Below are positions 1-31,621 of a stretch of DNA of 31,621 nucleotides, one piece after another. How positions within the stretch are numbered: position 1 is the stretch's first letter; the number at the start of each line of letters is the position of its first letter. A program made the translations under genes and the position numbers. Under the pieces are notes generated by a model. The model ran no database searches and was not told the origin of the DNA. It saw only the letters and a program-made list of their open reading frames with translations. Source of the stretch: a virus; the IMG/VR virus record IMGVR_UViG_3300035195_000079, positions 1 through 31,621 of that record; one strand, 5' to 3'.

Positions 1-335
1 CTGTGGTCAATATGTCTAGATGGGTAAGGTAGAAAGATCCTATCATAATTAGACTTCAGTAGATCATCTAAATAGGTTACTATTTCATATTCTGGAAGTG
101 TATCTAAATGACCTTCTTTTTCTGAAAATATAAAAGTTTCACCTACACCTAAAAATTTATGACAAGCTTCTATTTCTTTCATTTTATCTGAAGCTAATAT
201 ATAATCCCCTTTAAAGTTTACATAAGAACTAACACCCATTATTAAAACATCGCATTTGTTTTTTAACATAAAGTTACCACACCCCAACACTTCATCATCT
301 GCGTGAGGTGCAATAATTAGATTTTTATATATCAT
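1..335 (-). CDS. PIG-L/LmbE-type deacetylase, C-terminus beyond window
   Basis: This gene reads leftward from an ATG at 335 and runs off the window edge, so only about 111 N-terminal residues are visible. Residues 9-17 read APHADDEVL followed by GCG, the metal-binding signature near the N-terminus of PIG-L/LmbE deacetylases, which hydrolyse N-acetyl groups from GlcNAc-type sugars using zinc. A second family motif, PSRHIDH, lies at the visible end and normally supplies another metal-ligand histidine. The start overlaps the stop of the DnaA-like gene as ATGA, so the two are probably translationally coupled. The substrate is unknown: host glycan, nucleotide sugar or a modified base intermediate are all possible. 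The family call is strong on motifs; the role in the phage is inference. Confidence 0.85.
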   Translation of the reverse strand, partial: MIYKNLIIAPHADDEVLGCGNFMLKNKCDVLIMGVSSYVNFKGDYILASDKMKEIEACHKFLGVGETFIFSEKEGHLDTLPEYEIVTYLDDLLKSNYDRIFLPYPSRHIDH

Positions 336-775
336 AGATTTTCATTGTTTTTTATTTTACTTGAACTTTTTTTATACATATAGGTAAATATTTCAGCCAT
401 TTCTGGCATCTCTGAATCTATCAATGCTTTTGCTAATAGTTTTCTGCTATCAATAGACTTAGTGCTTTGAAGTATTAAATTGTAATACTCATCTAGTTTT
501 TTATTATATCTAGAATACATTCCATAGTTATTATATGAGTGCATTGCTGTGGTGTGATCATAAGACTTACCGTTATTTTTAAAGAAATCTCTTATATTAT
601 AATAAGTCATATTATCTACTGTTCTCATAATATAAACAAACAAAGATCTAACTTCAATTATATCTTGTCTTCTACTGTTTTGAAATATATTAATTCCTGT
701 TATTTTTTTTAAAACTCTAGACGTTTCCTGAGCAAACAAAAAATTCTTATCTATTGCTGTTTTAAATTGTTTCAT
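332..775 (-). CDS. DnaA domain IV-like DNA-binding protein
   Basis: A 147-residue protein whose middle resembles the C-terminal DNA-binding domain of the bacterial initiator DnaA. Residues 35-55 (RRQDIIEVRSLFVYIMR) match the helix that opens domain IV, and DHTTAMHS at 73-80 matches the DnaA signature DHTTVxHA that contacts the DnaA box. There is no Walker A motif and the protein is far shorter than DnaA (about 450 residues), so it is an isolated DNA-binding module and not an initiator ATPase. It may bind phage or host DnaA-box-like sites to direct or block initiation. It overlaps the RecE-like gene by 14 nt and the PIG-L gene by 4 nt. The domain call is good; the function is inferred. Confidence 0.8.
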   Translation of the reverse strand: MKQFKTAIDKNFLFAQETSRVLKKITGINIFQNSRRQDIIEVRSLFVYIMRTVDNMTYYNIRDFFKNNGKSYDHTTAMHSYNNYGMYSRYNKKLDEYYNLILQSTKSIDSRKLLAKALIDSEMPEMAEIFTYMYKKSSSKIKNNENL

Positions 776-1544
776 ATAATAAATATTCGTTTAAATCTGT
801 GTCCTTGTGATCATTGTATTCTTTAACTGCAGCTTCACACTTTTGCTCACCAGTTAGATAAAATTCTTCCGATACATCTATCCATTTAGGAACTAGTGTC
901 CCTTTATCAATAGCTATAAATTTAAAATCTTTGTAAGATATTCCAAATAAGTTACAATAGATAAAACATTGTAAATCATAACTAAAATCTTTAAAAGCCC
1001 ATTTAGTGTTTTTTATGTTAATCGTTGTCTTGAGATCTATGATCTGCCCAGTTTCAGTAATAATATCTGCTTTCCCACGAAAAGGCATTCCCATCACATT
1101 CCCTGCGATTGCAACTTCAAATTCTGCGTTTTTTAAAACAGATACTAATTTGCTATTCATAAGGAATCCATCTGCTAAACGCTCTGCACTCTTTCTTTCT
1201 GCATAAGTAAAACACTTTCCGTATTCTATTTCTGCTGCTTTGAATGCTTTAGTCGCTCTTCCCTTTATATCAATAAATTGCTGTGCTTCAAAAACGTGAG
1301 GTTCTAGAATAGCAGTATGAAATAACCAACCATCTCGTAAAGCCTGAGTTTCTTTAGTACCATATTTTAATTCTTTTACAAATTTCTTATAGGAGTGCAA
1401 CAAAGTTTTTGCTATGCTACTGCTTAACATATTCTTACCGCAAACATTATAATAAAATTCATCATCATCCATTTTTTTGATTAACTCTGCTTTGTCCCAA
1501 ACAGTTCCATCTAGTAATTTTATAGTCTCTACTTTCTTTTCCAT
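762..1544 (-). CDS. RecE/exonuclease VIII-like PD-(D/E)XK nuclease
   Basis: A 260-residue protein resembling the RecE-type exonuclease domain that resects double-stranded DNA ends for single-strand annealing recombination. Visible features in order: a helical region around SSSIAKTLLHSYKKF (41-55), the GWLFHTAILEP motif (72-82) with the conserved histidine, GKAD at 157-160 giving the first acidic ligand, IIDLKTT at 168-174 giving the D-x-K catalytic pair, and the downstream YDLQ glutamine near 192. The length suits the nuclease domain alone, without the long N-terminus of E. coli RecE. No clear RecT partner is in the window; the nearby ssDNA-binding candidates could fill that role. It overlaps the next gene by 14 nt, suggesting one operon. 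Confidence 0.82.
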   Translation of the reverse strand: MEKKVETIKLLDGTVWDKAELIKKMDDDEFYYNVCGKNMLSSSIAKTLLHSYKKFVKELKYGTKETQALRDGWLFHTAILEPHVFEAQQFIDIKGRATKAFKAAEIEYGKCFTYAERKSAERLADGFLMNSKLVSVLKNAEFEVAIAGNVMGMPFRGKADIITETGQIIDLKTTINIKNTKWAFKDFSYDLQCFIYCNLFGISYKDFKFIAIDKGTLVPKWIDVSEEFYLTGEQKCEAAVKEYNDHKDTDLNEYLLYETI

Positions 1545-1810
1545 ATCTTATTAATGTGTTTTTTTTTCCATATTAGTTTTAATTTATTTCTTTGCTTAAC
1601 AGTTGGCATTTTGCCCATTTTGCATACAGATTTTACAAATTCATAATCTTCATAGAATAATGTTTTTTTAAGTAAATTTTTCAACCATACAACAGCTTCT
1701 TCTGTTAATGGCTTACGACCTGTATCTGCTCCTGCTTTATAACTAACTCCATATCTAAAATCTGAATCATAGACAGATCTTTTTTGATTGCTAAACCTAT
1801 CCTTTGCCAT
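1529..1810 (-). CDS. hypothetical protein, 93 aa, basic C-terminus
   Basis: I do not recognise this protein. It is 93 residues, soluble-looking, with a strongly basic C-terminus (KKKHINKIWKRK) that could bind nucleic acid. It sits directly upstream of the RecE-like nuclease and overlaps it by 16 nt, so a recombination-accessory role is conceivable but not shown. Composition and packing argue that it is a real gene. Confidence 0.7.
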   Translation of the reverse strand: MAKDRFSNQKRSVYDSDFRYGVSYKAGADTGRKPLTEEAVVWLKNLLKKTLFYEDYEFVKSVCKMGKMPTVKQRNKLKLIWKKKHINKIWKRK

Positions 1811-1821
1811 CTATATGAATT

Positions 1822-2154
1822 TTATCGTCTTTCATCCCAATCGTTTTTAATTAGTATAACACTTTCTACTATGCTTTCATAATCTTGATAAGCTGCCATT
1901 AAAGAATGTTCTAAATCTTTAACTTCATCCCACCTTGCACCGTGAGGGTTATCATCCCAAGTGAAATTTAATTCCTGTACTTCTTTTTTGTTTTTTAAGA
2001 TCCTAATTTGATATTCACCGGGCATATCTAGTTTCCATCTTTCTTTTCGTACTTCTTTATCTGAATCTTCTAATCTAGTTATTAATTCTGCTTTGGTACA
2101 TTTTTCTAAAATCTCATAATAGGATTTATGGAAGTGTCTTTCTTGTTTTTTCAT
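1822..2154 (-). CDS. hypothetical protein, 110 aa
   Basis: Unrecognised 110-residue soluble protein rich in charged residues, with a short stretch around residues 70-90 (DDNPHGARWDEVKD) that looks like a conserved loop. No membrane segment or signal peptide is visible. Its start overlaps the stop of the upstream 77-residue gene as ATGA, and 11 nt separate it from the next gene, so it belongs to the replication/recombination operon. Confidence 0.7.
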   Translation of the reverse strand: MKKQERHFHKSYYEILEKCTKAELITRLEDSDKEVRKERWKLDMPGEYQIRILKNKKEVQELNFTWDDNPHGARWDEVKDLEHSLMAAYQDYESIVESVILIKNDWDERR

Positions 2155-2384
2155 AGTTCTATTTCGTTTATATTTTTATATACATAATCTAAGTCTTTTA
2201 ATAAATTTTCTTTTTTATAATCCGTTAAATCTTCACTAAATCTAAAATCTAAATTTATATTACTTAATCTTCCTAATGCTTTTCCTGCTCTTATAGCATT
2301 TCTTGTGTTTGCTGATTGATAATTTTCAATTAGCTTTTCATCATATGAATAATGATCTATTGTTAAATTTCCTGTTTTTTCCAT
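2151..2384 (-). CDS. hypothetical protein, 77 aa
   Basis: Unrecognised 77-residue protein with an acidic C-terminal half (EDLTDYKKENLLKDLDYVYK) likely to be helical. It is coupled to the downstream 110-residue gene through an ATGA overlap. No function can be proposed from the sequence. Confidence 0.65.
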   Translation of the reverse strand: MEKTGNLTIDHYSYDEKLIENYQSANTRNAIRAGKALGRLSNINLDFRFSEDLTDYKKENLLKDLDYVYKNINEIEL

Positions 2385-2400
2385 TTGTTCTTTGTTTAAA

Positions 2401-2496
2401 TTATTCTTGATTAAATTTGTCTTTAATTGTTCTAACTATCATTGCTTCAAATAAGCGAAGGATTCCGTATCCTAAAAGTATTTTAAACACTAACAT
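2401..2496 (-). CDS. small hypothetical peptide, 31 aa
   Basis: A short open frame fills the gap between two better supported genes. It starts with an ATG that overlaps the end of the upstream 101-residue gene by 14 nt and ends 16 nt before the next start. The peptide begins with a hydrophobic stretch (MLVFKILLGYGILRLF) and finishes basic and polar, so it might be a tiny membrane peptide. Its size makes chance possible; the tight packing is the main support. Confidence 0.4.
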   Translation of the reverse strand: MLVFKILLGYGILRLFEAMIVRTIKDKFNQE

Positions 2497-2788
2497 TTGT
2501 AACATTTTTTAATTGTTCTTCTGCTGATCTTGCTCTTTGTATTGCACGAAGTTTATCTGAACGATATTCCGAAACAGTTAAATGATACAATTTTTTCTCA
2601 TAACTAAGTTTATTACATATCCTAGTCAAAAGAATAGTTGCATCTTTCAATAACAATAAATCTGAGTTGTCAGGTTTAGCCTTGTACCACTTGAGTACAA
2701 TTTCCTGCATAGTAAGTAATGCAGTATTTAATTCAACATCTTCTAAGACATCAAATTTTTCTCTTAACATATATTTTTTAATATCCAT
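2483..2788 (-). CDS. hypothetical protein, 101 aa
   Basis: Unrecognised 101-residue, mainly helical protein (TMQEIVLKWYKAK, LLLLKDATILLTRI) with no transmembrane segment or catalytic motif that I can name. It is the first gene after a short intergenic spacer that holds a promoter-like sequence. An in-frame ATG at 2770 (residue 7) is an alternative start that would leave room for a leader behind that promoter; the ATG at 2788 would be almost leaderless. Confidence 0.68.
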   Translation of the reverse strand: MDIKKYMLREKFDVLEDVELNTALLTMQEIVLKWYKAKPDNSDLLLLKDATILLTRICNKLSYEKKLYHLTVSEYRSDKLRAIQRARSAEEQLKNVTNVSV

Positions 2789-2792
2789 ATAG

Positions 2793-2824
2793 TAAAGATA
2801 CTAAAAATTGTTAATAATTCTAAA
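2793..2824 (-). promoter_or_regulatory. candidate promoter, TTTA-N20-TATCTTTA
   Basis: On the minus strand a -7-like element TATCTTTA (2793-2800) follows a weak -33-like TTTA (2821-2824) by 20 nt. A very similar stretch, TTAGTATCTT preceded by an A/T-rich TTATTAA block, lies in front of the gene at 6238. The -33 part departs from the TTTG consensus, so this is the weakest of the promoter calls. Confidence 0.35.
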
Positions 2825-3239
2825 AAGTGTTATGATTTATTTCTGCAGCATCATTTTCTGGAAGTAAGTAACAAGGTTTTGTCACCTTTTTCTTGGTCCA
2901 AAGTGTAGTATCTGGACACCACATATCAACTGGTTTGGGTAATTCCATATTATTTAGCCAGAACAAATAGTTTCCCTTAGGATCATTTATGAAATACAAC
3001 TTAACTAAATCACTAGGCATTTTCATTAGCTGATCATATTTATATTGTTCTAACATTTTATCTTCGTAGTACTTGTTGCGAAATTTCATTTCCATTACGC
3101 ATTCCTTTCCTTTAGGAGTAGCACCAACAGCATCATAGTGTTCAAATCCACCACCACACCATTCTAGATCCCATCCACTAAACGTATTAAAAAATAGTAT
3201 TACTGCTTTTTCGAGTCTATGTACACCTTCAATATCCAT
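2820..3239 (-). CDS. PD-(D/E)XK nuclease-like protein
   Basis: A 139-residue protein with the arrangement expected of a small PD-(D/E)XK endonuclease: E10 in the first helix, D36 within HYDAVGATPKG, then E50 and K52 within CVMEMKFR, the E-x-K half of the active site on a beta strand. After it comes a helix (MLEQYKYDQLMKM) and a strand/WLNN segment. Small phage enzymes of this fold include Holliday junction resolvases and repair-type nucleases. It sits in the replication/recombination cluster, which fits. It meets the upstream gene in a TAATG overlap. The fold is reasonably supported; the specific reaction is not. Confidence 0.6.
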   Translation of the reverse strand: MDIEGVHRLEKAVILFFNTFSGWDLEWCGGGFEHYDAVGATPKGKECVMEMKFRNKYYEDKMLEQYKYDQLMKMPSDLVKLYFINDPKGNYLFWLNNMELPKPVDMWCPDTTLWTKKKVTKPCYLLPENDAAEINHNTF

Positions 3240-3454
3240 TACTGTCCGTTATTGTACAAATTATTTATGTCTTGTATCCAGTTATTATAAGTTTTAGGAC
3301 TACAGGTACAAGGAACGTGATACTGGTGGTTAAAGTATTCTGAATGTAATCTTGCTAAAAATTTCTGTTCACCTTCATCTAGAGTATTACTGTTACTAGA
3401 CTTAAAGTTTTGCCATTTTTTATAGTCTTCTGCTGTTAATTTAATCTTAGCCAT
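3239..3454 (-). CDS. hypothetical protein, 71 aa
   Basis: Unrecognised 71-residue soluble protein with a CTC motif near residue 50 followed by SPKTYNNWIQDINNLY, a short helical end. It overlaps its downstream neighbour by one nucleotide (TAATG) and its upstream neighbour by 8 nt. No function is proposed. Confidence 0.65.
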   Translation of the reverse strand: MAKIKLTAEDYKKWQNFKSSNSNTLDEGEQKFLARLHSEYFNHQYHVPCTCSPKTYNNWIQDINNLYNNGQ

Positions 3455-3602
3455 TCCTAGATATTTTAATTTTGTTTAACATATTTTTTCTTTCATCACA
3501 TTTACAATCTTTCTTACCTAATAAGTCAAACCATATTTTATTATGTAACCATTTTATACCTGAGTAATAAAAAATCTTTTCTACTAAATCTCCTAATCTC
3601 AT
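3447..3602 (-). CDS. small hypothetical protein, 51 aa, CxC motif
   Basis: A 51-residue frame starting at 3602, where its ATG overlaps the stop of the sigma-like gene as ATGA. The sequence runs LGDLVEKIFYYSGIKWLH, then KKDCKCDERKN and a basic end. I have the impression of similar small proteins with a helical GDLVEKI start and a CxCDxR motif in other Bacteroidota phages, but I cannot verify it. The overlaps on both sides and protein-like composition support a real gene. Function unknown. Confidence 0.6.
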   Translation of the reverse strand: MRLGDLVEKIFYYSGIKWLHNKIWFDLLGKKDCKCDERKNMLNKIKISRNG

Positions 3603-4114
3603 AGCTGTTTATTTATGTTTCTGTTAATTAATTTTTCTAATCTTTTTTTAACTTTGTTGTAAGTATTGTAAACCGAATAATAACTAATTTTTGTTTTATC
3701 AGACAGTGCCTTAATAGATTCACCACCCTCTATGTATCTATAAATTTTTTCATCATACCAATGGAAAGTATCTAAAGCATTATTAACCATTTCATAGAAT
3801 TTTTCTACATCATCAATTTCATTAAATTCTGGAGAGATAAGGGTTTCATATAAATCATCATAACCTACAATTTTTATCTTACTTTGTTTTCTAGTCAAAT
3901 CAATAAATAAAGATCTTAGGGTACGAAAAATATAATAGTGATTAATTTCTGTTTCATTGTACATAACATCCGTTCCTTTAGAAACTAGAATATGAATTTT
4001 GATGTACATTTCTTGAACTATGTCTTCTGCGGTTTCAGAGTTGCAGCCAAAACTTTTAACAATTCTTATCCAATCGTTATGCTGTTCTGCTACAATTTCT
4101 AAAGTAGATTTCAT
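3599..4114 (-). CDS. sigma-70-like (ECF-type) factor
   Basis: A 171-residue protein with the two-domain layout of small sigma-70 family factors. Residues 26-41 (SETAEDIVQEMYIKIH) match the region 2 helix that binds RNA polymerase core, and YIFRTLRSLFIDLTRK (61-76) matches the following -10-binding helices. Residues 124-160 hold a region 4-like helix-turn-helix (IKALSDKTKISYYSVYNTYNK). It would recruit host RNA polymerase to phage promoters. I chose the ATG at 4114 because it overlaps the upstream stop as ATGA; an upstream ATG at 4150 would add 12 residues with no similarity. An anti- or pseudo-sigma role is possible. Confidence 0.72.
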   Translation of the reverse strand: MKSTLEIVAEQHNDWIRIVKSFGCNSETAEDIVQEMYIKIHILVSKGTDVMYNETEINHYYIFRTLRSLFIDLTRKQSKIKIVGYDDLYETLISPEFNEIDDVEKFYEMVNNALDTFHWYDEKIYRYIEGGESIKALSDKTKISYYSVYNTYNKVKKRLEKLINRNINKQL

Positions 4115-4305
4115 ATGCGAAACCAAGTAATATGAACACCAAATACACAAAACATAAAAGTAACTTGTTCGTAAAAATCATCTGGCCCTACATCTTCTGG
4201 ATCTGGTTCTAAATTAGGGTTATAATATAAAATTCCAATTGAAAGTCCGTAAATAGGAACTAACTGAATATTAACTTGAGTGTTATTTATATTAAAATTT
4301 ATCAA
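4111..4305 (-). CDS. hypothetical protein, 64 aa
   Basis: Unrecognised 64-residue protein with a hydrophobic beginning (QLVPIYGLSIGILYY), an acidic middle (PDPEDVGPDD) and an aromatic C-terminus. It is linked by ATGA overlaps on both sides: to the helicase-like gene upstream and the sigma-like gene downstream. It is probably co-translated with them. Confidence 0.62.
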   Translation of the reverse strand: MINFNINNTQVNIQLVPIYGLSIGILYYNPNLEPDPEDVGPDDFYEQVTFMFCVFGVHITWFRI

Positions 4306-5216
4306 AACGGTAGGTCTGTTTGTACTCTTTTAGGTAAATCTAGTAAATTTTTTCCATTTATTTCAAAACCTACGTTATTTTTTACCGATCTAAGCACTAT
4401 AGGGCTATCAATTGATGTCGGTCGACCCCCTGTATCCACATCCTTTACTTTTCTAACGTGGATCAAGCTATTCATCCATTCTGTTGGATGTTGGATGTAC
4501 CTGTGTATCACAATAAAATCATCAGCACGATTTACAAATTTACCTCCACCCTCTACATCACTTGCCATTGGGGGAATAGGATGACCTGCATATTCGTGTC
4601 TGTCTGAATGCCTCTTTCTTAATGCTTCTGTATTTGCGTGAGTGTTTAGCCATAAACTTACTTGATTTTTCTTACAAAATACCCTCATTTCACTAGTAGC
4701 AAAATAATCATATTCGTGTCCGTTATGAGTCCTAGATAAATCTTTGTCTTTTATCAACGAATTAAATGGATCAATTAACAAACCCTGATAATTCCAAGCC
4801 TTTTTTAATTCAGTAGCTAAATCTAAAATATTTTTATAACTATATAATTCCTGAGGATCAATAAACTTAAAATGATCATTTATAAACTTTGATCTATTTT
4901 GAAAATGTTTTTCTTCTATTTTGTTGATGACATTACCCTCCATAAATTCAATCATTTTTTTCATTAAAGTGTAAGGTTCATTTTCGCTACTAAATACTAA
5001 CCATTTTAAATCGTGTTTAATTGAGTACATCAACATTAAGTATAAAATAACAGTTGTCTTACCTGTGTTTGCGTGTCCAAGAATTACATTAAAGTTTGAA
5101 GTTTTAAATCTAAAATGCTCATCTATTTCAGGTATGTCTAATTTTAATCCTTCTTTAATTTTACCTGATCTAACCATTTGAAGCTTTTCAATATGATCGC
5201 TAAAGTTTATTATCAT
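4302..5216 (-). CDS. DnaB/RecA-type ATPase, likely replicative helicase
   Basis: A 304-residue RecA-fold ATPase. Walker A is GHANTGKT (47-54); SSENEPY (76-82) corresponds to the DnaB-type glutamate motif; Walker B is LLIDP (146-150); NTHANTE (191-197) is the sensor-like strand where DnaB has an H-x-x-R region. The protein is shorter than DnaB and lacks the N-terminal primase-interaction domain, as in many phage helicases. A frame open to 5261 begins LLFFFP, which is encoded by a terminator T-run. The ATG at 5216 lies just after a promoter and is the better start. The C-terminus ends QTDLPF, resembling the SSB C-terminal tip. Confidence 0.82.
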   Translation of the reverse strand: MIINFSDHIEKLQMVRSGKIKEGLKLDIPEIDEHFRFKTSNFNVILGHANTGKTTVILYLMLMYSIKHDLKWLVFSSENEPYTLMKKMIEFMEGNVINKIEEKHFQNRSKFINDHFKFIDPQELYSYKNILDLATELKKAWNYQGLLIDPFNSLIKDKDLSRTHNGHEYDYFATSEMRVFCKKNQVSLWLNTHANTEALRKRHSDRHEYAGHPIPPMASDVEGGGKFVNRADDFIVIHRYIQHPTEWMNSLIHVRKVKDVDTGGRPTSIDSPIVLRSVKNNVGFEINGKNLLDLPKRVQTDLPF

Positions 5217-5231
5217 CTTTGTAAGTTTTTT

Positions 5232-5262
5232 TAAATGTAAGGGAAAAAAAAAGAGTAACAAA
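5232..5262 (-). promoter_or_regulatory. candidate promoter, TTTG-N19-TACATTTA
   Basis: Minus-strand TTTG (5259-5262) is followed after 19 nt by TACATTTA (5232-5239), close to the Bacteroidota TTTG / TAnnTTTG promoter. The start codon of the helicase-like gene lies 16 nt beyond the -7 element. The -33 element overlaps the terminator hairpin of the upstream transcript. Confidence 0.55.
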
Positions 5263-5274
5263 TTAATGCTACTC
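5244..5274 (-). terminator. rho-independent terminator after the 88-aa gene
   Basis: In minus-strand RNA the arms GAGTAGCA and TGTTACTC pair over 8 bp (one G-U), with loop TTAATT, and are followed by nine T. It lies 26 nt after the stop of the SSB-tip protein and would end or attenuate that transcript before the helicase gene. Confidence 0.82.
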
Positions 5275-5299
5275 TCCTTTTGGTTTTAACGTGTCAGAA

Positions 5300-5566
5300 T
5301 TAAAACGGTAGATCGTCTCTATCTGGCGAATGCTGAGAAGCACTTACCTGTTCTTGTTTTGCATTGTATAAATTCCAAGTTGGATAAAGTTTTGTTCCGT
5401 CTTTAGAAATACAGATATCTAAGTTTACAAATCCTCTTTCGTTTGCATATTGTTTCATTTCTTGAAGTTCTGCAATTGCTTCATCTATCTTACATCCTAC
5501 TACCGCAGGTTTCCAATCTACATTCCCTTTACTTACGTAAAATCCTTTTGCTAATTTATTTTCCAT
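5300..5566 (-). CDS. small protein with SSB-type acidic tip (DDLPF)
   Basis: An 88-residue protein of mixed alpha/beta character (IDEAIAELQEMKQYANERGF in the middle). Its final residues, DRDDLPF, match the acidic-hydrophobic tail by which single-stranded DNA-binding proteins recruit replication and repair enzymes; Bacteroidota SSBs commonly end in DLPF. I do not see a clear OB fold, and the body is shorter than SSB, so it may be a partner or mimic and not SSB itself. It is encoded one nucleotide after the following OB-like gene and is the last gene before a terminator. Confidence 0.55.
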   Translation of the reverse strand: MENKLAKGFYVSKGNVDWKPAVVGCKIDEAIAELQEMKQYANERGFVNLDICISKDGTKLYPTWNLYNAKQEQVSASQHSPDRDDLPF

Positions 5567-5567
5567 T

Positions 5568-6002
5568 TTATAATTGATTTAAAAATTGTTTTAATGATTT
5601 ATAATCTTCTACTGTGTTTTGTATTACTACATCTCTCTTATCTTTCGCATAAGCTGCCATATTCTCTTTATAACAAACTTGTAATAGTATGGAGTCATTT
5701 GTTGTAAAAGATCCTTTAGGAGTCGTTTGTGGAGTTATAGGACGTATGTTACTAACTACTTGAATTGGTTGTTCTAAACCTTTAGCTCCTTTTGCAAATT
5801 TATACTGTTCGTTTGATACCTCGTACTGTATTTCTGTTCCTACTGAAAATTTAAAATCTCCTACAGCAGAAAAAGTATATTCAGTACCGTCAGCAAATCC
5901 TACTAAATGTTTATCAAGTTGAATCTCTTTTTTTTGAGTCTGATCGAAAAAGGGTTTGCCTTTGCCCTTTGGTGTTATAAATTTAATTTTACCTGTTTTC
6001 AT
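5568..6002 (-). CDS. possible ssDNA-binding / OB-fold protein
   Basis: A 144-residue protein beginning MKTGKIKFITPKGKGKPFF, a lysine-glycine rich beta start, then alternating strands (GFADGTEYTFSAVGDFKFSVGTEIQYEV) and AKGAKGLEQPIQVVSNI, a pattern reminiscent of OB-fold or cold-shock proteins. The C-terminal 45 residues are helical (VVIQNTVEDYKSLKQFLNQL). Its place beside an SSB-tip protein and the helicase suggests single-strand binding. The fold call is by eye and weak; an annealing protein or an unrelated replication accessory are alternatives. Confidence 0.42.
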   Translation of the reverse strand: MKTGKIKFITPKGKGKPFFDQTQKKEIQLDKHLVGFADGTEYTFSAVGDFKFSVGTEIQYEVSNEQYKFAKGAKGLEQPIQVVSNIRPITPQTTPKGSFTTNDSILLQVCYKENMAAYAKDKRDVVIQNTVEDYKSLKQFLNQL

Positions 6003-6105
6003 ACTTTGTTTTTGTTTCTAATTTAATTTCTAGATCTAAAACCTTAGTTCTTAAGAATTCAACTTCTGTTTTAAGTAATCGAATAAGATCATCGTTATAA
6101 GTCAT
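5989..6105 (-). CDS. small coiled-coil peptide, 38 aa
   Basis: A 38-residue frame starting at 6105 that overlaps the OB-like gene by 14 nt and the upstream 47-residue gene by 11 nt. It consists almost wholly of a heptad-like helix (LIRLLKTEVEFLRTKVLDLE), a likely coiled coil. Function unknown; chained overlaps and composition support expression. Confidence 0.55.
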   Translation of the reverse strand: MTYNDDLIRLLKTEVEFLRTKVLDLEIKLETKTKYENR

Positions 6106-6238
6106 TTTTTGAAAATTTAATTTCTACACGTTTAGAAAGTTCAGCCTTAGCAGCATTCCTAGTTCCATCTAACAATTCCTTGTTGTTTATTAATTCAACA
6201 AGATCATCATTAGTTAAAAAATCTACTAGTGCTATCAT
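6095..6238 (-). CDS. small hypothetical protein, 47 aa
   Basis: A 47-residue helical protein (LVDFLTNDDLVELINNKELL, then AAKAELSKRVEIKFSKNDL). It is the first gene of the short ssDNA-binding operon and starts 14 nt after a promoter-like -7 element. Function unknown. Confidence 0.6.
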   Translation of the reverse strand: MIALVDFLTNDDLVELINNKELLDGTRNAAKAELSKRVEIKFSKNDL

Positions 6239-6252
6239 ATAAATTGTTTTTG

Positions 6253-6283
6253 TGAAGATACTAATAATTTTTAATAAAACAAA
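6253..6283 (-). promoter_or_regulatory. candidate promoter, TTTG-N19-TATCTTCA
   Basis: Minus-strand TTTG (6280-6283) and TATCTTCA (6253-6260) are 19 nt apart, matching the other promoters in this window. The TTTG is made from the end of the T-run of the upstream terminator. The first gene downstream starts at 6238. Confidence 0.55.
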
Positions 6284-6310
6284 AAAGGGATCCTAATTTA
6301 ATAAGACCCC
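6281..6310 (-). terminator. rho-independent terminator after the NinG-like gene
   Basis: In minus-strand RNA, GGGGTCTTA pairs with TAGGATCCC (9 bp with two G-U pairs), loop TTAAAT, followed by six T. It lies 39 nt after the NinG-like stop codon and separates the lysis-side transcript from the replication operon. Confidence 0.78.
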
Positions 6311-6349
6311 CTTCAAACAAAGTAAAAAACAATTACACTTACAAAGAAT

Positions 6350-6751
6350 TCAAATGTAGTTTAAATCTAAATCATTTACAAGTTTATTATAATAACTTAT
6401 TTTTTCTTCAAGATCTAAATTTGAAAATTTAACAATCTGCTTACTCAATTGAAGTAAATTATTACTGGTCTTTTCTCCTAAAAATATACTAAATTCAAAT
6501 TGCTTACCCTGTTGCATAACATTACAGCCAAAACATTGCGGAAAAACATTATTTTCATCCCATCTTGTTGAGTAGTGTTTTCTACTCATAAAATGCCCTG
6601 CTTGTATGCCGTCTTTTTCAAAGTATCCTTTTTTTCCACAAGTTACACAGGTACAATATCCTAAATGATCTGCATTTTTTAATCTAATGTATCTACTAAA
6701 AACTACATCTAATTTCTTAACTATTTTAGTACGTGATAATTTTTTTGCCAT
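6350..6751 (-). CDS. NinG/Rap-like recombination endonuclease
   Basis: A 133-residue protein matching the lambda NinG (Rap) family, a structure-specific endonuclease that cuts recombination intermediates. CTCVTCGK (33-40) and PQCFGCNV (71-78) give the zinc-binding cysteines; AGHFMSRKHYSTRWDENNV (51-69) is the family block with H53 and H59 and resembles HNH-type active sites. The length is shorter than lambda NinG (about 200 residues) but typical of the core domain. It is followed by a terminator and preceded by an unusual palindromic repeat. The 12-residue N-terminus is basic. Family assignment is strong. Confidence 0.86.
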   Translation of the reverse strand: MAKKLSRTKIVKKLDVVFSRYIRLKNADHLGYCTCVTCGKKGYFEKDGIQAGHFMSRKHYSTRWDENNVFPQCFGCNVMQQGKQFEFSIFLGEKTSNNLLQLSKQIVKFSNLDLEEKISYYNKLVNDLDLNYI

Positions 6752-6785
6752 TTAATTTGGATAGAATAAAAAAAAGGTTTTATTA

Positions 6786-6820
6786 TACTATAGTAATACT
6801 ATACTACTATAGTAATACTA
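6786..6820 (-). repeat. direct repeat of palindromes, operator-like
   Basis: Two 16-nt direct repeats, 6786-6801 and 6805-6820, are identical and begin 19 nt apart. Each contains the perfect 10-bp palindrome TACTATAGTA followed by ATACTA, and shorter AGTAnTACT units continue on both sides. The block sits between the 79-residue gene and the NinG-like gene, 35 nt before the latter's start. Spacing near two helical turns suits a dimeric repressor or activator bound on one face. A replication or recombination site is an alternative. Confidence 0.55.
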
Positions 6821-6837
6821 ATACTTATGTAATAAAG

Positions 6838-7077
6838 CTAGTCTAAAGCCTTTAGTAACATAGTACCAATTTCATCATCAAAGGTTTTTAGTTGTTTATA
6901 TATAAACTTACTGTCTGACTTTACTTTAGTAATTTCTGATTTAGTACTATCAATTCCTAATTTAGTATATTGATCACAATCAATCCTAAGTAATTCATCA
7001 GTTCTTTCTTTAATACTTAAAGCAAAATCTTGTGCTATTTTTTCTGCTAAGTCTCTAATAGTACTTTTGTCTGTCAT
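6838..7077 (-). CDS. hypothetical protein, 79 aa
   Basis: Unrecognised 79-residue, largely helical soluble protein with many charged residues. It lies alone between the holin-like gene and the palindromic repeat, with spacers on both sides (47 nt and 86 nt). It could be the last gene of the lysis transcript. A regulatory role at the adjacent repeat is possible but unsupported. Confidence 0.62.
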   Translation of the reverse strand: MTDKSTIRDLAEKIAQDFALSIKERTDELLRIDCDQYTKLGIDSTKSEITKVKSDSKFIYKQLKTFDDEIGTMLLKALD

Positions 7078-7124
7078 TCTTCTAATTTAATTGATAATAA
7101 AAGTAATGAAAAAAAATGATACTG

Positions 7125-7538
7125 TTATTGGTGTTTATTGTTGCCGAATACCTTTTCTACTCCTCTAGATCCAAAGTATCCACCAATTACAATACTAAGC
7201 AACCCAGTAATTGAGTCTAAAGGATAACCCATATACCAACCGATTACATAACTTACAGTCAAGAATACTAATGTCAAAGGTCTTACGTTAGAAGATAACC
7301 AAGAACCGCTTCTAGAATCAGCTACCCATCTACGAGTAGTACCATCTATTTCCGCACGTTCTATGTCAAGTTTTTTTAATGCAATTTGTTTATCGGAATC
7401 ACTCATATCTGACCCTCCTATAATAGCCTGTATTACTGATCCGACTGGAGTATTTCCTGCAATAGCACCAACTACATCAGGTATCTTATTTAAAAGAAAT
7501 TTACCTACTTGTGTATCTTTGAATTTTTTCTTATCCAT
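7125..7538 (-). CDS. holin, 3TM (GTA-type) family
   Basis: A 137-residue membrane protein resembling the three-helix holins described for gene transfer agents and many phages. The hallmark is the block RRWVADSRSGSWLSSNVRP (69-87), followed by transmembrane helices at about 88-103 and 108-122; an amphipathic N-terminal segment lies around 20-42. Holins open the inner membrane at a programmed time to release the endolysin. The neighbouring M15 peptidase gene, 18 nt upstream, fits a lysis cassette. The charged tail (GNNKHQ) should face the cytoplasm. Confidence 0.82.
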   Translation of the reverse strand: MDKKKFKDTQVGKFLLNKIPDVVGAIAGNTPVGSVIQAIIGGSDMSDSDKQIALKKLDIERAEIDGTTRRWVADSRSGSWLSSNVRPLTLVFLTVSYVIGWYMGYPLDSITGLLSIVIGGYFGSRGVEKVFGNNKHQ

Positions 7539-7556
7539 AGTGTATTTCCTACGGTG

Positions 7557-7907
7557 CTAGTATGTCCAGACTGAATTTGGTTTACTTTCGTCATTGTCGC
7601 AATGGATAAAAGTTTTTGCAACTCCCAACCTACGGAATCCTGCTTTGATAAGGGCATTAAGAATAATGTATCTTTCATTGCCACTTCCCACCGCAATATC
7701 TGCGGCTTTTCCAACAAGGTGGCTTGAGTTTGCAACACCTCCGACCAATTTATTTCTTTCTTTTGTCCTGTACCCACTCGTAATATTAAACGAGATTCCT
7801 GCAATTGAACGTGCATCATCGAGCATCTGCAAAAAACTATGGTCCATATTAATGCCAGAGTTCTGAAGATCAGGCGAGTCAAATTCATACGATTCAAAAT
7901 GTAACAT
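7557..7907 (-). CDS. M15 family peptidase, probable endolysin
   Basis: A 116-residue zinc peptidase of the M15 (VanY/Peptidase_M15_3) type, which cleaves peptidoglycan stem peptides. SGYRT is at 44-48; SSHLVGKAADI supplies zinc ligands H63 and D70; FIHCD supplies H102. The size matches a single catalytic domain with no signal peptide, so export would rely on the holin next door. A longer alternative frame overlaps this gene but has no family features. The 25-codon CDGSH-like gene ends 2 nt before its start. Confidence 0.88.
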   Translation of the reverse strand: MLHFESYEFDSPDLQNSGINMDHSFLQMLDDARSIAGISFNITSGYRTKERNKLVGGVANSSHLVGKAADIAVGSGNERYIILNALIKAGFRRLGVAKTFIHCDNDESKPNSVWTY

Positions 7908-7909
7908 AT

Positions 7910-7987
7910 TTATTTAAGATGAGTTCCGTCACAATATCCGTTAGCATTTGTTGTGTTTCCACATTGACAAATTTTTGGTTCTTTCAT
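7910..7987 (-). CDS. 25-residue CDGSH-like iron-sulfur peptide
   Basis: A minimal gene encoding a 25-residue peptide whose core, CQCGNTTNANGYCDGTH (7-23), closely follows the CDGSH iron-sulfur motif C-x-C-x2-(S/T)-x3-P-x-C-D-G-(S/T)-H, with one extra residue and N-G-Y in place of P-F before the third cysteine. In the family three cysteines and one histidine bind a 2Fe-2S cluster. The start overlaps the upstream stop as ATGA and its stop lies 2 nt before the endolysin start, so it is embedded in a coupled operon. Zinc binding instead of iron-sulfur is possible. Function in lysis is unknown. Confidence 0.6.
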   Translation of the reverse strand: MKEPKICQCGNTTNANGYCDGTHLK

Positions 7988-8154
7988 TTTTTCTTATTTG
8001 CAATTTTCTTTTTAATTTCTTTTCTAAGTTCTTCTACATTATGTTCAATAACATCTGGAATACCGTCTTTGTCTTTATCTTTAAAAACACCGTTGTAAGT
8101 TAGTACAACTAATCCTGCTGATATTAAAACTAATATACCTATAATTTTTATCAT
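7984..8154 (-). CDS. small membrane-anchored protein with DxDxDG loop
   Basis: A 56-residue protein with one N-terminal hydrophobic segment (IIGILVLISAGLVVLTY, about 4-20), then KDKDKDGIPD (26-34), which resembles a calcium-binding DxDxDG loop, and a basic helical end. It may be an inner-membrane protein with its tail outside. Its place among lysis genes suggests a spanin-like or lysis-accessory role, which is inference. ATGA overlap with the CDGSH-like gene. Confidence 0.62.
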   Translation of the reverse strand: MIKIIGILVLISAGLVVLTYNGVFKDKDKDGIPDVIEHNVEELRKEIKKKIANKKK

Positions 8155-8157
8155 AAT

Positions 8158-8553
8158 TTATTTTTTATTTTTATCGTCAAAGTCCATTGCTTGTTTAAGA
8201 ATAAATTTATCAAACATATCATCCTGATTTTTTAACATATCCTTTTGCAATTTAATTATCATTGCTTCGTATTCGTCTTTGCTTTTGGTAAGTGATTCAA
8301 TCGTTTGTTCTTTACTATCTAGTTTGCTTTTAAGAGCATTTATATCGTCTGGTTTTGATCCTGTGATTGTTGATATAACCATTGCTAAAGATGCAGAGAG
8401 AGTACCTACCAACATCATTACAACTTCTTTGTTCGAATCTAATACAGGGTATTGAATAAACACTACCACTAAAGCAACTATGAAGAAAAAAATTAATAAT
8501 GCTCCGCTGTAATGTCGGATGTCTTTGGCAACTCCATTAGTTGGTAATTTCAT
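8158..8553 (-). CDS. two-helix membrane protein with coiled coil, lysis region
   Basis: A 131-residue protein with two predicted transmembrane helices (about 17-34, YSGALLIFFFIVALVV, and 45-64, VVMMLVGTLSASLAMVIS) and then a long charged helix (KSKLDSKEQTIESLTKSKDE) likely to form a coiled coil. This layout is seen in holin/antiholin proteins and in phage proteins of unknown function beside endolysins. It is 3 nt from the next gene and overlaps the 47-residue gene by ATGA. A second holin or antiholin is my preferred reading. Confidence 0.55.
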   Translation of the reverse strand: MKLPTNGVAKDIRHYSGALLIFFFIVALVVVFIQYPVLDSNKEVVMMLVGTLSASLAMVISTITGSKPDDINALKSKLDSKEQTIESLTKSKDEYEAMIIKLQKDMLKNQDDMFDKFILKQAMDFDDKNKK

Positions 8554-8693
8554 TTTCTAATTTTTTGAATTATTGAAATTGTTGTATATATACAGGCAAG
8601 TGCTAGAGACAAAAATTTTAGCTCCTCATTGATGCTGGTTAAATTAATAGCCAAAGCACCAATATTGAAAAAAGCAATTTTCATCTCTTCCAT
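8550..8693 (-). CDS. small membrane protein, holin-like, 47 aa
   Basis: A 47-residue hydrophobic protein with two short membrane-like stretches (KIAFFNIGALAINLTS and FLSLALACIYTTISII) and a basic end (QKIRK). Its ATG overlaps the stop of the large LamG protein (TAATG) and its stop overlaps the next start (ATGA), so it is part of the late operon. Two short helices and a basic tail resemble small class II holins, but size limits certainty. Confidence 0.5.
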   Translation of the reverse strand: MEEMKIAFFNIGALAINLTSINEELKFLSLALACIYTTISIIQKIRK

Positions 8694-11095
8694 TATTCGT
8701 TGTAAAGTTGTAAAGCTTCCCCAGAATCCAATGCCCTGTTAAATATTCGTACTTGGTCTAATTTGCCACTAAAATTTGAGCCACTTCCATCAAAATTACC
8801 TATACAATTACCATTTGAGACGGATTGTGTGGCGAGGTTGTAAGTCCAATCCATTCCAGAATCATAAACACCATCAATAAAACATTTAGTTTTAGTAGTT
8901 TGGCTACCATCATAAGTAAAAACAAAGTGATGCCAAGCATTATCATTATATCCACCTGCGGTTGATTGAGCATTATTAGCTGATTGTCCAGTCCCTGCCC
9001 AGTTGTTAACACAAATTTTACCTGCAGGAGAAAAACTGTTATCTATTCTAATGTTAAATGTATTATTACCATTTCTTTTATTAAACATATAGCTACCATC
9101 TGCAGTTGAAGTATTAAACCATAAGCTATAACTAAACTGTTCTCCTTCTGCTCCGTAAGTTTGCGGTAGAGTTATTTTACTACTACTACTATTAAATATT
9201 GCTGCTTTATCTATATACCCTGTGGCATAGGCTTCTGTTCCACTCCAAGTTCCATTATAATTACCTTCTGCATCGTTTGCGTTATCTTCAAACTTGTATA
9301 AAGCTACTTCACTTGCATCACCAAATGGGTTAGTTGCGTTTCTTGTTAGACCGCTTGGGTTAAATACTTCTTCAGCTATTGCTAAAAAGATAAAATCTCT
9401 TCCTGCATCGTTTAATGAGGAGTTGTTTCCTAAAACTGTAAAACCATTACTATTTAATATAACATCATTAGTAAAAGAGCCTTCTACAACTAATGAGTTT
9501 GCATAAAGTCTTGAAGTTAAAGTTCCGTTTCTTTTATTGTCAACTATATTCCACCATTCATCTGATGTTGTTTTAATTAAAACAAAAGCAGGTCTGAAGT
9601 TTGTTACTATTAATTGTGTACTATCTGACCCAACGTAGCTGCCTACTCGTGACATTCCATCTACTGAATGGAAGCAGTAGGTAATAAAATCAGTACTGGA
9701 TTTACTAACTCCTGTCGTTGTGCCTATGGTAAAAACAGAATCTGTCGGTGCTGTATCATTCCAATAAGATAAAGAATCTTGTCTTGCAGAACTTTCATTT
9801 AATCTTACGTTATAATCTTCTGGACTTGTTTCGTCTAAACCTATGTGGTATGTGTACCAACTTGCTGAATGACCCATTGATTTAACAATATACATTTGAG
9901 GGGCAGAATCCAATCCGTGTCCTACGGTAGCAATACCACCGCCACCAGTATATTTTACAATACTAAACCCTGCTTCTTTATTAGCTGAAACTAAACAATT
10001 TGCACCTTGTATTGTACCATCATTATTTTGAACTGAAGCACCACCTGCTCGAATACACCAAGCTACATATTTAGAATTTGTTGAATTTACATAAGTAGAA
10101 GTACCTATTTTAAAACCATTGTTTTCAATACTCGATATGAAAGAATTTCCAACATTAGCATCTTGTGGAAAAGTACCGTATGGATAAATCAAATTTAAAT
10201 TTGTTGCATTAGGACCTGTACCTGTTCCGCCTCTCACTGAATCGGCAATTATATGGTCTGTTGCATTAGGACTTCTTTGCTTTGCCCAAACAAAATCACT
10301 TTGAAAATTTAAGCCAGATATTAAACGATTAGAAGTATTATTTCCATCCCAAATGAGGGTATTAAAATAATCTGTCGGTACAATAGTAGGCACACAATAA
10401 ACCTCATTGTAAAGTGTGGTTACTTCAGAACTTGAAAGTGTTTTGTTGAATATACGAACGTTATCTATTGAGCCGTCAAAAAACTGTTGAAATGAACCTC
10501 CTGTAAATCTATAGCTTCCTATACCTGCTTTTGTAGTTGAATGAAAATTAATTAAATTGTTTTGTGTTAATGTTACAGCTGTACCGTCATTAATATATAT
10601 ATTAGCTTGGGTTGTGCTTATAGTGAGCACTACATTTGTCCAAACATTATTAGCGACAGTTGCGGTTGTATTTAAATTACTTTGTGTACCGCTATTATAA
10701 AATTGAGCAGTTAAAGTTTGATTTGCATTTTTTTTCCATATAAAACCTCTTGAAGTACTACCGTCATAATCAAAAGAATTAAATATACTTTGGTCTGCTG
10801 CATTTGATGCAGAATTAATCCAAGCACTTATAGTTATTGTTGTATTATTAAAAGAACCTGCTGAAAATTCTACATTACTACTACTCCCATTAAACTGCGC
10901 TGCATTGCCAAACTTCCCTGCTACGTTAAAGTTAACGCTTGTAGGTGTCCCATCAAAATTGCCACTTTCATCAGTAGCATCTGACATCTTATAATAAGCA
11001 ATACAAGAAGTATCGCCTAATATTTGTAATGTGTCAGTTGTACAAGAACCACCTGCCGCAGCACTATTGGAATTTATTAGTCTTTTACCTAACAT
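8693..11095 (-). CDS. tail fibre/receptor-binding protein with two LamG domains
   Basis: An 800-residue protein. Residues about 25-230 and 595-800 are two concanavalin A-like LamG domains: each starts with a V/C-A-x-Y-K phrase, has WINS/WFN strands, a W-x-N/H-V/F-V phrase, and closes with DNVRIFNKTL or DQVRIFNRAL plus LYNE. The middle (about 235-585) contains FDFVWAKQRS-like and IVKYTGGGG..VGHGLDSAPQ motifs often seen in marine phage fibres. Such domains bind sugars, so host-surface recognition is likely. N-terminal 20 residues are low complexity (NSNSAAAGGS). It stands between smaller fibre genes and lysis genes. Confidence 0.75.
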   Translation of the reverse strand: MLGKRLINSNSAAAGGSCTTDTLQILGDTSCIAYYKMSDATDESGNFDGTPTSVNFNVAGKFGNAAQFNGSSSNVEFSAGSFNNTTITISAWINSASNAADQSIFNSFDYDGSTSRGFIWKKNANQTLTAQFYNSGTQSNLNTTATVANNVWTNVVLTISTTQANIYINDGTAVTLTQNNLINFHSTTKAGIGSYRFTGGSFQQFFDGSIDNVRIFNKTLSSSEVTTLYNEVYCVPTIVPTDYFNTLIWDGNNTSNRLISGLNFQSDFVWAKQRSPNATDHIIADSVRGGTGTGPNATNLNLIYPYGTFPQDANVGNSFISSIENNGFKIGTSTYVNSTNSKYVAWCIRAGGASVQNNDGTIQGANCLVSANKEAGFSIVKYTGGGGIATVGHGLDSAPQMYIVKSMGHSASWYTYHIGLDETSPEDYNVRLNESSARQDSLSYWNDTAPTDSVFTIGTTTGVSKSSTDFITYCFHSVDGMSRVGSYVGSDSTQLIVTNFRPAFVLIKTTSDEWWNIVDNKRNGTLTSRLYANSLVVEGSFTNDVILNSNGFTVLGNNSSLNDAGRDFIFLAIAEEVFNPSGLTRNATNPFGDASEVALYKFEDNANDAEGNYNGTWSGTEAYATGYIDKAAIFNSSSSKITLPQTYGAEGEQFSYSLWFNTSTADGSYMFNKRNGNNTFNIRIDNSFSPAGKICVNNWAGTGQSANNAQSTAGGYNDNAWHHFVFTYDGSQTTKTKCFIDGVYDSGMDWTYNLATQSVSNGNCIGNFDGSGSNFSGKLDQVRIFNRALDSGEALQLYNE

Positions 11096-11104
11096 AAATT
11101 TGTT

Positions 11105-11644
11105 TTATAATTCTCTTGGAAAAAATACTATTGAATATCTTAATAAGGATTCGTAAGTTGTTAAAGCGTTTATTTCTGTTTCAAATCCTGCTGCTTTAGT
11201 TATAATAGAACTACGCTCTGTGGCAACGTCAGAAGGTACGTCAACGTCTCTTTCTGCTTTGCGTAGTATATACCAATCCGTAGGTGTTAAAAGCCTGTTA
11301 GCTTCTTCTTTAACACTTTTTATTAAGTCTAATTTTTTAGCATCAATATCGTAGTTGGGAAGTGTTTCTCCAGTTAGTTCGCCTTCTTCGTCTTTTACTT
11401 CATAAGTGGTTGTATAATCAATATCACTTACTGAATAAGTAAATACTTTTTTCTTCTTATTAAATTTTAGTTCACCCAGTCTTTGGCTTATAGAATCATA
11501 AGGTGGTGTAACCACATTGTAAAACCCAAATTTAGTAGGATCAGATACATTTCTGAAGTTTAAGTGTAAACCATTTTCATCTTCAAATTGAACAGGCAAT
11601 CTTTTGTATGTTATAATATTTTTATTTTCTAATCTTGCGTACAT
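11105..11644 (-). CDS. tail fibre-associated protein (chaperone-like C-terminus)
   Basis: A 179-residue protein. The C-terminal half (SVKEEANRLLTPTDWYILRKAERDVDVP) resembles the LLxxTDWxxxRxxE block found in phage tail fibre assembly or tip proteins, where it is thought to help folding or attach to the fibre. The N-terminal half has an acidic DEEGELTGE loop. I start it at the ATG at 11644, one nucleotide after the upstream stop; a longer frame from 11689 would overlap the previous gene by 44 nt. Confidence 0.58.
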   Translation of the reverse strand: MYARLENKNIITYKRLPVQFEDENGLHLNFRNVSDPTKFGFYNVVTPPYDSISQRLGELKFNKKKKVFTYSVSDIDYTTTYEVKDEEGELTGETLPNYDIDAKKLDLIKSVKEEANRLLTPTDWYILRKAERDVDVPSDVATERSSIITKAAGFETEINALTTYESLLRYSIVFFPREL

Positions 11645-11645
11645 A

Positions 11646-12302
11646 TTATTGTGCTTTTGAAATTGACATCCAGTAGTCACCACTTGCAACTGCTAAAATT
11701 TGGATTAAATTACTTGCAGATCCATCGTAAGTTCCTGCTACTGTTTTTGTTCCACTTGGGAAAGTTGGAGTATGTGAGCCAGTTAAAATAAAATCTTTAA
11801 CCATTCCTATATTTACATTTGAATAAGTAAACGTAGTATCACCACTCATTGTTTTTGTAAATACTTGATTTGCTCCAAAGTCTAAAGCGGTTGTTACTGC
11901 TCCAGTTGTAGTAAATTCTGCTCCAAGTTTAGCATAGCTAATTACATCGTTTGCAATAGTCAAAGCTGCCGAACCTGTTACTTCACCACTATGGGTTGCG
12001 TTTGTTACTTTGGCAGTGTTTGCTGTAATTGCTGAATTGATAGCATTTGCTAACTTATCGGTTGTTACGGCATCGTCTGCTATTTTTTGAGTACTAATTC
12101 CCCCATCATTTAACGAAATTGTTACTGCTCCAGTTGCTGAGTCTCTTGCAATCGGTGCTGTTGCTGTTATTGAATTAACATCTCCTGCATCGTCTGTGTA
12201 CAGTTCTGTGAAGTTGTCGTTCACTTTAATAAAGGCATCTCTAATCGGATCTCCTGTATTATCATTGGCGGTAGTACCTACCCCTATTACTTGTTTAGCC
12301 AT
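11646..12302 (-). CDS. tail fibre/structural protein
   Basis: A 218-residue protein beginning with GTTANDNTGDPIRDAF..VNDNFTELY, a short module widespread in phage fibres and base structures. A low-complexity region rich in A, T, N and D follows (VTTDKLANAINSAITANTAK), as in trimeric fibre shafts, then a beta-rich end (GTKTVAGTYDGSASNLIQIL). It is probably part of the fibre or of an adhesion structure, upstream of the associated protein and LamG protein. Whether it is the fibre itself or an adaptor cannot be told. Confidence 0.62.
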   Translation of the reverse strand: MAKQVIGVGTTANDNTGDPIRDAFIKVNDNFTELYTDDAGDVNSITATAPIARDSATGAVTISLNDGGISTQKIADDAVTTDKLANAINSAITANTAKVTNATHSGEVTGSAALTIANDVISYAKLGAEFTTTGAVTTALDFGANQVFTKTMSGDTTFTYSNVNIGMVKDFILTGSHTPTFPSGTKTVAGTYDGSASNLIQILAVASGDYWMSISKAQ

Positions 12303-12314
12303 TATTTTTTAATT

Positions 12315-12530
12315 TTATATTTGTGTTACATCTGCTTTATAATCTGTTGTATCCGCTAAAAACGGAGTGCCTGAAATCTGTGTTAAATCTGCTGTTAATC
12401 GGAATGTAACCCAACAAGCAGGAGCTGAAATATCAGGAATTGCCATTGTTGAATAAGCGGTATCTAATCCAAAACCACTATCTGTAATCATATTACAATA
12501 TATTGCTCCCCAATTTATATTATTTGCCAT
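12315..12530 (-). CDS. hypothetical structural-region protein, 71 aa
   Basis: A 71-residue protein starting ANNINWGAIYCNMI, with no motif that I can assign. It lies between the head-tail adaptor and fibre genes, so it may be a small virion component. The upstream 32-residue peptide overlaps its start by 11 nt. Confidence 0.62.
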   Translation of the reverse strand: MANNINWGAIYCNMITDSGFGLDTAYSTMAIPDISAPACWVTFRLTADLTQISGTPFLADTTDYKADVTQI

Positions 12531-12618
12531 TTTTCTTTTCTATTTTTTTAATATAGTTTTTTAATTTAACTACATTTTTAGCTTTTGGCTTGTATCTATT
12601 TTTTCTCAAAGTACCCAT
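12520..12618 (-). CDS. small highly basic peptide, 32 aa
   Basis: A 32-residue frame between the adaptor and the 71-residue gene, overlapping both (13 nt and 11 nt). More than a third of residues are lysine or arginine (RKNRYKPKAKNVVKLKNYIK). It bridges a gap of 75 nt that otherwise has no gene. Nucleic-acid or virion binding could be imagined; chance is possible. Confidence 0.42.
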   Translation of the reverse strand: MGTLRKNRYKPKAKNVVKLKNYIKKIEKKNGK

Positions 12619-13115
12619 CCATTAAATAAACTGTCTTTATCAGGATAAACATCCTCATTGTTGTTGGTATTATATTCTGGATAGTCGCTTATATGAAATG
12701 TAACGTAATCTATCATTCTTCTTGTATAATATTCTGCAAATTCTCTCTCTTTATTTACAAGATAATCAACTTCTGACTTGTCAACACTTTCAGAATTCTC
12801 ACTAATATGTTTAAAAACCCCACCATTTTTGATTTGATAAGCTGCGAAAGGTAAATAGTCCACCATTGCGTAATGTATCAACATAGGCTGTATATAGGTA
12901 TTAACCAATAGTAAATATGCTCCTGTAAGTGATGCACCACCAGTTCCAATTATATCAGTTGAAATTTTATTGTACAATTCTGAACCAATATAGTTTTTAA
13001 TATGGATCTCCTGTGCTATTTTAATAAACTGAATAAATTTATCAGTATCAACGTTTCCATCTAATACTGTATTTTTTACTAAATCTGTTCTCGATATGAA
13101 TAATGCTGTAGCCAT
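12606..13115 (-). CDS. head-tail adaptor/connector-like protein
   Basis: A 169-residue helical protein directly downstream of the portal. It begins with LFISRTDLVKNTVLDGNVDTDKF, a phrase like that at the start of head-tail connector proteins in Bacteroidota phages, and is followed by long helices (KIAQEIHIKNYIGSELYNKI; IQPMLIHYAMVDYLPFAAYQ). Such proteins form a ring under the portal that accepts the tail. The position supports this more than the sequence does. Confidence 0.6.
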   Translation of the reverse strand: MATALFISRTDLVKNTVLDGNVDTDKFIQFIKIAQEIHIKNYIGSELYNKISTDIIGTGGASLTGAYLLLVNTYIQPMLIHYAMVDYLPFAAYQIKNGGVFKHISENSESVDKSEVDYLVNKEREFAEYYTRRMIDYVTFHISDYPEYNTNNNEDVYPDKDSLFNGWVL

Positions 13116-13116
13116 T

Positions 13117-15039
13117 TTATTTTGGTGTTGTAAAGTTTTTAGGTTTTATAAACCCTCTATTTTTCATATCTCTTGGTCGTTTAGCCACCTTTGTGTCGTT
13201 AGTGTCAGGTTTAAATCCTTCTTTTTTTGCTTTGTTAACGCTTATTTCTGCTTTTGGATTTGTTGAGTCAGGTTGTACACCTTTTGCCATATACGTTTTA
13301 CGCATCCAAAAATGCCTGCACGATCCACCGCCTTTATAGAGCCAAATATCATAAGTAGCTGCACCACTTAAACCCCATCCTGCATTAACTGCAAGATCGC
13401 TCATTTTCATTATATCTTCTTTACGATAGATTTTTTTAGCACTAACCATTTTTTTACAAAACTCTCTACTGTTTGCTTTTGTTGTTAATGGTGCATATTG
13501 ATAACGTACTTTGAATTTTAAATCATTTACTATTTCGTCTTGTTTGCTTTTTGCGTTTGGTCTTGCTGTTCCTGTAGAAGCTAAACCAATCATCTTATCT
13601 AGAGTTTCTTCTTGATCATAGTCAACTTCACGTTCATCAACCAATTCCCATTTATCTAAATCTTCATCTTTACCAAAATCTTGAAGAAGCTGTAGCATTT
13701 TACTGTCTTCAAACTGAGAACTCAAATTATTTTTCTTATGTTCTTTGCAAGGCATAAACCAAATTTGCCCTTCATAGTCGTGTTCGTGGTAATCATTACA
13801 ACCTATATTTTTAGCAGCTTCTATAGCCATTTCTTTAGTTGAATATGCTAACCTGTCATCTATAATTGCAAAGTCATTATTAACTACTTGAGAAGACATC
13901 TTAACTCCAGTTTCTTCTTCTATTACATCACTATCAGTAACACCTTCCATATCTGTGAATTCTAATGGCTGTAGTGTTTCAAAGTAAAGCTTTAAAGAAA
14001 TACCATTATATCCTAGAATTTGATCAAAACTATCAATTAATAGATCCTGAAATGGTTTTACTACTACATTGTCGCACAATATAGAAGCCGTTTTAAGCTC
14101 CTCTGCGTTGTTTCCAAGTCCCGTGTTATCCTTTATACCAAAAAGCATCGGAGAAACGATCCTGTGGCTTACTAGTATCTTCTTAGACGATTCATCCGAA
14201 AGGAACTGGTACTGGTTATGAGCATCACTTAACTGAACTGGTTCTAATGAAGCACTTGACTCTGTATTGTCATTAAATGAAAGTATAAATTTTCCTGCTG
14301 AAGAACTACCGCTAAACTTGTCATAAATTCTTTGCTCAATTAACTCTCTTTCTTCTTCATTAGGAATACCATTGTTGAAATTAATCAACATACTTGGTGC
14401 TAGTCCATTTTTAATATTGTTTAAATGGTAGTTAGCTATTTCTTCTTCTAACTCTGCGTATTGTAACCCACCTTGATAATCTACTGGACTGTAGTAATAA
14501 AATCCTGCTCTATATGGTTTAACACAAATAATTTCTATAGCTTCTTTAGATGTTCCAAATGCAGGAATTCTTTTAGGCTTATCCATTGGCTTTAACTTAG
14601 ACCAGTCTGCTGAATAGTAATAACCTTCAACTTCATCTGAGTCTTCATTTACTTTTTCTGCTCTTAATGTTTCAATTGGTAAATGTTCTACTTGTGCTAT
14701 CTTGGTCCTGTCTTTAGAATAAATGACTTGTATTGCACACTGACCCATTAGTTTAAGATCGTAGCAAAATTTTCTTACTGTATCTTTTTTAAATAAACCA
14801 ACCATTTGTGCATACTGATCAGGTTTTTTATTGCTGTCTGTTGCATTTAGTCCCTTACCAAAAACCATTTGAGAAAGTCCGTTTATTATAGCATTGTTTG
14901 TAGGGCTACCATTATATCTGTCAATTAAATACTGATAGTAATTGTTATCCTCACCGTAAAAAATCCAGTCTTTATTCTTTACCTCTTTTATTTCTGGAGA
15001 ACTATAATTGCTGAGGTTTACTATTCCTAATTTTTTCAT
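13117..15039 (-). CDS. portal protein with C-terminal MuF-like extension
   Basis: A 640-residue protein whose first 370 residues fit phage portals: a DNNYYQYLIDRYNGSPTNNAII opening (split 31-52), CVKPYRAGFYYYSPVDYQ, HLNNIKNGLAPSMLINF, and the SHRIVSPMLFGIKDNTGLGNNAEEL stretch (about 290-315) typical of the PBSX/HK97-type wing and stem. A further 250 residues follow, including a cysteine-rich HEHDYEG..MPC block near 410-425 and SREFC (524-528) with GGGSCRHFW (571-579), resembling the C-terminal motif of MuF-type minor head proteins. No separate MuF gene is seen, so a fusion is likely. Starts by ATGA overlap with the preceding gene. Confidence 0.82.
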   Translation of the reverse strand: MKKLGIVNLSNYSSPEIKEVKNKDWIFYGEDNNYYQYLIDRYNGSPTNNAIINGLSQMVFGKGLNATDSNKKPDQYAQMVGLFKKDTVRKFCYDLKLMGQCAIQVIYSKDRTKIAQVEHLPIETLRAEKVNEDSDEVEGYYYSADWSKLKPMDKPKRIPAFGTSKEAIEIICVKPYRAGFYYYSPVDYQGGLQYAELEEEIANYHLNNIKNGLAPSMLINFNNGIPNEEERELIEQRIYDKFSGSSSAGKFILSFNDNTESSASLEPVQLSDAHNQYQFLSDESSKKILVSHRIVSPMLFGIKDNTGLGNNAEELKTASILCDNVVVKPFQDLLIDSFDQILGYNGISLKLYFETLQPLEFTDMEGVTDSDVIEEETGVKMSSQVVNNDFAIIDDRLAYSTKEMAIEAAKNIGCNDYHEHDYEGQIWFMPCKEHKKNNLSSQFEDSKMLQLLQDFGKDEDLDKWELVDEREVDYDQEETLDKMIGLASTGTARPNAKSKQDEIVNDLKFKVRYQYAPLTTKANSREFCKKMVSAKKIYRKEDIMKMSDLAVNAGWGLSGAATYDIWLYKGGGSCRHFWMRKTYMAKGVQPDSTNPKAEISVNKAKKEGFKPDTNDTKVAKRPRDMKNRGFIKPKNFTTPK

Positions 15040-15395
15040 ATAATAATAAAGTCGTTATCAAAACTAGTGTCTGATGTATATTCGTTCTTGTTAATTGTGT
15101 ACTCCTGATTAGATTCTTGATCGACACCTTGATCTGTACAAAATATTTTATCTAAATATATGATTTTATTGGAAGTATTTTTTAAAACGAGATCGTAATA
15201 TCTACCTTCAACTAAAACAGGACTAAAAGTAATTGGTACTGACAAATGATTATCTGAAATTGTACAATTTATACTGCTGTAAGTTTTAACTGTATTTGTA
15301 CTGTCATCCGTTAGTACTGCTGTTGCTGTAGTAACATATTCTCTAGGAATAACTTTAAATGTTTGAGCAGATCCACTTGTAGTTAATACTTTCAT
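15036..15395 (-). CDS. hypothetical virion-region protein, 119 aa
   Basis: A 119-residue, mostly beta-strand protein (TFKVIPREYVTTATAVLTDD; RYYDLVLKNTSNKIIYLD) with an acidic end. It follows a strong terminator and its stop overlaps the portal start (ATGA). A small head or tail protein of jelly-roll or Ig type is plausible, not shown. Confidence 0.6.
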   Translation of the reverse strand: MKVLTTSGSAQTFKVIPREYVTTATAVLTDDSTNTVKTYSSINCTISDNHLSVPITFSPVLVEGRYYDLVLKNTSNKIIYLDKIFCTDQGVDQESNQEYTINKNEYTSDTSFDNDFIII

Positions 15396-15427
15396 ATCAG
15401 TATAACGAAATTAATAAATAATCTTGT

Positions 15428-15456
15428 AAAAAAAAAGGGTAACATTTCTGCTACCC
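15428..15456 (-). terminator. rho-independent terminator after tail-tube candidate
   Basis: In minus-strand RNA, GGGTAGCA and TGTTACCC form an 8-bp stem (one G-U) closed by a GAAA tetraloop and followed by nine T. It lies 25 nt after the stop of the upstream gene. Read-through or a weak promoter must serve the portal genes. Confidence 0.88.
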
Positions 15457-15481
15457 TAATTTAATCAAAATGAAAAATTTA

Positions 15482-16072
15482 TTATGCGTTTGTACCTTCT
15501 GTAATTACAATTGTTCCAGTCAATCCTGCGTAGTCCGTTACACTAAATGGGAAGTCAACATCTTTTGTGTCAGAATCCATAAAGTTTGCAGGAGCTTTTT
15601 CTTGAGCAGCAAAAGTCAGAGTATATCCTGACATATCACCCATAGCTGCACCTGTTACAACTGTTCCACCTGAGCAATCAGCACCGTTTTCTAAGCCCAT
15701 CATCATTACATTTCCGTTATAATCTTCAACTGCAATATGTGGTCTACCGTATGCTAATAGTTTTAACTCAGCGTTATCTTCTTTACTTAATTTATGCAAA
15801 CTTAAATTTAAAGTCTGCTCAAAAAATACTGTTCCGTTTTCTCTTGAAGCTGTTACAGTTTGTTCTAAACTGCTACTTCCTTTTAATTCGTACTTATATG
15901 CTGTTAAAGAGCTTGCTGCACCGCCTACTGATGATCCTGTTAAATTAGTAATTTCGTCTGCAGTTAAAGTCACAGTACCTAATTTACCAAAGTCAACAAA
16001 ATAAACATTCTTTAATCCTCCTACAACATCCTTGCACGGTTCTTTTCTACCTCTTGTTAAATCACACGCCAT
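15482..16072 (-). CDS. major tail (tube) protein candidate
   Basis: A 196-residue protein starting MACDLTRGRKEPCKDVVGG, with repeated beta strands (YELKGSSSLEQTVTASRENG) and a final GYTLTFAAQEKAPANF phrase. Proteins of this appearance in Bacteroidota phages are usually abundant tail-tube proteins. It stands alone between two terminators, as expected for a highly expressed, independently dosed structural gene. No promoter was recognised in the 76-nt gap upstream. A decoration or other tail protein is an alternative. Confidence 0.5.
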   Translation of the reverse strand: MACDLTRGRKEPCKDVVGGLKNVYFVDFGKLGTVTLTADEITNLTGSSVGGAASSLTAYKYELKGSSSLEQTVTASRENGTVFFEQTLNLSLHKLSKEDNAELKLLAYGRPHIAVEDYNGNVMMMGLENGADCSGGTVVTGAAMGDMSGYTLTFAAQEKAPANFMDSDTKDVDFPFSVTDYAGLTGTIVITEGTNA

Positions 16073-16086
16073 TTTTATATGTTTTT

Positions 16087-16125
16087 AAAAAAAAAAGGTG
16101 AATAGGCACAACTGGCTTACCCACC
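16087..16125 (-). terminator. rho-independent terminator after major capsid gene
   Basis: In minus-strand RNA, GGTGGGTA pairs with TATTCACC (8 bp, two G-U) around a 13-nt loop and is followed by ten T. It is 23 nt after the capsid stop codon, the usual place for a terminator that keeps capsid transcript levels high. Confidence 0.85.
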
Positions 16126-16147
16126 CTTTTAATTGGTTAATTAATTC

Positions 16148-17077
16148 CTAAGAATAAAGAACGATATCCGATCCAATTCCGTATTGTACTCCTGCTGTAA
16201 ATCTCATTACAACACGTACATTTTGAGATCCATCAATATCAGCCATATCAATTACTTTTACTTCATTGTGATCAGCTAGTAATCCAGTACCAAAGTATAA
16301 GTTAGACTTTTCTGCAGCCACCATAGTATTGTCAGCTAATCCATTAGCTACTGCTATTTTCATACCGTCAAAGCTAAGTGTTCCGCCTGTGTACCATTGA
16401 GTTCCGTCAGAGTTTACACCTGCTGCACCTACGTTAGTTGCAAATCCACCTAATGCTCTTACATATGCTCTAGCTATATTTTGTGAAACATAGATAAACA
16501 TATCTTCATTAGTGTAAAGCGTAGAATTTACCGCATCAACTACTGCACCTAATTGAGCAATAACATTTGCAGAAGTTACACCACCACCAACGGCTGCAAT
16601 ATCAGTTACGTCAGCGTCGGCTAACATTAGTTCTTTAAATCCTCCAAACTGTCCTGCGGTTGCCGCTGCTCCGTTCCAAATAGATTGCTCTGTTCTTTGT
16701 GCTACTTTAGAAGCCACGTGACCTATTAAAAAGTCTGCAAAAGATGGGGGTAAGTTATCAAAAGCTGAATAGCCCATTGATACTGCTTCCCAGTCAGAAC
16801 GAAAGTCTGCTTTACATAATTGTAAATTCACTTGCTGAAAATCAGGCTGAATCACACGTTCTGTTAATGTCAAAGTAGATGTTGGATCGAAGTCACAAGT
16901 TGCATCTTTTACGATGTTATCACTTGATACTTTTTTAAGAGTTTCCTTAAATTTAATGTTTGGTTTTACAGTAATTAAACCGTTGTCCAAAGTTGTACCA
17001 CTTAAAAGTGCAGCAGAGATGTATTCACCTGCAAATTCACCTGCGTAAGTAGTTGTTATCGAATTAGTTGTTGCCAT
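16148..17077 (-). CDS. major capsid protein, HK97-fold
   Basis: A 309-residue protein with features of HK97-fold capsid proteins: an N-terminal arm (TTYAGEFAGEYISAALLSG), a long-helix region ending FLIGHVASKVAQRTEQSIWNG (134-154), a glycine-rich insertion, and a C-terminal strand region (VRVVMRFTAGVQYGIGSDIV). It is preceded by a decoration-like gene and a scaffold-like gene, and is followed by a terminator. The length is typical of a mature form with a short or absent delta domain, the scaffold function being separate. Confidence 0.83.
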   Translation of the reverse strand: MATTNSITTTYAGEFAGEYISAALLSGTTLDNGLITVKPNIKFKETLKKVSSDNIVKDATCDFDPTSTLTLTERVIQPDFQQVNLQLCKADFRSDWEAVSMGYSAFDNLPPSFADFLIGHVASKVAQRTEQSIWNGAAATAGQFGGFKELMLADADVTDIAAVGGGVTSANVIAQLGAVVDAVNSTLYTNEDMFIYVSQNIARAYVRALGGFATNVGAAGVNSDGTQWYTGGTLSFDGMKIAVANGLADNTMVAAEKSNLYFGTGLLADHNEVKVIDMADIDGSQNVRVVMRFTAGVQYGIGSDIVLYS

Positions 17078-17103
17078 TTTATATTTCTTTTATTAATTAA
17101 TTA

Positions 17104-17511
17104 TTATGATTCAGATGCCCAAACTCCGTCTCCGCCTGTGATGTACCAGTCTGTTAAAGCTACTGCCTTAAGAGTAACCCAGTCACCTTTGTTTGCAGAT
17201 GCTTTAGTATTGATCCAATCTTTGTTGTCTACACCACCTGAAGATACTGCAGCAATTGTTCCGTGAATTGCATCTGTAGCAGCAGGACTAATAGTAATAA
17301 TGTTATTACCATCTGCACCTGTGTTACGAAATGTAAATTCAGCACCAATGTTTTCTGCTGTAATTGCAGGAAGACTCATAACCTTTGCATCTGTTGCAAT
17401 GTTAAATTCTACACCTGCATCATTAATACTAATATCTTGAGTAGTTGTCAAAGTTTCTTGCTTTGATCTCGCTCTTAATACGCTATTGCTTGTTGTTGTT
17501 GTTGTTCCCAT
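17104..17511 (-). CDS. head decoration/fibre-like protein candidate
   Basis: A 135-residue beta-rich protein with a low-complexity T/S start (GTTTTTSNSV). KVMSLPAITAENIGAEFTFR and NNIITISPAATDAI resemble trimeric beta modules used at virion surfaces. Located between the scaffold-like and capsid genes, where decoration proteins usually are. The function is inferred mainly from order. Confidence 0.52.
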   Translation of the reverse strand: MGTTTTTSNSVLRARSKQETLTTTQDISINDAGVEFNIATDAKVMSLPAITAENIGAEFTFRNTGADGNNIITISPAATDAIHGTIAAVSSGGVDNKDWINTKASANKGDWVTLKAVALTDWYITGGDGVWASES

Positions 17512-17513
17512 TT

Positions 17514-18170
17514 TTATTTATTATTAAAGTTTGATATTTTATTCATTACTCTATCAAGTGTACTATTTGATCTTTTTTGAGAATACAATAGTTTTTTCTT
17601 AACAGTTTCTTTTTCTGGATTGTGCTTGATAGGATTTGCTGCAGGTTTTGCTAACTCCTCTTTTAATTGTTGCTCTTCTGCATATACCGTTTCAGTTGTG
17701 GTTTTTTCTGACTTAACTGATCCACTTCCATCACTCATTTCTTCTTCTACTTCTTGACCGTCTTTAGGTAAAAGAATAGCTTTAATTTCTTCAACTACTT
17801 TTTTAACTTCTTCAAGTTCTTCTTTTGTAGCATAACCCATTTCTTCTTTAGGTTGGTCAGGAGTTTCTTCTGGATTTTCTTCAGCAGCCACTTCTTCTTC
17901 TATTTCTGGTGAAGATTCTACAGCACCAATAGATGCAATAATTCCTTCTTCCTCAATTTTTAAAGATTCACCTGCTTCTAGAGTGTAGTCACCTACTGGT
18001 AACGGTACTCTCTCATCTTCAGTTACAATGAATACTTCACTACCTATAGCGAAATCTTCTGATTCAATCACAGTACCATTTTCTAAGGTAGCTTGTGATA
18101 ACTTGATCTTTTCTGAAGCCTCAACTCCAATGATCTCTTTAACTTTATTTAACATATCTGTTGCTTTCAT
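17514..18170 (-). CDS. scaffold-like protein
   Basis: A 218-residue, very acidic protein. The first 80 residues form a beta module (TLENGTVIESEDFAIGSEVF; VPLPVGDYTLEAGESLKIEE), which in related phages precedes a scaffold tail. Residues 85-140 are E/P-rich and coiled-coil prone (EELEEVKKVVEEIKAI), and the C-terminus is basic (TVKKKLLYSQKRSNST), as expected for a scaffold's capsid-binding end. It lies just before the decoration and capsid genes, which fits prohead assembly. Confidence 0.68.
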   Translation of the reverse strand: MKATDMLNKVKEIIGVEASEKIKLSQATLENGTVIESEDFAIGSEVFIVTEDERVPLPVGDYTLEAGESLKIEEEGIIASIGAVESSPEIEEEVAAEENPEETPDQPKEEMGYATKEELEEVKKVVEEIKAILLPKDGQEVEEEMSDGSGSVKSEKTTTETVYAEEQQLKEELAKPAANPIKHNPEKETVKKKLLYSQKRSNSTLDRVMNKISNFNNK

Positions 18171-18182
18171 ATTTGATTTATA

Positions 18183-18560
18183 TTATTTTGGAAAAATATT
18201 TGCAAGATTTGATACAGGTGTTTTATTTACCATATCTGAAATGTCATCGACATATGTATCAATGTAATTTGGGGGTGTTTCATCTAACATTTTATATGCA
18301 GCCCTCATATCGTTAGCTATTTTTGAAGCTTCCTTTCTATTTTGTTGAAGTTTATCTTGGATTTTTTTATTTGCTGTATTAACTTTTCTAAATTCTCTGT
18401 CAACTGCTGCTGCTTCTGTTACAGTATCTATCCACATATTTCCAGAACTCTTTCGAAGTTCTTCTAATTGATCTTTTTTAGTTAAATCTACTTTAACATT
18501 TTTTAACTCAGTTTTTGGTTTACTAAGTTTTTTCATTACTACTCTTACTGATGGTTCCAT
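18183..18560 (-). CDS. hypothetical head-region protein, 125 aa
   Basis: A 125-residue basic, helical protein (VDLTKKDQLEELRKSSGNMW; QDKLQQNRKEASKIANDM) with coiled-coil potential. It sits between the protease and the scaffold-like gene, so it may help head assembly. A short 62-nt spacer separates it from the cysteine-rich gene upstream. Confidence 0.62.
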   Translation of the reverse strand: MEPSVRVVMKKLSKPKTELKNVKVDLTKKDQLEELRKSSGNMWIDTVTEAAAVDREFRKVNTANKKIQDKLQQNRKEASKIANDMRAAYKMLDETPPNYIDTYVDDISDMVNKTPVSNLANIFPK

Positions 18561-18621
18561 ATTTCTGGTCTTGTTATTATTACGATTAATTAAATCTATT
18601 TTGTATTTTCAAATTATTTTA

Positions 18622-18768
18622 CTAAGATGTTTTGGTAATATTTCCTATTCCTTGTGCATTAAAGCTACCATCACAGCATTTCTTGGAATAAGTGATACCA
18701 TCTTTGCATAAACATCCACGTTTCCTTCCTCTTGGTGAAGGTATTCTTCTGTCGTTATACTCTTTCAT
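18622..18768 (-). CDS. small cysteine-rich protein, 48 aa
   Basis: A 48-residue basic peptide with four cysteines (GCLCKDGITYSKKCCDGS, 18-35), a possible metal-binding or disulfide-stabilised knot, followed by NAQGIGNITKTS. Its ATG overlaps the protease stop as ATGA, so it is co-translated with it. I believe similar small proteins are found beside head genes of Bacteroidota phages; function unknown. Confidence 0.65.
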   Translation of the reverse strand: MKEYNDRRIPSPRGRKRGCLCKDGITYSKKCCDGSFNAQGIGNITKTS

Positions 18769-19469
18769 TTTATTGGAACACAATTAGGAACTTTCTTTCC
18801 GTTTTTCATTTTAAAACCTATCATTTCATAACCTGCCCAACAAGGTTCTTTCAGGTCTTCCTGCTCTAACTCTTTCTGTTCAAAAAAGTCTTTTAATTTA
18901 TCTAGTCTGTCTTGAGCAACTAATTCTTCTTTTAATCCTGCATCTTGAGGCTTCTCAATCTTGTCTGCAAAGTATCCTTCAATACTAAATCCTTTTACTA
19001 AGCCAGTCTTAACATAGTCATTCCAAATCTGATCATTGTCAACCTTAACAGTACCCATCCAAGTCCCTAATGGAACGTCCATATTATATTTAGCTGATTT
19101 ATCGTGTACCATATCTTCTTTAATCCAACTTTCTACTAAAGTCAATCCTTGAATATTCATTTGGTGTTCGAGTGTACTGTTCTTTTGGTTTCCACTCTTT
19201 AAGTACTTTTGGGATGCTTTAGAGACAGTTTCCCTTGAAAAATATATGTAGTATTCCTCGTCTTCGTTTTGCCTGTATATAGGCTTATTTGGTATAAGCA
19301 ATGCTCCCATTAATATTTTCTTCTCTTTATCTACTTCAGCTAACTGTATCTTATCTTCTTTTTTCAAAGCAATAAAATCTTCTTCAATCGCTGGGTTTTC
19401 GACAATACTAATAGCTTCTATACCATTAAATTCGTCAAATTCATCTAAAATTAATTCTACTATTTTCAT
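18765..19469 (-). CDS. prohead protease, XkdF-like
   Basis: A 234-residue protein resembling PBSX XkdF-type phage proteases that process the prohead. It shows the FNGIEAISIVENPAIEEDF opening (14-32), STLEHQ (97-102), LTLVESWIKEDM, PLGTWMGTVKV and LVKGFSIEGYF blocks, in order. The C-terminus carries PCWAGYEMIGFKMKNGKKVP, a short tail repeated in many phage proteins. It follows the tape measure gene and precedes scaffold and capsid genes, as for a head-maturation enzyme. I infer a serine-type protease from the family; the catalytic residues were not assigned. Confidence 0.75.
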   Translation of the reverse strand: MKIVELILDEFDEFNGIEAISIVENPAIEEDFIALKKEDKIQLAEVDKEKKILMGALLIPNKPIYRQNEDEEYYIYFSRETVSKASQKYLKSGNQKNSTLEHQMNIQGLTLVESWIKEDMVHDKSAKYNMDVPLGTWMGTVKVDNDQIWNDYVKTGLVKGFSIEGYFADKIEKPQDAGLKEELVAQDRLDKLKDFFEQKELEQEDLKEPCWAGYEMIGFKMKNGKKVPNCVPIK

Positions 19470-19472
19470 ATT

Positions 19473-21185
19473 TTATCCTATTGATGCTCCTTCTGTTATA
19501 TTACGATCTAATGCCTGTTGGTTTGTAATTTCGTTGCTAACTACAAAGGCTTTTAGAGGTTTATCCTCTTTATTTCCTATTGCTTGTGCCAATTGATTCT
19601 CAGGTGCTGCACCTACCACATTAAAACTTGGTGATCTTGGTACTGAGGGCTGAGATGGACTTCCACCTCCAACGGATGGTCCTATACTTGCTATTTTTTT
19701 AACGTTTGCAAATCCTGCTGCAACTGCTGCTGCTGCTGCAATTCCACCTAATACTGGTCCAACTACTGGTATTCCTGACAAAGAAGCAAATGCACTTGTA
19801 GCACCTTTATAGGTTTCTATTGTTGTTTGTGCTATAGCTGCTGCTTTACCTGCTTTACTTTCTTCACCAAAGATTGAAGCCAAGTCTCCCATAGCGTTTG
19901 ATGCTAAATCAATTTTTGCTGCTGTAGTTTGTTTATCTAGTTCAACTTGATTCTGACTGTTTTCTTGAGTTAATACGTCAATTTCATTTTGTGCTTCCTG
20001 AAAAGCTAAAGTACCTTCCTTATATAAAGCCTTTTTATCCTGTAAACGTTTTAAGTCAATTTGATATTCTTGTTCTGCAACATCTTTAAGAGCAAGTAAC
20101 TTAGCATATTCACCTATTATAAGATCTGCATTAAATTGTAAAGCTGCTATATTAAGTTCTGCTTCTGCATCTGTCTTTGATTGTGTTAACTCAATTGACT
20201 CCCTGTCTAAAGCTAAATCATTAGATTTTTGTTCTGATCTAAATCCATCTATCTGAGCCTGAATACCTAACTTTTCGTTTTTAGCTTCTTGTAAAGCTAT
20301 AGCATTTGCATCACTTTTATTTTTATCATATTGTGCCTGTGCCGATTTAATAATTAGATCAACACCACTAAGCATTTGTTGTTCTTGTTTGTCTAGTATT
20401 TCGTTTAACTTATTGTTAGCCTCTATTCTATCTTGTATGGTATTTCTCTCTTCATCTCGTATTTGCCTTTGCTGTTCTGCTTGTCTATCATACTTTTCTA
20501 TCAATCCTTGATTAACAACTGCTGCAAGTTCTGCTGATTTCTTGAGTTCAACGTTTGCTTTTGCAGTTTCGAAAGCTGCCGAAATACTTATATCTGTTAT
20601 GCTTTTAACTGCTGATTTAAAATTAGTAACTATAGCTTTACCTGAATCTACAACACCATCAACAATTTCAAGAACCTCACCTTTAGCATTTATGATTCCT
20701 AAAGTTAATTCTGCTATTTCTTTCTCGCTTCCACCAGTAAATTGTAACCAAGCTTTTTTAGCAGTAAGGAAAGCAATTGTAAGTCCTTCAACAGCTAATT
20801 TAAAAGGTGCTAAACCAATATTCAAAACATTCTTCAATACTTTACCTAATGCATTGAATTCACCATTCCCTTTTATTACAGCTTCAACTACTTGGTTAAA
20901 TACTATACTTATGGTTTCCATTCCAGTAGCAAAAAGATCTGCTACCTGTTGGTTTGCCATAAATGTCTCCTTCAGAACATCAAACAATTTAATAATTATT
21001 CCTAATCCTAATCCGCCACTAACTAGGTTCTTTAATCCGCCTAGTATTTTATTGGTCTTTTTGGTTTCCTTACCTGCTGCTGCTGTTCCTTTAGTTAGAT
21101 CATCAACTTTAGCGTTTAGTTGTCCAACTTGTTTAATTGCATCTTTAGCTAATGCTTCTAGTTCTATGGAATATTTCTGGCTCAT
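19473..21185 (-). CDS. tail tape measure protein
   Basis: A 570-residue protein with the tape-measure pattern: a polar helical N-terminus (IELEALAKDAIKQVGQLNAK), a hydrophobic stretch (GGLKNLVSGGLGLGIIIKLF, about 50-69), a long central coiled coil (VNQGLIEKYDRQAEQQRQIR onward), and a hydrophobic C-terminal region (GIPVVGPVLGGIAAAAAVAA) that may insert into the host membrane. At about 0.15 nm per residue it implies a tail of roughly 85 nm, short for a siphovirus. The preceding 46-residue gene overlaps it by ATGA. Confidence 0.8.
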   Translation of the reverse strand: MSQKYSIELEALAKDAIKQVGQLNAKVDDLTKGTAAAGKETKKTNKILGGLKNLVSGGLGLGIIIKLFDVLKETFMANQQVADLFATGMETISIVFNQVVEAVIKGNGEFNALGKVLKNVLNIGLAPFKLAVEGLTIAFLTAKKAWLQFTGGSEKEIAELTLGIINAKGEVLEIVDGVVDSGKAIVTNFKSAVKSITDISISAAFETAKANVELKKSAELAAVVNQGLIEKYDRQAEQQRQIRDEERNTIQDRIEANNKLNEILDKQEQQMLSGVDLIIKSAQAQYDKNKSDANAIALQEAKNEKLGIQAQIDGFRSEQKSNDLALDRESIELTQSKTDAEAELNIAALQFNADLIIGEYAKLLALKDVAEQEYQIDLKRLQDKKALYKEGTLAFQEAQNEIDVLTQENSQNQVELDKQTTAAKIDLASNAMGDLASIFGEESKAGKAAAIAQTTIETYKGATSAFASLSGIPVVGPVLGGIAAAAAVAAGFANVKKIASIGPSVGGGSPSQPSVPRSPSFNVVGAAPENQLAQAIGNKEDKPLKAFVVSNEITNQQALDRNITEGASIG

Positions 21186-21322
21186 AATGCTTTTTTAAAT
21201 TGTTTGTAGGCTTCGCTTATTGATTCAGGATATTTGTTTTTACCTAATGCTAGGTCAATGTAATTTCCTTTCCATTTTTCTTCTTCTGCTAATTCTAGTA
21301 GTCTTAATATATTATTTATCAT
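21182..21322 (-). CDS. small hypothetical protein, 46 aa, tail region
   Basis: A 46-residue acidic helical protein (LRLLELAEEEKWKGNYIDLA). I start it at the ATG at 21322, which overlaps the upstream stop as TAATG; the longer frame open from 21397 would lie inside the previous gene. Its stop overlaps the tape measure start (ATGA). It may be a small tail assembly factor. Confidence 0.6.
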   Translation of the reverse strand: MINNILRLLELAEEEKWKGNYIDLALGKNKYPESISEAYKQFKKAL

Positions 21323-24249
21323 TATGTACATTTTACTGCAAATAGTGTATCTATTGTTGCAGGGTGTGTTAAAGTAATTGAATCTAAACAAATACATTCT
21401 AAGTAACTTGATTGTGCATTTGCTAATATTGTATAAGTTCTTACATAACCGTCTTTAGTTAAAAATGTAATTGTGTTTTCCTTATCTCCATTAAATACCG
21501 CTACACTTTGATAAAAATCTCCGCTACAATAAGCAGTAGCATTTACTATTTGAATATCAGAAATTGCATCAGCAAAATCATAGTTAGTATCTGTATTTGT
21601 TCTTGCGTAAAATATATAGTAATTTATAGTCCCATAATTTATAGCGTAGTCTGTAACTTTTACTAAATGAGGTGTGCTTGGCTTGTTGGTAAATGCTGTT
21701 TGTGGATATTCAACAACTGTTGTATTGGGGTTTGATTTAATTGTTTCAAGATCAGTACCTAACAAACTAGCTTTATTTGTTGAGAATATAAAACCATACT
21801 CGTCTACGTTTTTAGTTTGATCTATTTTACCTAATTCAGTTATTGACCAAGTAGGGTTAATTGTATAATTCGTACCTGTTCCGTGTACTACATTGTCACC
21901 TATTTTTGAAATAGTAGGTGGGCTTACAATTATAGCACCTGAAGAATTACCAATGTCTGGTTTATTTGGATCTAGTATATCAGAAGATTGGTTATCACTA
22001 GGATTGTCTAATACTTTACCATCTGATTCATCACCACAACCCATACTTGCTTTTTCAACAATTGAATCTGCACTTATTGTAATTGTGTCAACTGTGATAC
22101 ATTTAGCTACATTATCATATTTCTGTTTAATTTGAGTGTCTACAATTATTAAATCACCAAGATTTGTTCTTGTGTTAATTAATTCTAAAGTCGATAAATT
22201 ATTTTCAAAGTTTGTTACTATTTTATTAATCTTATAAAGCCTGTCAGATATCCTAAACTTATCTGCAAGTGTCATATTCTTAGTAACATTTAACGGAAGA
22301 TATGCTTTAGTCGTAGTCATCCTCCTACCTTTATCAAATACTTCTGTTATATATTTTTTGTAATACTGATCAAAAAGGGTTTTATTAAATTGTACTGTTT
22401 GGTTAAATTCGTTTATTTCTGCAGCATAATTAATATTTACTGAGTCAGTTAACAACACTGAATTTGATGGAATGTATGTACTTGTTTTATTTGATACTGC
22501 ACCTGTTGAATCAATTATACCAAATGTCATTCCTGTTTGTAATACAGGATAAAACAACAAAGGATCGCCAATGGTAGCACCTTGTTTAATGTCTGCAAAC
22601 CATCCATATTGAATATTTGTTTTAGCTGTTACTGAAGTATTTTCATCTGGCAACCTTTCAAACATCATATGCTCAAAAGGGTTTTCTACAGTATATACTT
22701 GACCGTCAACTACTTCATCTGGTGTTTCATTAGCCCTTCCCCATTCCTTATGGATTCTTTCATTATAATTAGCTGCTAAAAAAGTCTTAGTCCCTTTATA
22801 TTTAAAATCAATCTGTTTAAATGGTAAAACACTATCAACTGTTTGTTCTGTTTTATCTATGTCTTTAGTAATGTCCCAAACTTTGTTGCTTGATCCATAA
22901 AAATTATCTAAAGTTTTAACTTCAATATCTCCATCTATATTTTGGAATGCAGTCAAGTTAAACACCTTAAACAATCCAGTTAAAAAGTCTATTACTTTAA
23001 TCTCTGGAAGTTTAGATGCTGAGTTTATGTTATTACCTACTATAGTAGTAGCACTACCATTCCAAGTTTTTGGTTGATTTCTACCCTTTGCTTTTGCATA
23101 TCCTCTAAATGCAAATGTAAGAGCAGAAGAGCATTGAACTTCAATTGTATAAGTACCCTTTTTTAATTCTATACCTCCTTCGTGCCATTCTATATTTTGC
23201 CCACTACTATTAGGATTACGATTACAAGTTTGATCTTTATATTCTTCAAATACTAAACCATCTTTTTTAATTATAACACTAAACGTTGCGGTAGAGGTAC
23301 TAGGAGTAATGGTTAAATCAAACTGTCTAGGGTTTCTTTTATTGTTTCCTGTTGCACCTCTTTGCGGAACTAAAAAACTTCCCCTATTTAATGTAATATG
23401 TTTATCGTTTCCACCTGTTGAAACAAAGTCACTAAATACAGAAGAACTATCATCGTCTACAAATAGACCACCTGTTTTGTGATGCAGCCACAAGTACAAA
23501 TTATAATACGGAATGTTTCCTGCACTAAAAAAATCATCCGTAAATGTAATTGGATAATTATTTTCTATTGCTCGAATTATTACATCAACTCTTAATGCAG
23601 GTTTTAACTGAGATATTTCTAAACCTAAATCAGCAACAGAAGAACTAAAAAATATATTATTCTGTTTATCTGTGTTTTTAATTTGACCTGATCCAGAAGT
23701 TGAATCATATACTAGCCTTTTTGTATGGGTTATTAAAGGGAACAATAAAGCATCCTCATAAATAACATTATCTACAGTAACATCTAACCCATCAGCCATA
23801 TAGGTTTTTATATTAGCATCTGTGTAATTGAATGTAAAATTGTTTAAGAAACTTAAGGCATCAAGTTTGTCTTCACCTAGTATATCTTTTAGATTTATTG
23901 TGCTACCAAAGAAAGTAATTTTATAGGTATGGGCTTTGTTGTTTTTTGTAGTCGCTCCTTCTAACTTAATTTTACCCTTACGGAATAGTTCATCATTAAG
24001 ATATAATTCAGCATTTCGTTTTATTCTTGCATCAAATCCTACAATATTATAATTGTGAAAATGTTTAAAAACTTTGTTGTTTATTCTACTAGCAGGTACT
24101 GCAAATGTTTTAGTAAAATCTGTGAATATTTTTTCAATATCTCTTACATCCTGTATTGATTGAGTAAGGCTAATTGATTCATCCTGAAACAGATCTACTT
24201 GTTCCAGAACACCTTCTTCGTTCGCTACATATAATTTTAGTGCTAACAT
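21322..24249 (-). CDS. large tail/baseplate structural protein, 975 aa
   Basis: A 975-residue protein with a well-conserved-looking start: LFQDESISLTQSIQDVRDIE (20-39), IFTDFTKTFAVPASRINNKV (41-60), FKHFHNYN, and GKIKLEGATTKNNKAHTYKI. I know proteins beginning this way in flavobacterial phages as large virion proteins of unassigned role. The rest alternates beta segments with N/D-rich loops, and the last 250 residues look like an Ig-type or adhesion module. It sits directly before the tape measure, so a distal tail or baseplate hub is likely. Confidence 0.62.
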   Translation of the reverse strand: MLALKLYVANEEGVLEQVDLFQDESISLTQSIQDVRDIEKIFTDFTKTFAVPASRINNKVFKHFHNYNIVGFDARIKRNAELYLNDELFRKGKIKLEGATTKNNKAHTYKITFFGSTINLKDILGEDKLDALSFLNNFTFNYTDANIKTYMADGLDVTVDNVIYEDALLFPLITHTKRLVYDSTSGSGQIKNTDKQNNIFFSSSVADLGLEISQLKPALRVDVIIRAIENNYPITFTDDFFSAGNIPYYNLYLWLHHKTGGLFVDDDSSSVFSDFVSTGGNDKHITLNRGSFLVPQRGATGNNKRNPRQFDLTITPSTSTATFSVIIKKDGLVFEEYKDQTCNRNPNSSGQNIEWHEGGIELKKGTYTIEVQCSSALTFAFRGYAKAKGRNQPKTWNGSATTIVGNNINSASKLPEIKVIDFLTGLFKVFNLTAFQNIDGDIEVKTLDNFYGSSNKVWDITKDIDKTEQTVDSVLPFKQIDFKYKGTKTFLAANYNERIHKEWGRANETPDEVVDGQVYTVENPFEHMMFERLPDENTSVTAKTNIQYGWFADIKQGATIGDPLLFYPVLQTGMTFGIIDSTGAVSNKTSTYIPSNSVLLTDSVNINYAAEINEFNQTVQFNKTLFDQYYKKYITEVFDKGRRMTTTKAYLPLNVTKNMTLADKFRISDRLYKINKIVTNFENNLSTLELINTRTNLGDLIIVDTQIKQKYDNVAKCITVDTITISADSIVEKASMGCGDESDGKVLDNPSDNQSSDILDPNKPDIGNSSGAIIVSPPTISKIGDNVVHGTGTNYTINPTWSITELGKIDQTKNVDEYGFIFSTNKASLLGTDLETIKSNPNTTVVEYPQTAFTNKPSTPHLVKVTDYAINYGTINYYIFYARTNTDTNYDFADAISDIQIVNATAYCSGDFYQSVAVFNGDKENTITFLTKDGYVRTYTILANAQSSYLECICLDSITLTHPATIDTLFAVKCT

Positions 24250-25235
24250 TAACGTACATTGTTTATCTTGTTAAATGCAAACTCAAAGTCTACCGTGTAG
24301 TTAGCTAACTTATCGTTTAAACTCGTTTTAAAGGTCATAGACTTACTTTTAGCAATTAATGGTAGTGTTTTACCATCGTACCTTATCCAAACGTTTTCAG
24401 CCAAGAATAATTCTTCTATAGTTTGATTTGAATCTTCATTAATAAACCCAGTATTTAAACTGATGCTTTTAATTGCATTTGCATTATATCTCTGCTGCTG
24501 TGTTTCATTTGTTGAATAGCTTACAGTTGAGGTGCTAACTGTATTTCTTTTGTAAGTTTCGTCTGTTACATTGAATGTTTCTACACTCTTTTTAAAGAAG
24601 TACATATCTTGGTAAGCACCCATTCTATTTAAGAACGTAATTTTAAAAGGTGTGTATTTAGGTTCACAAATATTATTAATCGTTATGGTTCTTTTTAAAG
24701 TAGTGTCATCAGTTGCATAAACTTTAATAGTAGACTTGTCTGCAGGTATGGTTAAATACTGAATCTTTTGATTTGAATTTCCGTTGTCAGTTACTTGAGT
24801 CGTAGTCGTATCTATAATTACTTTTCCTACACCTTCTGCAAACAATGGTAGTTTTCCTGCTGTTCCTTCTGGAAGATAAATTGTGTTAGCACTAATTAAA
24901 GCATCCGTTGATAATTGTGGGTTAATCTCATCTTCAAAATAACCGTAACCGTCAAAAGCTAAGTAATGATTTATTACTGGACTTCCATAATCAAAGGCAG
25001 ATCCTAAATCAGTCAAAATAGTTCCTACAGTTGAAACCCATATAGTGTTTGACAAATAATCATTATTAAAAGAAACCGTTATATAGTCTCTTACCAATTC
25101 TCCTATTTCAAACATAATATTTGTGTCTGCTCCGATAAGACTTTTAGAAAGTGTGTACTTTAAATCTGTGTCTGTATAAGATCCAGAAGTTCCGCTATAT
25201 ATATATATCTGTAAGCTTACTGATTCAAATGCCAT
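24249..25235 (-). CDS. tail structural protein, 328 aa
   Basis: A 328-residue beta-rich protein (MFEIGELVRDYITVSFNNDY near 40-60; FKITFLNRMGAYQDMYFFKK near 197-216). The RMGAYQDM stretch occurs in large tail proteins of other Bacteroidota phages, to my recollection. It is joined to the 975-residue gene by TAATG, suggesting a fixed ratio between the two. Role probably in the tail tip; not assigned further. Confidence 0.58.
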   Translation of the reverse strand: MAFESVSLQIYIYSGTSGSYTDTDLKYTLSKSLIGADTNIMFEIGELVRDYITVSFNNDYLSNTIWVSTVGTILTDLGSAFDYGSPVINHYLAFDGYGYFEDEINPQLSTDALISANTIYLPEGTAGKLPLFAEGVGKVIIDTTTTQVTDNGNSNQKIQYLTIPADKSTIKVYATDDTTLKRTITINNICEPKYTPFKITFLNRMGAYQDMYFFKKSVETFNVTDETYKRNTVSTSTVSYSTNETQQQRYNANAIKSISLNTGFINEDSNQTIEELFLAENVWIRYDGKTLPLIAKSKSMTFKTSLNDKLANYTVDFEFAFNKINNVR

Positions 25236-25237
25236 AA

Positions 25238-26764
25238 TTAAAATATTTGTACTGTTGTTTGGTTAGCATAGTTTTTACGGTGTAAAGTTTGTATAACGTT
25301 TCCTGAACCAAATGTGATCCAAAACTCTTCTGGTACTGTTACAGTAGATACACCGCCCTGTCCATAATTAATTCTACCTATTGCAGTAATGTTTCCGTTT
25401 CCTACTATATAAGGACTTTTATCAGTTCCGTCTATTGATCCTACACAAAGCGTTTTACCCTGTAGATTATATACATCAGTTGTATCTGCGTAAACTTTAA
25501 AATATCTAAAGTTAGAGGTAGCATAGGAATAATCAGTTAAATAATTTGAGGCTAAAGGAATTCTAACGCCTATAAAAAATACCTCATTTCTTGAGTTGCA
25601 ATCTATAAAATTAACATCAGCAGGTTGTAAAATTTCGTAAACACAACTTAATGTAGCACCTGCATTTGAGTAACCACTAGGTACTGTTATTGAGTATGTA
25701 ACATCTCTATCTGTATTACTTGAAACTTGTGCAAACTTTTTAGGGGTATAATTAAAATCTGTTAAATCTAAAGTACCTGATGCAAAACTATTATGATCTT
25801 CTAAAGTTCCGGGCAATACAACTCCTGAAGTTAAAATAGCCTGATCATCAAAGTCAATTAAATTACAAGCTAATGTAGGCACTACTACGTTAGATGTTTG
25901 AGTATAAGCTACGCTACATTCTATACTAGCGGCTGCATTTGAATAACCTGTTGGAACTGTTATGGCATAAAACAAAGTCTTACTTATTGAACTTCCTGTA
26001 CCGTTTGCTGCTACACTTGTTACTGCACTACCTCCACTTGTTTCCATTGTCTTGGTAATTGTACCAACAGAATTTGGTAACGTTAAGACACCTGCTGAAG
26101 ATATAGCACCACCTAAAAGGTTTGCAGTAGTACAAGTAAATGCTCCTGCATTGTTTACTGTTACGTTAAAGCTATCTACTACTTCACAAGTTGTACTATC
26201 AGTTGAACTGTATGCTACAACTACAATAGGAAAAACACCTGCTGTAGTTTTGGTGGTTATGGTAATGACTCCTGAATTTAATGACAAATCAAACTCAGCA
26301 TAAGAATTTTGTCCAAACTTGTATGCCAAAGTTCCTGCACTTATACTAAAATGATTGCTTAATGTTATTGTTGTGGAGTTTCCAAATACTGCTAAAGTTT
26401 TGTCTGGTATTGCATTATTTAATGTAATTCTATTAACACAAGAAGCAACTACTTGAGAAGCTGTAACGGTACAATCTACATAAGCATCCGCATTAGAAAA
26501 TCCACTTGGTACTAAAACCCTTAAGGTCATTGATCTTGTTGTTACATTTGTTACAACTGCCCATTTACCATTAGCAAAAGCATTATCAGAACTTGTGATG
26601 CTTATAAAAGAACCGAACGATATATTAGGAAGGGTAATTTCTCCCTGAACACCAACAGCAAAACCTGTAGCATCTATTAATGTACAAGTCAATGCAACTA
26701 ATGGTTTAACTGGTTCTGTGTAGTTTAAAAAAAAGGGACTTCTTGCGTTTATTTTAGTACTCAT
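25238..26764 (-). CDS. Ig-like repeat protein, tail adhesin/fibre
   Basis: A 508-residue protein built from repeated beta modules. Three equivalent units can be seen at about 26-105, 208-290 and 299-378; each ends with VPSGFSNADAYVDC, VPTGYSNAAASIEC or VPSGYSNAGATLSC (starting at 85, 270 and 361). Between units one and two lies a cadherin-like module (FSISAGTLAYKFGQNSYAEF, then SLNSGVITITTKTTAGVFPI). The last 120 residues differ and may form the binding head. Pairs of cysteines sit at unit boundaries. Surface adhesion or tail decoration is likely. Confidence 0.6.
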   Translation of the reverse strand: MSTKINARSPFFLNYTEPVKPLVALTCTLIDATGFAVGVQGEITLPNISFGSFISITSSDNAFANGKWAVVTNVTTRSMTLRVLVPSGFSNADAYVDCTVTASQVVASCVNRITLNNAIPDKTLAVFGNSTTITLSNHFSISAGTLAYKFGQNSYAEFDLSLNSGVITITTKTTAGVFPIVVVAYSSTDSTTCEVVDSFNVTVNNAGAFTCTTANLLGGAISSAGVLTLPNSVGTITKTMETSGGSAVTSVAANGTGSSISKTLFYAITVPTGYSNAAASIECSVAYTQTSNVVVPTLACNLIDFDDQAILTSGVVLPGTLEDHNSFASGTLDLTDFNYTPKKFAQVSSNTDRDVTYSITVPSGYSNAGATLSCVYEILQPADVNFIDCNSRNEVFFIGVRIPLASNYLTDYSYATSNFRYFKVYADTTDVYNLQGKTLCVGSIDGTDKSPYIVGNGNITAIGRINYGQGGVSTVTVPEEFWITFGSGNVIQTLHRKNYANQTTVQIF

Positions 26765-26767
26765 ATT

Positions 26768-27277
26768 TTATTTCTTTAGTGTGTAATCAAAAAAGTCTTC
26801 TATGTCTAATCCAAAAGCCTCGATCAATTCTTTAGGTAGTTTTTCAAATCCTTGTTCAAATGGTTTAGTAAAAAATAACGAAGGCTTGATTCCTTTTTTC
26901 TGTATGCTTCTAGCGAATAAAAATCCTATAGTATTATAATTCCCTTTAGTGTATTTTCCCTTACTGTCTCTTAATCTTATGTTTTTTAGTTTAGCCCAGT
27001 CTGCTAGAGCTTTAATAGGTGGCATCTTAGATCCATAACTAAACGGAGTGTTATATTTTTGTTTCGTTCCGCTAACTCCTTTATCCTGAAACTTACCGTA
27101 GTATGGCATATCAAATTTAACAAGGATACTATTCTGCATTTCCTTAACTTGTCCTTCTAACTGGTTATATAGATCACCTGTAGCCTTCTTACCTGCCTTA
27201 GTTAATCTTGACCTAGATTGTTGTATAACAAAGTTTTTAAAAGCCTCTAAGACCTTCTGTGTGTTTTCTAGTCGCAC
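26768..27277 (-). CDS. neck/tail-completion protein, HK97 gp10-like
   Basis: A 169-residue basic protein. A GTG start at 27277 overlaps the upstream gene by 10 nt. The central block YYGKFQDKGVSGTKQKYNTP (59-78), then FSYGSKMPPIKALADWAKLK, has the look of HK97 gp10 or Mu gpG-like head-tail joining proteins: F-x-D-x-G-V plus a proline-rich helix. The C-terminus is helical and acidic. The assignment uses motif memory plus neighbours. Confidence 0.58.
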   Translation of the reverse strand: MRLENTQKVLEAFKNFVIQQSRSRLTKAGKKATGDLYNQLEGQVKEMQNSILVKFDMPYYGKFQDKGVSGTKQKYNTPFSYGSKMPPIKALADWAKLKNIRLRDSKGKYTKGNYNTIGFLFARSIQKKGIKPSLFFTKPFEQGFEKLPKELIEAFGLDIEDFFDYTLKK

Positions 27278-27741
27278 GTAGATATATCATTATTAGTTAT
27301 TACATCAAATGTGGATGCCCATCCTGCTACTTGGTTTTCAAATCTGTCGATAAATGGTTCACAACTAGGAGTGCTTGTGATTTGGTAGTTACTTGAGTAT
27401 AAATTACCACGCTTCATTTCAATAAATAGCCTGTTCTGTACTTCTAACTGTGTATTCAATACATCCTGCATATTGTTGTTTCCTGCAAATACATCAACTG
27501 TTTCTTGTTTACTCTGATCAACTGAGTCCATAGAAAGAACACTTATGTTAAAACTAACTACATTATCTAAGAAGGTAACGTTGTTTACCATTACGTGTGA
27601 TAGTGGAAAAATAGTTTGCTTACTTAAATCTATATCCGTTATGTTACCGAACGTAACTGTGTTACAATTTGGGTCCTCCAATAGTTGGGTTTTTATCGTA
27701 TCTGTTATTTGGTAGAACGATCTAGTTCCTTGTTGGCTCAT
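27268..27741 (-). CDS. tail terminator/neck-like protein
   Basis: A 157-residue protein with helical start (RSFYQITDTIKTQLLEDPNC) followed by strands (FGNITDIDLSKQTIFPLSHV; NNVTFLDNVVSFNISVLSMD). The alpha-beta order of the first 90 residues suits tail-terminator proteins that cap the tube. It starts by TAATG overlap with the -1 frame of the chaperone region, so its translation may depend on frameshifted ribosomes. Function is inferred. Confidence 0.52.
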   Translation of the reverse strand: MSQQGTRSFYQITDTIKTQLLEDPNCNTVTFGNITDIDLSKQTIFPLSHVMVNNVTFLDNVVSFNISVLSMDSVDQSKQETVDVFAGNNNMQDVLNTQLEVQNRLFIEMKRGNLYSSNYQITSTPSCEPFIDRFENQVAGWASTFDVITNNDISTCD

Positions 27742-27998
27742 TACTGATTTCTTTTAATTTGTTTAGCTTCTATTTCGTTTTTCTCTTTCATAAAGGTTAA
27801 CATAGTCAAACATTCTATAGCTCCAAGCTTTGTGATATGTTCAAGTCTTTCAATATTTCCTGCAGCGAGTGCATAGACTGACTGATACCAACCCCATTTG
27901 AGTCCAAAGCTTTCAACTCCTCCAAAGTTAGCTTGTCTGCTGTCTCCTTCTGTAAATAGTTCAGGGTATGATTCAATAATTCCTTGTTTAAATTCCAA
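27741..27998 (-). CDS. tail assembly chaperone T-like segment, reached by -1 frameshift
   Basis: An 85-codon frame lying in the -1 frame relative to the G-like gene and overlapping its last 184 nt. It opens exactly at the slippery run; its only local start would be TTG at 27998. Its sequence is strongly protein-like (FGLKWGWYQSVYALAAGNIE; LTMLTFMKEKNEIEAKQIKR) and resembles conserved C-terminal parts of tail assembly chaperones. Joined to the first 163 codons of the G-like frame it gives a fusion of about 248 residues, like lambda gpGT. It ends in a TAATG overlap with the next gene. Confidence 0.68.
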   Translation of the reverse strand: MEFKQGIIESYPELFTEGDSRQANFGGVESFGLKWGWYQSVYALAAGNIERLEHITKLGAIECLTMLTFMKEKNEIEAKQIKRNQ

Positions 27999-28486
27999 AA
28001 AAAAACCATTGCTCCAACAGCTACACTTAATGGAGACTTCAACATTGCTTCTGAATATTTACTTCCATCATATTCTTCTATGAGATATCTATCTCCTTTG
28101 TCAAGAGTAATCGGTCTATATAGTACACTTAATGCCTTATCCATCGTTTCCCAAGAGGTTAAATAATTATCTAGATCTATGTATTCACCGAGAGTGATAT
28201 CATCTAAATTAGGCACAAAACCATATTCTACACCATTTAAAGTAAATCTAGGGGTATGAGGAGCATTGCTGTTTATTACTTTATTTATTTTCTGTGTTAT
28301 TTTTACAAGATCATTGTACTTAATCTTCAGAGTTATTTCTAGGTCTATACCACAAAAAATCTCTACAAGTTTTTGCATAATGAATGTACTATCCTTGTTG
28401 TCTTCTGTATTGAGTTTCTCGAATTTTACATATTGTTCTAATGTAACATCATCGAGTGTTTCAGGAATAATCAAATTTAACTTCAT
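27815..28486 (-). CDS. tail assembly chaperone, G-like
   Basis: A 223-residue acidic protein (LNLIIPETLDDVTLEQYVKF start; VPNLDDITLGEYIDLDNYLT near 92-111) followed by a second acidic helix block. The position before neck, tail and tape-measure genes and the overlapping -1 frame identify it as the G-type partner of a tail chaperone pair. Beyond the slip site (after codon 163) the zero frame continues for 60 codons (NKELLNHTLNYLQKETADKL), so both products have real C-termini. A promoter and terminator precede it, so it begins its own transcript. Confidence 0.7.
   Translation of the reverse strand: MKLNLIIPETLDDVTLEQYVKFEKLNTEDNKDSTFIMQKLVEIFCGIDLEITLKIKYNDLVKITQKINKVINSNAPHTPRFTLNGVEYGFVPNLDDITLGEYIDLDNYLTSWETMDKALSVLYRPITLDKGDRYLIEEYDGSKYSEAMLKSPLSVAVGAMVFFWNLNKELLNHTLNYLQKETADKLTLEELKALDSNGVGISQSMHSLQEILKDLNISQSLEL
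27998..28004 (-). promoter_or_regulatory. slippery heptamer T TTT TTT for -1 frameshift
   Basis: A run of nine T on the minus strand (27997-28005) is read in the zero frame as GTT TTT TTT TGG, so the heptamer fits the X XXY YYZ rule. After a one-base backward slip the next codon is TTG at 27998-27996, entering the 85-codon frame. I see no strong stem-loop within the usual 5-9 nt; a weaker bulged hairpin could form about 60 nt downstream. Transcriptional slippage on the T-run is an alternative. Confidence 0.7.
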
Positions 28487-28508
28487 ATTATTATAACGTT
28501 ATTTAAAA

Positions 28509-28539
28509 CAAATTTATAAAAAAAGGGCAGTCTTTCAAC
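28509..28539 (-). promoter_or_regulatory. candidate promoter, GTTG-N19-TAAATTTG
   Basis: TAAATTTG (28509-28516) matches the Bacteroidota -7 consensus TAnnTTTG exactly, and GTTG (28536-28539) lies 19 nt upstream. The tail chaperone gene starts 23 nt after it. The -33 element falls within the loop side of the overlapping terminator. Confidence 0.55.
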
Positions 28540-28544
28540 CACCC
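28518..28544 (-). terminator. rho-independent terminator before the tail operon
   Basis: In minus-strand RNA, GGGTGG pairs with CTGCCC (6 bp, two G-U) around an 8-nt loop and is followed by seven T. It lies 29 nt after the stop of the zinc-ribbon gene and closes the transcript from the terminase and small-gene region. Confidence 0.75.
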
Positions 28545-28572
28545 TCATTAACTAAAAACTATCAAAATAAAA

Positions 28573-28965
28573 CTATCCTTTTTCAAAGGTGGATAAAACC
28601 TCTTCTTCTTTTTTGCATTCTTCTGTGCAATAACTACTCCATCCACCATCTAAACTAGTGTCAAAATTTAATTGCTCATTACAATTTCTACAATGTGACT
28701 CTTCGTAATCAGATATAATATGGTCAGCTATTTCATAGAAATTAACTTCTGCAACAAAAGCACAAGCATAATCATAGGTCAACTGGTTTTCAGTATATAA
28801 ATTTTCTAAAACATATTCTTGCATAGCTAATGACAGTTTGTTAATGTCTCCATTTTTACATTCATCTGCATAATCTTCATTCAAGTGAATTTCCTGATCA
28901 CTAATCATTTCTAAATTGATCCTCCAAGTTGCATAATTTGTCCAACCGTTGTGTGTTGTTTTCAT
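28573..28965 (-). CDS. phage protein with NGWTNYATW start and zinc-ribbon end
   Basis: A 130-residue protein. Its start, HNGWTNYATWRINLEM (5-20), matches a family widespread in phages and mobile DNA whose function is not established. The C-terminus has C-x2-C (CRNC) and C-x3-C (CTEEC) pairs about 25 residues apart, a probable zinc ribbon. The middle is helical. It is the last gene before a terminator and lies among small accessory genes. DNA or protein binding is possible. Confidence 0.65.
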   Translation of the reverse strand: MKTTHNGWTNYATWRINLEMISDQEIHLNEDYADECKNGDINKLSLAMQEYVLENLYTENQLTYDYACAFVAEVNFYEIADHIISDYEESHCRNCNEQLNFDTSLDGGWSSYCTEECKKEEEVLSTFEKG

Positions 28966-28966
28966 C

Positions 28967-29116
28967 TTATTTAAATATTAAGGTTATCATCCACATCCAA
29001 GCATACATTGATAAATATGCTGTCAAAACCCAAGCTGATGATATTGCTATATTTTTATAGCTGAACATTGCTTTAAGTATTTTTGTTTCTACTCTGTTAT
29101 TTTTCCTTGTTTTCAT
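28967..29116 (-). CDS. small membrane protein, 49 aa
   Basis: A 49-residue protein: a basic start (KTRKNNRVETKILK), then a hydrophobic stretch rich in aromatic residues (AWVLTAYLSMYAWMWMITLI, about 28-47) likely to be one transmembrane helix, ending FK. It lies 1 nt from the zinc-ribbon gene. Such single-helix peptides are common among phage early genes; function unknown. Confidence 0.55.
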   Translation of the reverse strand: MKTRKNNRVETKILKAMFSYKNIAISSAWVLTAYLSMYAWMWMITLIFK

Positions 29117-29129
29117 ATTAAATTATTGG

Positions 29130-29351
29130 TTAAATAAAGTCTCTGTATTTTTCTAAGTTTTTATCAAACGTACTATTATTTTTAATTAAAGTCAAATTCA
29201 ATTCCTGAGCCACATAGTTAATGTGTTTCTGAGTTGTAACACTCCACCAACCCAATTGGATCAGTTGTGTTCCATTTATTGTTGCAACGTGGGTACTATA
29301 TGAATATACCTTGTTACCTATTACATTTAAGTTTTGTTTGTACTTGTCCAT
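29130..29351 (-). CDS. hypothetical protein, 73 aa
   Basis: Unrecognised 73-residue basic protein, mixed alpha/beta (LIQLGWWSVTTQKHINYVAQ, then helical end). It lies 3 nt after the 53-residue gene and may share its promoter. No motif allows a function. Confidence 0.6.
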   Translation of the reverse strand: MDKYKQNLNVIGNKVYSYSTHVATINGTQLIQLGWWSVTTQKHINYVAQELNLTLIKNNSTFDKNLEKYRDFI

Positions 29352-29354
29352 TTT

Positions 29355-29516
29355 TTAAAGTGTTATAAGGTTATGTATTACTTCTCCAGTTTTTTCACCG
29401 TTTTCTATAATTTCGTAATCGGTATCCATCCCTGATTCGATAATGTCTTCAATCAACTCGATAATAGTATCAAAAGATTTTTTGTAATAAGAGCAATTAA
29501 TAGTGTATTTTTTCAT
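29355..29516 (-). CDS. small hypothetical protein, 53 aa
   Basis: A 53-residue protein with an acidic helix (FDTIIELIEDIIESGMDTDY) and a YEIIENGEKTGEVI strand-turn phrase. It begins 24 nt after the -7 element of a promoter that recurs before the gene at 30060, at the same distance. Function unknown; the promoter supports expression. Confidence 0.58.
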   Translation of the reverse strand: MKKYTINCSYYKKSFDTIIELIEDIIESGMDTDYEIIENGEKTGEVIHNLITL

Positions 29517-29539
29517 TTTGTTTGTTTTTAATTATAGAA

Positions 29540-29571
29540 TAAACGTACAGAATGTTTTGGAGTTATCCAAA
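29540..29571 (-). promoter_or_regulatory. candidate promoter copy 1, TTTG-N20-TACGTTTA
   Basis: Minus-strand TTTG (29568-29571) and TACGTTTA (29540-29547) are 20 nt apart. A block of about 50 nt (29524-29573) is repeated at about 80% identity before another small gene, at the same distance from its start codon. Confidence 0.68.
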
Positions 29572-29582
29572 TTTATTAATAA

Positions 29583-29882
29583 TTATTTTCCGTAATGGTT
29601 AATTGCTTGGTAAGATTTTTTGATTACCTGTATCCTGTCATCTAGGGTATCACCAATTACCTTACCGCATATTGGAATACATTCCGTAATGAAGTAATCA
29701 TCTACATTAAATTTCTTGCTAGTTTTTGTTGCTTCTGCCTGAACATATTCAGTTCTTCGACCACCATAGCCAAAGTCAGATTCATTACGATCTGGAGTGT
29801 CCATTCTAACGTGTCCAATATATTTACCTAGACGGTTAAACAATTCTAAATGGTATCCGAGTATTTCAAATGTCTGTGTCAT
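29583..29882 (-). CDS. hypothetical protein, 99 aa
   Basis: Unrecognised 99-residue protein; the start (TFEILGYHLELFNRLGKYIG) and middle (SDFGYGGRRTEYVQAEATKT) look like strands and a glycine-rich loop. It lies between the two promoter copies and 28 nt after the 49-residue gene. No assignment. Confidence 0.6.
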   Translation of the reverse strand: MTQTFEILGYHLELFNRLGKYIGHVRMDTPDRNESDFGYGGRRTEYVQAEATKTSKKFNVDDYFITECIPICGKVIGDTLDDRIQVIKKSYQAINHYGK

Positions 29883-29910
29883 ATTATTTATTTTTTAGGG
29901 TTTAATAATT

Positions 29911-30060
29911 TTATCCGAACATATGTTTCATTTCTAAATCTGCTTGTAAGTTGTGAGCATATCGACTATACTTATAATTTTTACCGATTTGCTTATTTGT
30001 TTCTGAATCAATTACTATAAAGTAATCGTGGTTTATTTCAACATAATATCTTTCATCCAT
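29911..30060 (-). CDS. small hypothetical protein, 49 aa
   Basis: A 49-residue soluble protein (DERYYVEINHDYFIVIDSET, then NLQADLEMKHMFG), beta then helix, with histidines spread along it. It begins 24 nt after a -7 element in promoter copy 2. Its length and promoter suggest a small early or accessory gene; function unknown. Confidence 0.58.
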   Translation of the reverse strand: MDERYYVEINHDYFIVIDSETNKQIGKNYKYSRYAHNLQADLEMKHMFG

Positions 30061-30083
30061 TGTAATTGTTTTTAATTATAAAA

Positions 30084-30115
30084 TGAACGTACAAGTTTTT
30101 TTGTAGTTATGCAAA
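30084..30115 (-). promoter_or_regulatory. candidate promoter copy 2, TTTG-N20-TACGTTCA
   Basis: Minus-strand TTTG (30112-30115) and TACGTTCA (30084-30091) are 20 nt apart, as in copy 1. Positions 30068-30117 align without gaps to 29524-29573 and match at about 41 of 50 sites. It follows the TerL stop by about 50 nt with no terminator visible between. Confidence 0.68.
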
Positions 30116-30166
30116 TAATTAACTAGAGATATTCTAAACTAGGGTATTGTGTCAAGTTTGTAAGAT

Positions 30167-31327
30167 TTACCTGACTGCATATTTACCGTAGTTTGGTCGC
30201 ATAAGTTTGTTTAATATGCTGTACCTCAGTGCATCACACGAATGATTGTTTTTATCTTCAGGCTTATTTGTTAAGTCACCATTCTTATCTTCTAAGTATT
30301 TATATGATCGCATCTCCTTTATAACGTTAGTACTTGTGTTCTTTACGAAAATATTATACCTTCTTAACATATCTAGGCCTAAATTTATCTCTCCTTTTTT
30401 AGTTGGTTTGATATTCCACCCCATTCTATGGATCTCTTCTATACTTTTTGGTTCTGCTGAGTCTGCGAATATTTCATCTCTTCTATCTAGTTTTAATTTG
30501 TCGAATTCTTTTGAAATGTCCTGATTTGTTAATCCTGTACTATAAATTAACTCTTCTACATACATATTAATTCCATCTATATATGTTGCTACCATTGCTG
30601 TCGGATCATTTGTGAAGCCAAAGTCTAATCCTCTTGAAACTAACTTAGCTGTACTTGGTATATTATAACAAGTTTTAAATTCAAAAATTAAACTTCTACT
30701 TTGCCCCCTTAATCCTAGACCATATATGTTCCAGTAATTTTGATCTGTGTCTTTTAGTAATTCTATTTCATCAACTATCTGCTGTGGTAGAAAGTGGTTA
30801 TCCTTATAGGTCGTTTGGTAGAAAGAACAATCTTTTCTAGTTAAAACTTTATCATATATCCAATGGAATTCATCACTTGGGTTATAATCCAGAACAATCT
30901 GTTCAGAGGTCCTAAATATTAATTGCTGCCAATCTTCAAAGTTTAATTCGTTTGCTTCATTGATAAATAACAAGTCTCTTTTTCTACCCCTGATTTTTTG
31001 TGGCTGATCTAAACTAATAAACTCTACAAAGTTACCATTCAATTTATATGCTGATTCTGTCTTGAGATGCAATTCCTCGTCATATAATGAATAGCTGTTT
31101 AGGATTGTAAAGAAGTCTCGCATTACTGTACCTCTTACTGCAGGGAATGATTTTCTAACTACTGTTATTGTTTTGTTTTCATTCTGCTTACAATAGGCAA
31201 ATATAATCCATAGCAAAATATTATAAGTTTTACCTGATCTTGTGCCACCTTGATGGACTATAATTTTATTTCGATCGTTTACTAGAGACCTAAATACCTT
31301 ATTGGTGTGTATCAGTTTCGCTTTCAA
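30167..31327 (-). CDS. terminase large subunit (TerL), PBSX/Terminase_3-like
   Basis: A 386-residue packaging motor. The ATPase domain has Walker A GGTRSGKT (27-34), Walker B LLFINEAN (119-126) and an SLDQPQKIRG coupling-type phrase. The nuclease domain has GLDFGFTNDPTA (233-244) with D235, FADSAEPKS (287-295) with D289, and SCDALRY (363-369) with D365. Together they cut and pump phage DNA into the prohead through the portal. The frame starts with TTG at 31327, inside the end of the small subunit gene (29-nt overlap); no ATG precedes Walker A in this frame. The length is slightly short for the family but complete. Confidence 0.93.
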   Translation of the reverse strand: MKAKLIHTNKVFRSLVNDRNKIIVHQGGTRSGKTYNILLWIIFAYCKQNENKTITVVRKSFPAVRGTVMRDFFTILNSYSLYDEELHLKTESAYKLNGNFVEFISLDQPQKIRGRKRDLLFINEANELNFEDWQQLIFRTSEQIVLDYNPSDEFHWIYDKVLTRKDCSFYQTTYKDNHFLPQQIVDEIELLKDTDQNYWNIYGLGLRGQSRSLIFEFKTCYNIPSTAKLVSRGLDFGFTNDPTAMVATYIDGINMYVEELIYSTGLTNQDISKEFDKLKLDRRDEIFADSAEPKSIEEIHRMGWNIKPTKKGEINLGLDMLRRYNIFVKNTSTNVIKEMRSYKYLEDKNGDLTNKPEDKNNHSCDALRYSILNKLMRPNYGKYAVR

Positions 31328-31621
31328 TAGGAGTTACATCTAAAACATTATCAATAATTTTAACTTCGAACAGGGGTGTTATTTGATCTCCTGTTATTTC
31401 TTGTCGTTCTATATACCCTCTGCTTTTACCTTTAGTTTTCAAAAAGAATATAAGTTCTGCAGTATGTCCATCCCTTACTTTTTTAAATAGTACTGATTCT
31501 GCAAAGTCTAACAGTTCCTCTTTTACATTGGATATTTCTACCTTAAATTCTGGATCACTATCTCTCCAAGAATAGAAAGTCTGTCTACTTATTCCTATTT
31601 TTTTACAGCAAAACGAAACGT
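31299..31621 (-). CDS. terminase small subunit, N-terminus beyond window
   Basis: The frame enters from the right edge and ends at 31299. About 106 residues are visible. A helix-turn-helix stretch, KKIGISRQTFYSWRDSDPEF, is seen at its start, followed by helices (NVKEELLDFAESVLFKKVRD; TAELIFFLKTKGKSRGYIER) and a QEITGD link. This matches small terminase subunits of the phBC6A51/homeodomain type, which bind the packaging site. It overlaps the TTG start of TerL by 29 nt, supporting the pairing. Confidence 0.8.
   Translation of the reverse strand, partial: VSFCCKKIGISRQTFYSWRDSDPEFKVEISNVKEELLDFAESVLFKKVRDGHTAELIFFLKTKGKSRGYIERQEITGDQITPLFEVKIIDNVLDVTPIESETDTHQ

Follow-up and report, generated by a model that had tools for sequence, protein, structure and literature searches.

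A conserved T9 slip site followed by two overlapping, constrained reading frames in a putative tail assembly chaperone gene of flavobacterial phages

The window analyzed here is a 31.6-kb virus record (31,621 nucleotides, taken at its full length), in which a minus-strand gene carrying a run of nine T, referred to below as the slip gene, sits in a head-tail module together with genes for a terminase, a gp10-like protein and a tape-measure protein (Table 1). The zero frame of the slip gene runs from an ATG to its stop codon over 223 amino acids. The T9 run is read in this frame as GTT TTT TTT TGG (V161 F162 F163 W164), and the zero-phase heptamer T_TTT_TTT lies in codons 161-163. Past the slip, the -1 frame reads TTG GAA TTT AAA CAA and onward for 85 codons, and a -1 shift would therefore give a fusion of 163 + 85 = 248 residues, of which 163 are common to both products. 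The zero frame meanwhile stays open for 60 codons beyond the slip, and the two frames overlap over 184 nt (27998-27815). The original prediction had described this layout, including the shared 184 nt, the sizes of the two products and their common part, the 60-codon zero-frame extension and the T9 run whose heptamer leads into the -1 frame, and all of it agrees with the sequence. The prediction had also placed the opening of the second frame at the T run, which holds for its coding part but not for the stop-to-stop frame, already open from 28058, upstream of the slip.

Table 1. Positions of the slip gene, its parts and neighboring genes in the window
Feature	Position	Strand	Evidence
Terminase large subunit, upstream of the slip gene	30167..31327	-	PF04466, E 1.6e-22; PHROG terminase
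Zero-frame gene, 223 aa: folded 163-aa N-terminal domain and 60-codon zero tail	27815..28486	-	ORF, homologues and AlphaFold model
T9 slip run, with heptamer T_TTT_TTT at 27998-28004	27997..28005	-	In phase throughout the homologues examined
Zero-frame tail, 60 codons, overlapping the -1 tail; purifying selection in both frames, from sequence comparison	27818..27997	-	Divergence and shuffle tests
-1 tail, 85 codons and stop, with conserved motifs YPELF and FGxKWGWYQS; fusion of 248 aa	27741..27998	-	Tail-profile matches
Next gene, 157 aa, conserved neighbor without assigned function; its start codon and the -1 tail stop overlap in TAATG	27268..27741	-	ORF; homologue in Nonlabens phages
169-aa protein, HK97 gp10-like (head-tail connection/tail completion type)	26768..27277	-	tblastn to an annotated HK97 gp10-like protein, E 3e-4
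Tape-measure protein, 6.6 kb downstream of the slip gene	19473..21185	-	PHROG tail length tape measure match, E 1.2e-11
Protease	18765-19469		
Portal	13117-15039		

The slip gene comes after the terminase region and is separated from the tape-measure gene by six ORFs (about 6.6 kb); large proteins without assigned function are also encoded in the window. A homologue of the 157-aa neighbor is also next in order in the Nonlabens phages. Several other features of the window were observed. T10 and T9 runs on the minus strand (16087-16096 and 15428-15436, respectively) lie in two intergenic gaps of the structural module and may be transcription terminators. An 800-aa protein with a laminin-G-like domain and DUF7483 (8693-11095, minus strand) is probably a tail fiber or adhesion protein. 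Just before the tape measure, a 71-aa ORF (21182-21397, minus strand) overlaps the end of a 975-aa gene (21322-24249, minus strand) by 76 nt.

A nucleotide search of named phages returned no match. Most of the relatives in bacterial genome contigs come from Flavobacteriia, Flagellimonas onchidii among them, and Nonlabens/Persicivirga are the hosts of the nearest named phages. The slip-gene family belongs to phages of marine and freshwater flavobacteria, and the host of the virus in the window is, judging from these relatives, probably flavobacterial. A flavobacterial-type slip gene is also carried by one contig binned as an Epsilonproteobacteria MAG (L168), which is probably a misbinned phage contig.

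The T run was found to be deeply conserved among homologues. A search with the zero frame yielded 80 loci. The run is T9 or T10 in each, always in one and the same zero phase, and the additional T of T10 comes here from a change of the Val codon to Phe without any indel. When a profile of the -1 tail was used, leaving the zero tail aside, more than 500 matches were obtained, and in all 73 distinct -1 tails examined the long upstream frame lies at +1 relative to the tail, so that a -1 shift leads into it. An in-phase run of T9 or longer is present in all 73, which include subclades in which the T run is placed one codon differently. Queries from further afield, with identity as low as about 25-30%, recovered the same T9 arrangement, and one distant query (L169) returned no further homologues. 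In the combined set of 244 homologous loci (195 distinct), the run is T9 in 199, T10 in 44 and T12 in one, and each of the 244 carries T_TTT_TTT in phase, followed by a homologous -1 tail that is open. Loci entered this set on three conditions: a T run of nine or more in phase, a long frame upstream and a recognizable -1 tail. As run length was itself a condition, the independent evidence for the absence of shorter runs comes from the zero-frame, -1 tail and distant searches.

The codon before the run varies among loci (GTT, CTT, ATT or TTT), as does the one after it (TGG, TAY, TTG, TTC, CTG or CGT). The zero-frame heptamer X_XXY_YYZ is nevertheless present as T_TTT_TTT in all loci examined, even though codons ending in T make up just 40% of those for Val and Ile, 16% for Leu and 77% for Phe. 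These comparisons of sequence establish the arrangement and its conservation. The shift itself would occur as a minority event, and both proteins are presumably made.

How the frame is changed can be approached from the run itself. We lean toward -1 ribosomal slippage on U_UUU_UUU rather than transcriptional slippage, and the two may act together. Under transcriptional slippage, RNA polymerase would stutter on the T9+ run, mRNAs that have gained one U or lost two would be read into the -1 tail, and the zero-frame mRNA would give the 223-aa product; this is a serious possibility, if not the one we prefer. It would account for a run that measures T9 or more in every homologue examined, though T_TTT_TTT needs just seven, and that stays within this range under other phases, as in TTG TTT TTT TTT CTG (T9), AGT TTT TTT TTT CGT (T10) and ATT TTT TTT TTG (T10). 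Elsewhere in these phages long runs are missing: within 100,090 other codons, T runs of at least nine number 0 against 6.5 expected, and A runs of at least ten number 0 against 15.8 expected. The third frame, moreover, closes within 2-3 codons in 187 of the 195 distinct loci. Under-representation of long runs has been used as a signature of slippage-prone sites (PMC1088944), and runs of eight to nine or more are described as slippage-prone (PMC1088944, PMC3711429; at least eight in PMC3711429).

Two observations weigh on the side of the ribosome. The T9 length largely follows from the encoded V/I/L-F-F-W/Y together with an in-phase T_TTT_TTT. In addition, T8 runs elsewhere number 3 against 10.3 expected when they stand in the T_TTT_TTT phase, and 5 against 5.7 expected in the other phases; this phase-dependent avoidance points, within the limits of such small numbers, to ribosomes. 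Folding of the downstream RNA gave a mean z of 0.00 and no conserved stimulator, by simple folding that is blind to pseudoknots; upstream folding is weak (z -0.32), and a Shine-Dalgarno-like element upstream of the slip occurs in only 3 of 76 loci. This scarcity of stimulators would fit polymerase slippage as well. Not every frameshift site has stimulators. Given this, and the blindness of simple folding to pseudoknots, the absence of a stimulator weighs little against a ribosomal shift.

If the -1 tail were a separate gene with its own start, then the overlap would be of the ordinary kind and no shift would be needed. GenBank indeed shows two separate hypothetical proteins at this place in the Nonlabens phages, and roughly half of the loci have a start-type codon, mostly TTG or GTG, close to the junction. 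However, in 94 of the 195 distinct loci the stretch from the upstream stop to tail codon 20 lacks ATG, GTG and TTG altogether, and an ATG is present in only seven. The phase of T_TTT_TTT, which a tail with its own start would not need, is kept in all loci examined. A separate gene is thus improbable.

We then turn to the zero-frame tail and its overlap with the -1 tail. The zero-tail motif NGVGINQS is the +1 reading of KWGWYQS in the -1 tail, and similarity among zero tails therefore proves little by itself. In a shuffle in which the -1 protein was fixed and its synonymous codons were randomized, 0.8 of 76 zero tails would be expected to be open, whereas all 76 are open; this set comprises the loci other than those of Nonlabens and one further locus, L132. 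The third frame carries stops in all 76. Synonymous divergence was compared along the gene in 39 disjoint close pairs. In the -1 frame it is 0.111 within the overlap and 0.241 after the zero-frame stop (ratio 0.46, bootstrap 0.35-0.57), climbing to 0.30 in the first eight codons past that stop. In the zero frame, it falls from 0.288 upstream of the slip to 0.095 in the overlap. When changes were counted by their effect in both frames, the zero frame had a dN/dS-like ratio of 0.34 (0.25-0.45) and the -1 frame one of 0.24 (0.17-0.31). The pattern of substitution indicates that the zero and -1 frames of the same DNA are both under purifying selection, i.e., that the region is overprinted. Codon usage slightly favors the -1 frame as the older one (Spearman 0.75 versus 0.66), which is not conclusive. 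The original prediction that this DNA encodes two distinct protein ends is borne out by the selection on both tails, and its reservation that a tail lacking conservation would not be coding applies to neither of them.

The zero tails fall into lineage-specific lengths of 16-25 codons (Nonlabens), 54-57, 60-66 and 79-84 codons, the long tails spanning 54-86, and provide a clean natural series for the study of dual coding. Consistently, when 64 pairs were grouped by zero-tail length, the synonymous constraint ends near codon 50-55 where tails have 54-57 codons, near codon 60 for tails of 60-66 codons, and runs past codon 60 for tails of 79-84 codons. In the Nonlabens phages, the slip and the -1 tail are kept while the zero frame continues for just 16-25 codons past the slip. 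P12024S and P12024L (genes 38/39 and 40/41, respectively) have a homologous pair with a T9 slip, CTT TTT TTT TAT, and a -1 tail like that of the window, and differ in a zero tail of 25 codons. L132, one of the 244 loci, has a stop at zero-tail codon 8. The long zero tail is thus not universally needed. In the tree, the Nonlabens lineage forms a long outgroup branch, such that a gain of the zero tail elsewhere and a loss in Nonlabens are indistinguishable.

The short Nonlabens tails and the loss of the long tail in L132 would also fit a situation in which only the -1 frame codes and the zero tail is functionless read-through of conserved sequence. Part of the zero-tail conservation is, as noted above for NGVGINQS, forced by the -1 frame, and model confidence for the zero tail is low. 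Against this stand the 76 open tails and a zero-frame ratio whose upper bound is 0.45, and the -1-frame synonymous constraint reaches each lineage's own zero stop. On these sequence data read-through appears very improbable and is refuted in its general form, barring an RNA element whose end coincides with the zero stop in every lineage. Homopolymers are error-prone, and the original prediction had noted that relatives with eight or ten T in one continuous frame would point to a sequencing error; no such relative was found, T10 loci keep the slip arrangement, and since 195 distinct loci, two isolate genomes (Nonlabens P12024S and P12024L) and bacterial genome contigs all show this run in this phase, a sequencing or assembly error is practically negligible.

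Predicted structures were examined for the 223-aa product and for the -1 tail. In the AlphaFold model, residues 1-165 form an alpha/beta domain with pLDDT mostly 82-95, and the zero tail (166-223) is helical with pLDDT mostly 50-74, dropping from about 80 to 32 at its end. The -1 tail is modeled as helices with a mean pLDDT of 72. Structural matches are uncharacterized phage proteins, including one of Nonlabens P12024S, and a single distant and weak BFVD match is named tail assembly chaperone (E 0.018, probability 0.99, TM 0.37/0.42). Profile searches of Pfam, NCBIfam and PDB with both products gave nothing useful, a fold search of PDB gave only generic helical matches to the tail helix, and Foldseek with the -1 tail model gave no candidates. 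Flavobacterium phage 6H gp10 was considered as a relative and dropped as evidence, its structural likeness being weak, with no T9 and an unclear multi-frame arrangement. In the 6H gp10 region (L170, 9571-10927), the frame seems to switch twice, by recoding or by sequencing error, and a frame lacking annotation directly ahead of the next gene encodes a T-like tail.

Frameshifting in phage tail chaperone genes is a textbook case of recoding, in which the short product normally ends soon after the slip. The slip of phage lambda takes place on a G/A heptamer, in contrast to the T9+ run here, and the tail chaperone gene of phage P2 (E/E+E') has a -1 shift at a T-rich heptamer. The T-rich -1 slip of the present gene resembles that of P2; no profile match to P2 E/E+E' appeared in the family searches. 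The lambda gpG/gpGT pair and the conserved G/GT genes of long-tailed phages share with the slip gene a common N-terminal domain, a longer product made by -1 slippage on a heptamer and a place in the head-tail module. The lambda slip lies near the 3' end of G (PMC5009743), whereas here the zero frame goes on for 54-86 selected codons that overlap the -1 tail. Lambda G/GT also adjoins the tape measure, unlike the slip gene, and the profile searches gave no sequence match to known tail chaperones. The original prediction had placed the gene at the genome position of lambda G/GT, which does not hold: no tape-measure gene lies directly downstream. Its reading as a G/GT-type tail chaperone is consistent with two products from a conserved -1 slip arrangement, though not with the gene position of lambda, and fold homology amounts to the one weak match.

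In lambda, the tape measure is coated by many gpG and few gpGT molecules, and tail tube subunits are brought in through the T part (PMC5009743). By analogy, we consider it likely that the slip gene is a two-product gene with a -1 shift at T9+, acting as a tail assembly chaperone pair of the gpG/gpGT kind; the chaperone role is suggested by its architecture and place in the genome. Most expression would remain in the zero frame and end in the lineage-specific helical tail of 54-86 residues, and a minority of events would shift at the T9+ run into a helical domain of about 85 residues (YPELF...KWGWYQS). The abundant chaperone that coats the tape measure would then be the 223-aa form, with the 248-aa form recruiting the tail tube protein. 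A more specific version, in which this clade makes its chaperone pair by RNA polymerase slippage on T9+ and the 54-86 codons of the short-form tail specify an overprinted domain that has a function of its own, is tentative and, taken as a whole, rather unlikely.

The -1 shift of the G/GT type is known; what appears to be new is that, in a pair resembling G/GT, selection acts on two frames along 54-86 codons past the slip. Our literature search, whose scope did not extend to the 2004 survey by Xu, Hendrix and Duda (cited in PMC5009743), found no G/GT-like pair of this kind. Genes using transcriptional slippage, such as those of IS elements, Shigella mxiE and spa13, and Thermus dnaX, likewise have a homopolymer of about nine or more, two products and avoidance of long runs elsewhere (PMC1088944, PMC5009743). 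They are not phage tail genes, however, and long dual coding is undescribed for them in these two papers. In hundreds of phages, 54-86 shared codons are under selection for both ends, so the end of the short form must do something. The deeply conserved T9 site, in turn, allows ribosomal and transcriptional slippage to be separated experimentally. Finally, the adjacent hypothetical proteins of P12024L and P12024S (L081 and L082, 4001-4695 in each; e.g., P12024L_40 and _41) look like one -1-shifted gene, a join that is absent from the annotation.
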